From Micrococcales bacterium 31B (GTDB lineage: Bacteria; Actinomycetota; Actinomycetes; Actinomycetales; Dermabacteraceae), in assembly GCA_022803075.1 (NCBI GenBank), contig JAFFTF010000002.1, positions 164,090 to 228,089 of the forward strand: DNA of 64,000 bases. The letters are read 5' to 3'. Below the pieces are notes generated by a model. The model was not told the origin of the DNA. It saw only the letters and a program-made list of their open reading frames with translations, and did no database searches. Shown piece by piece: positions 1 through 64,000 of the stretch. The position numbers and the translations under genes are program-made. The stretch's first letter is position 1; every line of letters begins with the position of its first letter.

Positions 1-2
1 CC

Positions 3-446
3 GCGGCGAAGCGCGCCGCCGAGCTCGGCAAGCGCGTCGGCGCGGGCACCGTGACCACGCGCGAGCAGCTGGAGGTCTCGCGCGACTGCGACGTCTCGTT
101 CAGCGTCTCGCCGGGCCTCGACCCTGCCATCGTGCGGGCCAGCATCGAGCTGGGACTCCCACACCTGCCGGGCGTGGCCACCGCGAGCGAGATACTCGCG
201 GCGCGCAACCTCGGCCTCGAATGGCTCAAGGTGTTCCCGGCCTCCGAGCTCGGCCCCGGCTGGATCAAGGCCCAGCGCGGCCCGTTCCCGCAGGTGCGCT
301 TCATCTGCACGGGCGGCATGACGCCCGAGAACGCTCCGGCCATGCTGACGGCGGGGGCGGACGCCGTGGGGCTGAGTGGCGCGTTTGCCTCCGACTCCGG
401 CGCCGCGGCCGCCGCGGCCCTCATCGCGGCGCACGCGCGGGGGTAG
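3..446 (+). CDS. eda: KDPG/KHG aldolase, 5'-truncated by window edge
   Basis: Class I 2-dehydro-3-deoxy-phosphogluconate/4-hydroxy-2-oxoglutarate aldolase, which splits KDPG into pyruvate and glyceraldehyde 3-phosphate. The frame is open from base 3, so the start lies outside the window. The visible part begins with GAGTV and a following TREQ segment, typical of the family, then has the Schiff-base lysine in WLKVFPA and the phosphate-binding CTGGM and GLSGAF segments. About 147 codons are visible against a usual length near 210, so roughly the last two thirds is present. It ends just before a bidirectional hairpin shared with secG. The upstream operon is not visible. The exact substrate (KDPG or a related keto-sugar acid) cannot be settled from this part. 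Confidence 0.85.
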   Translation, partial: AAKRAAELGKRVGAGTVTTREQLEVSRDCDVSFSVSPGLDPAIVRASIELGLPHLPGVATASEILAARNLGLEWLKVFPASELGPGWIKAQRGPFPQVRFICTGGMTPENAPAMLTAGADAVGLSGAFASDSGAAAAAALIAAHARG

Positions 447-474
447 CGGCGCCGAGTCGTCGCCCGGGCATGAA

Positions 475-504
475 AAAACTCCCGTCGCGTGCGGCGGGAG
501 TTTT
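475..504. terminator. Bidirectional intrinsic terminator between eda and secG
   Basis: A hairpin with arms AAAACTCCCG and CGGGAGTTTT and a short inner stem. The A-run on the left and the T-run on the right let it terminate both the plus-strand aldolase gene and the minus-strand secG gene, which converge here. Confidence 0.85.
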
Positions 505-524
505 GCTGACGTTGGGGCTGTTCG

Positions 525-776
525 CTAAATGGTCGGGTAAAAGCGCTCGATCAGGCCGAGCAGCACGATCACGAAACCCCAGACGACCGCGAGCACAATC
601 GTGATGCGCCCGAGGTTGCGCGCGGCCACACCCGACGAGCCTGCACCGCCCGAGATGCCGCCGCCGAACATGTCAGACAGACCGCCGCCCTGGCCCTTGT
701 GCATCAGCACGGAGATCACGAGCAGCACGCTCGTGAGCACAAGGAGGATCATAAGGATGAGACGCAGAATATCCAC
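525..776 (-). CDS. secG: Preprotein translocase subunit SecG
   Basis: Small inner-membrane subunit of the SecYEG channel that assists protein export. The 83-residue product has two hydrophobic segments (about residues 4-25 and 56-76) flanking a glycine-rich cytoplasmic loop with HKGQGGGLSDMFGGG, the SecG signature. The start is a GTG. In many actinobacteria secG directly follows tpiA. Here a reductase gene and a plus-strand PH-domain gene separate them, and secG probably has its own promoter in the roughly 250 bases upstream. Confidence 0.93.
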   Translation of the reverse strand: MDILRLILMILLVLTSVLLVISVLMHKGQGGGLSDMFGGGISGGAGSSGVAARNLGRITIVLAVVWGFVIVLLGLIERFYPTI

Positions 777-941
777 GGCTGGGGTTCTCGCTAACTAGAA
801 GTTGACACGTTCCCGATAAGCATACGGTACGCAGGGCGAATGGTCGCGCCGCAGCGCGCTGGTCGGGCGCAGTGGGCGGCAATTCACCTGCGGTTTTACT
901 CAGCGCGAACGCGGGCCGCGCGCGCTCACCCGGTTCGCGCC

Positions 942-972
942 GATTACGCAGAGCGACCAAAACGCCGTAATC
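942..972. promoter_or_regulatory. Inverted repeat upstream of the PH-domain gene
   Basis: Perfect 7-bp arms GATTACG and CGTAATC are separated by 17 bases in the 250-base divergent region between secG and the PH-domain gene. TACATA-like sequence just downstream could be part of a promoter. It could be an operator or chance; no known regulator site is recognised. Confidence 0.3.
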
Positions 973-1026
973 TGGTACATACATCCGCTGTGGATGCGCT
1001 CCGACTCTACACACCGACAGGACATC

Positions 1027-1398
1027 ATGGAACTTCAAGCCCTCACCACCTGGACCTTCATGCAAGAGGTGCCCGTGCCGCAGGACATCGTGGCCATGCT
1101 CGTGCAGGGCGAACAGCCCGTCACGGCGTTCAAGACCTTCCGCGACGCCGCCGTCTTTACCTCGAAGCGCCTCATCGTGCGCGACGCCCAGGGCATGACC
1201 GGCAAGAAGGTCGAGGTGTACTCCCTGCCGTATACCTCGATCAACATGTGGTCGACCGAGAACGCGGGCACGTTCGACTTCAATGCGGAACTCGAACTGT
1301 GGACCCGCGCGGGTCACATCAAGGTGAAGCTCGGCAAGGGCGCCGACATTCGCCGCATCGACCAGTTGCTCGCCTGGGCCGTGCTGCAAAGCCACTAG
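1027..1398 (+). CDS. PH-domain-containing protein (bacterial Pleckstrin-homology fold)
   Basis: A 123-residue soluble protein resembling the bacterial PH domain family (PF08000-like). Visible hallmarks are the central segment TSKRLIVRDAQG followed by YSLPYTSI and a closing helix IDQLLAWAV. The function of these proteins is poorly known. The ATG at 1027 is preferred over an in-frame ATG at 994 because an ACAGGA ribosome-binding site sits just before it and family members start near this point. The gene is single, divergent from secG, and followed by a strong hairpin. Confidence 0.75.
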   Translation: MELQALTTWTFMQEVPVPQDIVAMLVQGEQPVTAFKTFRDAAVFTSKRLIVRDAQGMTGKKVEVYSLPYTSINMWSTENAGTFDFNAELELWTRAGHIKVKLGKGADIRRIDQLLAWAVLQSH

Positions 1399-1405
1399 TC
1401 GTGAG

Positions 1406-1439
1406 ACGCGGCGCCGGGCTGGTTCGCCCGGCGCCGCGT
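1406..1439 (+). terminator. Terminator hairpin after the PH-domain gene
   Basis: A perfect 14-bp stem, ACGCGGCGCCGGGC with its complement, closes a 6-base loop. There is no T-run. It lies between convergent genes and may serve the minus-strand reductase gene as well. Confidence 0.75.
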
Positions 1440-1485
1440 GCTACTGCGCGCCCCTTCGAGCGCGCCCGCTCGGCCGTGAGCCCGC

Positions 1486-2442
1486 TTAGGGCAGCGCCTC
1501 GCCACGCGCCGCGATCCACAGGCGGTACCACTCCACGTAACTCATCGACGCCGCGACCTGCTCGGCCCCGGCCACGGCGCGCAGCCGTTCCGGGGTCTTG
1601 GTGCCCGTCACCGGCTGAATCGCGGCAGGGTGGCGCATGAGCCAACCCAGCTGAATCGCCTCGGGAGTCACCCCACGCTCGGCCGCCATGGTGGCAATCA
1701 AGGAGGCCGCCGCGGCGTCCCCCTCGTCGAGGCCCACGTGGCCGTTCACGAACTTGCCGCGGTCGAGCGGGCTCCACGCCTGCACGGCGATGCCCTCGGT
1801 GACGCAGTATTCCCACGTGCCGTGGGGGTACGTGGGTTCGGAGTTGCCAGCGGTGTTCAGGCGCACCCCCTGCTCGATGAAATCGCGGTGGCCGAGGCTC
1901 AGCTGCAGCTGATTCGCCACGAGCGGCTGCTTGACCCGCGTCTTGAGGTAGGCGATCTGCGCGGCCGACATGTTGGAGACGCCGAACGCGCGCACCGTGC
2001 CGCTCGCTTCGAGGTGGGTGAACGCGGCCGCGACCTCCGCGGGGTCCATCAGGGCGTCGGGGCGGTGCAGCAGCAGCGTGTCGATGGTCTCGACCTGCAG
2101 GCGCTCGCGCGATGCCTCGGCGCGCGAGACGATCGCCTCGGCGCTCAGGTTGTAGTAGTTGGGCAGGTCGTCTTCGCCGATGCGGATGCCGCACTTGGTT
2201 TGGATTACCATGCGTTCGCGCAGGTCCGGTCGCCGGGCGAGCACGTCGCCGAAGACCCGCTCGGACTTGCCGCGTCCATAGATGTCGGCGTGGTCGAAGA
2301 CGGTGAAGCCCAGTTCGAGGGCGGTGTCGATGAGGGCCTCCGCCTCGTCGACATGTTCTGGGCCGTGGGGGTCGTCGTTCCAGCCTCCGCCGAGGCCCAT
2401 GCAGCCGACGATGATGCGGCTGGGGGTAATGCTTGTGGTCAT
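1486..2442 (-). CDS. Aldo/keto reductase
   Basis: NAD(P)H-dependent oxidoreductase of the aldo/keto reductase superfamily, most like the YdhF/YcsN branch. The 318-residue TIM-barrel shows the catalytic tetrad: Asp50 and Tyr55 in FDHADIYG, Lys83 in QTKCG, and His126 in LLLHRPD. Near the C-terminus PVTGTKTPERL fits the cofactor phosphate-binding end. The start has a GAGGAGA ribosome-binding site. It sits between tpiA and secG on the same strand, but its long upstream gap and a palindrome there suggest its own promoter. The substrate is unknown. Confidence 0.88.
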   Translation of the reverse strand: MTTSITPSRIIVGCMGLGGGWNDDPHGPEHVDEAEALIDTALELGFTVFDHADIYGRGKSERVFGDVLARRPDLRERMVIQTKCGIRIGEDDLPNYYNLSAEAIVSRAEASRERLQVETIDTLLLHRPDALMDPAEVAAAFTHLEASGTVRAFGVSNMSAAQIAYLKTRVKQPLVANQLQLSLGHRDFIEQGVRLNTAGNSEPTYPHGTWEYCVTEGIAVQAWSPLDRGKFVNGHVGLDEGDAAAASLIATMAAERGVTPEAIQLGWLMRHPAAIQPVTGTKTPERLRAVAGAEQVAASMSYVEWYRLWIAARGEALP

Positions 2443-2479
2443 GGTGTCTCCTCGGGACGCGCGGTGATGGGCTTCCAGA

Positions 2480-2501
2480 ATACCTTCCAGTTGGCAGGTA
2501 T
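2480..2501. promoter_or_regulatory. Palindrome upstream of the aldo/keto reductase, MerR-type spacing
   Basis: Dyad ATACCT-N10-AGGTAT, 38 bases before the reductase start codon. Read on the minus strand, its end overlaps TATTCT, a plausible -10 element. A dyad overlapping the spacer is how MerR-family activators bind. No matching -35 element is evident, so this stays tentative. Confidence 0.4.
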
Positions 2502-2555
2502 CGGGTGATTGCGGCGCGGGTGGTCGGCGGGCGCCCGGCCCGGGGTCACCGGACG

Positions 2556-2596
2556 CACGCGTGCCCCGGTCGCGGGTAGCGATCGGGGCACGCGTG
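2556..2596 (-). terminator. Terminator hairpin after tpiA
   Basis: Long GC-rich hairpin with arms CACGCGTGCCCCG and CGGGGCACGCGTG and an additional inner GCGA/TCGC pair, about 40 bases past the tpiA stop codon. It probably ends the gap-pgk-tpiA transcript. Confidence 0.65.
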
Positions 2597-2636
2597 GTGC
2601 GGTTGTGGTGAGCAGCCTCGCGCTACCCAGCGCCGC

Positions 2637-3416
2637 CTAGCGCTGGAACCCGGCGATGCCCGCAAACTCCTCGGCCTGCAGCGACGCGCCGCCGACCAGG
2701 GCGCCGTCCACGTCGGCTTTCTGCATCAGTTCTTTCACGTTGCTGGCCTTAACCGACCCGCCGTACAGCACGCGCACGGCGTCGGCCACCTGAGCCGAAT
2801 ACAACTCGGCCAGGCGGGCGCGGATCGCCGCGCAGACCTCCTGCGCGTCGTCCGGCGTGGCGACCTCGCCCGTGCCAATGGCCCACACGGGCTCGTATGC
2901 GATGACAACCGACTTGGCGTGCTCTGCCGCGAGGTCCTTGAGCGCGCCGTCCACCTGCGCGAGCGTGTACTGCACGTGCTCGCCGGCCTTGCGCACGTCG
3001 AGGGGTTCGCCCACGCACACGATCGGCGTGATGCCGTTCTTGTAGGCGGCGACCGTCTTCGCGGCCACAATCTCATCGGTCTCGCCGTGGTACTGGCGAC
3101 GCTCCGAGTGACCGATGACCGCGTAGCTCACGCCGAGCTTCACGAGCATGGCGCCCGACACTTCGCCCGTAAAGGCACCCGAATCGTGCTGCGAGATGTC
3201 CTGCGAAGCGTACTTAACCTCAAGCTTGTCACCGTCGACGAGCGTCTGCACGCTGCGCAAATCGGTGAACGGGGGGCACACGACAACCTCGACGGCCGCG
3301 TAGTCGTGGTTCGCGTCTTTCAGCGTCCACGCCAGCTTCTGCACGAGGTGCGTGGCCTCCAGGTGGTCGAGGTTCATCTTCCAGTTGCCCGCCATCAGCG
3401 GGGTACGGTTTGCCAT
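2637..3416 (-). CDS. tpiA: Triosephosphate isomerase
   Basis: Interconverts dihydroxyacetone phosphate and glyceraldehyde 3-phosphate in glycolysis. The 259-residue protein has the full active site: Asn11 and Lys13 in GNWKMN, His103 in IGHSERR, and the catalytic Glu175 in [11 protein letters not shown], plus the phosphate-binding YGGSV. It is the third gene of gap-pgk-tpiA, 105 bases after pgk. Length and start fit the family. Confidence 0.98.
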
Positions 3417-3521
3417 GTTTGACTCCTTGCCGGGGCACCACTGTGCCCCCTCACGCGGGCCTAGGGCCCGTGCCAGCCGCGCACGACCCGGGAAGCCCGG
3501 GCCGGCGCGTCCGACAAAAAA

Positions 3522-4715
<1,194 letters not shown>

Positions 4716-4794
4716 ATCACGCCTTCAACGATGGGAGGTAGACACAAAACGGCCCGCTGGCGGCGTACCACCTGCGAGCCGTCTCGTACAGTAC

Positions 4795-6138
<1,344 letters not shown>

Positions 6139-7119
6139 CTAATCGTCTAGCAGGTCGGCACTCAGGTTCGCGTCGGTCGCGGGAATACCCAAGTCGTGGG
6201 CGCGCTTGTCGGCCATGTTGAGCAGGCGCCGGATGCGACCGGCCACGGCATCCTTAGTCAGGGGCGGGTCGGCCAGCGCCCCGAGCTCTTCGAGGCTCGC
6301 CTGCTTATGCTGAACGCGCAGGAGGCCCGCCGTGAGCAGGTGGTCGGGAATGTCCTGACCGAGAATATCGAGGGCGCGCTCGACGCGCAGGCCCGCGGCG
6401 ACGGCGGCCCGCGCCGAGCGGCGCAGGTTGGCGTCGTCAAAGTTGGCGAGTCGATTGCTGGGCGCGCGCACTTCGCGACGCTGGCGACCCTGTTCCCAGG
6501 ACTGCGCGCACTCAGCGGCACCCATGTGCCCGAGCATCACGGAGATCGCCTCCCCGTCGCGCAGGACCACGCGATCCATGCCCCGCGACTCCTTCGTCTT
6601 GCTCTGCACGCCGAGCCTGCGCGCGATGCCGACCATGGCCAGGGCCACCTCGGAACCGGGGCACACCAGTTCGAGGGCCGACGTGCGTCCGGGCTCGGTC
6701 AGGGTGCCGGCGGCGAGGAACGCGCCCCGCCAGGCGGCCTCCGCGTCGTGCGCTCCCCCGCCGATCACGGCTGGCGGCATGCCCTTGACGTGCTGACCGT
6801 GCGCATTGAGAAGGCCCGCTTGGCGAGCCAGCAGGTGAGCGTCCTGGGCGACACGAACGGCATGACGGGTGGCGCGGCGGGTACCCGTGGCGGCAACTCG
6901 CGCGACGTGAGCGGGATGCTTGTAGAGGTCTTGGATGTTGGCGGCGAGCCGGTCCGCGGCGGCCTCGGAGTCGAACTCAGCCTCGAGGGAGACCGTGTGC
7001 TTGTCGACGGTGAGGACAGCAGCAAATCTGAGCATTGCAGCTGATTCCGCACGGCGGCAGCAGACGCGGGTCTCGGAGTGGTTCGTGAGTTCAGTTTTGA
7101 CGGAGGACGTGAGGGCCAT
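6139..7119 (-). CDS. whiA: DNA-binding protein WhiA
   Basis: Sporulation/cell-division regulator WhiA, conserved in Gram-positive bacteria. The 326-residue protein begins with [10 protein letters not shown], continues with a LAGLIDADG-homing-endonuclease-like domain (segments [33 protein letters not shown]) and ends in a helix-turn-helix domain with [18 protein letters not shown]. The ATG at 7119 is chosen because family members start at MALTSSVK; an upstream in-frame start would add 26 unrelated residues. It is the last gene of uvrA-uvrC-rapZ-yvcK-whiA. Confidence 0.95.
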
Positions 7120-7212
7120 AGCGGAAATTGTGCCATGAATGCAGCTGAAGTGACGGGTGCAGTTACCTGGCGAAACTGCGGCGTAGCACAGCGTCACAAA
7201 ATGTGTGGCCTG

Positions 7213-8205
7213 TCACACGTCGGAGTACGTGCCGCCGAACACGTCTCGGTAGGCGGCCGCGAGGCGCAGGGGGTCGTGCCGGGGGTCGTTCGAACTCATG
7301 GCCACCTGACGCAGCAGCAGTTTGCCTCCCCGCGCCGCCACCGCATCGGCCAGCTCGTCGGTGTCTTCGATCATCGTGGGGTCGGCGATCACGGCGTCTA
7401 CCTTTAACTGACCGGACATCTCGTGAAACACCTCGAAGTGCTGGGTAGCGGAGAGCCCGCCCGTTTCTTCTTTCGGCGACGCGAGGTTCATCGTGAGGCA
7501 GATGCGCGAGTCGGTCTCGTGAATCGCCTCGACAAAACTGGGCACGAGCAGGTGCGTGAGCACCGAGGTGTACCACGAGCCGGGGCCCATCACGACCCAG
7601 TCGGCGTCCCGCAGCGCTTTCAGTGCGGGCTTGCAGGGGGTGGGGTTCTCGGGCACCAACGCGATGTGTCGCACGCGCCCCTCGGTTTTAGCAACCTGCG
7701 CCTGACCGCGCACCTGTACCAGCTCGCCGTTTGGCAGTTCGACGTCCGCGACGATGTCGAGCGGGTCGACCGCCATGGGGAGCACGCGCCCGCGGGCACC
7801 GAGCAGGCGCCCCACCCAGTCGAGCCCCTGCACGGGGTCTTCCAGAATCTCCCACAGGGCCGTAATGAGGATGTTGCCGACGGCGTGACCGTTCATGTCG
7901 CCCTCGGAGGTGAAGCGATGCTGCAGCACGTCGGACCACACGTGGCCCCATTCGGTGTCGTCGCAGAGGGCCGCGAGGGCCATGCGGAGGTCACCGGGGG
8001 GCAGGATGTCGAACTCGGTGCGGAGGCGGCCCGAGGAGCCTCCGTTGTCGGCGACCGTCACGACGGCCGTGAGCCGGTCGCTGAGGTGTCGCAGCGCTGT
8101 GAGGGATGCATAAAGCCCGTGACCGCCTCCGCACGCCACGACCTTGGGCGAGACGACGTGGCCGCTGCGGCCCGCCCATCTGGGGCGACTCTTCGCCTCA
8201 GCCAT
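7213..8205 (-). CDS. yvcK: Gluconeogenesis factor YvcK/CofD family
   Basis: Protein of the CofD/YvcK fold, related to 2-phospho-L-lactate transferase. In Bacillus it is needed for gluconeogenic growth and envelope integrity and binds UDP-GlcNAc. The 330-residue protein shows the family motifs ACGGGHGLY, TVADNGGSSGRLR, GDMNGHAVGN and GPGSWYTS. The ATG at 8205, one base after the rapZ stop codon, is chosen because an upstream start would overlap rapZ. It is part of the conserved rapZ-yvcK-whiA trio. Confidence 0.94.
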   Translation of the reverse strand: MAEAKSRPRWAGRSGHVVSPKVVACGGGHGLYASLTALRHLSDRLTAVVTVADNGGSSGRLRTEFDILPPGDLRMALAALCDDTEWGHVWSDVLQHRFTSEGDMNGHAVGNILITALWEILEDPVQGLDWVGRLLGARGRVLPMAVDPLDIVADVELPNGELVQVRGQAQVAKTEGRVRHIALVPENPTPCKPALKALRDADWVVMGPGSWYTSVLTHLLVPSFVEAIHETDSRICLTMNLASPKEETGGLSATQHFEVFHEMSGQLKVDAVIADPTMIEDTDELADAVAARGGKLLLRQVAMSSNDPRHDPLRLAAAYRDVFGGTYSDV

Positions 8206-8206
8206 G

Positions 8207-9127
8207 CTATTCCCTGCCCAGGTCGCGGTGCGTCGTACGCACCTCGAAGCCGTCGACGCGCAGGAGTTCACCCAGCTTCTCGGTGATGGCTACGCTGCGG
8301 TGCTTGCCGCCCGTGCAGCCGATCGCAATGGTCGCGTAGTTCTTGCTCTCGTGCACATAGTTGTTGAGGGCCGGCAGCAGGGCGGCATGGTAGGCCGAGA
8401 TGAATTCTTGGGCCCCGGGGCGTCCGAGCACGTAGGTGGAGACGGGCAGGTCGCGGCCCGTAAGCTCGCGCAACTCGGGCTGCCAGTAGGGGTTGGGCAG
8501 AAACCGCACGTCGGCGACCTGGTCGGCGTCGAGGGGTATGCCGTACTTGAAGCCGAACGACATGACGGTGACGCGCAGGTCGGTGATGGGCCCCGAGAAG
8601 TTAGCGCGAATGGTCTGCGCGAGTTGATGCACATTGATGACGCTGGTGTCGATCAGGAGGTCGGCCTTTTCACGCATGGTCGCGGTCATGATGCGTTCGA
8701 GGCTGATGCCGTCGGTGAGCCTCGAATCGCCCTGCAAAGGGTGTGGCCTGCGGTTTTGTTCGAAGCGCCGCACGAGGATGTCTTCGGTGGCGTCAAGAAA
8801 GATGATGCGGTAGGGCGTGCCGGCGGCGGTCAGTTGATCGAATACGCGGTTCAGGTCGTGAAAAAAGTTTTTCGCGCGCACATCGACGATGACGGCGATC
8901 TTCGAGCTGAGGTCGGAGTCGTCGCGCACGTAATCGGTGACCGTAATGATGAGCTCGGGCGGCAGGTTGTCGATGACGTACCAGCCCATGTCTTCGAGGG
9001 CGCGGCCCGCGGTGGCGCGACCGGCGCCCGACATGCCGGTGACAATGAGAACCTCGGACGCCTGGGGGTTACGGTATTCGGGTCGCTCGGCGTGAGTCTG
9101 GGGCGAAGGCTGCGAGGGGATCGACAT
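8207..9127 (-). CDS. rapZ: RNase adapter protein RapZ (YvcJ family nucleotide-binding protein)
   Basis: P-loop nucleotide-binding protein. RapZ in E. coli controls GlmZ RNA decay and glucosamine-6-phosphate synthesis; in actinobacteria the role is less clear. The 306-residue sequence has a Walker A-like GMSGAGRAT near residue 31, with Arg in place of the usual Lys as is common in actinobacterial members. It also has YVIDNLPPEL and the C-terminal GCTGGKHRSV motif. An approximately 24-residue N-terminal extension precedes the fold. It lies 10 bases after uvrC and 1 base before yvcK. Confidence 0.94.
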   Translation of the reverse strand: MSIPSQPSPQTHAERPEYRNPQASEVLIVTGMSGAGRATAGRALEDMGWYVIDNLPPELIITVTDYVRDDSDLSSKIAVIVDVRAKNFFHDLNRVFDQLTAAGTPYRIIFLDATEDILVRRFEQNRRPHPLQGDSRLTDGISLERIMTATMREKADLLIDTSVINVHQLAQTIRANFSGPITDLRVTVMSFGFKYGIPLDADQVADVRFLPNPYWQPELRELTGRDLPVSTYVLGRPGAQEFISAYHAALLPALNNYVHESKNYATIAIGCTGGKHRSVAITEKLGELLRVDGFEVRTTHRDLGRE

Positions 9128-9137
9128 GCTTTTGCTT

Positions 9138-11090
9138 TCAATCGCGGGGGGCGGGTGACAGGATCTCGCCTGTCGTCATATTAATGCCGCCACTCGGCAC
9201 GTCGCTGTGAAGTTCTCCCATTATGGTTTCGGCCAGTGCGTTGCCGATGCCGGGCACGGCGGCGATCTGGGCGAGGGTCGCGGCTCGAATGCCCGCCACC
9301 GAGTCGAAGGCGGCGAGCAGGGCCTCGCGGCGTTTGGGACCGAGCCCGGGTATCCCGTCGAGCTGCGAGGCGCTCATGGCGCGGCCGCGTTTCGAGCGAT
9401 GAAAGCTGATGGCGAACCGGTGCGCCTCGTCCCGCACGCGCTGCAGCAGGAACAACCCCTCGCTCGTGCGGGGCAGGATCACGGGAAACTCGTCGTGAGG
9501 CAGCCAGATTTCTTCGAGACGCTTGGCGAGGCCCGCGAGGGCGATGTCGGTGACTCCGGCGTCGTCGAATGCTCGCGCCGCGGCCGCGACCTGGGGTTGG
9601 CCGCCGTCGACGATGATGAGCCCGGGTCGGTAGCGGAACTTATTGCTGGAGTCGGCGGGGTCGGTGTCGGGGTCGATCTCGCCGCTCGCGAGCGTCGGGC
9701 TGCCGGCCGCCGCGAGCCTCCGCAGGCGCCTGGTGATGACGTCAAACATGCTGGCGGTGTCGTCGCGCGCGGCCTCGCCCGTGATGGAGAAGCGGCGGTA
9801 TTCGCTCTTTCGGGGTAGGCCGTCCTCGAAAACCACCATGGAAGCGACGACGTTCTCGCCGCCCGTGTGCGAGATGTCAAAGCATTCGATGCGCAGGGGG
9901 GCCGTGTCGAGGTCGAGGGCCTGCGCGATTTCTTCGAGGGCCTTGGAGCGGCTCACCATGTCGCTAGAGCGCTTGAGTTTGTGCAGGTTGAGGGCCTGTT
10001 CGGCGTTGAGTCGCACGCGTTCGGCGAGTTCAGCCTTGTGGCCGCGCCGCGGCACGCGGATCTCGGGGCGGCGCCCGGAGGTGGAGGCGAGCCAGTCGCG
10101 CAGTTGCTCGGTGTCGCCGGGCAGGGTGGGCACGAGCACCTCGCGGGGTGCGGGCGCCCCGTCGTAGAGGGTCATGAGGGCACGCTCGACGACGTCGCCC
10201 GGTGCCGAATCGTCGACCTTTTCACTGATCCAGCCGCGCTGGCCGCGAATCCGGCCGCCGCGCACATGAAACACCTGCACGCTGACGTGCAGCTCGTCCT
10301 CCACGAGGGAGAGCACGTCGGCGTCGGTGGCGTCGGGCAGCACGACCGCGTTCTTTTCGAGCACCTTGCGCACCGCCACGAGGTCGTCGCGGTAGCGGGC
10401 CGCCGCTTCGTAGTCCATCTCGGAGGCGGCTCCCTTCATCTTGCCTTCGAGGGAGGTCACGAACGTGCCCGTATCGCCCGCCATGAAGGCCGCGAAGTCT
10501 TGCGCGATTTTCTGGTGTTCGGTTTCGCTGACTCGGCCGATGCACGGCGCTGAGCATTTTTCGATGTAGCCGAGCAGGCAGGCGCGCTGGGTGCGCTCCG
10601 CTCGCTTGTAGACGCCCTGCGTGCAGGTGCGCACGGGGAACACGCGCAGCAGCAGGTCGACCGTTTCGCGAATGGCCCATGCCGACGGGTAGGGGCCGAA
10701 CACCTTGTCGTGGGGCCCCGGGTCGCGGCGGGTGACCATGATGCGCGGCACCTTGTCTCCCGTCGTGACGACGAGGCGCGGGTAGGTTTTGTCGTCTTTG
10801 AAGATGACGTTGAAGCGCGGGTCGAACTCTTTGATCCACGTGAATTCGAGGGCGAGGGCTTCGACCTCGCTGCCCACGACGGTCCATTCGACGCTCGCGC
10901 CGGTGGTGACCATGCGCTGGGTGCGCGGGTGCAACGTGGAGAGGTCTTGAAAGTAATTCGCGAGTCGCGCGCGCAGGTTTTTGGCTTTGCCCACGTAGAT
11001 GACGCGGCCCTCGGCGTCGCGGAATCGATAGACGCCGGGGGTGGTGGGAACGCTGCCCGGGGCGGGCTTGTAACTCGAAGGGTCTGCCAT
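9138..11090 (-). CDS. uvrC: Excinuclease ABC subunit C
   Basis: Endonuclease subunit of nucleotide excision repair that cuts both sides of a lesion with UvrB. The 650-residue protein has an N-terminal GIY-YIG nuclease domain (GVYRFRDAEG, VIYVGKAKNL), a UVR helix near residue 200, an RNase H-like domain (CFDISHTGGENVV, IVDGGQPQV), and two C-terminal helix-hairpin-helix motifs (IPGLGPKRREALL, VPGIGNALAETI). The start MADPSSYKP at 11090 lies 11 bases after the uvrA stop. A much longer open frame upstream is only a shadow of uvrA. Confidence 0.97.
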   Translation of the reverse strand: MADPSSYKPAPGSVPTTPGVYRFRDAEGRVIYVGKAKNLRARLANYFQDLSTLHPRTQRMVTTGASVEWTVVGSEVEALALEFTWIKEFDPRFNVIFKDDKTYPRLVVTTGDKVPRIMVTRRDPGPHDKVFGPYPSAWAIRETVDLLLRVFPVRTCTQGVYKRAERTQRACLLGYIEKCSAPCIGRVSETEHQKIAQDFAAFMAGDTGTFVTSLEGKMKGAASEMDYEAAARYRDDLVAVRKVLEKNAVVLPDATDADVLSLVEDELHVSVQVFHVRGGRIRGQRGWISEKVDDSAPGDVVERALMTLYDGAPAPREVLVPTLPGDTEQLRDWLASTSGRRPEIRVPRRGHKAELAERVRLNAEQALNLHKLKRSSDMVSRSKALEEIAQALDLDTAPLRIECFDISHTGGENVVASMVVFEDGLPRKSEYRRFSITGEAARDDTASMFDVITRRLRRLAAAGSPTLASGEIDPDTDPADSSNKFRYRPGLIIVDGGQPQVAAAARAFDDAGVTDIALAGLAKRLEEIWLPHDEFPVILPRTSEGLFLLQRVRDEAHRFAISFHRSKRGRAMSASQLDGIPGLGPKRREALLAAFDSVAGIRAATLAQIAAVPGIGNALAETIMGELHSDVPSGGINMTTGEILSPAPRD

Positions 11091-11101
11091 GATGGTGGTC
11101 G

Positions 11102-14230
<3,129 letters not shown>

Positions 14231-14261
14231 CCATTCATCGTAGTGCGGCTCTCATAGGTTT

Positions 14262-14311
14262 TTGAACGGGGTTTCAGGGCGACGCCTCAGGGACGACCCG
14301 AACGCGGGTTT
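14262..14311 (-). promoter_or_regulatory. Two imperfect LexA-like boxes upstream of uvrA
   Basis: GAAC-N4-GTTT at 14300-14311 (inside CCGAACGCGGGTTTT) and GAAC-N3-GTTT at 14264-14274 each differ from the actinobacterial SOS box GAAC-N4-GTTC. They lie 34-81 bases before the uvrA start. SOS control of uvrA would make sense, but neither site is perfect. Confidence 0.3.
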
Positions 14312-14386
14312 TCCACAAGTATGGCCACATCCTCACGCCGAGACCCCGAACGCCCTTACAGTGGCGGCATACGTCAGGAGGAATTA

Positions 14387-15103
14387 ATGCAGATACTGCC
14401 AAGTGGGCGACCGGGCCGAGCCCTAGTCACACTACTGGTGGCCCTCGTTGCCGCGCCCCTCGCCGCCAGCGCCACCCCACCGGCGTCCCCGAGCGCCAGC
14501 GGGAGCCCGAGCGCCAGCGCCACCACGCCGGCGTCCCCCAGCGCGAGCGCCACCCCGCCCCCCGCCCGAACGAGCCGCGAGGTGGCCCTCAAGGAGTGGC
14601 GCACACAGGTTGAGGCCATGGGCTATACCGTGCAAGACATGCCGGCGGCACAGATGCCCGCGCGGCCCGACCCGGGCGCCTGGACTCCCCCGCCAGCCAC
14701 CTCGCGGGCCCTCGACGACGCGGCGGCGATCAGCGCCGCCGAGGCCTTCGTGCAGGCGTACTCGTACTTTCACGTGACGCTGGACCCTTGGCCCATGCAA
14801 TCACGAGCGTTACTCGGATGCACGACCTGCGACTCGCTGCGTGCTGTGCAGGATTCCTATACGAAGTTTCGCGGCTACTCGATCGGCGCACCCCTCACGA
14901 TCACCGACCCCGAGGTGGCAGACAGTTCAGAGACGGGGCGTACCGTCATCGCAACGGTGCACTACCCGGCCCAAGACGTTTACCTCCCCGAGCTGAACCT
15001 GCACCTGAGGAGCCCCGAGGCCACGGGTGAGTGGTTGTTTTTCTACTCAACGGCCGACGGCGCCCAGGGCTGGTACCTCGCCGAAGTCCGGAGGAACTCA
15101 TGA
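14387..15103 (+). CDS. Secreted DUF6318-like protein (first of three)
   Basis: A 238-residue exported protein of unknown function. It has an N-terminal signal peptide (about residues 11-31), a Pro/Ser/Ala low-complexity linker (about 33-64) and a C-terminal domain with a FVQAYSYFHVTLD helix followed by GCTTCDSL. The helix-then-CxxC arrangement resembles the actinobacterial DUF6318 family, which I assign only by pattern. The ATG at 14387 has the ribosome-binding site AGGAGGAA. Its stop overlaps the next gene's start (ATGA), so the two are translationally coupled. Confidence 0.6.
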   Translation: MQILPSGRPGRALVTLLVALVAAPLAASATPPASPSASGSPSASATTPASPSASATPPPARTSREVALKEWRTQVEAMGYTVQDMPAAQMPARPDPGAWTPPPATSRALDDAAAISAAEAFVQAYSYFHVTLDPWPMQSRALLGCTTCDSLRAVQDSYTKFRGYSIGAPLTITDPEVADSSETGRTVIATVHYPAQDVYLPELNLHLRSPEATGEWLFFYSTADGAQGWYLAEVRRNS

Positions 15104-15795
15104 TCACCACACGTGGCATCTTGCGCAGCCTCGCAACGGCCGCAGTCTGCCTCGCGGCAACGGCGGCGCCGTGGTCGGGCGCGGCAGCGATGCCCGCGGG
15201 GGCGATGCCGAGCGCTGTGCAGGTGGCTTCTGACTGGGTCGAGCCCGAGCACAGTGACGCTCGCATCGCGGAGCACAACGACGCCCTGGCCAAGGGATAC
15301 GTGCATAAATGGGTGGACCCCGAGACGTTTCCTCCGCGCCGTGAGGCGCTGCCTCTCGTGACTCCCCTGAACCGGTTTCATGGTCACGGGGACGCGGCAG
15401 CCGTATCGCTCGTCAATGGCCTGCCCGCCACCCTGAACTACTTGTATCTCACGGGAGATGAGGCCCCCTTCGAGGCGCTCGCACGGAGGTGCACCTCATG
15501 CCTGGCCATCACCGAGCCGCTCACGCGAGGCATCGCCGCAGACGCCTACACGGTGGCCGACCCCATCACGTTCAGTGACACTCACACTGTTACGACCTTT
15601 GCGAAAGACAAGCACTTCGAGGGGTTAATGGTGGTGGTTTCTACCGTGCACTGGCCCACGCGAGACCGTTTTGTGCCGAGCCAAAGCCTGCACGTGCAGT
15701 CGCCGGAGGCCACACAGAAGTGGCTGTTCATTGTCGCCAATGCGAGTGACGCAGACACCGTGATTCTGCTGCACATGGAGCCCTACCAACCCTAA
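15100..15795 (+). CDS. Secreted DUF6318-like protein (second of three)
   Basis: A 231-residue exported protein with a signal peptide (about residues 1-29, ending in an Ala-rich stretch). It shares the core of its neighbours: a variable N-terminal part, a helix, then RCTSCLAI as the CxxC segment, then beta-rich segments with VVSTVHWPTRD and LHVQSPEATQKWLF, which matches LHLRSPEATGEWLF of the first gene. The start overlaps the preceding stop and follows GGAGGAA. The function is unknown. Confidence 0.6.
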   Translation: MITTRGILRSLATAAVCLAATAAPWSGAAAMPAGAMPSAVQVASDWVEPEHSDARIAEHNDALAKGYVHKWVDPETFPPRREALPLVTPLNRFHGHGDAAAVSLVNGLPATLNYLYLTGDEAPFEALARRCTSCLAITEPLTRGIAADAYTVADPITFSDTHTVTTFAKDKHFEGLMVVVSTVHWPTRDRFVPSQSLHVQSPEATQKWLFIVANASDADTVILLHMEPYQP

Positions 15796-15813
15796 GAACT
15801 CGGAGGTCACATC

Positions 15814-16596
15814 GTGAACGGATCCAACCCAACATTCACTGACAAGTCCGCGCCGACCCGCCGTTTCAAACAGGTATCGTTACGCAGCGCGATCCTCGGG
15901 GTTGTTCTCTGCGCGGCCCTCACGGGCTGCGACATCAACGCCACCACCCCGGCGCCCAGCACGTCGTCGCGCTCCGCGTGGAGCCCGCCCGCGCTCGATC
16001 CCACACAGACCGACGTATTCGAGCGCGCCAGCGGCCTCGGCTACGCGGTCACCCGGGCCGACCCCGCGACCTTTCCGGCGCGCCCCGCCACCCCCGAGGC
16101 GCCCGTGGCACCCGTGGCGGAGGGACCACCCGACTCGCAGGCTGCGGTCGAGGCGGCCGTGCGGCACTTCTTCGCGGCCCGAGATTACGCGCTGCAGAGC
16201 GGGGACGGCTCAGCGTTAGACCGTGCGAGTTCTGACTGGTGCTTTTCCTGCGGGCTGCTGACTCACGAGGCCTCCGCACTCGCTTCAGCCGGGGGCTACT
16301 CCATCTCGTCCGCCACGACCGTTACTGACATTCGTATCCTCACTAACCACAACGGCGACCTGAGCGTCGCCGCGAGGGTGCAGCAACCGGTCTACGACAC
16401 CTATGACCCGGCCACCGGGGTCCACATACGCCGCCCCGCCACGGACGGCGACTGGGACCTCAAGTTCGTCTGGGGAAGCGTCGCGTTCGCCGACACCGAA
16501 GACACGTCCGACACAGCCAGCCCCACCAACACAGCCAGCCCGGCCGACCCGCCCGAGCGGTGGCTCGTGTACAGCGCCGCCCCACGCCTCTACTAG
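15814..16596 (+). CDS. DUF6318-like lipoprotein (third of three)
   Basis: A 260-residue protein with a GTG start after CGGAGGTC and a lipobox LTGC at residues 33-36, so the mature protein should be lipid-anchored outside the membrane. The core has YALQSGDGSALDRASSDWCFSCG, the best match among the three to the DUF6318 pattern. The C-terminal region holds a TASPTNTASPADPP repeat not seen in the siblings. It is the last gene of the three-gene unit; the AT-rich island begins after it. Confidence 0.62.
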   Translation: MNGSNPTFTDKSAPTRRFKQVSLRSAILGVVLCAALTGCDINATTPAPSTSSRSAWSPPALDPTQTDVFERASGLGYAVTRADPATFPARPATPEAPVAPVAEGPPDSQAAVEAAVRHFFAARDYALQSGDGSALDRASSDWCFSCGLLTHEASALASAGGYSISSATTVTDIRILTNHNGDLSVAARVQQPVYDTYDPATGVHIRRPATDGDWDLKFVWGSVAFADTEDTSDTASPTNTASPADPPERWLVYSAAPRLY

Positions 16597-16627
16597 TCGG
16601 CCCGCGACTGGGGTGACGAGAACCCCT

Positions 16628-16850
16628 CCCGCGCGGGTGCGAATCATGCGTTTCAAGGCACACGTTAACCCCGTTGCTCGCCGCGTACAGGCCCAATTTT
16701 TTGAGGACGCACGCAGCCCGCGCATCCACCGCCTCGCGCGATTTCTGCGTGGCTGGCACCTCGTGAAAATCGATGTCGGCGGTGAGAGCGCCCGTGACAC
16801 GCATGCGTGCAAAGCACCCCAGGCCGCAGTGGCGTCGATGTCCTGAATTC
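16628..16850 (-). pseudogene. Decayed internal fragment of a sugar-phosphate isomerase gene
   Basis: About 220 bases match an internal part of the intact isomerase gene (20769 to about 20990) in the same orientation, roughly four fifths identical by eye. Translated pieces include DFHEVPAT, CLETHDSHPRG and a GIQDIDATAAWGA segment matching GVQAINAAEAWGA, but they fall in different frames. The ends of the gene are missing. It marks the left border of the AT-rich island. Confidence 0.85.
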
Positions 16851-17078
16851 CTACGGCGATACCAGACGCAAATAAACCTGAGGAATAGAAGTGATCCTGA
16901 CAACCTGTAAGTACAACGCCCAAATAGTCTCATTCCTATCCGGGATTTAGAGTTTGGCGATTTAACTAATTCTAAGGCAGAAGGTTCAGAGGCGAACTCG
17001 GAAATTGAATCATATCACCAACAACCCTCATGACTTGGGAGTTGCCGACGGCAAGTAGTTATTATTCGCTACACCACA

Positions 17079-17690
17079 TTAAACGGCATCCCCTGACGAA
17101 AAGCCTCGCGAACTCGTCCAACTAACTACCACGAATGAAAGAAGAGCCAGGACAACACTCACCGAGTCTGTAGTTCCATCCGCTGGCCTAATAAAGACAC
17201 ACCACCACATTACTTCGCTAGCGGAGTTTTTGCCGATTGCAGTTATCAAAAAGTGTAGCACTATTAAAATAAACACAGCCACTTGCGATCCTAGGAGAAC
17301 AAACCCAATTGTCGTAAATGCACAGAATAATGAAACGTTTCTGAGAGACCAATCTGAATTGGAAGTGAGTGTCAATCGATCGGCTATTCCCGCTGTGCCT
17401 ACGCACATGACGTAAATTACTAGCAAACAGTTAAGCCGCCAGACAAATGCCCGACGCGTGAAGCATTCAAGGTCCGTTCTTAGCCTAATTAGCAGCTGCA
17501 GGACGACGAGGGCCCAAACACTGTGAGCCAAGGGCTGCGTGTCGAGTCGAACCCCCGAATTAATCGGAAGAAGAATAACCCTATTCGCACAGATCAAGTG
17601 AGCCAATATACACACGGGCGATAGCGCAATGGCAATGTAGACCCCACGCAACCGCAGGCAGGTGTGAACAAGCCTCAACCTAACGCCCAT
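17079..17690 (-). CDS. Membrane protein of unknown function (island gene 4)
   Basis: A 203-residue hydrophobic protein with about five to six predicted membrane segments (roughly residues 16-36, 50-67, 84-103, 118-136, 137-153 and 175-191). No family is recognised. It overlaps the end of the preceding membrane-protein gene by 11 bases, so it is probably translated with it and may complete an ABC transporter membrane part. It is rich in Leu, Val and Ile and uses AT-ending codons more than the chromosomal backbone. Confidence 0.6.
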   Translation of the reverse strand: MGVRLRLVHTCLRLRGVYIAIALSPVCILAHLICANRVILLPINSGVRLDTQPLAHSVWALVVLQLLIRLRTDLECFTRRAFVWRLNCLLVIYVMCVGTAGIADRLTLTSNSDWSLRNVSLFCAFTTIGFVLLGSQVAVFILIVLHFLITAIGKNSASEVMWWCVFIRPADGTTDSVSVVLALLSFVVVSWTSSRGFSSGDAV

Positions 17691-18960
17691 CTATAAATTT
17701 CTCCGTTTCGCCGCTTAAGGGACTACAATCTCGCAGAAAGTGAACCAGTTCCAGCATGCGTTCATCTTTTGATTCACGAAATGCCCTAGAAAACATGACA
17801 TAATCCGAAATTGAATTGGGCAGCCCTTGCACACCCATTATGTGCTGCGTATCTTTACTCTCCATCCATCCAAGAAATATGGATGTTGCAATGTAATTGC
17901 GGTGCACGCTCGCGTCACCTCCATCGCCACAGGACCGGGAACCAATCAGCACCTCTTGAATGGTCAACCACCTGTTGGTAGGGTCGCCACTTCGAATGGG
18001 ATCGTAGTACAGCGATTCTGGTCCGTCACTGAGGCCAAGAGTAATTTTCTGCGGCAGTGCTGCCGACAAAGAGGTCGGGAGCGCAGCATATGCGGCACGC
18101 AGAGCTCTGCCAAGATTTTGCTCAGAGTAGTCAGCCATTACCTGGGGCGAACACACTTCAGGAAATTCACCATGGCACGACATGACAAGGTTCTTTCGCG
18201 GCACAAGCCAAGAGTCTTCGCCTGCCAACGAGGGTAGGGCGAACACAAGGATGGCACCCGCAGTCACCAATGATATACCGCGAATGATATTTTGGCGTGA
18301 AACTAAAAACGCGACGAGTAATACAGTCACCAACAAAATTAGGCCTCGAAATAGCAGTTTTGAGGGGTCGGTAACTAAAAATACGGTGCTTGGAGTGCCT
18401 GCACCCGGGGTAAAGAAATTTCGGATATAGAAACTCAGGCCTAAAAAATTGATCATGATCATGGAAAGCCCAATAATTGGAGCAACAATCACCGATCGAA
18501 AAAGAAGTCCAGTTATATTTCCCATGCAAACCAGGCTTGCAATCAAGGAATATTGCGCGACAATGAATCCCCAATCTACTGAATTGATAGGGTCCTCAGA
18601 TTGCCAGTAGGTCAGACAGACAGACCACACCATTAGTATCGCATGTATAGAACAAACTAATATAGCGAAAGGACTTAATACACTTAAAGTGGCGAATCGA
18701 AGTCGATGCCGATTCGGCGCCAAATCAACGAAATTTCGTACGACTCGCTGTGTAATAATGCTCGCGGCAATGAAATACATAGGTGCGACATATATGAGAT
18801 AAACGCCCGTAACGCTTATAGCCGACCCTATCTCGATGCGTTCGAGTGGCGGCCTCACCACGTACATCACGTAAACACCCAATGTCGTCGATCCCAAGCA
18901 TGCGACTGCTGCAACGAGCTTTTCTGTCGTGCCCCAAACTTTGAGCGCGCTTGGAACCAT
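17680..18960 (-). CDS. Seven-segment membrane protein with outer domain, ABC-associated (island gene 3)
   Basis: A 426-residue protein with about seven hydrophobic segments in residues 10-248, then a soluble C-terminal domain of about 175 residues. With an odd number of segments and a cytoplasmic N-terminus, that domain would lie outside. It contains MSCHGEFPEVCSP, a possible disulfide pair. The gene begins 2 bases after the ABC ATPase stop, so it is the likely permease partner. The overall plan resembles the seven-segment membrane proteins of lactococcin-972-type bacteriocin loci, but I cannot confirm homology. Confidence 0.6.
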   Translation of the reverse strand: MVPSALKVWGTTEKLVAAVACLGSTTLGVYVMYVVRPPLERIEIGSAISVTGVYLIYVAPMYFIAASIITQRVVRNFVDLAPNRHRLRFATLSVLSPFAILVCSIHAILMVWSVCLTYWQSEDPINSVDWGFIVAQYSLIASLVCMGNITGLLFRSVIVAPIIGLSMIMINFLGLSFYIRNFFTPGAGTPSTVFLVTDPSKLLFRGLILLVTVLLVAFLVSRQNIIRGISLVTAGAILVFALPSLAGEDSWLVPRKNLVMSCHGEFPEVCSPQVMADYSEQNLGRALRAAYAALPTSLSAALPQKITLGLSDGPESLYYDPIRSGDPTNRWLTIQEVLIGSRSCGDGGDASVHRNYIATSIFLGWMESKDTQHIMGVQGLPNSISDYVMFSRAFRESKDERMLELVHFLRDCSPLSGETEKFIDGR

Positions 18961-18962
18961 AA

Positions 18963-19610
18963 TTATTCAACCTTCCTGCTTTGTGATCCAATTTTGAAAA
19001 TCTCACCACCCATTACCTTTGCATCGTCTTCTAAGTGTGTGGAAAAGATTACAATCCGATCGCTGGATAATTGACGAACCACGTCCCTCACTGAAGTACG
19101 TGCCTCCTCATCGAGACCTACGGTAGGTTCGTCCAGCAATAACACCGGCCTGTCGAACATGATTGCTTGCGCGATGCCTACCCTGCGCCTTTGACCGCCC
19201 GAGAGAGTGCCCAATTTAGCAGTGGCGAGATGCTCCAAGCTGACTTTCTCCAAACTTGTCGCTACTTCTTTCGTGGCCCTTTTAGCGTCTGCTCCGCACA
19301 TGTGAGCTAGAAACTCGAGGTATTGGGAAACTTGCAGGTGGCGCGGCAACCGAAATTCTTGCGGACAGAAACCGATAACCTCGGTACGCCGCGTGACCGG
19401 CACTGGTTCATCGTTCAGGAGCATTTGCCCTGTGCTTGCGACTCCCTTACCCAGAATGCCTTTGAGGAGGGTAGACTTTCCTGTCCCGTTCGGAGAGACA
19501 AGGAAAGTTATCCCTCTCATGAACGCCTGGCTCAAGTCCTTAATGACCCAGGTGACCGGCGCAAACGGAAACCTCTGGTATCCGACAGAGTAGTCTTTGA
19601 GTTCTAGCAT
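18963..19610 (-). CDS. ABC transporter ATP-binding protein (island gene 2)
   Basis: A 215-residue single ABC ATPase domain. Walker A is SPNGTGKST (near residue 39), the Q-loop lies in GFCPQEF, the signature is LSGGQRRR, Walker B is VLLLDEPTVGLDEE, and the H-loop is in IFSTHLEDD. The subfamily looks like exporters or resistance/immunity transporters (CcmA-like) rather than importers. It lies 30 bases after the secreted-protein gene and 2 bases before the membrane-protein gene, so the four genes look like one operon. Confidence 0.88.
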   Translation of the reverse strand: MLELKDYSVGYQRFPFAPVTWVIKDLSQAFMRGITFLVSPNGTGKSTLLKGILGKGVASTGQMLLNDEPVPVTRRTEVIGFCPQEFRLPRHLQVSQYLEFLAHMCGADAKRATKEVATSLEKVSLEHLATAKLGTLSGGQRRRVGIAQAIMFDRPVLLLDEPTVGLDEEARTSVRDVVRQLSSDRIVIFSTHLEDDAKVMGGEIFKIGSQSRKVE

Positions 19611-19640
19611 TCCGAACCTCGAGGAAGTCGCTGATGGCTT

Positions 19641-20180
19641 TTACTTGAATGAGGAACCGCGTATGATCCCGGCTGAACAGTGATCTGGCGAGAGAGTCAA
19701 GTCAAAGCACACGGAGAGTCGCACCTCAGCAGAGTTATCGCCTGCGCTTCGACTTACCCACATGTCTGTGTACTGGGTGCTCGTCCTCGTGATGCGCGGT
19801 GACTGCGTGACTCCTGCGGAATACCACCCGCTTGTGCAACTCACGCCCCCGCCCGAACTACTCACGCTGCTGACGTAGCAATAGGCTCCATTCTTCTTCC
19901 AGTTGGCATCGGTGTAGGCACCTCGGTCCATCCCGCTGTTTGAATAGTTGACTTGCAGCCGAGTGTTTGCCGTGAGCTCAATGCGAGTCCCGCGGTTTTT
20001 GTCTTCGACCTGTCCGCGCATGTAACCGGAATGCCACGCTTGCGCCCCATAGACATTGGTAGAAATGATTTCTCCCCATGCCCCAGTGGCCGCATATGCA
20101 CCCGTTGCTGCGAACGCTCCAGACAGCACTGTCGCCGCCAAAGCGGTGAGTGCGACTGCTTTCACCCTTGAAAGTTTCAT
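19641..20180 (-). CDS. Secreted four-cysteine protein of unknown function (island gene 1)
   Basis: A 179-residue exported protein. The signal peptide has charged MKLSRVK, a hydrophobic core and likely cleavage after residue 30 (GAYA). The mature part, about 149 residues, is rich in Ser, Thr, Gly and Tyr and has four cysteines at residues 101, 115, 158 and 168, which could form two disulfides. The ATG at 20180 is chosen because it starts a good signal peptide after an AGGGCG ribosome-binding site; upstream codons only translate the 16-bp repeats. No family is recognised. Being first in an operon with an ABC transporter suggests a secreted bacteriocin-like or signalling protein, but this is inference. 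Confidence 0.65.
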   Translation of the reverse strand: MKLSRVKAVALTALAATVLSGAFAATGAYAATGAWGEIISTNVYGAQAWHSGYMRGQVEDKNRGTRIELTANTRLQVNYSNSGMDRGAYTDANWKKNGAYCYVSSVSSSGGGVSCTSGWYSAGVTQSPRITRTSTQYTDMWVSRSAGDNSAEVRLSVCFDLTLSPDHCSAGIIRGSSFK

Positions 20181-20204
20181 AAATCGCCCTCGATTTCGTA
20201 CCAA

Positions 20205-20284
20205 GAGCCCACGAACCTGTGAGCCCACGAACCTGTGAGCCCACGAACCTGTGAGCCCACGAACCTGTGAGCCCACGAACCTGT
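20205..20284. repeat. Five perfect tandem copies of a 16-bp unit
   Basis: GAGCCCACGAACCTGT is repeated five times without a mismatch, 25 bases upstream of the secreted-protein start codon. If the promoter lies beyond 20285, the array is in the mRNA leader; an AT-rich TATAAG/TATACT area is present there. Sixteen is not a multiple of three, and each unit adds about one and a half helical turns. Confidence 0.97.
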
Positions 20285-20391
20285 GAGAATGCCACCTATT
20301 AGATAAGTGACCCTCGACTCTTTTAGAGTACTTATACTATTGAAGCCATGCAAACGCGAGAATAAGATTCTTAAGGTATGTGATTCTTTAG

Positions 20392-21246
20392 CTATTTTTC
20401 AATTGACGACAACCTCACCCGCGCGGCCCAGCTCGCAAAATCGGCGACGGCCACGTCGAACTCGGGGGCGCCCGAATGCCAGGCCTTCTCCGATTCGAGG
20501 CACAGCGTGCGCGCCGTGCCTCCGGACTCGCGCAGTAGGGCCGCAAACTCGTCGAGCGGCACCGTACCCGCACCCAACAGGGTGGGGACGCGAGACTGCG
20601 GCAGCGGGGCGTCCTTCACCTGCAAAGACCCGTGCCGCAGGAACGGGCCGAGGGCGGCAAGTGTGTCTCTCAGCGGCTCCCCCACGCGGTACGGGTGCAT
20701 CACGTCCCACACGGCACCGAAACTGCCCTGCGGCGCGTCCACGCGCCGCAACACGTCGAGCACGTCAGCCCCGCGCGGGTGCGAATCGTGCGTCTCGAGG
20801 CACACGCTCACCCCGGCTCCCGCCGCATACCGCGCCAATTTTTCGAGGACGCCCGCGGCCCGCACATTCACCGCCTCGCGCGGTTCCAGCGTGGCTGGCA
20901 CCTCGTGAAAATCGCTCTCGGCGGTGGGAGCGCCCGGAAACACGCGCACGTACGTTGCTCCCCAGGCTTCGGCGGCGTTGATGGCCTGCACTCCCGCGCC
21001 GAGAATCAGCGTCAGGTCGGCGTCCGCGGCGACCCGCACGTACGAGGCGAGGCCCGCGACCGTGAGGCCCGCCTCTGCCAACCTCGCCCGGCGCTCGGCG
21101 AGCTCGCGCCGCGTGGTTTCGGGGGCCGAGAGCTCGCCCGCACCGTGCCGCAGCTCGAGGGCTACCTGCTCGTGCGGGGCAAGCGCGGCAATGACCGCTT
21201 CGAGGCCCCAGCCGGGGGCGCCGAGGGTGGAGGCGACGAGTTGCAT
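20392..21246 (-). CDS. Sugar phosphate isomerase/epimerase, intact copy
   Basis: A 284-residue xylose-isomerase-like TIM barrel (AP endonuclease family 2 fold). Metal-site motifs are visible: the CLETHDSH segment with Glu and His, WDVMHPYRVG, LQVKDAP, and CLESEKAWH with the last metal Glu. The start MQLVASTLG at 21246 fits family N-termini; an upstream extension lacks homology-like sequence. The last codons are AT-rich and abut the island. A degenerate copy of its middle part lies at 16628-16850. The substrate is unknown. Confidence 0.85.
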   Translation of the reverse strand: MQLVASTLGAPGWGLEAVIAALAPHEQVALELRHGAGELSAPETTRRELAERRARLAEAGLTVAGLASYVRVAADADLTLILGAGVQAINAAEAWGATYVRVFPGAPTAESDFHEVPATLEPREAVNVRAAGVLEKLARYAAGAGVSVCLETHDSHPRGADVLDVLRRVDAPQGSFGAVWDVMHPYRVGEPLRDTLAALGPFLRHGSLQVKDAPLPQSRVPTLLGAGTVPLDEFAALLRESGGTARTLCLESEKAWHSGAPEFDVAVADFASWAARVRLSSIEK

Positions 21247-21373
21247 GACTCTCCTGTGACACGAGGTGGAAACCGCATTCCCCCACATCGTATCGCGCAA
21301 CCTGAACAAGGCGTCGCGCGCCACCCCACTCGTCTGTCCGCCGCCCGTGCGCCCGATGCGGTACGTTGTGGGC

Positions 21374-22045
21374 ATGAAATACGACGGCAACGTGCAGGTC
21401 GACGGCGCGAGCGCCGTGCGCCTCTTCGACACCCTGGTGCTGCGCAAATGCGCGGTTGGCCCCCTGAACAACAACGCCTACCTGCTCACCTGCCGGGTGA
21501 GCGGCGCGCAATTGCTGATCGACGCGGCTGACAACCCGCAGCGCCTGCAGCGCCTCATCGTGGAGGGCTCGCCCGACAAGCGCCTCGACACCATCGTGAC
21601 CACCCACTCTCACTTCGACCACATCGGCGCGCTCTCGGCCATGGTGAGCGCGACTGGCGCCGATACCGTAGCGGGGGCCGCAGACATCGCAGCCATCACG
21701 ACGCCCATTAAGCGTGCGGTGCAGCAAGGCGACACGGTTCGCATGGGCGTTCACGACCTCGAGGTGATCCACCTGCGGGGCCACACGCCCGGGTCCATCG
21801 CCCTCGTGTTTCGTGAGGACGGCGACGGAGCGGCGCACATCTTCACGGGCGACTCGCTCTTCCCCGGCGGAGTGGGCGCGACTCAGGGCGACGCCGACCG
21901 CTTTCGCCAGCTCTACACCGACGTCACCGAGCGCATTTTCGACCGCTTCGACGATCACACGACCATCTACCCCGGCCACGGGTCCGACACCACGCTGGGC
22001 GCCGAGCGCCCCCAGCTCGCGCAGTGGCTCGAGCGCGGCTGGTAG
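21374..22045 (+). CDS. Metallo-beta-lactamase-fold hydrolase (glyoxalase II-like)
   Basis: A 223-residue MBL-fold enzyme with metal-binding motifs THSHFDH, RGHTPGS, TGDSLFPGG and YPGHG, in the order seen in glyoxalase II-like hydrolases. It may act on thioesters or lactones; the substrate is unknown. The ATG at 21374 is preferred; there is no strong ribosome-binding site and the transcript may be leaderless. It is divergent from the isomerase gene. In related actinobacteria an MBL-fold gene commonly lies between uvrB and uvrA, as here. Confidence 0.85.
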   Translation: MKYDGNVQVDGASAVRLFDTLVLRKCAVGPLNNNAYLLTCRVSGAQLLIDAADNPQRLQRLIVEGSPDKRLDTIVTTHSHFDHIGALSAMVSATGADTVAGAADIAAITTPIKRAVQQGDTVRMGVHDLEVIHLRGHTPGSIALVFREDGDGAAHIFTGDSLFPGGVGATQGDADRFRQLYTDVTERIFDRFDDHTTIYPGHGSDTTLGAERPQLAQWLERGW

Positions 22046-22086
22046 CCCTCGACAGTAGAGCTACCCCACACGGCAAACGCGCAGCA

Positions 22087-22115
22087 AACGGGCCCGACTC
22101 GCAGCCGGGCCCGTT
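22087..22115. terminator. Terminator hairpin between convergent genes
   Basis: Perfect 10-bp stem AACGGGCCCG with CGGGCCCGTT and a 9-base loop, located between the plus-strand MBL gene and the minus-strand gene ending at 22127. It can act in both directions. Confidence 0.75.
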
Positions 22116-22126
22116 GTGTGCGCGCG

Positions 22127-22636
22127 CTACTTCGCGTCAGCCACCGCGTAGTACAGCGCCGTAGCCCACCGCTCCCGCCCCAGGTGCTCCTCCACTCCCT
22201 CGCGGTTGACGTAGGTGGCGAGGCTCGCCGCCACGTCGGCCCCGGTGCATTCATCGAGCAGCTGCTGCGCCTGGTCGGCGAAGGGATCTTCGACGAGAAC
22301 GAACACCTCGCCGGGTTCGAGCAGAAAGTGGGTGCCCATCACCTGCGGGTCGCGGAGGTGCGTTTCGAGCAGACCGCGAGCCGCCGCGACGGCGGGGCTC
22401 GGGTCGAGCAGGTCGAGCATGCGTTCGAAGGCGGCGACGCCCTGGGCGTAGTCGCCGAGTAGCGCGGGCACCTCGGGGTTGTCCCAGATCAGCGAGGGAA
22501 CCACGCGTGGCTCTCCGCTGAGCAGCGCGTTGTAACTGACGGGAATGAGACCGCGGCATTCGGAGATGCCGCTGATGACGGTGACGGTGCCGTCCGCGCC
22601 CAGGTTGGCGGAGTACAGGTAGCTTCTATTGGCCAT
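22127..22636 (-). CDS. Uncharacterised cytoplasmic protein starting MANRSYLY
   Basis: A 169-residue soluble protein with no signal peptide or membrane segment. The N-terminus MANRSYLYSAN recurs, as far as I recall, in a family of unknown function in diverse bacteria. A region with a P-x-L-I-W-D segment and an acidic LLEPGEVFVLVEDPF follows. No catalytic motif is recognised. It is convergent with the MBL gene and separated from the terC-type gene by a terminator, so it is probably monocistronic. Confidence 0.6.
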   Translation of the reverse strand: MANRSYLYSANLGADGTVTVISGISECRGLIPVSYNALLSGEPRVVPSLIWDNPEVPALLGDYAQGVAAFERMLDLLDPSPAVAAARGLLETHLRDPQVMGTHFLLEPGEVFVLVEDPFADQAQQLLDECTGADVAASLATYVNREGVEEHLGRERWATALYYAVADAK

Positions 22637-22726
22637 ACAAGAACTCTAGTGACCCAGAGTCACCGCGCCAACGCGGGCGGTTGGGCAGGTCTGCCCATCG
22701 ACACGCAGCCCGCGCCAGCCACAAAA

Positions 22727-22758
22727 GCCAGGCCCGGACGCGCGCGTCCGGGCCTGGC
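22727..22758 (-). terminator. Terminator hairpin after the TerC-family gene
   Basis: Perfect 14-bp stem GCCAGGCCCGGACG with its complement and a CGCG loop, 15 bases past the stop codon of the TerC-family gene. The stem contains the recurrent CGGACGCGCG motif. Confidence 0.8.
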
Positions 22759-22772
22759 AGCAGATACCGAGC

Positions 22773-23774
22773 TTACTTGCTCTGCTCGAGTTCGGGGGCC
22801 TTCTTGCCGACCGTCAGCGAGAGCACCGTGGTCACCACGAGGATGCCGAGGATCACGCTGAGGGAGAGCCCGATGGAGATCTCGGGCACCGACACGTGCT
22901 GGCCGCCGTTGATGAACGGCAGGTTGTTCTCGTGCAGGGCGTGGAACACGAGCTTCACGCCGATGAACGCGAGAATGGCGCCGAGGCCGTACGAAAGGTA
23001 GACGAGTCGGTCCAGCAGGCCGTCCAGCAGGAAGAACAGCTGGCGCAGGCCCATCAGCGCGAAGGCGTTGGCCGTGAACACGATGTACGGCTCCTGCGTG
23101 AGGCCGAAGATGGCCGGAATCGAGTCGAGCGCGAACAGGATGTCGGTCGAGCCGATGGCCACCATGACGAGCAACATCGGGGTGATGAACCGCTTGCCGT
23201 TGATCTTCGTGGTGAGGCGGTCCGAGTGGTATTCCTCGGTGGTGGGGAAGAACTTGCGGAAGAAGCGGATGGTCGCGTTGTCGGCCGTCTCGTTCTCGTC
23301 GGGGTCATCGTTGTGCTTGAGGTGGTCAACCACGAGCTTGATGGCGGTGTAGACGAGAAAAGCGCCGAACAGGTAGAAGATCCAGGCCCACGCGTTGATG
23401 GCGGCCGCGCCGACCGCGATGAAGATACCGCGCAGCACGAGCGCGATCACGATGCCGACGAGCAGCACCTTTTGCTGGTAGGCGCGGGGCACGTTGAAGC
23501 TCGCCATGATCAGCACGAACACGAAGAGGTTGTCGACGCTCAGCGCCTTCTCGGTGACGAAGCCCGCGAAGTACTGGCCCGCGAAGTTGCCGTCAACGAA
23601 GAACCACATGCCGAAGCCAAAGAGAATGGCCAGGCCGATGTAGAACGCCGACCACCAGGCCGATTCTTTGAAGGTGGGCTCGTGCGGCTTGCGCACGTGA
23701 GCAAAGAAGTCAAAAATGAAGAGGGCAATGATGCCCGCGAAGGTCGCGTACCAGACCCATGCGTGGATTTCCAC
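22773..23774 (-). CDS. TerC-family integral membrane protein, probable manganese exporter
   Basis: A 333-residue membrane protein of the TerC/Alx family with about eight or nine membrane segments. Family motifs are EKALSVDNLFVF, with the conserved acidic pair, and STDILFALDSIPAIFGLTQ. TerC and Alx proteins export manganese. The GTG at 23774 is chosen because GGAAAGGAAAG lies right before it; an ATG 24 bases upstream has no such site. The upstream leader folds as a yybP-ykoY manganese riboswitch, which supports the assignment. It carries its own terminator. Confidence 0.9.
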   Translation of the reverse strand: MEIHAWVWYATFAGIIALFIFDFFAHVRKPHEPTFKESAWWSAFYIGLAILFGFGMWFFVDGNFAGQYFAGFVTEKALSVDNLFVFVLIMASFNVPRAYQQKVLLVGIVIALVLRGIFIAVGAAAINAWAWIFYLFGAFLVYTAIKLVVDHLKHNDDPDENETADNATIRFFRKFFPTTEEYHSDRLTTKINGKRFITPMLLVMVAIGSTDILFALDSIPAIFGLTQEPYIVFTANAFALMGLRQLFFLLDGLLDRLVYLSYGLGAILAFIGVKLVFHALHENNLPFINGGQHVSVPEISIGLSLSVILGILVVTTVLSLTVGKKAPELEQSK

Positions 23775-23820
23775 GGCTTTCCTTTCCGTTATCGCCATCC
23801 CGTTTAGGGGTATGACTAGT

Positions 23821-23926
23821 AACGGAGGTCTCTTCCGCCTTCTGAAGCGAACGCCTGCAATCCCGGCGACGCGGCGGCGCGTCACGTGTTGACGTTATTG
23901 CAGTTAAGGGAATACTCCCCTCCTTA
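23821..23926 (-). promoter_or_regulatory. yybP-ykoY manganese riboswitch in the terC leader
   Basis: Read on the minus strand, AAGGAGGGGAGTA (starting at 23925) is followed by an internal CGTCAACA and ends with GAGACCTCCGTT (to 23821). These match the conserved elements of the Mn2+-sensing aptamer: GGGGAGUA, CGUCAnCA-like and GAGACCU. P1 pairs GGAGG with CCTCC, and a second stem pairs CTGCAAT (from plus 23897-23903) with ATTGCAG (plus 23855-23861). About 46 bases separate it from the start codon, room for translational or transcriptional control. Confidence 0.8.
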
Positions 23927-24113
23927 CAAATCAGGCTACAGCACTCAGGAACGGAAAACGAGCCGGAACCGTTCGTTTTGAGCGAATTCACACCGGACGC
24001 GCGGGCGGCCCGTTGGCAGCGTCGGCCCGAGCGGTGTCGCGCCGCTGGCAGCGCCGCCCCGAGCGGCAGCGCCGCCCCGAGCCGCTGTCGCGCCCCTGGC
24101 AGCGCCGCCCGAC

Positions 24114-26189
24114 CTACGCCTGGCCCTCCACCATGTCGCGCAGCTCTTTCTTGAGGTCGCTGATCTCGTCGCGCAGCCGCGCCGCCAGCTCGAACTGCAG
24201 TTCACCCGCCGCCGTATGCATCTGCTCGGTGAGTTCGGCGATCAGCGTGGCGAGGTCTTTGACCGGCACGCTCGCCTCCGCCACGCGCTGCTTGCCCTGC
24301 TTCGAGCGGCCCGCTCGCTTCACGATGCCCGACTCGAGCAATTCGCTGGTGTCAGCGTCTTCACGCGCGAGCATCGCCGTGACGTCGCTGATCTTCTTGC
24401 GCAGGGGCTGCGGGTCGATGCCGTTGCGCTGGTTGTACTCGATCTGCACGGCCCGCCGGCGATTGGTCTCGTCGATCGCCTGCTCCATGCTGGGCGTGAT
24501 CGTGTCGGCATACATGTGCACCTCGCCCGAGACGTTACGCGCCGCGCGGCCAATCGTCTGAATCAGCGAACGCGTGCTGCGCAGGAAGCCCTCCTTATCG
24601 GCGTCGAGAATCGAAACGAGCGAGACCTCGGGCAGGTCGAGGCCCTCGCGCAGCAGGTTAATGCCGACGAGCACGTCGTATTCGCCCGCGCGCAGCTCGC
24701 TCAGCAGCTCGACCCGGCGCAGCGTGTCGACGTCGGAGTGCAGGTAGCGCACCCGCACCTTGTGTTCGAGCAGGTAATCGGTGAGGTCTTCGGCCATCTT
24801 CTTGGTCAGCGTGGTGACCAGCACGCGCTCGTCGCGCTCCACCCGGGTGCGGATCTGCGCGAGCAGGTCGTCGATCTGACCCCGCACGGGTTTGACGATC
24901 ACCTCGGGGTCGACGAGGCCCGTGGGGCGGATGATCTGCTCGACCACTCCGTCGGCGAGGTTCACCTCGTAGTCGCCCGGGGTGGCCGAGAGGTACACGG
25001 TCTGCCCGATGCGCTCCTTGAACTCGGTGAACGTGAGCGGCCGATTGTCGAGCGCGCTGGGCAGCCGAAAGCCGAAGTCGACCAGGGTGCGCTTGCGCGA
25101 GCGGTCGCCCTCGAACATGGCACCGATCTGCGGCACCGTCACGTGCGACTCGTCGATCACCAGCAGAAAGTCTTCGGGAAAGTAGTCGAGCAGGGTGTTG
25201 GGGGGTGTGCCCTGGTCGCGGCCGTCGAGGTGCCGCGAGTAGTTCTCCACCCCGTTGGTGGTACCCATCTGCGTGAGCATTTCGAGGTCGTGCGTGGTGC
25301 GCATGCGCAGCCGCTGCGCCTCGAGCAGCTTGTTTTGACCCTCGAGCTCGTCGAGCCGCTCGGCCAGCTCGGCCTCGATGCCCGCAATCGCCGCCTCGAG
25401 CCGCTCGGGGCCCGCCACATAGTGCGAGGCCGGGAACACGTGCAGGCGCTGTTCCTCACGAATCACGTCGCCCGTGAGCGGGTGCAGCGTATAGAGCCGA
25501 TCAATCTCGTCTCCAAAGAACTCGATGCGCAGCGCCAGCTCTTCGTACATGGGAATGATCTCGACCGTGTCGCCGCGCACGCGGAACGTGCCGCGCACGA
25601 ACGCGAGATCGTTGCGGTCGTACTGCATACCCACGAACCTCAGCAGCAGTTCGTCGCGCGACAACTGCTGCCCCACCTCCAGCATCACCATGCGGTCGAC
25701 ATACTCTTGCGGAGTACCCAGGCCGTAGATGCACGACACGGAGGCCACCACCACCACGTCGCGGCGCGTCAGCAGCGAGTTGGTGGCCGAGTGCCGCAGC
25801 CGCTCGACCTCGGAGTTGATCGACGAATCTTTCTCGATGTACGTATCGCTCTGCGGCACGTACGCCTCGGGCTGGTAGTAGTCGTAATACGACACGAAGT
25901 ACTCGACGGCATTGTTGGGCAGCAGGCTGCGAAACTCGCTCGCGAGCTGCGCCGCGAGCGTCTTGTTCGGCGCCAACACCAGCGTGGGGCGCTGCAGCTC
26001 TTCGATCAACCAGGCCGTCGTGGCCGACTTGCCGGTGCCGGTCGCGCCGAGCAGCACGACATCGGTCTCGCCGCCGCGGATGCGCTCCGCGAGATCGGCA
26101 ATCGCCTTGGGCTGGTCGCCCGAAGGGGAGTATTCGGAGACGACCTCGAAGGGGTACTCGAGGCGTTGAAGATCAGTCACTGGTCGCAT
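24114..26189 (-). CDS. uvrB: Excinuclease ABC subunit B
   Basis: Central helicase-like subunit of nucleotide excision repair. The 691-residue protein shows Walker A GATGTGKS near residue 49, the beta-hairpin region with [18 protein letters not shown], the DEAD-like [10 protein letters not shown], helicase motif VI with QTIGRAARN, and a C-terminal UVR helix (about residues 640-680) that contacts UvrC. Start and length fit the family. It lies between coaE and the TerC-family gene, as in many actinobacteria. Downstream, 23.99-24.11 kb holds an imperfect GGCAGCGCCGCCCCGAGC-type repeat without a gene. Confidence 0.98.
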
Positions 26190-26249
26190 GAAACAAACCT
26201 ACGCCGGGTCTCCCAGATTTATGAATCGGCGGGGGCGGGCACGGACAGC

Positions 26250-26285
26250 CGGACGCGCGGGGGTACCGTACCCAGCGCGCGTCCG
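26250..26285 (-). terminator. Long terminator hairpin after the broken surface-protein gene
   Basis: CGGACGCGCG and CGCGCGTCCG form a perfect 10-bp outer stem, and GGGTAC/GTACCC continue it inward, making nearly one uninterrupted hairpin. It lies between the stop of the broken surface-protein gene and the uvrB start. Confidence 0.75.
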
Positions 26286-26304
26286 GTCTCTGCTCGGGAG
26301 CCGA

Positions 26305-27225
26305 TTACTTGCGCCGGCGCCTTGACGCCGCCCTCATGCCGAGCCCCGCGAGCAGGAGGCCGAGACCCGCGCCGAGAGCCGCCCCGATGTCTGCGCCCGT
26401 GCGCGCGAGCCAGGCGGGCAGGTAGACGGTGGGCGTGGGGGTCGGGGTGCCGGCCGCACCGGGCGCGCCAGAACCGCCGTCGGCCGGCGCCGCGGGGGGG
26501 TGCCTCGAGGCTGGCGGCGTCGCTGCTGATCCAGAGGCGCACGGCGACCGAGGTGATGGTCGCGTCGAGGGAATGGCCGGTCCAGGCGAGGGTTGCCGAG
26601 CCGCCCTCGACCGCGGCGTCGAGCTGGCCGTTGCCGTTCCAGTCGATCCACGCGGCGACGGGGGTGCCGTCGGGTGCCGTCGCGTTGATGGTGACGGTGT
26701 ACGTTTCGGTGCAGGCGGCCAGTGGGGGGAACGCGCCGCCGTCAATCAGGTCGGACGCCGCGCTGGCTCCGTTGGCAGCGTCGCGTGCGGTGGGCCGGGT
26801 GGCGGAGAACGGCGTGGGGCGCCGAGGCTCGGGGCGCCGGCGGTGGCGGCGGTGGCGGTGGCGGCGCTGGCGGTGGCGGCGCTGGCAGTGGAGGTGATGG
26901 CGGAGGAAGTGATGGCCGCGGCGGAGCTGGCCGTGAAATCGGTACCGGTCAGAGCGGCCCAGCTGGCGGCGGCGTTGCCGCCGGCGGGCGTGTAGTAGGC
27001 CTGGGCGGCCCCCGGCTGCGTGGACTGCAGTGCGGTAGCGCCAGAGGCGGCGACGCCCAGGAGGGCGAGACCTCCCCAGGCCCGCCGTCGATACGTGGTG
27101 GCGGCACGGCGGCCGTTGTGACTGCGCGGCGTCGCGGGCTGCTGGTGCCCGCTGTCGTGGGGGCTGGGCGGCGCGGAAGCCGCCTGTTTATGCTTGTTGC
27201 GATCCGAATAGCGCTGGGAGGTCAT
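26305..27225 (-). pseudogene. Surface-anchored protein gene broken by frameshifts
   Basis: Three frames carry consecutive parts of one protein. The N-terminal part (27225 to about 26830) has RRRAWGGLALLGVAASG, a signal-peptide-like stretch, and an Ala/Thr/Ser low-complexity region. The middle part, in a second frame (about 26790-26500), reads CTETYTVTINA and AAWIDWNGNGQLDAA, like the GEVED/WIDWNxNG domain of actinobacterial surface proteins. The last part (26490-26305) has a Pro/Thr stretch, LPAWLARTG as an LAxTG-type sorting motif, a hydrophobic helix and a RRRRK tail. The second shift coincides with a seven-G run at 26494-26500. An AGGGGAT ribosome-binding site precedes the start. Sequencing error, phase variation or decay are all possible. 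Confidence 0.75.
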
Positions 27226-27482
27226 GGCGGTATCCCCTTGTTAAATACTGGCGCCCGCGGTCCGATGCGTGGAGCGGCGTCACTTCCGTGGAGCCGTGTT
27301 CCGCCGCAGTCGGCGTCACCAGTAGCTTGACATAGCTACGCTCCGTCACCCTTTTAGTGCAACTACGCACTTTTTTAGTAGCAAACCGTGCATTACTTAC
27401 CAAGTACATGCCGTCTGTATGCATCTCACTCAGGGCAACCCACCGAATCAACCACAGTGAACCGCGAAAATCACGCGATAGC

Positions 27483-28100
27483 TCAGCGCGCGAGTGCCCC
27501 CCACACCTCGGCCACGCGCGAGCGCAACTCCTCGAGCGTGTCCGAATTGTCGATCACAAAATCCGCCACCGCCGCCCGCTCCGCGTCACTGGCCTGCGCC
27601 TTCATCACCGCGAGCGACTTCTCGCGCGACCAGCCGCGCCCCTCCAACCGGGCCAGCCGAGATTCGAGCGTGTTCGTCACGACGATCACGGCTGCATAGT
27701 CCGCCGCCTTCCCCTTTTCGACCAGCAGCGGCGAATCGTGCAGTATCACGGCCCCGTCCCCGTGCCGCTCACGAATCTCCCGCGTGCGGGCGCCGACCAT
27801 GACCTCCACGCGAGAGAGCACGACCTGTTCGAGAAAGGCTCGCTCCGCTGCGTCTGCAAACACGATGCGTCCGAGCGCCTCGCGGTCGACGAAGCCGGCC
27901 GCTCGACAATTGCCCGCCACGACCTCGTCGCCAAAATGATCGAACACCGTCTCAATGGCGAGGCGATCTTCCGCGAGCACGGAGCGCGAGAGAGCATCGA
28001 GGTCAATCACATGCGCGCCGAGCGCCGCGAACTCCGCCGCGGCCGTGGATTTGCCGCTGCCCACGCCGCCCGTGAGGCCAACCGGCCGCCACTCCCCCAT
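27483..28100 (-). CDS. coaE: Dephospho-CoA kinase
   Basis: Phosphorylates dephospho-CoA in the last step of coenzyme A synthesis. The 205-residue P-loop protein has GLTGGVGSGKST at residues 8-19, HVIDLDALSR with the catalytic Asp, and HDSPLLVEKG. It lies between uvrB and rpsA, the usual actinobacterial order, though the aro genes and others are now interposed. The 257 bases downstream (27226-27482) contain no gene; they include the promoter side of the broken surface-protein gene. Confidence 0.95.
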   Translation of the reverse strand: MGEWRPVGLTGGVGSGKSTAAAEFAALGAHVIDLDALSRSVLAEDRLAIETVFDHFGDEVVAGNCRAAGFVDREALGRIVFADAAERAFLEQVVLSRVEVMVGARTREIRERHGDGAVILHDSPLLVEKGKAADYAAVIVVTNTLESRLARLEGRGWSREKSLAVMKAQASDAERAAVADFVIDNSDTLEELRSRVAEVWGALAR

Positions 28101-28229
28101 GGTGACTCCCTTCTCGCACGTAATCGGTACGGACCATGTTACGAAGCGACCGCGCGTCCGCTCTCGGTAGTCCTAGGAAGGATCGTGCGCACCCGGTGCA
28201 TCGCTTCCATGCAGAACAGGCACGCCGCC

Positions 28230-29339
28230 CTACAGCGAAATGGCGCGGCTCGCCGGGGCGTCCGACGCGATCTCCTGGTAGGCCGTGAACAGCAGCGACA
28301 GGTCGGGGCCCTCGAGGCGCGTCGGCCGACCAATAGCGTCAAGCACCACGAATCGCAGCAGGTCACCTCGGGTTTTCTTGTCACGCTTCATGACGTCGAG
28401 CAGCTGGTGCCACTTGTCGCCGCGGTAGGTGACGGGCAGCCCCAGCGACGTCAAGATGTTGCGGTGCCTATCCACATCGGCCTCGCTCAGCTTGCCTTCG
28501 AGGCGCGACAACTCGGCCACGAACATCATGCCGACGCTCACGGCCGCACCGTGCCGCCACTGGTAGCGCTCCACCGTCTCGATGGCATGGGCGAGGGTAT
28601 GCCCGTAGTTCAAGATCTCCCGCAGGCCCGACTCCTTCAGGTCCACGCCCACCACGTCGGCCTTCACCTGAATGCTGCGTACCACCAGCTCCGCGAACTC
28701 GGGGGTGGTCGGGTCCGTGGCCGCAGCCAGGGAGGTCTCCACGATGTCGAGGATACGTGTGTCCCGAATAAAACCGGCCTTGACCACCTCGGCCATGCCC
28801 GCGAGCAGGTCATGGGTGGGCAGGCTGCGCAGCGAATCGAGGTCGCAAACCACGCCCAGGGGCTCGTGGAACGCGCCCACGAGGTTTTTGCCCTCGGCCG
28901 TGTTGATGCCAGTCTTGCCGCCCACCGCCGCGTCGACCATGCCGAGCAGCGTGGTGGGCACGTTGATGAAGCCGATGCCGCGCATCCACGTGGCCGCCGC
29001 AAACCCCGCGAGGTCCGTGGTGGCGCCGCCGCCGATGCCGACGATCAGGTCGCTACGGGTGAACCCCGCCTGGCCGAGCACGCCCCACAGGAACGCCAGC
29101 ACCTGCGCCGTCTTGGCCTCCTCGGCATCGGGAACCTCGGCAACGTAGGCTTCGAGGCCGCGCGCCCGTAGCGCTTCGAGCACCGTCTCTCCGGTCGTGG
29201 CAAGCGCCTTGGGGTGAATCACGAGCACGCGCTGCACCGACTCGGGCACGAGGGCGCCGATCGAATCGAGCAGGCCGCGACCCACGACGACGTCGTAGGG
29301 ATGCGGGCCAGAGACGCGAATTGTGGTGGTGTCAGTCAT
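28230..29339 (-). CDS. aroB: 3-Dehydroquinate synthase
   Basis: Second enzyme of the shikimate pathway, turning DAHP into 3-dehydroquinate with NAD and a divalent metal. The 369-residue protein has the glycine-rich GIGGGATTDLAGFAAATW, PTTLLGMVDAAVGGKTGIN, and the metal-site region LNYGHTLAHAIE. Its start overlaps the end of aroK by 8 bases, so aroC-aroK-aroB is an operon. The 129 bases between it and coaE show no gene. Confidence 0.97.
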   Translation of the reverse strand: MTDTTTIRVSGPHPYDVVVGRGLLDSIGALVPESVQRVLVIHPKALATTGETVLEALRARGLEAYVAEVPDAEEAKTAQVLAFLWGVLGQAGFTRSDLIVGIGGGATTDLAGFAAATWMRGIGFINVPTTLLGMVDAAVGGKTGINTAEGKNLVGAFHEPLGVVCDLDSLRSLPTHDLLAGMAEVVKAGFIRDTRILDIVETSLAAATDPTTPEFAELVVRSIQVKADVVGVDLKESGLREILNYGHTLAHAIETVERYQWRHGAAVSVGMMFVAELSRLEGKLSEADVDRHRNILTSLGLPVTYRGDKWHQLLDVMKRDKKTRGDLLRFVVLDAIGRPTRLEGPDLSLLFTAYQEIASDAPASRAISL

Positions 29340-30048
29340 GGGTGCCTCTCGGGTACTCGTCGTCGCGCGCGGCGCCGAAGACCTCGGCGGGCGTGGGGAT
29401 CAACTTCTCGGCGTCGTCGGCGGGCTCGGGCTCCACTCCGTCGCCGTCTTCAACAAACTCGGGTTCGCGGGGCTCGCGCAGCGCGCGATGGCGAATCTCT
29501 TCGATCACGATGTCGGCGGCCTGCTCGGGCGAGACGGTGTCGGTCAGCACGCGAAACGAGGCGAGGGATTCATAGATCGGACGCCGCGTGCGCATCATTT
29601 CGATCCAGCGCGCCTTGGCGTCCCCCGCGAGCAACGGCCGCGTACCGGCCTTCGAGCCCACCCTCCGCGACGCATGCAGCGCGGAGACGTCGAGAAACAC
29701 GAGCAGGTGATCGCGCAGAATGGCCTGAGTATCGGTCCGCAGGGGAGCCCCGCCGCCGAGGGAGACCACGGTGTTGGGTTGCGCAATCGCATCGCGCACG
29801 GCCTCGTGTTCAAGGTCGCGGAACGTTTGCTCGCCGTCCATCGCAAAAATGTCGGCAATCGTGCGGTTCTCGCGCGACTCCACGAGGTGGTCGGTGTCGA
29901 GCAGTTCGACGCCGAGCTTGCGCGCGACGATCTTGCCGATGGTGGTCTTGCCCGCACCCATGGGCCCCATCAGGATCACGAGGGCGCGATCACTGCTGGG
30001 AACTCGGGGGCACGCGGGCAGTCCGTCCCACGGGTTGTCGTCGGTCAT
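29332..30048 (-). CDS. aroK: Shikimate kinase with acidic C-terminal extension
   Basis: Phosphorylates shikimate with ATP. The 238-residue protein has Walker A GPMGAGKTT near residue 28, the shikimate-site Asp in LLDTDHLVE, FRDLE, and VVSLGGGAPL. The kinase domain ends near residue 195; a 40-odd residue acidic tail (EPREPEFVEDGDGVEPEP) follows, and about 20 residues precede the fold. Typical shikimate kinases are near 170 residues. It starts 4 bases after the aroC stop and overlaps aroB. Confidence 0.95.
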   Translation of the reverse strand: MTDDNPWDGLPACPRVPSSDRALVILMGPMGAGKTTIGKIVARKLGVELLDTDHLVESRENRTIADIFAMDGEQTFRDLEHEAVRDAIAQPNTVVSLGGGAPLRTDTQAILRDHLLVFLDVSALHASRRVGSKAGTRPLLAGDAKARWIEMMRTRRPIYESLASFRVLTDTVSPEQAADIVIEEIRHRALREPREPEFVEDGDGVEPEPADDAEKLIPTPAEVFGAARDDEYPRGTHD

Positions 30049-30052
30049 GCGG

Positions 30053-31237
30053 TTAGCGCAGGGCGTCCGGGATAGCCGCGAGGTAGGTGTCGAGGTTGCG
30101 CTTCGTTTCGGTCACCGAATCGCCGCCAAACTTCTCGATCACGGCCTCGGCGAGGACGATGGCCACCATCGCCTCGGCGACCACCGCGGCGGGCGCCACG
30201 GCGCACACATCGCTGCGCTGATGAATGGCCTTCGCGGCGTTGCCCGTGGTGGTGTCGATGGTGTCGAGAGCGCGGGGTACGGTCGAGATGGGTTTCATCG
30301 CGCCCCGCACCTTGAGCACCTCACCATTGGTCATACCGCCCTCGACCCCGCCGGCCCGGTTGGTGCGGCGCACCAACTGGCCCTGCGCGTTGCGCTCGAT
30401 CTCGTCGTGTGCCTGCGACCCGCGGCGGGCCGCGGTGCGGAAACCGTCGCCGATTTCGACGCCCTTGAACGCCTGAATGCCCATGATCGCGGCGGCGAGT
30501 CGCGCGTCCAAGCGACGGTCGGAATGCACGTACGTGCCGATGCCGGGCGGCAGATGGTAGGCGAGCACCTCGACGACACCACCCAGGGTGTCGCCGTCGC
30601 GGTGGGCGCCGTCGACCTCCTCGACCATGAGCGCGCTCGTGGCCTCGTCGTAACAGCGCAGTGGATCGTTATCGAGCCGCTCCACGTCGTCGAAGGTGGG
30701 CAGGTCGGTGCCCTCCGGCACCTGTACCGAGCCGACCGCGACCGTGTGCGACACCAGCTCAACGCCGGCCACCTGCTGCAAAAACTTCGCGGCGACCACG
30801 CCGAGCGCCACGCGCGTCGCGGTCTCGCGGGCCGAGGCCCGCTCCAGCACGGGGCGAGCCTCGTCGAAGCCGTACTTCGTCATGCCGATGAGGTCTGCGT
30901 GACCGGGGCGCGGCCGCGTCAACTTCTGACCGCGCGCACCCGTCAGTTCACCCTCGATGGGGTCTGCCGACATCACTTCTTGCCACTTGGGCCATTCGGT
31001 GTTGCCGATCTCAATCGCGATGGGACCGCCCTGGCTCACGCCGTGACGAACGCCGCCGACGAGGGTGACCCGGTCTTGCTCGAACTTCATGCGCGCACCG
31101 CGACCATAGCCCAGGCGACGGCGGGCAAGGGCCGCCGCAATGTCGGAGGAGGCAAACTCAACCCCGGCGGGAACGCCCTCGACAATGCCCACCAGGGCCG
31201 GACCATGTGATTCACCTGCAGTAAGCCAACGCAACAT
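30053..31237 (-). CDS. aroC: Chorismate synthase
   Basis: Last enzyme of the shikimate pathway; uses reduced FMN to make chorismate. The 394-residue protein shows [37 protein letters not shown], the [12 protein letters not shown] segment and [12 protein letters not shown]. The ATG at 31237 ([12 protein letters not shown]) is the typical family start; another ATG three codons upstream is possible. It leads the aroC-aroK-aroB operon. Confidence 0.97.
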
Positions 31238-31350
31238 GCTGACCATTGTTTCATGGGGGCGAGATTCGGCCCGCGTGCGCTTACTCTGCGAACGTATCTC
31301 AGGGGGCGTGATCTCCGTCGCCGCCGGCGCCGCCGCCTCACTATGCTAGA

Positions 31351-31362
31351 TAGGTAAACCTA
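31351..31362. promoter_or_regulatory. TAGGT-AA-ACCTA palindrome upstream of the first DedA-like gene
   Basis: A 12-bp palindrome 27 bases before the start codon, within GATAGGTAAACCTAAC, next to a TATGCT sequence that could be a -10 element. It partly matches the DtxR/IdeR metal-regulator consensus TTAGGTTAG-CTAACCTAA but is shorter. Confidence 0.4.
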
Positions 31363-31389
31363 ACTTCGACCCGCGAGAAGGCCACCTGC

Positions 31390-32130
31390 ATGAGCACCCC
31401 CTCCCAGCCCCCCTGGTGGCATGCCAAGGCGCTACCGTGGACCGGGCGTCCGAGCCGCTCGGAATGGTGGTGCTGGGGCCTCATCGGTGTCATCACGCTG
31501 TATGGCCTCGTGCTGGCGCCGTTCCGCGCCGTGATCCCCACGTGGCACCTGCTCGCGTGGTCGGGAATCACGGGGTCCGCGGCCTCGATGCTCACCCTCG
31601 GCGCGGCCACCCGCCCGGGCACCGAGCTGCACACGGGAACGACCCTCGCGGGCGTCCCGGTCGACCAGTGGTGGCCGCTCGGCGTGCTGCTCGCGACGCT
31701 CGCGATGATCAAGTTCAACGTCGTGTACTGGTGGGCGGGCCGCCTCTGGGGCCAGAACCTGCTCGACCAGTTTGCGGGTAGCGGACGCCTCGGTCACGCG
31801 CGGGCAGACCGCGCCCAGCGGGTCGCCTCCCGCTGGGGTGGCTGGGCCCTGGTGGCCATGCACGTGCTGCCGATCTTCCCGGTGGTGATCGTGTGCGCCG
31901 CCGTCGGCATGGCGGGCATGCGGCTCTCGCGCTTTCTCGCGTGGAACCTCGCCGGTTCGCTCGTCACGCGGCTAGCGTACGTGGCGCTCGGCTACGCGAT
32001 CGGGCAACCGGTGATTGCGGTGTTCAACTCGCTCGAGCGCTACGCCTACGCGGTCTCGGCGGTGCTGCTCGTGATCGTCGTGTGGTACCTCGTGCGGCGG
32101 ATTCGCGCGAACCGCCGCGCCCGCACCTGA
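31390..32130 (+). CDS. DedA/VTT-family membrane protein (first of two)
   Basis: A 246-residue membrane protein with about five or six hydrophobic segments. The core resembles DedA/SNARE-associated (VTT) proteins: KFNVVYWWAGRLWG, then an amphipathic ARADRAQRVASRWGGWA stretch, a MHVLPIFPVVIVCAAVGMAGM segment with the re-entrant-like prolines, and a LGYAIGQP helix. DedA proteins flip or move phospholipids or polyprenyl lipids. It is followed 83 bases later by a paralogue. A metal-regulator-like palindrome lies upstream. Confidence 0.75.
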   Translation: MSTPSQPPWWHAKALPWTGRPSRSEWWCWGLIGVITLYGLVLAPFRAVIPTWHLLAWSGITGSAASMLTLGAATRPGTELHTGTTLAGVPVDQWWPLGVLLATLAMIKFNVVYWWAGRLWGQNLLDQFAGSGRLGHARADRAQRVASRWGGWALVAMHVLPIFPVVIVCAAVGMAGMRLSRFLAWNLAGSLVTRLAYVALGYAIGQPVIAVFNSLERYAYAVSAVLLVIVVWYLVRRIRANRRART

Positions 32131-32213
32131 CGCGATTGCCGACTTTCGGATGAGGTGGTCGCGACGCATTTCGTTACCATGAAGATAGACCACTCTCGAG
32201 ACGAAACGGGCGC

Positions 32214-33035
32214 ATGACTGCACACCCCGCGGGCCTCCCCGCCGACAACGACCCAGCCACCGCAGGCGACGCAGCCACCACCGGCGACGCTGCCCACGCA
32301 GGCGACGCTGCCACCGGGCCCGACGGGGCGTCCGCCACGAAGGAACCCGAATGGTGGGAGGCCGACGGCCTGCCGTTCCGCGGCAAACCCAGCAAGGCCG
32401 AACTCTGGTGCTACGGCGCCTTCGCGTTCACGGGGCTGTTCTCTCTCGCGATGCTGCCCGTGCGCCCCGCCCTCGCCGCCGCCGATGTGAACCTGTGGGC
32501 GAGCATCATGGGCACGCGCACCTCGGTCATCACGCTGGGCGCCTTTCACGCCGTGCAGGGCGAACCCCTGTGGTGGCTCACGATTCTCGCGGCCACCCTC
32601 ACCGTCATGAAGTTCGACATCATTTACTGGTGGGCGGGCAAACTGTGGGGCCCCGCCATTTTCGACATGATCGTCGGCAAGACCAAGTTCTCGCAGAAGA
32701 ACGCCGACCGCGCCGTCAAGATCGCCAGCAAGTACGGCGGCCTCGCCATCTTGCTCACCTACTTCGTGCCGTTGATTCCCGTGGTCGTGGTGTATGCCGT
32801 GACCGGCATGTCGGGAATGAAGTGGCAGAAGTTTCTCATCTACAACTTCATCGGCTCGCTCGCATCACGACTGCTGTATTTCTACCTGGGGTACACGATC
32901 GGGCAGCCCATCGTCGACGTCTTCGAGGCCGTCGACAAGTACCTGCTGTGGGTGAGCCTCGGCCTGATCGTAGTGGTGGTCTACCTCGCGTATCGGCGCG
33001 GCGCCAAGGCCAACGCGGCCCGCGCGGGCACGTAG
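32214..33035 (+). CDS. DedA/VTT-family membrane protein (second of two)
   Basis: A 273-residue paralogue of the preceding gene: KFDIIYWWAGKLWG, RAVKIASKYGGLA, TYFVPLIPVVVVYAVTGMSGM and LGYTIGQP line up with it in order. It differs by a 40-residue hydrophilic N-terminal region made of imperfect AGDAA/ATTGDAA repeats, probably cytoplasmic. It may be co-transcribed with its neighbour. It converges end to end with the alkyltransferase-like gene; the stop codons are adjacent. Confidence 0.78.
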   Translation: MTAHPAGLPADNDPATAGDAATTGDAAHAGDAATGPDGASATKEPEWWEADGLPFRGKPSKAELWCYGAFAFTGLFSLAMLPVRPALAAADVNLWASIMGTRTSVITLGAFHAVQGEPLWWLTILAATLTVMKFDIIYWWAGKLWGPAIFDMIVGKTKFSQKNADRAVKIASKYGGLAILLTYFVPLIPVVVVYAVTGMSGMKWQKFLIYNFIGSLASRLLYFYLGYTIGQPIVDVFEAVDKYLLWVSLGLIVVVVYLAYRRGAKANAARAGT

Positions 33036-33410
33036 CTACCCCGCCCAGCGCGCCCGCCGCATGGCCACGCGCTCCCCGCTGTCGATAAGGGGAGTTCCCT
33101 CGCGTGCGTACTCGCGCCGGGCCCGTTCCCACAGGTCGGGCGGCAACTCGCCGCGCGCATTCACGACTCGCCACCACGGCACGGCCTGACCGTTCGGGTC
33201 GTCCCCGAGCCCCGCCATGGCGCGACCGATCTGGCGCGGCCCGGTGCCCAGGTCGTCGGCGAGATCCCCGTAGGTGACGACCCGCCCGGGGGGAATCAAC
33301 GGCACCAGCTCACGCAGCTCGTCATGCAGCCGCGGCGCGGCCTCCCCGCGCGGAATCCGGTTCGCCGTCACCCGCGGCCCCTCACTTTCGTCAGTCGTCA
33401 ACCACGGCAA
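33036..33410 (-). CDS. Alkyltransferase-like (ATL) DNA-binding protein
   Basis: A 124-residue protein with the MGMT/Ada C-terminal DNA-binding fold: RVVTYGDLADDLGTGPRQIGRAMAGL is the helix-turn-helix with the arginine finger, followed by VPWWRVVNARGELP. The methyl-acceptor cysteine of the PCHR motif is replaced by Trp (PWWR), so it cannot transfer alkyl groups. ATL proteins bind O6-alkylguanine and flag it for nucleotide excision repair. It is monocistronic and convergent with the second DedA gene. Confidence 0.88.
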   Translation of the reverse strand: MPWLTTDESEGPRVTANRIPRGEAAPRLHDELRELVPLIPPGRVVTYGDLADDLGTGPRQIGRAMAGLGDDPNGQAVPWWRVVNARGELPPDLWERARREYAREGTPLIDSGERVAMRRARWAG

Positions 33411-33579
33411 TGCAGACGTTAGTCTGAGGCCAATTCACGACCAAAGCCTGACACGGAATCGCAGTGGGAGCATAATCTCTACGTATCGCTCCTCGCCACC
33501 CGATGCGTCACCGTCATCCCCGGCTTAATCAGCATCCTTGGCACATGTATCTCGGTTACACAGTTTCCTAGGAGTCATC

Positions 33580-33789
33580 ATGAGCACGAAAGCCCGCACC
33601 ACCCTTCGCACCATCGCCCTGTGGATCAGCATCTCGGCGCTGGTGGGCCTCGAAATCTACGCGCTGGCCACGCACATGAACCCGAGTGCCATCATCACCC
33701 CCCTACTCGTCTTGATCATGGTCGTCACGACGATCTCGCTCACCAACCCCGACGGCTCGTTCAAGTCACGCGAGCGCAACCGCGCCTAG
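33580..33789 (+). CDS. Small two-segment membrane protein
   Basis: A 69-residue protein with hydrophobic stretches at about residues 10-28 and 34-52 and a charged hydrophilic tail, suggesting a membrane hairpin. The ATG at 33580 has a TAGGAG ribosome-binding site; an upstream GTG-type start would only add 14 residues. No family is recognised. It is followed by a strong bidirectional terminator shared with rpsA. Confidence 0.65.
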   Translation: MSTKARTTLRTIALWISISALVGLEIYALATHMNPSAIITPLLVLIMVVTTISLTNPDGSFKSRERNRA

Positions 33790-33808
33790 ACCGGCTACTG
33801 GCAGCACA

Positions 33809-33841
33809 AAGCGGGCCCCACCTGATCGGTGGGGCCCGCTT
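33809..33841. terminator. Bidirectional terminator between the small membrane gene and rpsA
   Basis: Perfect 14-bp stem AAGCGGGCCCCACC with its complement and a TGATC loop. It is flanked by A's on the left and T's on the right, and sits between convergent genes. Confidence 0.85.
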
Positions 33842-33912
33842 ATGCGTTGTGCTGCTGTGATCGGACGCGCGGGTTCAGCGAGCCTGCGCGGCCATCGACA
33901 CAGCGTGAGCGA

Positions 33913-35376
33913 CTAGTTGCCCGTGAGCTTTTCGCGCAGAGCGGCCAGAGCCTCGTCCGATGCCAGGGCACCGGTAGCCTCGTTGCTCGAGGAGTACGAG
34001 GTGGGGGCGGCCGAATCGTCCGAGCCACCGGCGGGAGCGGACTCCGCGTCGGCCTTGGCTGCGGCAGCGACCTGCTTCTTGTGCGACTCCCAGCGAGCGT
34101 ACGCCTTGGCGTATTCGTTCTCCCACTGTTCGCGCTGCTTCTCGAAGCCGTCGAGCCACTCGTTGGTCTCGGGATCGAAGCCCTCGGGGTACTTGTAGTT
34201 ACCCTCGTCGTCGTACTCGGCGGTCATGCCGTACAGAGCGGGCTCGAACGTCGAGTCGTCGCCTTCGGCGTCGACACCCTCGTTGGCCTGCTTGAGCGAC
34301 AGCGAGATGCGGCGACGCTCGAGGTCGATGTCGATGACCTTGACAAAAACGTCGTCGTCCACCGTGACAACCTGCTCGGGCAGGTCAACGTGGCGAACGG
34401 CAAGCTCGGAGATGTGCACGAGGCCTTCGATGCCGTCTTCAACGCGAACGAACGCGCCGAACGGAACCAGCTTGGTGACCTTACCGGGCACAACCTGACC
34501 GATAGAGTGCGTGCGAGCGAAGTGCTGCCAGGGATCTTCCTGAGTGGCCTTGAGCGAGAGCGAAACGCGCTCGCGGTCCATGTCGACGTCGAGAACCTCG
34601 ACGGTGACGGGCGTGCCCACCTCGACGACCTCGGAGGGGTGATCGATGTGCTTCCAGGAGAGTTCCGACACGTGCACGAGGCCGTCGACACCGCCGAGAT
34701 CAACGAACGCACCGAAGTTAACGATCGACGAAACGACACCGTCGCGAACCTGGCCCTTCTGGAGGGTCTGCAGGAACGTGGTGCGCACCTCGGACTGGGT
34801 CTGCTCGAGCCAGGCACGGCGCGACAGGACCACGTTGTTGCGGTTCTTGTCGAGCTCGATGATCTTGGCTTCGAGCGACTTGCCGATGTACGGAGCCAGG
34901 TCGCGCACGCGGCGCATTTCGACCAGCGATGCGGGCAGGAAGCCGCGCAGACCGATGTCGAGAATGAGGCCGCCCTTGACGACCTCGATAACGGTGCCGC
35001 TGACGACGCCGTCTTCTTCTTTGACCTTCTCGATCGTGCCCCAGGCACGCTCGTACTGAGCGCGCTTCTTGGAGAGGATCAGGCGGCCTTCTTTGTCTTC
35101 CTTCTGCAGAACGAGTGCTTCGATCTCGTCACCGACGGCCACAACTTCGTTGGGGTCGATGTCGTGCTTGATCGACAGTTCGCGGGAGGGGATGACACCT
35201 TCGGTCTTGTAACCGATGTCGAGGAGGACCTCGTCACGATCAACCTTGACCACCTGGCCGGTGACCAGGTCACCGTCGTTGAAAACCTTGATGGAGGAGT
35301 CGTAGAATGCGAGGACTTCCTCTTCCGTCATGTCGTTAATGGCGACCTGTGCGACGGACGTGTTGGTGCTAGTCAT
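33913..35376 (-). CDS. rpsA: 30S ribosomal protein S1
   Basis: RNA-binding ribosomal protein that helps mRNAs dock to the 30S subunit. The 487-residue protein has four S1 domains (first near residues 34-105, last near 290-365), each with the G-x-V-x-x-V pattern, e.g. GDLVTGQVVKVDRDEVLLDIG and GLVHVSELSWKHI. An acidic/Ala-rich tail follows, as in actinobacterial S1. The start MTSTNTSVAQV at 35376 is typical; an upstream extension has no S1 character. About 220 bases separate it from the divergent methyltransferase gene. Confidence 0.97.
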   Translation of the reverse strand: MTSTNTSVAQVAINDMTEEEVLAFYDSSIKVFNDGDLVTGQVVKVDRDEVLLDIGYKTEGVIPSRELSIKHDIDPNEVVAVGDEIEALVLQKEDKEGRLILSKKRAQYERAWGTIEKVKEEDGVVSGTVIEVVKGGLILDIGLRGFLPASLVEMRRVRDLAPYIGKSLEAKIIELDKNRNNVVLSRRAWLEQTQSEVRTTFLQTLQKGQVRDGVVSSIVNFGAFVDLGGVDGLVHVSELSWKHIDHPSEVVEVGTPVTVEVLDVDMDRERVSLSLKATQEDPWQHFARTHSIGQVVPGKVTKLVPFGAFVRVEDGIEGLVHISELAVRHVDLPEQVVTVDDDVFVKVIDIDLERRRISLSLKQANEGVDAEGDDSTFEPALYGMTAEYDDEGNYKYPEGFDPETNEWLDGFEKQREQWENEYAKAYARWESHKKQVAAAAKADAESAPAGGSDDSAAPTSYSSSNEATGALASDEALAALREKLTGN

Positions 35377-35596
35377 GAAGTGTTGAACTCCGATACGGGC
35401 AATGAATAGTGCGGACATTGATGAATGCATGGCTCGCACACCCGGTTATGACAGCCCAGGCAGGCTAAAACACATGCTTTCCCAGACTACTTGGCGTCAC
35501 TACCGTAAATCAAGGTCAACCACCAGAATCCGGGCACGTGTTGTATTCCACGCCGCCGAGCCGCCCCGCCCGCACCACCCGACACCGAATCGACGC

Positions 35597-36451
35597 ATGA
35601 AACCGCACCCCCCGGCGTCCGCGCCCAACCCCCGCCCGCGCCGCTTCGCCGGCTACTCCCCCGCGGCCCACGCTGAATCCGTCGCCGCAAATCGCGCCTT
35701 CTGGGACGCCGACGCGACCGCCTATCTGGCCGACCACGGCTCCGACCTGGGCGACGCCGAGTTTCAGTGGTGCCCCGAGGGCCTGCAGGAGGGCGAGGCA
35801 CGGGTACTCGGCATTGATTATGGGGCGGACGCCCGGGCCCTGCGTGGGCTGCGCGTGCTGGAGGTTGGCGCCGGGGCCGGGCAGTGCTCGCGCTGGCTCA
35901 CCGTGCGCGGAGTAGGTGCCGTGGCGACCGACCTCAGTCACGGCATGCTCGCGGCGGGGGCAGCGCTCAACCGCCGCACGGGGCACGCGACCCCGCTCGT
36001 GCAATGCGACGGCACGGTGCTGCCGTTTGCCGATTCGACGTTTGACGTGAGCTTCAGCGCGTATGGGGTGTTTCCGTTCGTGCCCGACATCGGCGCCGTG
36101 CTGCGTGAGTTGAGGCGCGTGACTCGCGACGGCGGCCGCGTCGCGTTCTCCGTCACGCACCCCATTCGCTGGGCGTTTGCGGACGATCCGACGGAGGGCG
36201 GGCTCACGGCGACGCGCAGCTATTTCGATCGGGCCCCCTACATCGAAACCGACGCGAGCGGAGCCCTGGCGTACGCAGAGCACCACCGCACCCTCGGCGA
36301 CTACGTGCGCGCCATCGCGGCGGCGGGGCTCACGCTCGACGACCTCATCGAGCCGCTGTGGCCCGAGGGCCGCGACGTGGTGTGGGGTGGCTGGTCGAAA
36401 CTCCGCGGGGAACGACTGCCGGGTACCGCGATTTTCGTGTGCGGGGTTTAG
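35597..36451 (+). CDS. Class I SAM-dependent methyltransferase
   Basis: A 284-residue Rossmann-fold methyltransferase. Motif I is VLEVGAGAGQCSRWL, followed by the acidic loop-2 residue in ATDLSHGML, the motif II/III region CDGTVLPFADSTFDVSFSAYGVFPF, and a VTHPIRW segment. The substrate (small molecule or lipid) is unknown. The ATG at 35597 is preferred over a start near 35402, whose translation is unlike the family. It is divergent from rpsA and converges on the large surface-protein gene; a terminator lies between them. Confidence 0.85.
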   Translation: MKPHPPASAPNPRPRRFAGYSPAAHAESVAANRAFWDADATAYLADHGSDLGDAEFQWCPEGLQEGEARVLGIDYGADARALRGLRVLEVGAGAGQCSRWLTVRGVGAVATDLSHGMLAAGAALNRRTGHATPLVQCDGTVLPFADSTFDVSFSAYGVFPFVPDIGAVLRELRRVTRDGGRVAFSVTHPIRWAFADDPTEGGLTATRSYFDRAPYIETDASGALAYAEHHRTLGDYVRAIAAAGLTLDDLIEPLWPEGRDVVWGGWSKLRGERLPGTAIFVCGV

Positions 36452-36506
36452 CTAACGCGTCGCGCCCGACCTGCGATCGCCACCCGTAGAGGTCGATACA
36501 CGCGCC

Positions 36507-36540
36507 AAGGGCGCCCCTCGAAGTACTCGAAGGGCGCCCC
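36507..36540. terminator. Bidirectional terminator hairpin
   Basis: GGGCGCCCCTCGA and TCGAAGGGCGCCCC form an imperfect stem around AGTAC, placed between the convergent methyltransferase and surface-protein genes. Confidence 0.65.
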
Positions 36541-36559
36541 GTAAAGGTGTGCGCTGGCG

Positions 36560-38956
36560 CTACTGGGCCAATGCCGACGCGTAGGCCGCGGCAATGGCCG
36601 ACTGCTCGGCCGCGGGAAGCGTACTGAGCTGCTGCGCCGACGCTGCCGACGAGGCGGCCACGGCGTCCTGGTTGGCGGCGCTGAGGGCGCCGGTCACCTG
36701 GAAGTACGCGTCACCGACGACGACACTGCCACCGGCAGCCGTGGTGGCCGTGCCATGCTCGATCACAACGTTGCCGTTGTTGGCGACCGGAGCGTTGGTG
36801 TAGTCGACGTTCAGGCTCTCGATGCCGTGGGCGGCGAGAGGCTGGATTTCACCGGGCTGCGACACATGGTCGTTGTTGGCGTCAACCCATACGGCCAGGC
36901 CGTCCAGTTCACGGGCCTCGACGACTCCGTTGTGATCTGCGTCGAGTGCAGCGAGCTGCGCGAAGCCCTCGCCGAGCGAACCGCCGAAGAGGTTCTTGCC
37001 GCTCGTGACGGTGCCGTCAGCGTTCGGGCGCACGAGGAACCCGTCGCCGCCTGCGGTCCAACCGGAGGCCACGGCCTCGCCCGTGTTGAACAGGTCGAAG
37101 GCAGCGCCCTCGGTCTGGTCGTCAGCGGCGGAGGTATCGATGGCCCCGTTACCGTTCAGGTCGAGCACGAGGGGCGACTCGAAGACACCGCAGATGTCAT
37201 TGAACGTGGTGTCGCCGTTAGAGGTCACCGTGAACCGGACGGTATCGCCAGTGTTGTACCAGTACTGGCTCGTCTGTGCCACGAACGACTGCGCCTGCGA
37301 GACGTTGCCGCCGGTCTGGATGGAGAACGAGGGCTGACCCCACGTGAAACGAGTTCCGAAGCGCAGGGAGTAGGTACCCGCAGGCACGTTCTTGAACACG
37401 TAGCGACCCTGGGCGTCGAACGTCGACTTCTGCACGGCCACGAACGAACTATCGACGAGCGAGACCGGCAGGCCCGCGAGGTACGGGCTGCAGCCCACGC
37501 CCGAGACCGTGCCACCGGCCTGGTGCAGACCGGCGTCCACGCGTTCGATGTTTTGGCCGGGCATGACGTCGACGGCGAAGGTCTTGCCGCTCGCGAGGTC
37601 GTCGGTCTTGAGGTCGGACTCGCCGTAACCGAACGGGGTCCAGCCCGCAGGGTACTGCGCCTGGTTGAAGTCGACGTAGACGCGTCCGCACAGTTCGCCG
37701 GGCACGGTGAACTTGTAGTAGCCGTTGGCGTCGGTGGTCTGCCCCGGTAGGCTCAGCGCCGTGCCCGGGTAATTGTTCTGACCTGCCGTGAGACCGTACA
37801 ACGCGGCCTGCACGCCGGGCACCTTCTCTTCGCCGGCATCCATGATGCCGTTGTTGTTGGAGTCCTTCCACACGAAGCCCGAGACGGTACACACGGGCAG
37901 GGTAGGCCCGGTGTTGCCCCCGGGCACCACGACGGTCTCCCAGAGGTTGTCGGGGTTGTTGTCGCGCACGACGGGCGTCGCGCCCGCGCGAATGTTGACC
38001 TTGTTCAGGTGCTTGCCCACCAGGGCGTCCGCTCCGGCCCAGATCGTCTGGTACACGACGAACGTGTGGCCCTCGCTGCCGGCGGGCACGGGAATCGTGA
38101 CGGTTTCGCTACCGTTGCTGGCAGACGGTGCGAAGATCTTCGCTCCGGTCCAGTTCACGAGCTGACCCGTGGTCTTGTCGAACAGCTGCGTGTGCAGCAC
38201 GTAGACGGATCCGACATGCAGGCCCGTGTAGTTGACGACGTCCTTGATCCGACCGCCCGCGGTGACGCTCTTGTCGCCGTCTGCGTTGTCGGTTGCGACG
38301 GTCGAGATGGACGCTCCGGTGGTTGCGTTGTTCGTCACCGTCGGGGTGCCGGTGGGGTTGGGCACGTTTACCGTCGTGGTTGTTCCCGTGGTGGTTGCGA
38401 CCTGCGGCCCCACCTGCACGGTCATGGCCGCGTTGGAGAGGTTGTTGCTGGTCGCGAGGGCGGTGGCCCCCGCACGAATACCGGTCGGGACGAACCAGGT
38501 GCCCTGGATGTCCGTCTTTTCATAGAGTCCTTCGACGACGACCAGCTTCTTGCCAGCGAGTTCGGGCGTCGTCGAGAGCGCGACCCGGTAGTTGCCGACT
38601 CCATCCTGGCCGGCCTTGACGGCCGTGTAGAACGGCACGCCCACCGCCCGACCCGTGGCGGGGTCAACGAAGTACGACTTGATGACTCCCTCCCAGTTGC
38701 CGGGTGCGTTATAGCGACCAACAATATTGGCCTTGCTATACAGGGGTACGTTCTGGGTGCCGTCCGCCGCCTTGGCTGTACCGCTGACGAAAGCAAAGGA
38801 CTGCGCGGCGGCCTCCGAGGTGGTCTGCGCCAGGGCAATCGCGGTGCCCGTGCCGGCGAGGGCGAACGCCATGCCCGCCGCCGCCAAAGCGATTCCACGA
38901 CGCCCAAGGCTTTTCCGCGTCGCTGCGGGGTTAGGTAAGTGAGAGGGGGTGGCCAT
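36560..38956 (-). CDS. Large secreted multidomain protein (VaFE, SdrD B-like, calcium-binding)
   Basis: A 798-residue exported protein. After a signal peptide (to about residue 50), residues about 218-328 form a VaFE (thioester/isopeptide-like) repeat with GRIKDVVNYTGLHVGSVYVL. Residues about 356-470 are an SdrD B-like domain (SGFVWKDSNNNGIMDAGEE). A further carboxypeptidase-regulatory-like domain follows, then a C-terminal EF-hand-like region (LDLNGNGAIDT, LDADHNGVVEARELDG, WVDANNDHVSQPGEI) as in RTX-type proteins. No LPxTG motif or terminal membrane helix is visible, so it may be released or bound non-covalently. The ATG at 38956 is chosen over a TTG six codons upstream. Such domains suit adhesins. 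Confidence 0.85.
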   Translation of the reverse strand: MATPSHLPNPAATRKSLGRRGIALAAAGMAFALAGTGTAIALAQTTSEAAAQSFAFVSGTAKAADGTQNVPLYSKANIVGRYNAPGNWEGVIKSYFVDPATGRAVGVPFYTAVKAGQDGVGNYRVALSTTPELAGKKLVVVEGLYEKTDIQGTWFVPTGIRAGATALATSNNLSNAAMTVQVGPQVATTTGTTTTVNVPNPTGTPTVTNNATTGASISTVATDNADGDKSVTAGGRIKDVVNYTGLHVGSVYVLHTQLFDKTTGQLVNWTGAKIFAPSASNGSETVTIPVPAGSEGHTFVVYQTIWAGADALVGKHLNKVNIRAGATPVVRDNNPDNLWETVVVPGGNTGPTLPVCTVSGFVWKDSNNNGIMDAGEEKVPGVQAALYGLTAGQNNYPGTALSLPGQTTDANGYYKFTVPGELCGRVYVDFNQAQYPAGWTPFGYGESDLKTDDLASGKTFAVDVMPGQNIERVDAGLHQAGGTVSGVGCSPYLAGLPVSLVDSSFVAVQKSTFDAQGRYVFKNVPAGTYSLRFGTRFTWGQPSFSIQTGGNVSQAQSFVAQTSQYWYNTGDTVRFTVTSNGDTTFNDICGVFESPLVLDLNGNGAIDTSAADDQTEGAAFDLFNTGEAVASGWTAGGDGFLVRPNADGTVTSGKNLFGGSLGEGFAQLAALDADHNGVVEARELDGLAVWVDANNDHVSQPGEIQPLAAHGIESLNVDYTNAPVANNGNVVIEHGTATTAAGGSVVVGDAYFQVTGALSAANQDAVAASSAASAQQLSTLPAAEQSAIAAAYASALAQ

Positions 38957-39329
38957 GCTGCCGTTGCCTTTCAAAAGTGCCGAGTCGCAGATCTGTCGTG
39001 CGACAGGGACAGATTGCCAGTTCAGCGCTAAACGAACAACATTTACATACAGTGATCATGTCACTTCTGAAGTAAATAGATCGCGCTCCGCGAGGGGTGT
39101 AGCGTTACTTTATGATTCACAAAAGGGCAGGTTAATTTCTGCAAGACTCGCTTACTTCAGGAATCTCCCAGAGATTGATCACCCTGAGCAACCGGCACGC
39201 ACTCTCCGCTATTTTTCCGGTTACTTAACGTGTCGGTCACGACACGAGGTTCCTACCCCTCACAGCAAAACGACATCAAATCGTTGCATTTGATGAGACG
39301 TGACGGTTGGCGCATTCGCCGCCACCCTC
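38957..39329. other. AT-rich intergenic region with two palindromes
   Basis: This 373-base region holds no credible gene. It is more AT-rich than its surroundings and includes the promoter side of the large secreted-protein gene. Two perfect palindromes are present: CGTGTC-N6-GACACG at 39229-39246 and CATCAAAT-N6-ATTTGATG at 39274-39295. They lie just past the stop codon of the NYN gene and may be its terminator or operators. Confidence 0.6.
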
Positions 39330-40334
39330 CTAGGCGAGCTGGTCCAGCCGCTCCCAGAACGCTCGCCGCAACTCGCGCCGCACGGCCTGAGATTCCGTCT
39401 TGAACTCGCCGATCTTGGTGGCGCAGTCTTTCAGCAGCACGCGGTCAACCTCGGGCGGCAAAATCGGCCGTTCCGACACGAGGTCCTGAAACGCAAATTG
39501 AGTGGTGTTGTTGAACCACGACTCCGCGACGGCATAGCCCACGTCCGTCGCCGTCCCAATCGCGGTGTCGCTGTACCCCATCGCAACTCCGTGCGCGCCA
39601 GAGCTGTACACCAGCTCTGAATTTTCGAGTCGTGGTGCCCTCAGCGCGGGTGTGGGGGTGGGTACGTGCAATCGCGCGGAGACTGTGGGACGGGGCTTCA
39701 CGTGGGGTCCCGGCGTCGGCGTCGGGCGCACCGCGAGCGGGGTCGGCGAGGCGCCCCCCGGACCTGCCACCACGGGGCGCGGGTTCTCACGCTTGGTAAA
39801 GCAGGAGCGAACGACATCATCGGGCAGGGTGATGATGCTGTCGACGCGCAGGGCAAGATGCTCCGCCACAGAGGTCACCCCGAGGCGATGTGATTGGTCC
39901 TCAAACCCGAGTAGTACCACCTTGACGCCGAAATCCTGGGCGACCTCCACCGCCTCGGCCAGGTCGTCGTCGCCGGACAACAAGAACACCGTAGAGGCAC
40001 CCCGGTTGCGCGCGATGCCCACCAGGTCGAGACCCAGTTTCAGGTCGACGCCCTTTTGAGTGCCGTCAACCGACATGCGCCCGAGGCGCACCTTCACCCC
40101 GGAGATCATGCCGATGCGCTTGTGCTGCTCGGTGAACAGTGCGTCGCGAGACGCGTCGTACCAGTAGGTGCGCAGCGTCGACAATCCGCTGAACGCCTCG
40201 GTGCGCTTCACGATGCCCTCGAGCAGCGCCTCGAAGTTCACCTCGGTCGCCGAACGAAGCGAGGTGCCAGCGGTTTGCATTCCACCCACGGCAAACATGT
40301 ACCCGGCGTCAATAAAGATAGCTTGGTGATCCAT
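39330..40334 (-). CDS. NYN (PIN-like nuclease) domain protein
   Basis: A 334-residue protein with an N-terminal NYN/PIN-like domain (about residues 1-190): acidic residues in IFIDAGYMF, VDLKLGLDLVGIA, and LLSGDDDLAEAV followed by VVLLGFE, as in LabA/MARF1-type RNases. A Pro/Thr-rich linker (about 205-255) leads to a C-terminal part without a recognised family. The ATG at 40334 has an AAGAGG ribosome-binding site. RNA cleavage is likely from the family; the target is unknown. It is monocistronic. Confidence 0.82.
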   Translation of the reverse strand: MDHQAIFIDAGYMFAVGGMQTAGTSLRSATEVNFEALLEGIVKRTEAFSGLSTLRTYWYDASRDALFTEQHKRIGMISGVKVRLGRMSVDGTQKGVDLKLGLDLVGIARNRGASTVFLLSGDDDLAEAVEVAQDFGVKVVLLGFEDQSHRLGVTSVAEHLALRVDSIITLPDDVVRSCFTKRENPRPVVAGPGGASPTPLAVRPTPTPGPHVKPRPTVSARLHVPTPTPALRAPRLENSELVYSSGAHGVAMGYSDTAIGTATDVGYAVAESWFNNTTQFAFQDLVSERPILPPEVDRVLLKDCATKIGEFKTESQAVRRELRRAFWERLDQLA

Positions 40335-40452
40335 TGGTACGACCTCTTCGTAGGAGCCTGCGACGGGTGTAGCGGCCAATCAGGAAAGCCTTCGACTGCC
40401 CTCGGCGAGCGACGCTCAGCGTGCATCTATCATGCTAGGTCACATCGGCCCT

Positions 40453-41232
40453 TCACCCCAACGGCAACCGCGCCGCCTCGAAGAACACCGCGATGCGGCG
40501 CCCCTCCACCTCGTGAATGGGAATCTCCATGTCGTACACGTCCCGCAGCACCTCGGGCGTCATGATCTGTGCGGGCGTGCCCCGGTGTACCAGCTCGCCA
40601 CGTTTCATGGCCACGATGGTGTCGCTGTACACCGAGGCGAAGTTGACATCGTGAATCACGATCACAATGGTCTTGCCGAACTCCACGGCCGCGCGCCGCA
40701 GCACCGTCATCATGTCGACGGCGTGATACATGTCGAGGTTGTTGAGGGGCTCGTCGAGCAGCACGTAGTCGGTGTCCTGGCACATCACCATCGCGACGAA
40801 GGCGCGCTGCCGCTGCCCGCCCGAGAGCTCGTCGAGGTGGCGTTCGGCGAGCCCTTCGAGGTCAAAGAACGCGAGCGACCGTTCGACGTGGTCGCGGTCC
40901 TCCACGGTGGGCCGGCCCTTCGAGTGGGGGTAGCGACCGAACGTGACCAGCTCGCGCACGGTCAGTCGCAGCGCCAGGTGATTGTCTTGGCGCAAAATCG
41001 CCAACTTCTTGGCGATCTCCCGCGAGGGCGTGCGCGTCACGTCGAGCCCGTCGATAGAAACGGTGCCCCCGTCGGCCGCGAGCAGACGGCTGATCATCCC
41101 GAGCAGCGTCGATTTGCCCGCCCCATTCGGCCCGATAATGCTGGTCACGCCGCCGGGCTGGAGGTCGAGCGTTACACGGTCCACCACCACCTGGGTGCCG
41201 TACCGCTTCACAAGGTCGAGGGTCTCAATCAC
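40453..41232 (-). CDS. Siderophore ABC importer, ATP-binding protein (FepC-like)
   Basis: A 259-residue ABC ATPase of the iron-siderophore/B12 (FecE/FepC) type. Walker A is GPNGAGKST near residue 35, followed by LAILRQDNHLALRLTV with the Q-loop, signature LSGGQRQRA, Walker B YVLLDEPLNNLD, and the H-loop in VIHDVNF. It follows the permease gene with a 4-base overlap and is the last gene of the four-gene importer operon. Confidence 0.92.
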   Translation of the reverse strand: MIETLDLVKRYGTQVVVDRVTLDLQPGGVTSIIGPNGAGKSTLLGMISRLLAADGGTVSIDGLDVTRTPSREIAKKLAILRQDNHLALRLTVRELVTFGRYPHSKGRPTVEDRDHVERSLAFFDLEGLAERHLDELSGGQRQRAFVAMVMCQDTDYVLLDEPLNNLDMYHAVDMMTVLRRAAVEFGKTIVIVIHDVNFASVYSDTIVAMKRGELVHRGTPAQIMTPEVLRDVYDMEIPIHEVEGRRIAVFFEAARLPLG

Positions 41233-42239
41233 AGGCTTTTCTTTCGCAGCAGGAGCAGCACGAACACGAGTCCGCCCGCAAAATCAATCACGATCGAGAG
41301 CGCAGTGTTGTAGTTAAACACGTGCTGCACGATCATTTGCCCGCCCACCAGACACACCGCGCCCGCGAGCACCGCGGCGGGGATGGTGTAGGCGTGGCGA
41401 TGCGTGCCCGTCAGCGAGTACGCGAGGTGCGCCACCAGCAGCCCGAAGAACGTGGTCGGCCCCACCAGGGCTGTCGACACCGACACCAGAATCGACACGG
41501 CGATCAGCACCTTCAACACGAGCGCGCGGTGATTCACGCCGAGGCTCGTGGCGGCGCTGCGACCGAGGCCCGCGCAGTCAAGCTGGTGCCGGAGCGTCCA
41601 CAAGTACCCGCACGTGAGCAGAATCAGGGCGGTCGAGACACCCAGCAGGGTGGGGTCGACGGCGTTAAAGCTGGCGAAGAACATGTCTTGCAGCACGATG
41701 AACGCATCGGGGCTCAGCATGCGGTTGGCGAGGCCCGAGCCGGAGCGAAACACGCCGCCCAGGATGATTCCGATCAGCAGCAGCGCGTGGAGCGTGCGCC
41801 GCGCCCCGATCAGCAGCCAGCCGAATAGCGCCACGCTGAATGCCACCATCAGCCCGGCGTTCAGGCCAAAGATGGCGTAGGGGTTTTGCGCGAACACCGA
41901 GATGCCGAGCGTGAACACCAGCACCGTTTGAATGAGCACGTACAGCGCGTCGAAACCCATGATCGACGGCGTGAGAATGCGATTCTCGGTGATCGTGTGA
42001 AACACCACGGTGCTCACGCCCACGGCCACCGCGACCAGCAGCAGCGTCGCGAGGGTGACGCGGCGGCGGCCGATCACAAACTCCCAGCTACCCACCACGT
42101 TGACCGTCATGAAAGCGACCGCGAGGGCCACCACGAGCCCCGCGAGGCCCAGCACGACCAGGGCCGGGCGACCCAGGGGGGCACGGGGGCGTCCGGCGGT
42201 AGCAAGGGGCCCGGACGCGCGCGTGGTTGCGTTGGTCAT
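41229..42239 (-). CDS. Siderophore ABC importer permease (FepG/FecD-like)
   Basis: A 336-residue FecCD-family permease with about nine hydrophobic segments, containing LGVNHRALVLKVLIAVSILV and GPTTFFGLLVAHLAYSLTG, the coupling-helix region of BtuC-like permeases. The ATG at 42239 overlaps the stop of the other permease gene (ATGA). It would form a heterodimeric channel with that permease. Confidence 0.9.
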   Translation of the reverse strand: MTNATTRASGPLATAGRPRAPLGRPALVVLGLAGLVVALAVAFMTVNVVGSWEFVIGRRRVTLATLLLVAVAVGVSTVVFHTITENRILTPSIMGFDALYVLIQTVLVFTLGISVFAQNPYAIFGLNAGLMVAFSVALFGWLLIGARRTLHALLLIGIILGGVFRSGSGLANRMLSPDAFIVLQDMFFASFNAVDPTLLGVSTALILLTCGYLWTLRHQLDCAGLGRSAATSLGVNHRALVLKVLIAVSILVSVSTALVGPTTFFGLLVAHLAYSLTGTHRHAYTIPAAVLAGAVCLVGGQMIVQHVFNYNTALSIVIDFAGGLVFVLLLLRKKSL

Positions 42240-43267
42240 CACGAGCTCGCTTTCGTGCGGCGCAGAATCATGGCGATGAACACGACGCCGCCGAGCACCC
42301 CCATGACGGTGCCAATGGGCACCTCGTAGGGGTAATTGATGACGCGCGAGAGCACGTCGCACAGCAGCACGAAGGCCGCGCCGAACACGGCGACCCACGG
42401 CAGGCCGCGCCGCACGTTATCGCCGATCAGCAACGACACCAGGTTGGGGATGATGAGGCCGACGAACGGCACCGCACCCACCGACACGACGATGACGGCG
42501 GTGACGACCGAAACCAGCACGAGGCCCGCGAGGATCACGCGGCCGTAGTGCAGGCCGAGGTTCGTGGTGAACTCGCTGCCGAGCCCCGCGACGGTGAAGC
42601 GGTCGGCCATCAGGTACGCGATGACGGTGAGCCCTCCCACGACGTACAGCATCTCGTAGCGGCCCTGCAGCACTCCCGAGAAGTCGCCAGTGGTCCATGC
42701 GCCGAGAGATTGGATGAGGTCGAGCCGATACGCGAAGAAGGTGGTGATCGAGCTGATGATGCCGCCGAGCATGATGCCGAGCAGCGGCACGATCAGGATG
42801 TTGCGCAGGGATATGCGCGCGAGGATAGCGAGAAAGAGAGCGGTGCCGCCCAGCCCGAACAGCGCGCCGAAACCCATCTTGGCGATGAGCGGGGCGGTGG
42901 GCGCGAACACTGCGACGACGAGGAGCCCGAGGCTCACGCTTTCGACCGTGCCGGCCGTCGACGGTTCGACGAACTTGTTGCGGGCCAGCATTTGCATGAT
43001 GAGGCCGACGACGGCGAGGGCCGAACCGACCAGCAGCAGGGCGAGGGTGCGGGGCAACCGCGAGACGGAGACCAAGAACCAGCCCTCGGAGGTGAAGACG
43101 TTGCCGAGGTTGACGTCGGCCACGCCGATGAACATCGAGAGCGCCGCACCTACGAGGGTGGCCGCGATCGCGGCGGGCAGGAGGTACGGCGCGGCGGCCC
43201 GCCCCCGCTGAGGGGGGCGGGCCGCGCTGTGGCCTGCGGTGGTGTGACGGTGCGCTGTCGCGCTCAT
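42239..43267 (-). CDS. Siderophore ABC importer permease (FepD/FecC-like)
   Basis: A 342-residue FecCD-family permease with about nine hydrophobic segments; LPRTLALLLVGSALAVVGLIMQMLARN at the N-terminal end and GAVPFVGLIIPNLVSLLIGDN near the C-terminus are classic family signatures. It begins directly after the binding-protein stop codon and overlaps the next permease gene by 4 bases. Confidence 0.93.
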   Translation of the reverse strand: MSATAHRHTTAGHSAARPPQRGRAAAPYLLPAAIAATLVGAALSMFIGVADVNLGNVFTSEGWFLVSVSRLPRTLALLLVGSALAVVGLIMQMLARNKFVEPSTAGTVESVSLGLLVVAVFAPTAPLIAKMGFGALFGLGGTALFLAILARISLRNILIVPLLGIMLGGIISSITTFFAYRLDLIQSLGAWTTGDFSGVLQGRYEMLYVVGGLTVIAYLMADRFTVAGLGSEFTTNLGLHYGRVILAGLVLVSVVTAVIVVSVGAVPFVGLIIPNLVSLLIGDNVRRGLPWVAVFGAAFVLLCDVLSRVINYPYEVPIGTVMGVLGGVVFIAMILRRTKASS

Positions 43268-44338
43268 TTAGAACGCCTGGGCAACTTCGTCAATCATGAC
43301 CGTGAGGTCGGGGACGCTGGCTCCGGCGAGGTACCAGCGCGCCGCGTCGATGTAGACGATCTTGTTGTTCTTGGCGGCGTCGGTCTCCTTGACCAGCGCG
43401 TTGTCGAGCACCTTCTGCGCGGCGCCCTGCGTGCCGTCGACCGCGGAGTCGCGGTCCACTACGAAGATCATGCCCGGGTTCTTCTCTTTGATGTACTCGA
43501 AGCTCACGGGGTCGCCGTGCGTGGCCTCGGTGATGTCGAGGTCGGCGGGCTTCACGCCGAGAATGTCGTGCACCACGGCGAAACGAGAACCCGCGCCGTA
43601 CGCGCTGACCTTGCCGCCGTTGACCATGATGATGAGGCCCGTGCCGGCGGCCTCGGCCTGGGGCTTGACCTCATCGATCTTCGCCTGGAGCTCGTCGAGC
43701 AGGGCCTTCGCCTCGGCCTGCTTGCCGAACACCGTGCCGAGGGTGGTCGTGTTGTTTTGCACCGATTCGAGGTACTTGGCATTGTCGACCGAAAGGTCGA
43801 TGGTGGTCGCTATCTTCGACGCCTCGGGGTAGGCGGCGGCGCTGCGGCCCGAAAGAATGATGAGGTCGGGCGTGGCCTCGTTGACCTTCTCGTAATTGGG
43901 CTCCTGCAGGGTGCCGGCATCGAGGTAGGTTTCGGCGCTGTACTTTTCGAGGAACTTCGGCACGTTCGCCTTGGGCAGGCCGATGGGCTCCACGCCGAGG
44001 GCGTTCATGGTTTGCAGCGACGAGAAGTCCATGGTGATCACCTTGGTGGGGGCGGCCGCGATCTCGGCGGTGCCCTGCTTATGGGTGATGCTGACGGGGT
44101 AGGTACCGGACGCTCCGGCGCCCGCGTTGGCAGCGGCCCCGCCGCTGGTTGCGCCCGCATCGGTGGTTGCGTCGCCCGACGAACATGCGGCGAGGGCGAG
44201 GGCTGCGGCGGCGGCGCCGAACGCACCGAGAGCGCCGCGGCGGCTGAGGCTCGTGGTCGTGAATGACTTCGCGGCGGGTTCGCTGAACTGCTGCGATGCG
44301 GATGACAGGCGGGGAGTACCCGTGGAGGAGCGACGCAT
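43268..44338 (-). CDS. Siderophore-binding lipoprotein of the ABC importer
   Basis: A 356-residue substrate-binding protein of the FatB/CeuE/YclQ type. SRRGALGAFGAAAAALALAAC contains a lipobox ending in Cys52 and a twin-arginine-like start. The binding fold shows EPIGLPKANVPKFLE, TPDLIILSGRSAA, and a long linking helix, typical of cluster A binding proteins. It is first in the importer operon; a DtxR/IdeR-like box lies 33 bases upstream, indicating iron repression. Catecholate siderophores are likely by family, but unproven. Confidence 0.92.
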   Translation of the reverse strand: MRRSSTGTPRLSSASQQFSEPAAKSFTTTSLSRRGALGAFGAAAAALALAACSSGDATTDAGATSGGAAANAGAGASGTYPVSITHKQGTAEIAAAPTKVITMDFSSLQTMNALGVEPIGLPKANVPKFLEKYSAETYLDAGTLQEPNYEKVNEATPDLIILSGRSAAAYPEASKIATTIDLSVDNAKYLESVQNNTTTLGTVFGKQAEAKALLDELQAKIDEVKPQAEAAGTGLIIMVNGGKVSAYGAGSRFAVVHDILGVKPADLDITEATHGDPVSFEYIKEKNPGMIFVVDRDSAVDGTQGAAQKVLDNALVKETDAAKNNKIVYIDAARWYLAGASVPDLTVMIDEVAQAF

Positions 44339-44368
44339 GACTGCCTTTCGTACGTAAGTATCGGGATT

Positions 44369-44387
44369 GCTTAGGACAGCCTAACCA
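44369..44387 (-). promoter_or_regulatory. DtxR/IdeR-like iron box upstream of the siderophore importer
   Basis: The sequence gcTTAGGacagCCTAAcc contains perfect arms TTAGG/CCTAA and the CCTAACC edge of the actinobacterial iron box TTAGGTTAG-CTAACCTAA. It lies 33-49 bases before the binding-protein start, consistent with iron-dependent repression. Confidence 0.7.
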
Positions 44388-44440
44388 ATATGCAGCACGT
44401 CCATGTCAAAGGAGCCCGTCGATTGCCTGCAAGAATGCGC

Positions 44441-44477
44441 TGAACCCGCAGGTCAGCGCCGCTGACCTGCGGGTTCA
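44441..44477 (-). terminator. Strong terminator after the beta-propeller protein gene
   Basis: A perfect 17-bp stem (TGAACCCGCAGGTCAGC with its complement) and a GCC loop, between the stop codon of the PD40-repeat gene and the start of the siderophore operon. Confidence 0.85.
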
Positions 44478-44542
44478 TGCGTTATGCGAACTACGTCACG
44501 CTTGCAGTGAACGCTTCGACACGAGTGTGTCGGGCGCCAGAT

Positions 44543-45541
44543 TTAGCTCCCCACCCGCGGATACGCGACATACGCGAAGGCGCTCCCGTCGGGAGCCCAG
44601 CTCGCGACGTTCACCGTGCCCTGCCCGCCGAACAGCGAGACCAGGGTGCGGGGCGCTGGAGACCCGGCCACTGGAGCGTCCGGCCCGCCCTCGCCCAGGT
44701 CGAGCACGCGCAACTCGACCGGCAGGTTCGGCGGATGCCCGAGGGTGCCCGGCGGGTAGCTGAGGTACAGCAGCCAACGCCCGTCGGGCGAGACGTGGGG
44801 AAACCAGTTCACCCGCTCGTCTGCGGTCAGCTGCGTGACCTCGCCGCCGTCGGCCCGCATGCGATACACCTGGGCGTGCCCCTCGGCCGCCCCAGGCGGC
44901 ACCGCGTTGTAGAAGATGTGCCCGCCGCTCGGCGAGTACTCGGGGCCGTCGTGCGGCTCGGGGCGGTCGGTGAGCTGCTCGACTCCCCCGCCCTCCGCGT
45001 TCATCGTGAACACGTTCAGCCGCTGCGGCCGACCGTGAAAAGCCACGAACGCGAGACGCCTACCGTCGGGAGAGATGCCGTGGAGGTACCGCGCGTACAG
45101 ACCGTCGCTCGGGTCGCTGACGCGCGACCAGCCGCTGCCGTCGAGGGCCACGCGGTACAGGTGTTTGTCTTCGCCCGACCCAAACACGGCGGCGCCGCTC
45201 GGGCAGAACACGTGATCGTTGTTGAAGCCCGCATCGGGCTGGCCCGGCAGCTCGCGCAACTCGCCGCCGCCCGTGAGGTCGAGTCGATACAGAAGGCCCT
45301 CGTAATTGACGCAGAGCCACTGGTCGTGGGGTTCGGACGCCGCATACCAATTTGGCGCCTCCACCAGCTTTTCGCCAGACCGGTAGACGCACGTGTCGCG
45401 GCCCGTGGCCATCTCGACGATGCGCACCTCGCTCGACTGCCCGAGTTCGAGCTGCCGCCACGGGCGGCGCGCGGTGCCCTCGGGGATCACTTGGTCGCGC
45501 ACTGTACACATACTGTTCTGCGCCTCGTCGCTCCTGGCCAT
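44543..45541 (-). CDS. PD40-type beta-propeller protein (TolB-like)
   Basis: A 332-residue protein with repeated beta-propeller blades: SPDGRRLAFVAFHG, SPSGGHIFYNAV, SPDGRWLLYLSYPPG and APDGSAFAYVAYP are PD40 (WD40-like) motifs. No signal peptide or membrane segment is seen, so it appears cytoplasmic. Some homologues are oligogalacturonate-lyase-like or TolB-like; no catalytic residues can be assigned. Its start overlaps the polA stop (ATGA), so translation is coupled to polA. Its own terminator follows. Confidence 0.75.
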   Translation of the reverse strand: MARSDEAQNSMCTVRDQVIPEGTARRPWRQLELGQSSEVRIVEMATGRDTCVYRSGEKLVEAPNWYAASEPHDQWLCVNYEGLLYRLDLTGGGELRELPGQPDAGFNNDHVFCPSGAAVFGSGEDKHLYRVALDGSGWSRVSDPSDGLYARYLHGISPDGRRLAFVAFHGRPQRLNVFTMNAEGGGVEQLTDRPEPHDGPEYSPSGGHIFYNAVPPGAAEGHAQVYRMRADGGEVTQLTADERVNWFPHVSPDGRWLLYLSYPPGTLGHPPNLPVELRVLDLGEGGPDAPVAGSPAPRTLVSLFGGQGTVNVASWAPDGSAFAYVAYPRVGS

Positions 45542-48369
45542 CAGTGTGCCGCCGCCTGCCAGCTCTCGCCCACACCCACCGACACGTCGAGAGGCACCGA
45601 CAACTCAAACGCGTGGCCCATCTCGTGCCGCACAATCTCCTCGAGCTCGTCGCGCTCCCCCGGCGCCACCTCGAACACGAGTTCGTCGTGCACCTGCAGC
45701 ACCATGCGTGAACGCAATGACGCCTCCCGCAGCGCCGCCTGGGTATTGATCATCGCGATCTTGATGAGGTCGGCCGCCGAACCCTGAATCGGGGAGTTCA
45801 ATGCAATGCGCTCGGCGTTTTCGCGCTTGAGCCGCTGGTCTGAGGTGAGGTCGGGCAGGTAGCGGCGACGCCCCTGAATGGTCTGCGTGTAGCCGCGCTC
45901 GCGCGCCTCCTCCACGACGCGGCGCAGGTAGTCACGCACCCCGCCAAAGCGCGAGAAATAGTCGTCGCGCAGCTTGCCGGCCTCGTCGTTCGCTATCGAG
46001 AGCTGCTTCGCGAGACCAAACGTCGAAAGCCCATACGCGAGGCCGTACGACACGGCCTTGGTCTTGGATCGCATGGCACCGTCCACGCTGTCGGGGTCGA
46101 CCCCGAACACGCGCGAGGCCACGTAATTGTGCAGGTCTTCACCCGAATTAAACGCCTCGATCAGGCCCGCATCTTGAGAAAGGTGCGCCATGATGCGCAT
46201 CTCGATCTGCGAGTAGTCTGCGGTCATGAGCGACTCAAACCCCTCGCCCGCGACGAAGGCACCGCGAATGCGGCGACCGTCCGCCGAGCGCGCGGGTATG
46301 TTTTGCAGGTTGGGGTTGAACGAACTAAGCCTGCCCGTCGCCGCGGCCGTCTGCTGGAACGTCGTGTGAATGCGGCCATCGTCGCCCACCCCCTTCGTCA
46401 CCGTCTCGACAATCTGCTTCAACTTGGTGACATCGCGGTGCACCAGCAGGTGCTGCAAAAACTCGTTGCCCGTGCTGGCGAAGAGCTCATTGAGCGTATC
46501 GGCGTCGGTAGAGAAGCCCGTCTTGGTCTTGCGCAGCGGCTTGAGACCCAGTCGAGTGAACAGCACCTCTTGCAGCTGCTTGGGCGAGCCGAGATTGACC
46601 GTGTCGTCGTCGATCACGGCGTGCGCCGCGCGCCGCGCCTCGTCGGCCGCGCCGGCGAATTGAGAGTCCAACGCCGACAGCACCCCGCGGTCCACAGCGA
46701 TGCCCCCCGATTCCACCTCCACCAAAACGTGCTGCACCGGCAGTTCGAGGTTGGTCAACAGCGCCAGCGATTCGTGCTCGACCAGCTGGTCGCGCAGGGG
46801 CGGCATGAGGTCGCGAATCGCCGCCGCCCGCAGCTGCGCCGCCTCGAATGCGGCGTTGGGGTTCGCCTCGCCCTCGACATCGAGCGCGAGCTGCCCCACC
46901 GAAGCCGCCGCGTCGAGCACGCGCCCCAGCAGCTGATCGGCGAGGTACGTGAGGTCGAAATGCTTGGAGTCGGGGCGCACCAGGTACTCGGCAAGCGGCA
47001 GGTCGAAAGCCACCCCCCGCACCGTGTAGCCCAGCGATCGCAGCAGGTGAGACGTTAACTTGGCATCGTGCATGATCTTCTTGACCGAGGCGTTCCTCAG
47101 CCAGATGCCGAGCGCGGCATCGGCCTCGGGAGTCAGCGCCGTCGGGTCGATGTACGCCGTGCTGCTGCCCGAGGCCAGGGCAATCGCGTGTACCGTGCCG
47201 ACCCCCAGGTTCCATTCACCCTCGATGTGTACAGCCACGCCGCCGAGGTTAGAATCGGCCCGCGCATGCTCTCGCAGCCATTCCGCGAGGCCCGCGGTAT
47301 CGCTCGCAAACACCTGCTGGCCCGCGAGCAGATCGGCCTCGCTGACGAGACCCGCGCCGCCGCCCTCCGGCGTCTCATCGACGCCCTCGTCGTCGGGCGA
47401 CAGCAGTTCGTTCGGGACGCGCTGGCGAATCGAGCGGAAGTCGAGCTTGTTGAAGATCGCGCGAATGGCCGACTCCCGGCCCCGACCCAGGCCCATCGTG
47501 GCGGCGTCGAGACCCACCTCGAGATCGCGCACAGGCTGGTTGATCTCCTTGTTGCGCAGCACGTTGTCGACGTTATCGCGCAGGCTCTCGCCCACTTTGC
47601 CCTTGATGGCATCGCGGTTGCTCAACACACCGGCGAGGTCGTCATACAGGGCCAGCCACTTCGCGGCGGTCTTCGGCCCGACCCCGGGCACGCCCGGCAA
47701 ATTGTCGGCGCTTTCGCCCACGAGCGCCGCGTAGTCCGAGTAGAGGCGCGGGTACACGGCGTACTTTTCAAACAGGGCCTCGGGAGTGTAACGCACCAGG
47801 TCAGAGACGCCCTTGCGCGGGTATAGCACCGTCACCTTTTCGGTGATCAACTGGAACGCATCGCGGTCGCCCGAACACACCAGCACCTCGGCTCCGGCCG
47901 CGCCCACTCGCGTGGCGAGGGTCGCGATAATGTCGTCGGCCTCGTAGTTGACGTAGGTGGTCCACGCGACCCCGAGCGCGTCGAGGGCCTCCTGAATCAG
48001 CTCGATCTGCCCCTTGAATTCTTCGGGAAAAGCATCGCGACCGCCCTTGTAGTCGGGGTACTGCTCGGTGCGGAACGTGCCACCCGGCAGGTCAAACGCG
48101 ACCGCGAGGTGCGTCGGCCGTTCGTTCTTGATCAGGGTGAACACCATGCCCAAGAACCCATACACGGCGTTGGTGTGCTGGCCCGAGGCGTTCGAGAAGT
48201 TCTCGGCGGGCAGCCCGAAGAAGGCGCGAAACGCCATCGAGTGACCATCTATCAAGAGGAGCCGCTGCTCGGCTCCGAAACCCTCGAAGGGAACCGCGGG
48301 CGTCGCCGACTGGGTTGACTCGGCGGGCTGGACGGCTGGGGCGGGCTGGGTGTCAGATTCGCTACTCAC
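45541..48369 (-). CDS. polA: DNA polymerase I
   Basis: Repair and Okazaki-fragment polymerase, 942 residues. The N-terminal 5'-3' exonuclease domain has LLIDGHSMAFRAFF, YKGGRDAFPEEF and PGVPGVGPKTAAKWL. The middle 3'-5' exonuclease-like domain lacks the metal-binding DxE motif (VAVHIEGEWN instead), so proofreading is probably absent, as in mycobacterial PolA. The polymerase domain has DYSQIEMRIMAHLS, the SYGLAYGLS fingers helix and QVHDELVFE. The start is a GTG. It is divergent from the thioesterase gene and coupled to the downstream propeller gene. Confidence 0.97.
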   Translation of the reverse strand: MSSESDTQPAPAVQPAESTQSATPAVPFEGFGAEQRLLLIDGHSMAFRAFFGLPAENFSNASGQHTNAVYGFLGMVFTLIKNERPTHLAVAFDLPGGTFRTEQYPDYKGGRDAFPEEFKGQIELIQEALDALGVAWTTYVNYEADDIIATLATRVGAAGAEVLVCSGDRDAFQLITEKVTVLYPRKGVSDLVRYTPEALFEKYAVYPRLYSDYAALVGESADNLPGVPGVGPKTAAKWLALYDDLAGVLSNRDAIKGKVGESLRDNVDNVLRNKEINQPVRDLEVGLDAATMGLGRGRESAIRAIFNKLDFRSIRQRVPNELLSPDDEGVDETPEGGGAGLVSEADLLAGQQVFASDTAGLAEWLREHARADSNLGGVAVHIEGEWNLGVGTVHAIALASGSSTAYIDPTALTPEADAALGIWLRNASVKKIMHDAKLTSHLLRSLGYTVRGVAFDLPLAEYLVRPDSKHFDLTYLADQLLGRVLDAAASVGQLALDVEGEANPNAAFEAAQLRAAAIRDLMPPLRDQLVEHESLALLTNLELPVQHVLVEVESGGIAVDRGVLSALDSQFAGAADEARRAAHAVIDDDTVNLGSPKQLQEVLFTRLGLKPLRKTKTGFSTDADTLNELFASTGNEFLQHLLVHRDVTKLKQIVETVTKGVGDDGRIHTTFQQTAAATGRLSSFNPNLQNIPARSADGRRIRGAFVAGEGFESLMTADYSQIEMRIMAHLSQDAGLIEAFNSGEDLHNYVASRVFGVDPDSVDGAMRSKTKAVSYGLAYGLSTFGLAKQLSIANDEAGKLRDDYFSRFGGVRDYLRRVVEEARERGYTQTIQGRRRYLPDLTSDQRLKRENAERIALNSPIQGSAADLIKIAMINTQAALREASLRSRMVLQVHDELVFEVAPGERDELEEIVRHEMGHAFELSVPLDVSVGVGESWQAAAH

Positions 48370-48445
48370 AGCACAAGCGTAGGGTTCCCCTCCTAGATTT
48401 ATGGTGCAATCTTAGAGACCATCCCCGAACCTGCCGAAAGCGATC

Positions 48446-48931
48446 ATGACCGACTCCACCGCCGACAACGCTGTCACCGCCACCGACCCTCTCGACCCGG
48501 CCACCGTGGCGTCCGACGAGAATGCCCGTGCCGTGCTGGAATATTGCCTCGCCTCCGACACCACCCTCATCAAGGCCCTCGGAGTGCAGTTCACGCACGT
48601 CTCGGCCGACCTTTGCTCGGCAACCATGCCCGTCGCGGGCAACACTCAGCCCATGGGCCTCCTGCACGGCGGGGCCTCCCTCGCGCTCGCCGAGACCCTG
48701 GCCTCGGTCGCCGCCATGGTGCACGCGAACACGATGGGCGCACAGGCGGTCGGCACCGAGGTGAGCGGCACACACCTGCGCAGCGCCCGCAGCGGCCTCG
48801 TCACGGGCACCGCCACGGCGCTGCACAGGGGCAAGTCGACCGTCGTCTACCAGGTCGAGGTGCGCGATGACCAGCAGAAACTACTGTGCCACTCGCGGGT
48901 CTCGTGCATGATTCTGCACCCCCGCGACTAG
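48446..48931 (+). CDS. Hot-dog fold thioesterase (PaaI/MenI-like)
   Basis: A 161-residue acyl-CoA thioesterase-like protein. The motif PMGLLHGGASLALAETLAS carries the conserved His-Gly-Gly and catalytic Glu of the PaaI/4-hydroxybenzoyl-CoA thioesterase II group; GTEVSGTHLRSARSGLVTGTA follows. A 28-residue N-terminal extension precedes the fold. Its place beside polA is common in actinobacteria. Possible substrates include 1,4-dihydroxy-2-naphthoyl-CoA and phenylacetyl-type CoA esters. Confidence 0.85.
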   Translation: MTDSTADNAVTATDPLDPATVASDENARAVLEYCLASDTTLIKALGVQFTHVSADLCSATMPVAGNTQPMGLLHGGASLALAETLASVAAMVHANTMGAQAVGTEVSGTHLRSARSGLVTGTATALHRGKSTVVYQVEVRDDQQKLLCHSRVSCMILHPRD

Positions 48932-48939
48932 TCGCTACG

Positions 48940-49578
48940 TCACCCGAGGGTAATCAGCGCGTCGGCGTGTGGCTTAAACGAGGCGATGAACTCGGCGTTG
49001 CGTTCGTCCGACCCCAGCGACCACTCGCGCGCCGACTCCGCGCTCTTACCGAACGCCACGTGCCGCGCTATGAGCCGCGAATGGCGCAGCTCTTGCGGTG
49101 GCTCGATGTACCACACGGCGTCGAGGCACGCCCGCGCCCGCTGCCACGCGGGCGTCTGCACGAGCAGATAATTGCCTTCGGTGATGACGAGCGGCACCCC
49201 CCGCGGGATGCCGAGCGCCGACCCGATCGGCTCCTCCAGGTCGCGCCGAAACTCGGGCGCGTACACCACCTCGTCGGTGTCGGCGCGCAGTCGCTCGATG
49301 AGCGCCGCGTAGCCCGCCGCGTCGAACGTGTCTTCGGCACCCTTGCGGTCGCGCGCGCCGAGGTCGAGCAGCACCCGATTGGCCAGATGAAACCCGTCCA
49401 TGGGGGCCAGCATGCAGCCCTCCCCCAGTTCTGCGGCGAGCCGTTCCGCGATGGTGGATTTGCCGGCCCCGGGTGCCCCGGTCAGCCCGAGCAGCGCGCG
49501 GCGTCCGGTTTCGGACGCGCGGTCCATCAGGTCCCGCGCCGCCTCCACAATCTCGTGCCACGTCGACATCTGCTGCAC
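48940..49578 (-). CDS. P-loop kinase of the uridine kinase/PRK type (FrcK-like)
   Basis: A 212-residue kinase with Walker A GAPGAGKST at residues 34-42, PMDGFHLANRVL (residues 59 on) with the catalytic Asp, VITEGNYLLV and a DAVWYIE strand, the plan of the uridine kinase/phosphoribulokinase/PanK family. The GTG at 49578 follows CAGGAG at good spacing; the preceding stop TAG overlaps it by one base. The order binding protein, permease, single-domain ATPase, kinase matches frcBCAK of rhizobia, so it may phosphorylate the imported sugar; this is inference. Confidence 0.75.
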   Translation of the reverse strand: MQQMSTWHEIVEAARDLMDRASETGRRALLGLTGAPGAGKSTIAERLAAELGEGCMLAPMDGFHLANRVLLDLGARDRKGAEDTFDAAGYAALIERLRADTDEVVYAPEFRRDLEEPIGSALGIPRGVPLVITEGNYLLVQTPAWQRARACLDAVWYIEPPQELRHSRLIARHVAFGKSAESAREWSLGSDERNAEFIASFKPHADALITLG

Positions 49579-50423
49579 TATTTGCTCCTGCCTGGGCCGG
49601 TTGGCGCCTGCCAGCGCCCGCCCGCCCGTTCCTCGGGGCTCGCCGCGGTGGCGCCCGTCATGATGGCCACTACCTCGGACGCGGTGCGCTCCTGGGGGTC
49701 AATGACACCCACGCGCCTGCCGAGGCGGTGAATGTGAATTCTGTCCGCAATATCAAAGACGTGCTGCATATTGTGGCTGATCAGCACGACAGCGAGCCCG
49801 CGGTCCCGCACGCGTCGAATCAGGTCGAGCACCATGCCGCTCTCGCGCACGCCGAGCGCCGCGGTGGGCTCGTCCATGAAGACGATGCGCTTTGCGAAGG
49901 CGGCCGCCCGCGCCACGGCTACGCCCTGGCGCTGACCGCCGGAGAGGTTTTCGACGGCGACGGTCACGTCGCGCAGCCCGATCTGCAGGTCGCGCATGTA
50001 GTCGCTCGCCTGCCGCAGCATGAACCTCTTGTCGAGGCGGCGAAACACGCTGCCCGCGATGCCGGGCTTGCGCACCTCGCGACCGAGAAAGACATTCGAC
50101 GCAATATCGAGGCCCGGCACCACGGCGAGGTCCTGGTACACCACTTCGATACCGAGGGCCCGGGCGTCCTGCGGCCCCTTGAAATGCACCTCGTGCCCGT
50201 CGAGCACGACGCTGCCCTCATCGGGGGTCAAGGCACCGACCAGTGCCTTGATGAGCGTGGATTTGCCCGCTCCGTTGTCGCCCACGACCGCGAGCACCTC
50301 ACCCGCACGCAGGTGGAAGTCCGCTCCATCGAGTGCGGTCACGTGACCGTAGGTCTTGCGCAGCCCCCGGGCCTCGAGCACGACCTCCTGGGGGGCGCGG
50401 TGGCCGGTTTCGGATGCATTCAT
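49578..50423 (-). CDS. Sugar ABC importer ATP-binding protein, single domain (FrcA-like)
   Basis: A 281-residue single ABC domain: Walker A GDNGAGKST near residue 49, Q-loop in VVYQDLAVV, signature LSGGQRQGV, Walker B RIVFMDEPTAALG, and the H-loop in LISHNMQHV. Most ribose-type importers use a two-domain ATPase; a single domain is typical of the FrcA group. It overlaps the permease stop by 4 bases (ATGA) and the kinase start by one. Confidence 0.88.
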   Translation of the reverse strand: MNASETGHRAPQEVVLEARGLRKTYGHVTALDGADFHLRAGEVLAVVGDNGAGKSTLIKALVGALTPDEGSVVLDGHEVHFKGPQDARALGIEVVYQDLAVVPGLDIASNVFLGREVRKPGIAGSVFRRLDKRFMLRQASDYMRDLQIGLRDVTVAVENLSGGQRQGVAVARAAAFAKRIVFMDEPTAALGVRESGMVLDLIRRVRDRGLAVVLISHNMQHVFDIADRIHIHRLGRRVGVIDPQERTASEVVAIMTGATAASPEERAGGRWQAPTGPGRSK

Positions 50424-51424
50424 CACTGTGCCTTTCTGCGCGCGAGCTGGTCGATGGCGACCGCGACGATGACGAGCACGCCCGTGGCGACGTCCTGATA
50501 CAGCGAGTCGACACCCGCGAGGGTAAGTCCGTTGCGGAGCACTCCCACGATGAGCACGCCAAGTAGGGTGCCCACCACGCCCCCGCGGCCACCAAACAGC
50601 GAGGTGCCACCGATCACGACCGCCGTGATCGAGTCGAGATTGGCGGTCTGATAGGCGTTCGGGTCGGCGGTGGGGATGCGACCGAGCGCGATCCAGGCCC
50701 CCAGCACGGCGATGCAGCCGGCCGTTACATAGGCCCCGATCAGCACTCGATTGACGCGAAGACCGGTGCGACGGGCCGCCTCGATGTTGCCGCCCACGCT
50801 GTAAATATTGCGCCCCCACTTGGTTTGGGTGAGGGCGTACCAGGCCACCGCGTAGGCAATGATCAGTAGGAACACCCCGTAGGGCACCAGGATCGTGCCC
50901 AACTTGACGTAGTCCCCGAGGAACGTGAGCGGGCCCTTCGGAGCGTTGTACGTCACCGAGCCCGCAACGAGTTTCGCGAGCGCCGTGAGGGCCGTGAACG
51001 TGCCGAGGGTGACGATGAAAGGCGGGAGGTTAATGCGTGCCACCAACCACCCGTTGACGAGCCCGATAACCACACACGTTGCGAGTGCCACGAGGAATCC
51101 CACGGCCAGCCCGTGCGAGAGCGTCAGCTTCACAGCGACCACCGTGCCGAGCACACTGAGCGCACCGATGGAAAGGTCGATGCCCGCCGTCAAGATGATG
51201 ATCGTTTGCGCAATCGCGAGGACCCCCACCACCATCGACTGCTGCAAGATCAGCGAAATATTGTAGGGCGCGAAATAGCCGGGGTTGATGATGCCAAATA
51301 CGATCAGGGCTATCACCAATGCCAACGCGGGACCAATCGCGGGGCGACGAAAAATGTCGCGAACGCGTTGGCCCGCGGTGAGCGCGGGAGGCTTGTCGTC
51401 AAGGACGGGAGCAGCCACGTTCAT
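50423..51424 (-). CDS. Sugar ABC importer permease (RbsC/FrcC-like)
   Basis: A 333-residue permease of the ribose/xylose/fructose type with about ten hydrophobic segments. [38 protein letters not shown] and AVVIGGTSLFGGRGGVVGTLLG are family hallmarks. The ATG at 51424 overlaps the binding-protein stop (ATGA) and is preferred over a TTG three codons upstream. It forms an importer with its two neighbours. Confidence 0.9.
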   Translation of the reverse strand: MNVAAPVLDDKPPALTAGQRVRDIFRRPAIGPALALVIALIVFGIINPGYFAPYNISLILQQSMVVGVLAIAQTIIILTAGIDLSIGALSVLGTVVAVKLTLSHGLAVGFLVALATCVVIGLVNGWLVARINLPPFIVTLGTFTALTALAKLVAGSVTYNAPKGPLTFLGDYVKLGTILVPYGVFLLIIAYAVAWYALTQTKWGRNIYSVGGNIEAARRTGLRVNRVLIGAYVTAGCIAVLGAWIALGRIPTADPNAYQTANLDSITAVVIGGTSLFGGRGGVVGTLLGVLIVGVLRNGLTLAGVDSLYQDVATGVLVIVAVAIDQLARRKAQ

Positions 51425-52431
51425 CCCCAGCAATTCTCGAGGCCCCAGGTGGAATCCTGGGATTCGAGGCCGTCGACGGGCTTATCGGTGATGAGTTGCG
51501 AGCCGGTGTCGATGAATCCGCTCGGCTTGGTGCCATCGGCCGCGTACTTCACGACCGCGTCGACGCCCTGGGTCGCCATCTTGGCGGGGAACTGCATCAC
51601 CGTGGCTCCCACCTGGCCGTCCTTCACCGCCTGGACGCCCGCGCACGAGCCGTCGATGGAGCCCACGACCACCTTGTCTTTGATGCCGGCCTGATCGAGC
51701 GCCTGCACCACGCCGCGCGACATGGGTTCGTTCATGGTGTAGAAGACATTGACGTCGGGGTGTGCCTGCACCAGGTTCTGTGCGGCGCTGAGGGCCTTGG
51801 CCTGGTCGCCGTTGGCGTCTGCCGTGCCCACGATGGCCGGGTCGTCCACACCGCTCAGGCCGAACCCCTCGATGAAGCCGTTCTTGCGATCGTTGTCGAC
51901 GGTGGTGCCGGGAGTGCCATTCATGAGCAACACCTTGGCGTCGCCGTCTCCGAACGTGGCCTTGACCCACTTGCCCTGCAACACGCCGGCCTGCTTGTTG
52001 TCGGTTGCGAGCGTCGCGTCCACGGCGTCGGCGGGTTCGGTTGCCGTGTCGAGCGCGATCACGACAACGCCCTGGTCGCGAGCCTTCTTGATGGCGTCGA
52101 TGATGCCGCTCGAACTATTGGGCGTGATCAGGATGCCTTTGACCCCCTGGGCCACCATGTTCTCGATCGCGGCGACCTGCGCATCGTTGTCGCCGTCGAA
52201 CTTGCCCGCCGCAGAGATCAGGGTGGCGCCCTTCGCCGTGGCTTCCTTTTGCGCCTCTTCTTTGAGCTTGACGAAATACGGGTTCGAGTCGGTCTTGGTA
52301 ATGAGGCCGACCTTCACCTCGCCGCCCCCGCCGCCGGCGCCGCCCGAGTCGCCTCCGCAGGCCGTGAGGCCGCCGAGCGCCAAGAGGGCGGCGGTTGAAA
52401 CAGCGAGTACCCGTGTCGTGAAGTTGGCCAT
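51421..52431 (-). CDS. Sugar-binding lipoprotein (FrcB/RbsB-like)
   Basis: A 336-residue periplasmic-binding-protein-like lipoprotein with lipobox GGLTAC followed by a Gly-rich linker. The type I binding fold shows NPYFVKLKEEAQKEA, GVKGILITPNSSSGIIDAIKKA and NGTPGTTVDNDRKNGF, like fructose- and ribose-binding proteins. The ATG at 52431 follows AGGAG; an upstream in-frame extension is not signal-like. First gene of the second importer operon, separated from the dehydrogenase gene by a terminator. Confidence 0.9.
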   Translation of the reverse strand: MANFTTRVLAVSTAALLALGGLTACGGDSGGAGGGGGEVKVGLITKTDSNPYFVKLKEEAQKEATAKGATLISAAGKFDGDNDAQVAAIENMVAQGVKGILITPNSSSGIIDAIKKARDQGVVVIALDTATEPADAVDATLATDNKQAGVLQGKWVKATFGDGDAKVLLMNGTPGTTVDNDRKNGFIEGFGLSGVDDPAIVGTADANGDQAKALSAAQNLVQAHPDVNVFYTMNEPMSRGVVQALDQAGIKDKVVVGSIDGSCAGVQAVKDGQVGATVMQFPAKMATQGVDAVVKYAADGTKPSGFIDTGSQLITDKPVDGLESQDSTWGLENCWG

Positions 52432-52560
52432 TGAAATCACTCCTATGTGTGAGGCGTGCACCTGCGACGCATCGTTGCGCCGCCGGCAGTTAGTTTTGCA
52501 CGCTGGTTTTCGCGGCGACAGACGGCGACCACATAGTGAGCCGCGCCACAACGCGCGGCC

Positions 52561-52608
52561 ACACGCGAGGAGGGCCGACGGCATCAGCCGTCGACCCTCG
52601 TCGCGTGT
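52561..52608 (-). terminator. Terminator hairpin between the two sugar operons
   Basis: Long imperfect stem with arms starting ACACGCGAGGAGGGC and ending CTCGTCGCGTGT around an ATCA loop, 11 bases after the dehydrogenase stop codon. It likely ends or attenuates the first operon before the second importer genes. Confidence 0.75.
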
Positions 52609-52618
52609 TAGGTAATGA

Positions 52619-53362
52619 CTAGATCATCGTGTAGCCGCCGTCGAGCAGCATGTTGGAGCCGGTCACCATGGCCGCATCGTCGCTCGCGAGGTAGGCGATC
52701 ATGGCGGCGACCTCCTCGGGCTGTGCGAAGCGACCCACGGGAATCTCGCGCTTCGCCTTCTCACCCTTTTCACCCGCCCACGCGGCCTTGCCCAGGGCCG
52801 TTTCCACGACCGTCGGCGACACGGCATTCACCGTGACGCCAGCGCGGGCCCATTCCATCGCGAGCACGCGAGTTAACCCCACGACCGCTGCCTTGCTGGC
52901 GCAGTACGCGACGTGCTGATCGAGGCCAATCACCGAGGCCTGCGACGCGAGGTTAATGATGCGACCGTAACCCGCCTTCGTCATGACGGCGCCCGCGGCC
53001 TTCGCCATGAAGAACGTGCCGCTGAGATTCACGTCGAGCGTCTTCTGCCACCGCTCGACGGTGACGTCGAGCGCGGGGTCGAGCAGGGCGATACCCGCCG
53101 AGTTCACGAGAATGTGGGGAGTGCCCACCTTGTCTACCGCCTCCGCGATGACCCGCTCGGCCGCCGAGGCGTCCGTGAGGTCCGCGACGATGCCGTGGTG
53201 GCCGTCGCCCTCCAGGGTCTCGCCGACCTGCAACACGGCGTCCGAGAGATCGACCCCGACAATGGTGGCGCCGCGCGCCGCGAGGTACTGTGCCACGGCG
53301 TTGCCGATGCCGTTGGCGGCTCCCGTGATGACCGCGATCTTGCCGTCGAATAGTGCCTTCAT
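52619..53362 (-). CDS. Short-chain dehydrogenase/reductase (polyol dehydrogenase-like)
   Basis: A 247-residue classical SDR: cofactor motif TGAANGIG at residues 14-21, Asp38 in VGVDLSD favouring NAD(H), NSAGI for NNAG, the catalytic Ser in NLASQASV, and YCASKAA with the Tyr-x3-Lys pair. It starts 6 bases after the binding-protein stop and belongs to the same operon, so it probably oxidises the imported polyol or sugar (GolD/threitol dehydrogenase-like). The substrate is not certain. Confidence 0.88.
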   Translation of the reverse strand: MKALFDGKIAVITGAANGIGNAVAQYLAARGATIVGVDLSDAVLQVGETLEGDGHHGIVADLTDASAAERVIAEAVDKVGTPHILVNSAGIALLDPALDVTVERWQKTLDVNLSGTFFMAKAAGAVMTKAGYGRIINLASQASVIGLDQHVAYCASKAAVVGLTRVLAMEWARAGVTVNAVSPTVVETALGKAAWAGEKGEKAKREIPVGRFAQPEEVAAMIAYLASDDAAMVTGSNMLLDGGYTMI

Positions 53363-53368
53363 ATCGCG

Positions 53369-54430
53369 TTACTTCCCGTCTTGGGTCTGACCCGGCAGGT
53401 TCTCGAAGGCGATGTTGCCCTTGTCGAGGTTGGCCTCGACGAGCGCGGGCACGCTGTCTACGAACGCCTGGCGTTCGGTCACGACGTTCTTCATGGCGTC
53501 CGCCACGTTGTCTTTCGTGATCGCGGGCATGGTGTAAATGGGCTCGGTCGTGGTCAGGGTTTCACCCTTCACGATGCGCTTGGCCACGGCGAGGCCCGTC
53601 GCCAACTCTACCGTTCCGTGCTGCAGCGAGGTGCCGATCATTTCGCCCGACTCGACCGCCTTCAGGCCGTCTTCGATGCCGTCAATGCCGACCACCTTGA
53701 CGTCGGTGATGCCGGCCTCGCGCAGCGCCTGAATGGCGCCGAGCGCCATGTCATCGTTTTGGGCGATGACGCCGTCGATGTCGTTGCCGAACGCCGAGAT
53801 CCAGTTCTTGGTCTTGTTGACGGCCTCGTCGCGCTTCCAGTTGGCCGTGTCTTGGGCGAGCACCTTCACGTCGGGGTTCTGGTCGAGCACCTTCTTGATG
53901 CCTTCGCTGCGGTCGAGTTCGCCCGAGCCGCCGAGGGGGCCCTGCAGGATGACGACGTTGCCCTTGTTGCCGAGGGCTTCCATCATCATGTTCGCCTCTT
54001 GCTCTCCCGCCGCGACGTCGTCGGGCTGGACGTTGCCGTCGAGCTTTTGGTCTTTGAGGCTCGTATTTACTGCAATGACGGGAATCTGGGCGGCCTTCGC
54101 CGATTCCACCTGCGGGGCCAGCGAATCGGCCTGCACGGGAACCACGATGATCGCGTCGACTCCGGCGTTGACGAACTTGTCGAGCTGGTCGGCCTGGGTG
54201 GCGACGTCGCCGCCCGCCGAGTTCCACTGCAGGGTGATGTTGTTGGCCTTGGCGTAGGCGTCCATGCCCTCCTTGCCCTGGGTGATGAACGACGACATGT
54301 CGTACACCGAGACGCCCACGGTGATCGAGTCGGAGTTGGCTGCGGGGTCGCCCGCGCCACAGCCGGAGACTGCCAGCATGGTGCCGGTTGCGATGGCGGC
54401 GACGGTGGCCTTGAACGAGAACTTGCGCAT
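53369..54430 (-). CDS. Sugar/polyol-binding lipoprotein (RbsB-like)
   Basis: A 353-residue lipoprotein with signal [16 protein letters not shown] and lipobox AVSGC. The type I fold shows [36 protein letters not shown] and [18 protein letters not shown], typical of ribose/xylose/erythritol-type binding proteins. Order in this operon: ATPase, permease, binding protein, dehydrogenase. Confidence 0.92.
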
Positions 54431-54494
54431 GATCTGCTTTCTGATGAGTGTTGGATGCCCGTGCCCGACGGGCGCGGAGGTCTGGTTGTGCCGT

Positions 54495-55487
54495 CTAGCG
54501 GCGGCGTTTGGCGGCCCACACGTCGACCGACACGGCGGCGACGATGAGGATTCCCTTGATGACGCTCTGCCAGTACGAGGGCACCAGCAGCAGGTCGAGG
54601 CCGTTATTGATGGTCTGAATCAGCAGCAGGCCGATGGCCGTGCCCCAGATGGTGCCGCGACCGCCCATGAGGCTGGCGCCGCCGATCACGACGGCCGCGA
54701 TGGCGTCGAGTTCGTAGCCCTGGCCGAGGTCGGGGGCACCCGTGGCGACGCGCGACGAGAGCATGAGGCCCGACAGCCCCGCGAGCACGCCGCTGATGAC
54801 GTACACGGAGAAGGTGATGAGGCGCGTGCGCACACCCGCGATCTCCGCGGCCAGGCTGTTGCCGCCGATGGCGTACACATTGAGGCCGTAGGTCGTGCGG
54901 CGCATGATGATGGCGAACACCACGATCGCGATGATCATGATGAGCACGGGGATGGTGAACGGGCCCACCTGCGTGTTTGCGAATGTGCGGTAGGAGGCGG
55001 GGAGGCCGTTGATGGGCGCGCCGTTGCCGATCACGTAGGCCATGCCCGACGCGAGTGTGAGCATGCCGAGCGTAACGATGAAGGGCGGCACATTAAATCT
55101 GCTGACAATGAAACCGTTCAGCACGCCCGCGAGGAGCCCCGCGAGAATCGCCGCGAGCAGCGGCAGCGCCGGGTTGTCACCCAGGTTCTTGGCCGCCCAC
55201 GCGGCGGCCATGGCGCTCGCCGCGATGACGCTGCCCACCGAGAGGTCGATTCCGCCCGTGAGAATGACGAGGGTCTGGCCCAGCGCGATCAGCGCGAAGG
55301 GTGCCGCCGCCACGAGAATGGTCAGCATGTTGTCGGCGGTGGCGAACCGCGCACTGCGGTAGGCGAAGTACGCGACGATCAGCAGCATCACGACGACCAT
55401 GATGTGCCGGGTGAGTAGGCCCGTGATGATCTCGCGGGGGCTGCGGGAGGCGTGGGTGACCTCGCTCTTGATGCCGGTGATGGTCAT
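54495..55487 (-). CDS. Sugar/polyol ABC importer permease (RbsC-like)
   Basis: A 330-residue permease with about ten hydrophobic segments. Hallmarks are [38 protein letters not shown] and [22 protein letters not shown]. It overlaps the ATPase gene by 4 bases and is followed 64 bases later by the binding-protein gene. Confidence 0.92.
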
Positions 55488-57049
55488 CGGGTGTTCTCCT
55501 TGGTGAGGTTCAATGTGGCGGCCCCGAGGCCGGAGGCCAGCCGGAAGATGGAGTCTTGCACGTCGGCGCGAGCGAGGTCGGTGCGAGACAGTTCTCCGGC
55601 CACGCTAAATTCGCGCATCACGAGGGCGCGGTGCGAGAGCGAGAGAATCTCGGGCATATCACTGGACGCCATGATCACGGCCATTCCGCGTTCGGCCAGT
55701 TCCGCGATGATGCGGTAAATCTCGCTGCGCGCCCCGACGTCGACGCCGCGGGTGGGTTCGTCGAGCAGGAGGGCATCGACCCGGTCGGTGAGCCAGCGGC
55801 CAAGCACGACCTTCTGCTGGTTGCCGCCCGAGAGGTTTTCGAGGCGCTGGCCAAGCCCGTTGCTCTTGAGCCGCATGGATTTCATCGCCTCGCCGACGGC
55901 AGCCTTGCGCTTGCCGTCATTGAGCACGCCGCCCGCGGAGAATTTGCGGATCCGGGGCAGGGTGGCATTGTCGAGCACGCTCATCGAGAGGACGGCGCCG
56001 GCCCCCTTGCGGTCTTCCGGCACGATGGCCATGTGGGACGCCATGGCGGCCCGCGGGTCATGTGAGGTGACGGTCTTGCCGTTCATGGTGACGGTGCCGG
56101 AGACGGGCTTGCGAATGCCGTAGATGCACTCGATGAGTTCGGTACGGCCGGCCCCGACGAGGCCCGCGAGCCCCACGATTTCGCCGCGACGCACGGTGAG
56201 GGAGACGGGCTTGGAACCGGGTGCGACGACGAGGTCTTGCACCTCGAGGATCACGTCGTATTGGTGCGGTGGCAGGTCGGGGAACAGGTTTTCGAGCTCG
56301 CGGCCGATCATGGCGGTGACGATTCCGTCGTCGCTGATGCCGCCGATCGCGGAGTCAGTGATGAGTTTGCCGTCGCGCAGCACGATGACCCGGTCGGCCA
56401 TGTTGCGCATTTCTTCCATCTTGTGCGTGGTGAAGAGAATGGCGACGCCCTGGTCGCGCAGGTTGCGCACGATTTCGGCGAGGTGCTCGACCTCGCGTTC
56501 GGCGATGGCACTGGTGGGTTCATCGAGGAGCAGCACGCGCGCGCCGCGGCCGGTGGCCTTGACGATCTCGATGATTTGGCGCATGCCCACGGGCAGCAGG
56601 CCCATGCGGGTGTTGGGGTCGAGGTCGAGGCCGAACTCCCGGAGACGTTCGCGGGCCGCGCGGTGCATGGCGCGGCGATCGAGGAACCCGAGCCGGGTGC
56701 GCAGTTCGCGACCCACGAAAAGGTTCTCGTAGACGGTGAGGTCGGGGATCGAGGCGAGCTCTTGCGGCACGATGGCGACGCCGAGGGCGTTGGCTGCCTT
56801 TGTGCTGCCGGCGTGGAGTTCTTCGCCGCGCACGCTGACGCGACCGGCGACGGGCTTGTATTGGCCCGAGGCAATTTTCATGAGCGTGGACTTACCGGCG
56901 CCGTTCTCGCCCGCGAGTGCCGTGACGGTTCCCGGGGTGAGCGCGAGGTCGATGCCCTTCAGCACCGGTACGCCGCCAAAGGACATTTCTATCCCCTCGC
57001 ATCGCAGCATGACCGCTTCATCGGCTGCATCGATAGGTGGGTGAGGCAC
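55484..57049 (-). CDS. Sugar/polyol ABC importer ATPase, two-domain (RbsA-like)
   Basis: A 521-residue two-domain ATPase. The first half has Walker A GENGAGKST and Walker B VLLLDEPTSAI, with a degenerate signature (LPVGMRQ). The second half has a degenerate Walker A (GLVGAGRTE), signature LSGGNQQ and Walker B ALLLDEPTRGVD, the usual RbsA asymmetry. The GTG at 57049 has AAGGAG upstream; the longer open frame above it is not coding. It leads the operon, downstream of a TGCTCA palindrome that matches one upstream of the SorC-type regulator gene. Confidence 0.92.
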   Translation of the reverse strand: MPHPPIDAADEAVMLRCEGIEMSFGGVPVLKGIDLALTPGTVTALAGENGAGKSTLMKIASGQYKPVAGRVSVRGEELHAGSTKAANALGVAIVPQELASIPDLTVYENLFVGRELRTRLGFLDRRAMHRAARERLREFGLDLDPNTRMGLLPVGMRQIIEIVKATGRGARVLLLDEPTSAIAEREVEHLAEIVRNLRDQGVAILFTTHKMEEMRNMADRVIVLRDGKLITDSAIGGISDDGIVTAMIGRELENLFPDLPPHQYDVILEVQDLVVAPGSKPVSLTVRRGEIVGLAGLVGAGRTELIECIYGIRKPVSGTVTMNGKTVTSHDPRAAMASHMAIVPEDRKGAGAVLSMSVLDNATLPRIRKFSAGGVLNDGKRKAAVGEAMKSMRLKSNGLGQRLENLSGGNQQKVVLGRWLTDRVDALLLDEPTRGVDVGARSEIYRIIAELAERGMAVIMASSDMPEILSLSHRALVMREFSVAGELSRTDLARADVQDSIFRLASGLGAATLNLTKENTR

Positions 57050-57129
57050 ACTGGCTCCTTTGCTGTGCTGTCGCCGACGGTGGCGGGAGCACCAGAGTAT
57101 TGCAGTGTCGCGCAGAATGCAAGCGACTC

Positions 57130-57143
57130 TGCTCACCTGAGCA
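57130..57143 (-). promoter_or_regulatory. Operator palindrome TGCTCA-CC-TGAGCA upstream of the sugar operon
   Basis: A perfect palindrome 81 bases before the ATPase start. The same arms with a different centre occur at 58263-58276 before the SorC-type regulator gene, which makes it a probable site for that regulator. The surrounding 219-base gap (57050-57268) holds no gene. Confidence 0.75.
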
Positions 57144-57268
57144 CAGCACTCATGTGCGCACATTATTATGCAGAATTGATATAGGCACAGAAAAGGGTGG
57201 CCCGGCACCAAATGTGCCAGGCCGCCCACGCGGCGTCCGCCCCTCAACGAGCGGCCACGCGTCAAAAA

Positions 57269-58204
57269 TTAGGTAGAAAGCAGTCGCCGAGCCGTGAACA
57301 CGTCGGTCACGAGGCCCGTCACCAGCGCCGCCGTGAGCACCGCGCGAATGGCGCGCGCCTTGCCCGGCCCACCCGCGATGGCAATGCGCGTGCCGATGCG
57401 CCGAAAGGCCGGCTCGCGAATGGCGATGCAGCGCTCCTCGATGTCGGGGATCAACTCGCCGCTGTCCGTCACGAGCATCGCCGCCACCTCCGCCACCACG
57501 CCTCGAGCCAATAGGCTCTCGCGGTCCTGCTGAGTGAGCGCCGGGTTCACCATCATCAGCGAGTTGGCCGGCTGCCAAGAGCCCACCGCACACAGCGCGA
57601 CCGTGACCGCATCAAAGCGTTCGACGGTTGCCCGCACATCAGGCTGGCGCAGCATGCCCTCCGCGGCCTGCGGGTCACTCATCACGAGCGAACCGTACAG
57701 TGGCCAGGGCGTGACACCCGGGAACGCCGAGAGCGACCTGATCACCTCGAGCCCGGTCTCCTGAATGGGCCCGGCTATGCCCGCCATCTGCACCACTTGC
57801 TTACTGGGCGCGCGCGTGAGCGCCCTGGCCATGACGTTGAGCGTGCGCCCCGAGGTGAGGCCAAGCACGTCTTCGGGGCCAATCAGCTCGTCGAGCAGAC
57901 GCGCCGCGGCGGCGCCGAGCGACTGCTGCGCCTCGGCGTCCGAATCCACCGGCACCTCGACGGCGATGGCATGGTCAAGGCCGAAACGCTGCTTCAACTG
58001 CATCGATAGATCGAGGTCAACGCCCGGAGAACTCACGATCTCGAAGCGGATGATGCCCTTCTCGACCGCCTCCTCCAGCATGCGCCCCACTTTGAAGCGA
58101 CTGAGACCGGTCTCCTCTGCGATTTCGACACGCGACTTACCCTTGACGTAATGCTCGCGGGCGACGTGCGCCAATTGCACCGTAGAGAGCGGGCCGATAG
58201 TCAT
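57269..58204 (-). CDS. SorC/DeoR-type sugar-binding transcriptional regulator
   Basis: A 311-residue regulator. The N-terminal helix-turn-helix (YVKGKSRVEIAEETGLSRFKVGRMLEEA, about residues 20-47) is followed by a sugar-phosphate-binding domain with VLGLTSGRTLNVMARAL, ALCAVGSW and AIAGGPGKARAIRAVL. The ATG at 58204 has an AGAGGA site. Such regulators control sugar-alcohol and sugar operons. It is upstream of, and on the same strand as, the ABC operon; one TGCTCA palindrome lies before each. Confidence 0.9.
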   Translation of the reverse strand: MTIGPLSTVQLAHVAREHYVKGKSRVEIAEETGLSRFKVGRMLEEAVEKGIIRFEIVSSPGVDLDLSMQLKQRFGLDHAIAVEVPVDSDAEAQQSLGAAAARLLDELIGPEDVLGLTSGRTLNVMARALTRAPSKQVVQMAGIAGPIQETGLEVIRSLSAFPGVTPWPLYGSLVMSDPQAAEGMLRQPDVRATVERFDAVTVALCAVGSWQPANSLMMVNPALTQQDRESLLARGVVAEVAAMLVTDSGELIPDIEERCIAIREPAFRRIGTRIAIAGGPGKARAIRAVLTAALVTGLVTDVFTARRLLST

Positions 58205-58262
58205 GTGGATTCCTCTGCTTCTCGCGGCACCGGCGGCCGCTTTGCACATACTAGCGCAGCCT

Positions 58263-58276
58263 TGCTCAAATGAGCA
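58263..58276 (-). promoter_or_regulatory. Operator palindrome TGCTCA-AA-TGAGCA upstream of the regulator gene
   Basis: Perfect 14-bp palindrome 59 bases before the SorC-type regulator start, with identical arms to 57130-57143. It suggests autoregulation. Confidence 0.75.
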
Positions 58277-58332
58277 TAACTTGGCCCGAACTCGTGGTGA
58301 GTTGCCAGGGCTCGCAGGCGTGCGCACAGCAA

Positions 58333-58371
58333 AGCGCCGCCGAACTCGTCCCCGACGAGCGCGACGGCGCT
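58333..58371 (-). terminator. Terminator hairpin after the pdtaR-like gene
   Basis: AGCGCCG pairs with CGGCGCT and, inside, CTCGTC with GACGAG around CCC, 12 bases past the stop codon of the pdtaR-like gene. A short A-run on the plus strand gives the U-run on the transcript. Confidence 0.75.
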
Positions 58372-58383
58372 AAGTGGATGCGA

Positions 58384-59067
58384 CTACTTGTCGCCGCCCA
58401 CCTGAGCGATGACGGCGTCAGCCACCTCACGCATCGTGAGGCGGCGGTCCATCGACGTCTTTTGAATCCAACGGAAAGCGTCGGGCTCCGACAGACCCAT
58501 GCGGGCCATCAGCAGACCTTTCGCGCGATCCACTCGCTTACGCGTCTCGAAGCGCTCCGTGAGGTCGGCGACCTCGTTCGACAGCGACGTGATCTCGGCG
58601 TACCGCGACAGCGCGATCTCAATCGCCGGCAGCAGGTCGTTGGGAGTGAACGGCTTGACCACGTACGCCATCGCACCTGCGTCGCGCGCACGCTCCACGA
58701 GCTCTTGCTGGCTGAACGCGGTCAGCAACACCACGGGGGCAATGTTCTCTTTGCCAATGCGCTCGGCCGCCGAAATGCCGTCGAGGATGGGCATTTTGAC
58801 GTCCATCACCACGAGGTTCGGGCGGTGTTCTTCGGCGGCCTTCACGGCACTCTCGCCGTCGCCCACCTCGGCGACCACGTCGAAGCCGGCCTCGCGCAGG
58901 GTCTCGACGATGTCCATGCGAATCAGGCCTTCGTCCTCAGCAACCACGACGGTGCGGCGGGGACCAGTAGCCACGACGGGGGCCTTGTCGAGGGCGGCCA
59001 AGACCTCATCGGCACTCGCAGGTACCAGGTCTACATCTGTTTGGGGGGTTTCGTCAGTATTCGTCAC
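58384..59067 (-). CDS. pdtaR: ANTAR-domain response regulator (PdtaR-like)
   Basis: A 227-residue two-component regulator that binds RNA. The receiver domain (about residues 38-155) has the acidic pocket VVAEDEG, the phosphorylated Asp89 in VVMDVKMP and Lys in VVKPFTP. The C-terminal ANTAR domain (about 165-222) has KRVDRAKGLLMARMGLSEPDAFRWIQ, the conserved AKGLLM-A-F-R pattern for RNA dyad hairpins. A 35-residue N-terminal extension precedes. The start is a GTG. Its position near pyk matches Rv1626 in Mycobacterium. The partner kinase is not in the window. Confidence 0.92.
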   Translation of the reverse strand: MTNTDETPQTDVDLVPASADEVLAALDKAPVVATGPRRTVVVAEDEGLIRMDIVETLREAGFDVVAEVGDGESAVKAAEEHRPNLVVMDVKMPILDGISAAERIGKENIAPVVLLTAFSQQELVERARDAGAMAYVVKPFTPNDLLPAIEIALSRYAEITSLSNEVADLTERFETRKRVDRAKGLLMARMGLSEPDAFRWIQKTSMDRRLTMREVADAVIAQVGGDK

Positions 59068-59230
59068 TCACCTAGGGTACTTCGAAACGCGCTTCAAGGC
59101 TCGCCGCATATTGATTCCACCGTGGCGACTTGCGGTACGCGGGCCAGGGCCCCAATAGCCGCTCACTCGCCCGGCACCGAATTGAGTCGCGACCTCCATT
59201 CGTGGTAAGTTTTCAAGCGCGCTTGCGCAC

Positions 59231-59312
59231 GCCGCCCTGGTGGAATTGGCAGACACGCCGCACTCAAAATGCGGTACCGAGAGGTGTGAGAGTTCGAGTC
59301 TCTCGGGCGGCA
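59231..59312 (+). tRNA. tRNA-Leu (anticodon CAA)
   Basis: An 82-base class II tRNA with a long variable arm. The acceptor stem pairs GCCGCCC with GGGCGGC, the anticodon stem CCGCA/TGCGG encloses CTCAAAA with anticodon CAA (reads UUG), and the T-arm contains GTTCGAGTC. The discriminator is A; CCA is not fully encoded. A terminator follows. Confidence 0.95.
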
Positions 59313-59316
59313 CCCT

Positions 59317-59348
59317 AGAGGCCCCGGATCATCCGATCCGGGGCCTCT
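59317..59348 (+). terminator. Terminator after tRNA-Leu
   Basis: Perfect 14-bp stem AGAGGCCCCGGATC with its complement and an ATCC loop, directly after the tRNA. Confidence 0.8.
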
Positions 59349-59416
59349 CGCGTCGTCTCGACTCCTTCTCGACTCCTTCGCGTCACCCAAGCGGACGCTC
59401 CGGCCCACCTGGACGC

Positions 59417-59463
59417 AAAAAAGGCGGGCCCGCTCCCCCACTGAGGGGAAGGCGGACCCGCCG
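59417..59463 (-). terminator. Terminator after pyk
   Basis: GGCGGGC-CCGC and GGCGGACCCGCC arms with an inner CCCC/GGGG pairing; the A-run (59417-59422) on the plus strand gives a U-run at the end of the pyk transcript. Confidence 0.8.
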
Positions 59464-59493
59464 GGCCACGCGGCTGGGAAGCCGCGCTGCCCA

Positions 59494-60969
59494 CTAGACC
59501 TCTTTGCGTCCGGCCCGCAGAGCCTCGGCCGAGAACTTGGCCGCGCGCGAACCGTCCAGGTCACCCACGCGGTGCAGGCGCAAGGTGTTCGTCGAACCCG
59601 CCACGCCTGGAGGCGAACCGGCCGAGATGACGACCAGGTCGTCGGTCTCCACCTCGGGCATGGTCGCGAGAATCTGATCGACCTGAGAGAACATCTCATC
59701 GGTGTGCTCCACCGTGGGCGAGATCTTCACGTCGACGCCCCACGACAGGGCGAGGAAGTGCTTGACCTTCTCGTCCGGCGTGATCGCGAGCAACTTGATG
59801 TCGGGCCGCAGTCGTGACAGGCGGCGCGCCGTGTCACCCGACTGGGTGAACGTGACCAGGTACTTGGCGTTGAGCGCCTCACCGATTTCGTAGGCAGCCT
59901 TCGTCAGGTTGCCCGCGCGCGAACCCGGCACGTGATCGAACGTCGCGATGCGGTCGGCGCCGTTCGACTCCGTGTATTCGATGATCTTCGCCATCGTCTC
60001 AACCGCGATGATCGGGTGGTCGCCCGCGCTGGTTTCGGCCGACAACATGAGCGCATCGGCGCCATCGAGCACCGCGTTGGCGCAGTCGGAGACCTCGGCG
60101 CGCGTGGGAACGGGCGCCTCGATCATCGATTCGAGCATCTGCGTGGCCACGATGACGGGCTTCGCCTTATCGCGGGCCAGCTCGATGGCGGCCTTCTGCA
60201 CGAGCGGCACGTCTTCGAGCGGCAGCTCGACGCCCAGGTCGCCACGGGCGACCATGATGCCATCGAACGCCTGCACGATCTCTTCGAGCGCATCGACGGC
60301 CTGCGGCTTCTCGATCTTGGCGATCACGGGAATCCGCGTGCCCACCTCGTTCATGACCTCGACCACGTCGGCCATGTCTTTCGCGTTGCGCACGAAAGAC
60401 AGGGCAATCATGTCTGCGCCCTGGCCAATGCCCCACTTGAGGTCTGCGATGTCCTTCTCGCTCAGCGCGGGAACCGACACGGCGGCGTCGGGCAGGTTGA
60501 TGCCCTTATTGTTCGACAGCACACCGGGCACGACACACTCGGTGTGCACCTCGCTGCCCTCGACCGAGAGCACCGTCAGGCGCACCTTGCCGTCGTTAAT
60601 CAGCAGGGAGTCGCCCGCCTTGCAGTCCGCCGCCAGGCCCTTGTAGGTGGTGCCGACCCGCTCGCGCGTGCCGAGGATGTCTTCCATCGTGATGGTGATC
60701 TTGTCACCGATCTTCAGTTCGTGCTTCTCATCATTTTCGAACTTGCCCAGGCGAATCTTGGGGCCCTGCAGGTCAACCAAGATGCCGACGTTTGCGTCGA
60801 GCTCTTCGGCGGCGCGGCGAATGTGCTTGAACTTGGGTTCGTGTTCAGCGTAAGAACCATGGCTCATGTTGATTCGGGCGATATTCATGCCCGTCTCGAT
60901 CAGAGCCTTGATGTGCTCGTAGGTTTCGGTAGCAGGACCAAGCGTGCAAACGATTTTCGCTTTACGCAT
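59494..60969 (-). CDS. pyk: Pyruvate kinase
   Basis: Last step of glycolysis, making pyruvate and ATP. The 491-residue protein has MRKAKIVCTLGPAT, RINMSHG with the substrate Arg, the active-site IAKIEKPQAVDALEEI with the catalytic Lys, ARGDLGVELPLEDVP and SAETSAGDHPI. The ATG at 60969 is the usual start; a TTG three codons upstream is less likely. It lies 55 bases downstream of gltD on the same strand. Confidence 0.97.
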   Translation of the reverse strand: MRKAKIVCTLGPATETYEHIKALIETGMNIARINMSHGSYAEHEPKFKHIRRAAEELDANVGILVDLQGPKIRLGKFENDEKHELKIGDKITITMEDILGTRERVGTTYKGLAADCKAGDSLLINDGKVRLTVLSVEGSEVHTECVVPGVLSNNKGINLPDAAVSVPALSEKDIADLKWGIGQGADMIALSFVRNAKDMADVVEVMNEVGTRIPVIAKIEKPQAVDALEEIVQAFDGIMVARGDLGVELPLEDVPLVQKAAIELARDKAKPVIVATQMLESMIEAPVPTRAEVSDCANAVLDGADALMLSAETSAGDHPIIAVETMAKIIEYTESNGADRIATFDHVPGSRAGNLTKAAYEIGEALNAKYLVTFTQSGDTARRLSRLRPDIKLLAITPDEKVKHFLALSWGVDVKISPTVEHTDEMFSQVDQILATMPEVETDDLVVISAGSPPGVAGSTNTLRLHRVGDLDGSRAAKFSAEALRAGRKEV

Positions 60970-61024
60970 GTTTACCAATCTGTATGGGTGACCGTAGCGG
61001 CCACACGTGAAATGACACTTATGG

Positions 61025-62509
61025 TCAGGCGGAGAGTGCTTGGGTAGTCGGTTCCACGGGCGCCGGAAGATCGGTTGCCCCCATCAGCCAGCGGTCTACA
61101 CTGGCTGCGGCCGCTCGCCCTTCGGCGATGGCCCATACGATCAGCGACTGTCCGCGGCCGGCGTCACCGGCCACGAAGACGCCGGGAACGCTCGTCATCC
61201 ACTCATCGTCGCGCACAATGTTACCCCGCCGATCAATGTCGAGGCCCAGTTGCTCCACGATGCCGTGTTGCTCGGGGCCGGAGAACCCCATCGCGATGAG
61301 CACGAGATCTGCGGGAATGACCTTCTCGGTGCCCTCGGTGGGCACGCGGCGGCCGTCCGGCAGGTACTTCGTTTCGGCCACCTCGAGGCCGGTCACGTGG
61401 CCCGTCTCGTCGTCGACGATGCGCACGGTCGAGGCGAGGTAGCTGCGCTCGCCGCCCTCCTCGTGCGCGCTCGACACCTCGAAGACAAAGGGAACGGTGG
61501 GCCACGGGTGCGTCTCGCCGTTGCGCTCGTTCGGGGGCCGCTTGCCGATGGCGAGAGTCGTGACCGACTTCGCGCCCTGGCGCAGGGCCGTGCCCAGGCA
61601 GTCGGCACCCGTGTCGCCGCCGCCGATGATGATGACGTGCTTACCCTCGGCCGTGATCTGATCGGGCACCGCGTCGCCCTCGAGCACGCGATTGGCCTGC
61701 ACGAGGTATTCCATGGCGAAGTGCACGCCGTTAAGGTCTGCGCCCGGCACGGGCAGGGGCCGGGGTACCATGGCGCCGGTCGCGAGCACGACCGCGTCAT
61801 AGCGCGCCCGCAGCTGCTGGCCCGTGAGCGAACCGGGGCCTTCGCCGCCCACGTCAACGCCCGTGCGGAACCGCGTGCCCTCGGCGCGCATCTGCTCCAA
61901 GCGTCGATCGATGTGCTGCTTTTCGAGCTTGAACTCGGGAATCCCGTAGCGCAGCAGTCCGCCGATGCGGTCGTCGCGCTCGTACACGGCCGTGGTGTGG
62001 CCCGCGCGCGTGAGCTGCTGCGCCACCGCGAGGCCCGCTGGGCCCGAACCGATGACTGCCACCGTCTTGCCCGTGAGGCGAGTCGGCTGCTGCGGCTGCA
62101 CGAGGCCCGCCTCGAACGCGTCGTCGATGATCGAGACCTCGACGTTTTTGATGGTCACGGCAGGCTGATTAATGCCCAGCACGCAGGAAGTTTCGCAGGG
62201 AGCGGGGCACGCGCGTCCGGTAAATTCCGGGAAGTTATTGGTCGCGTGCAGTCGCTCGATCGCGTCGGCCATGTCGCCGCGGTAGGTGAGATCGTTCCAC
62301 TCGGGAATCAGGTTGCCGAGGGGGCAGCCCTGGTGGCAGAACGGAATGCCACAATCCATGCAGCGGCCCGCCTGTGCCTTCAGCATGGGGTCGCGGCCGC
62401 TTTGGCGCGCCTCGTAGACTTCCTTCCAGTCTTGGAGGCGCACGGGCACGGGCCTGCGGGCGGGAAGTTCGCGTTCGCGAACCGTCAAAAAGCCACGGGG
62501 ATCAGCCAT
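61025..62509 (-). CDS. gltD: Glutamate synthase small subunit
   Basis: NADPH-dependent electron-donating subunit of glutamate synthase. The 494-residue protein has N-terminal Fe-S cysteines in [14 protein letters not shown] and CPAPCETSC, the FAD motif [14 protein letters not shown], the NADPH motif [13 protein letters not shown], and a C-terminal [21 protein letters not shown]. The ATG at 62509 overlaps the gltB end by 8 bases, so the subunits are translationally coupled. Confidence 0.96.
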
Positions 62510-64000
62510 GGGAAGCCTCCACAATTCGGGTCCAGACCTCATTCGAGTCCGGATCGATTCCTTCTTCAACGGCCTCGGCGCGAATGGCCCGCACCTTGGC
62601 AAATTCGCGGGGGAACACCTTCGTGAAGCGCTTCGCGAGCTCTCCCTCGGCGAGGAGATCGCGGGCGATCGACGAGTCGGTCTCCTTGGCGTACTGCGTG
62701 AGCCACGCGCCGAGCCCGGTCACATCGGCCTCGTCGAGGTCGGTGATCACGAGGTCGCCCGACTTCACGGCATCGGGGTTTAGCAGCGCCCGGTCAAGAT
62801 CGAGCAGGTACGCCTCGCCTCCCGAGAAGCCCGCGCCGAAGTTGCGACCGATCGGGCCGAGCACGATCACGGTGCCGCCCGTCATGTACTCGCAGCCGTG
62901 GTCGCCCACGCCCTCGACGATGATGGTCGCACCCGAGTTGCGCACCGCAAAACGCTCGCCCGCGGTGCCCGAGAGGAACAGTTCTCCGCTCGTGGCACCG
63001 TAGCCGATGGTATTGCCCGCGATCACGTTTTCGTGGGACGCAAAGGTGGCGCTCTGGCTGGGCCGCACCACGATTCGCCCTCCCGAGAGGCCCTTGCCCA
63101 CGTAATCGTTGGCGTCGCCTTCGAGCCGCAGGGTCACGCCGGCGGGCAGGAACGCGCCGAACGACTGGCCCGCGCTGCCCGTGAGGTTCACGGTGATGGT
63201 GTCGGTGGGCAGCCCCTCGCCGCGGTAGCGCTTGGTGACCTCGTGGCCGAGCATGGTGCCGGCCGTGCGGTTCACGTTGCGGATCGTGGCGTCGATGGTG
63301 ACCTTTTCGCCCTTCTCGAGGGCCGGCTTGGCCTTCGCGATGAGCTCGTTGTCGAGCGCATGCTGGAGGCCGTGATCCTGCGACTGGGTGCACCGACGTT
63401 CGTCGGCCGAGGCCACGGCCGGCATGTGCAGCAGCGGCGCGAGGTCGAGACCCTGTGCCTTCCAGTACTGGGTCGCGGCGCGCGTGTCGAGCAGGTCAGC
63501 GCGGCCCACCGCCTCGTCGAGGGAGCGCAGGCCCATCGAGGCGAGGATCTCGCGCACCTCCTCGGCGATGTATTCGAAGAACGTCACCACGTATTCGGCT
63601 TTGCCGCTGAACCGCTCGCGCAGTTCGGGGTTTTGGGTGGCCACGCCCACGGGGCAGGTGTCGAGGTGGCAGACGCGCATCATGATGCAACCCGACACGA
63701 CGAGCGGCGCCGTCGCGAAACCGAACTCCTCGGCGCCGAGCAGGGCACCGATGACGACGTCGCGGCCCGTCTTGAGCTGGCCGTCGACCTGCACGCGAAT
63801 GCGGTCGCGCAGTCGGTTAATGAGCAGGGTCTGCTGGGTCTCGGCGAGGCCGAGTTCCCAGGGCGCGCCCGCGTGCTTGAGACTCGTGAGAGGGGACGCT
63901 CCGGTGCCACCGTCGTGGCCGGAAATCAAGACCACGTCGGCATGCGCCTTCGAGACGCCCGCGGCGACGGTGCCCACACCGATCTCGGAGACCAGCTTGA
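62502..64000 (-). CDS. gltB: Glutamate synthase large subunit, 5' part beyond window
   Basis: About 500 C-terminal codons of the large subunit of glutamate synthase, which makes glutamate from glutamine and 2-oxoglutarate. Visible are the end of the FMN-binding domain ([19 protein letters not shown]), the [3Fe-4S] cysteines in [17 protein letters not shown], and the C-terminal beta-helix with its regular Gly motifs. The frame stays open to the window edge; the start lies outside. Confidence 0.97.

What the first reader, a model, noticed from the sequence alone, without database searches (positions are those of the whole stretch)
16851..20391. AT-rich island with a secreted four-cysteine protein, an ABC ATPase and two membrane proteins
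Seen directly: four minus-strand genes spaced 30, 2 and -11 bases apart, much more AT-rich than the flanks, and led by an exported protein. Known: bacteriocin, immunity and signalling loci often pair a secreted protein with an ABC ATPase and a multi-segment membrane protein; lactococcin-972 loci have a seven-segment immunity-type protein with an outer domain. Inference: this is a horizontally acquired secreted-effector/ABC module. The secreted protein (about 149 residues mature, Cys at 101, 115, 158, 168) does not look like lactococcin 972 or any family I know.
Basis: partly seen in the sequence, partly recalled or inferred. Interest (0 to 1): 0.75.

Follow-up and report, generated by a model that had tools for sequence, protein, structure and literature searches.

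The report
Secreted protein with ABC immunity-like module
A cut-and-paste set of four genes, found in many soil actinobacteria and on Streptomyces plasmids, encodes a small exported, disulfide-bonded protein and a matching three-part membrane pump, and looks like an undescribed family of antibacterial protein plus the pump that protects its maker.

Summary
Four minus-strand genes (30, 2 and -11 bases apart) lie in a 3.5-kb island of 50% GC inside 66% DNA: an exported 179-aa protein (Cys 101/115/158/168), an ABC ATPase, a 7-TM protein with a C-terminal outer domain, and a small membrane protein. Chance is excluded, because the four-gene order recurs in at least ten genera, several families and two Streptomyces plasmids, with unrelated flanks and near-constant gene sizes. 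Genes found by secreted-protein queries alone were followed by the transporter in 5 of 5 new decidable cases. The reverse fails: about 21 of 34 transporters lack the secreted gene. In two loci the secreted gene is decayed while the transporter is intact. This asymmetry, plus Sec export, plasmid carriage and parallel divergence, favours a Sec-exported antibacterial protein with a dedicated ABC self-immunity transporter (confidence 0.6; inferred, no activity test). It is not lactococcin 972: true lactococcin-972 loci in the same family, and a borderline one in this very genome, differ in toxin, permease and ATPase class. No database family covers the secreted or small membrane protein; the outer domain is distantly DUF7224. 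I rate it a new variant of a known kind.

The parts
19641..20180 (-). Secreted 179-aa protein, signal peptide to about residue 30, Cys 101/115/158/168
   Evidence: C158, D166, C168 identical in 13 of 13 relatives
18963..19610 (-). ABC ATPase, 215 aa, ABC-2 (DrrA/GldA/ABCA-like) lineage
   Evidence: PF00005 E 7e-24; NCBIfam best GldA/PQQ/NodI/DrrA; family profile best to ABCA transporters in PDB
17680..18960 (-). 426-aa membrane protein: 7 hydrophobic segments, then C-terminal outer domain with Cys 262/270/344/412; distantly DUF7224-like in relatives
17079..17690 (-). 203-aa second membrane protein, about 5-7 hydrophobic segments
   Evidence: homologous genes in the same place in relatives
20205..20287 (.). 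16-bp direct repeat, 5.2 copies, leader of the secreted gene; unique in this genome
16628..16859 (-). Decayed partial copy of the flanking isomerase gene; left border of the island
   Evidence: 233 nt, 80% identity to 20770-21002; 69% protein identity
20392..21474 (-). Intact sugar-isomerase/epimerase-like gene (PF01261); right border, not part of the module
16860..20391 (.). AT-rich island carrying the four genes

Best explanation
The island is an acquired toxin/self-immunity cassette. The first gene makes a small folded antibacterial protein exported by the Sec pathway and held by one or two disulfides. The next three make a dedicated ABC-2-type transporter: one ATPase, a 7-segment permease with an outer domain that would catch the cognate protein at the cell surface, and a smaller permease. 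ATP hydrolysis would expel the protein from the membrane or its target, protecting the producer, as LanFEG transporters do for lantibiotics. Shown: gene order, co-occurrence, one-sided dependence, decay of the secreted gene with the transporter kept, plasmid carriage, conserved cysteines. Inferred: killing activity, binding by the outer domain, expulsion. Unknown: the target.
For: Same four-gene order in other families with unrelated flanks and on S. longhuiensis and S. californicus linear plasmids. The profile of the secreted protein alone gave four new chromosomal members: three sit directly before the transporter, the fourth ends its contig; two plasmid hits by secreted queries are also followed by it. 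Reverse asymmetry: about 21 of 34 transporters have no secreted gene, scattered on the tree, e.g. sister proteins L048 and L088 (without) at 100/98 support. Secreted gene decayed but transporter intact in L135 (frameshifted, no signal peptide) and L051 (only a C-terminal remnant). A Sec-type signal peptide makes an exporter role unnecessary. Parallel divergence of secreted protein and partners (Mantel r 0.75-0.87, p 2e-4). A second, unrelated secreted family precedes the same kind of transporter in Streptomyces-like genomes. The known Lcn972 and LanFEG systems show the same division of labour (PMC4055356, PMC11796350, PMC5786555).
Against: No activity, binding or expression data. No reliable fold (pLDDT 30.5 and 39.9) and no solved relative. 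In L133 the secreted gene looks intact while the 7-segment protein has an in-frame TAG, and L134 lacks a recognisable small membrane gene. Transporters without a secreted gene could have another substrate. Co-inheritance of an operon also gives correlated distances.
Confidence: 0.6

Rival explanations
1. Signal or sensor: the secreted protein is an extracellular ligand that the permease's outer domain reads, and the transporter serves signalling or envelope stress rather than self-protection.
For: A paired secreted ligand and an outer receptor domain would also give co-occurrence and correlated divergence.
Against: No regulator, kinase or sigma factor within the module at any locus read; transporters are often kept without the ligand, even where the ligand gene is decayed.
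Confidence: 0.15
2. Dedicated export or maturation: the transporter exports or folds the secreted protein.
For: One operon with overlapping genes.
Against: The secreted proteins carry their own Sec-type signal peptides; most transporters lack the secreted gene.
Confidence: 0.1
3. Envelope or drug-efflux function: the triad moves a lipid or drug and the secreted protein is an accessory envelope factor.
For: The ATPase is closest to ABCA/DrrA/GldA-type transporters; orphan triads are common.
Against: Patchy distribution (few of 297 genomes of the order with the single-sequence search), plasmid carriage and a second unrelated secreted partner do not look like housekeeping.
Confidence: 0.12

Closest known systems
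Lactococcin 972 / streptococcin B operons (PF09683, TIGR01653, TIGR03608)
   Same: Sec-exported small protein followed by a permease and an ABC ATPase presumed to give immunity (PMC4055356, PMC11796350); found in the same bacterial family.
   Different: No sequence match of the secreted protein; Lcn972 loci here (L149, L150, borderline L151 in this genome) have one large permease (671 aa in L149) and an ATPase whose best NCBIfam model is TIGR03608 (L149, L150), and neither permease profile of this module matches there.
Lactococcin-972-related four-gene operons of Brevibacterium (PMC5719810)
   Same: A bacteriocin gene in an operon with two transmembrane proteins and an ABC ATPase, in a genomic island at a tRNA gene.
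   Different: The authors report weak Lcn972 homology of the precursor; their sequences could not be compared here, so kinship with this module is open.
LanFEG / NisFEG and CprABC lantibiotic immunity/resistance transporters
   Same: One ATPase and two different permeases of ABC-2 type; one relative's ATPase (L046) scores 132 bits with the lantibiotic-protection model TIGR03740, below its cut-off.
   Different: One permease has an extra segment and a four-cysteine outer domain; no lantibiotic biosynthesis genes; the protected molecule would be a 110-150-residue folded protein.
DUF7224 (PF23866)
   Same: The outer domain of several relatives aligns to it; L105 passes the cut-off (28.1 against 27).
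   Different: The window protein itself does not match; function unknown; no paper in the library names it.

Membership tests
Lactococcin 972 family | Secreted protein matches PF09683 / TIGR01653 | tested here: not met
   No match at E<=1 for the window protein or relatives; the control L149 scores 28.4 bits with TIGR01653; hhalign with a true member 0.4%
Lactococcin 972 family | ATPase of TIGR03608 type | tested here: not met
   80 bits, about 20th of the list, against 165-178 bits and first rank in true Lcn972 loci
Lactococcin 972 family | Associated large 7-TM/FtsX-like permease (TIGR01654) | tested here: inconclusive
   No match, but the control permease L149 also matches no NCBIfam model; the permease profiles of this module do not match it
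Lactococcin 972 family | Sec-type signal peptide, operon with ABC genes | tested here: met
   By inspection of the sequence and gene order
Lactococcin 972 family | Lipid II binding, septum inhibition | not testable with these tools
   needs experiment
LanFEG lantibiotic immunity transporters | One ATPase plus two different permeases of the ABC-2 class | tested here: met
LanFEG lantibiotic immunity transporters | Six-helix permeases without a large outer domain, within a lantibiotic cluster | tested here: not met
   7 segments plus a four-Cys outer domain; the island holds only four genes
BceAB-type transporters | Single 10-TM permease with the outer domain between TM7 and TM8 | tested here: not met
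   7 segments with a C-terminal outer domain, plus a second permease; definition from PMC5786555
DUF7224 (PF23866) | Score above the 27-bit gathering cut-off | tested here: not met
   Window protein no match; relative L105 28.1 bits

The most novel reading that the evidence does not exclude
A new class of Sec-secreted, disulfide-stabilised protein bacteriocins of actinobacteria, protected by a dedicated ABC-2 transporter whose four-cysteine outer domain recognises its own toxin. The transporter is a common platform onto which at least two unrelated secreted protein families have been mounted, and many strains keep it alone as free-standing immunity.
Probability: 0.5. Interest if true: 0.75.

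Novelty: new variant of a known kind. Interest (0 to 1): 0.6.

Why it matters
If right, it adds a large, unannotated family of folded protein antibacterials with built-in immunity genes in actinobacteria, including Streptomyces plasmids, that the family libraries used here do not detect. It would also give a concrete system for testing how an ABC transporter protects against a whole folded protein rather than a small peptide.

Tried and rejected
Pattern scans of genome contigs found nothing beyond the Phycicoccus locus. The two-row profile A1 found nothing new across the class. tblastn of window proteins against plasmids and the profile scan of viral contigs gave nothing. Hits L003, L004, L015 were unrelated genes; L053 and L054 were fetched but not pursued. 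Hits G736 and G688 to the secreted profile (E 0.003-0.006) have no transporter nearby and were rejected as signal-peptide matches. L106, L108-L110 and L112 permease hits without the standard ABC neighbour were left out of the tree. PADLOC and PHROGs gave nothing beyond generic ATPase matches. An empty-site comparison was not possible: the family relatives searched lack a clear ortholog of the flanking isomerase. Papers: nothing on DUF7224 or on this module.

Full report
What is there. Four minus-strand genes lie in 16851-20391: secreted protein 19641-20180 (179 aa), ABC ATPase 18963-19610 (215 aa), 7-segment membrane protein 17680-18960 (426 aa) and small membrane protein 17079-17690 (203 aa), with gaps of 30, 2 and -11 bases. 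The stretch has GC 0.498 against 0.663 for the rest of the window; no other stretch of that length falls below 0.629. The window belongs to a 3.9-Mb actinobacterial genome in 31 contigs. The island is bordered by an intact isomerase gene (20392-21474) and, at the other end, by a decayed 233-nt piece of the same gene (16628-16859, 80% identity), which fits insertion next to, or duplication of, that gene. The history is inference.

Library searches. The secreted, 426-aa and 203-aa proteins match nothing in Pfam, NCBIfam or PHROGs beyond chance, and PADLOC shows only generic ATPase matches. The ATPase is an ordinary ABC ATPase, nearest to GldA/PQQ/NodI/DrrA models; its family profile is nearest to ABCA transporters among solved structures.

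Relatives. A single-sequence search of 297 genomes of the order gave a weak hit in one (L002/L014, Phycicoccus sp. Soil802) that proved to have the same four genes in the same order. Widening step by step gave further loci. With the secreted gene first: L012, L013, L014, L046, L048, L085, L086, L089, L133, L134, L135, and the plasmids of S. longhuiensis (NZ_CP085174.1, near IS5 and TniQ genes) and S. californicus (NZ_CP070262.1). Gene sizes are nearly constant (about 143-179, 215-273, 396-426, 182-212 aa) and neighbours commonly overlap by 4 bases. Flanking genes differ except between the two closest Phycicoccus-genus loci, which share the place after pyruvate kinase.

Is the secreted gene really tied to the transporter? 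A profile of seven secreted proteins was run alone over 188 genomes. Five hits were members of the profile. Of four new hits below E 1e-3, three (L133, L134, L135) are followed directly by the transporter, and the fourth (L132, the closest relative of the window protein, 36% in the alignment) lies about 140 bases from the end of its contig. Two plasmid hits by secreted queries are also followed by it. So 5 of 5 new decidable cases agree. The converse fails. In a tree of 34 permeases, 22 had no secreted gene by a rough signal-peptide screen, and one of those (L051) later proved to hold a remnant; the label changes several times on the tree. L048 and L088 (without) are sisters at 100/98 support. 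In L135 the secreted gene is frameshifted and lacks a signal peptide, and in L051 only its C-terminal end remains, yet both transporters are intact. A counter-example is L133, whose permease has an in-frame TAG beside an intact secreted gene.

Anatomy. C158, D166 and C168 are identical in 13 of 13 secreted proteins aligned; L089, aligned earlier, lacks the two cysteines. The pair C101/C115 has counterparts in only a few (L132, L133, L134, L089 and, displaced, L085). The 426-aa family has about seven hydrophobic segments and then an outer domain with four conserved cysteines (window 262, 270, 344, 412); the last is missing in L052, whose operon is cut by a transposase-like gene. This domain is distantly DUF7224: several relatives match below the cut-off and L105 passes it. 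A second, unrelated secreted family (ESRxW motif) stands before the same kind of transporter in L096, L098 (two copies) and L105; only the signal peptides align. Divergence of secreted protein and partners is correlated (r 0.75-0.87), and module GC3 is below the flanks in 14 of 18 loci (Wilcoxon p 0.034, crude flank choice).

Comparison with lactococcin 972. Published Lcn972 operons pair a Sec-exported bacteriocin with two genes presumed to give immunity and transport, not experimentally verified (PMC4055356, PMC11796350). PF09683 searches found true members in two genomes of the window's family, and a sub-threshold copy in the window's own genome (G000:C26:179059, E 0.004). In the two true loci the bacteriocin is associated with a large permease and an ATPase whose best model is TIGR03608, and the permease profiles of this module do not match. 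The window module is therefore a separate system by toxin, permease and ATPase class, although it plausibly works the same way.

Mechanism. The best-supported reading is toxin plus self-immunity: a Sec-exported antibacterial protein and a LanFEG-like expelling transporter with a cognate outer receptor domain. LanFEG transporters consist of one ATPase and two six-helix permeases and expel lantibiotics from the membrane (PMC5786555). The one-sided dependence and the decay of the secreted gene with a kept transporter are what toxin/immunity predicts and what a dedicated exporter does not. Killing, binding and expulsion are inferred. Two fold predictions were unusable.

Noticed in passing
L151 (G000:C26:174000-186000), 4826-7888: The same genome holds a borderline lactococcin-972-like gene (E 0.004, 20 bits against a 22-bit cut-off) with a permease/ATPase reading frame right after it.
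   Followed up: partly
window 20205-20287: 16-bp direct repeat (5.2 copies) in the leader of the secreted gene, unique in the genome and absent upstream of the relatives checked; possible regulator site or expression switch.
   Followed up: partly
window 14321-16596: Three adjacent plus-strand exported/lipoprotein-like genes; the last two weakly match DUF6318, so probably diverged tandem copies.
   Followed up: no
window 16628-16859: Decayed isomerase fragment, cut at a short CGCGCGGG repeat, whose intact copy lies across the island.
   Followed up: partly
L098 2007-2977, L096 6132-6548, L105 3481-3921: A second family of small secreted proteins (ESRxW motif), two copies in L098, before the same kind of transporter.
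   Followed up: partly
L140 (Streptomyces sp. NBC_01166 plasmid), 3580-6142: Transporter triad without an annotated secreted gene on a third Streptomyces plasmid, about 3 kb from a Doc toxin gene.
   Followed up: no
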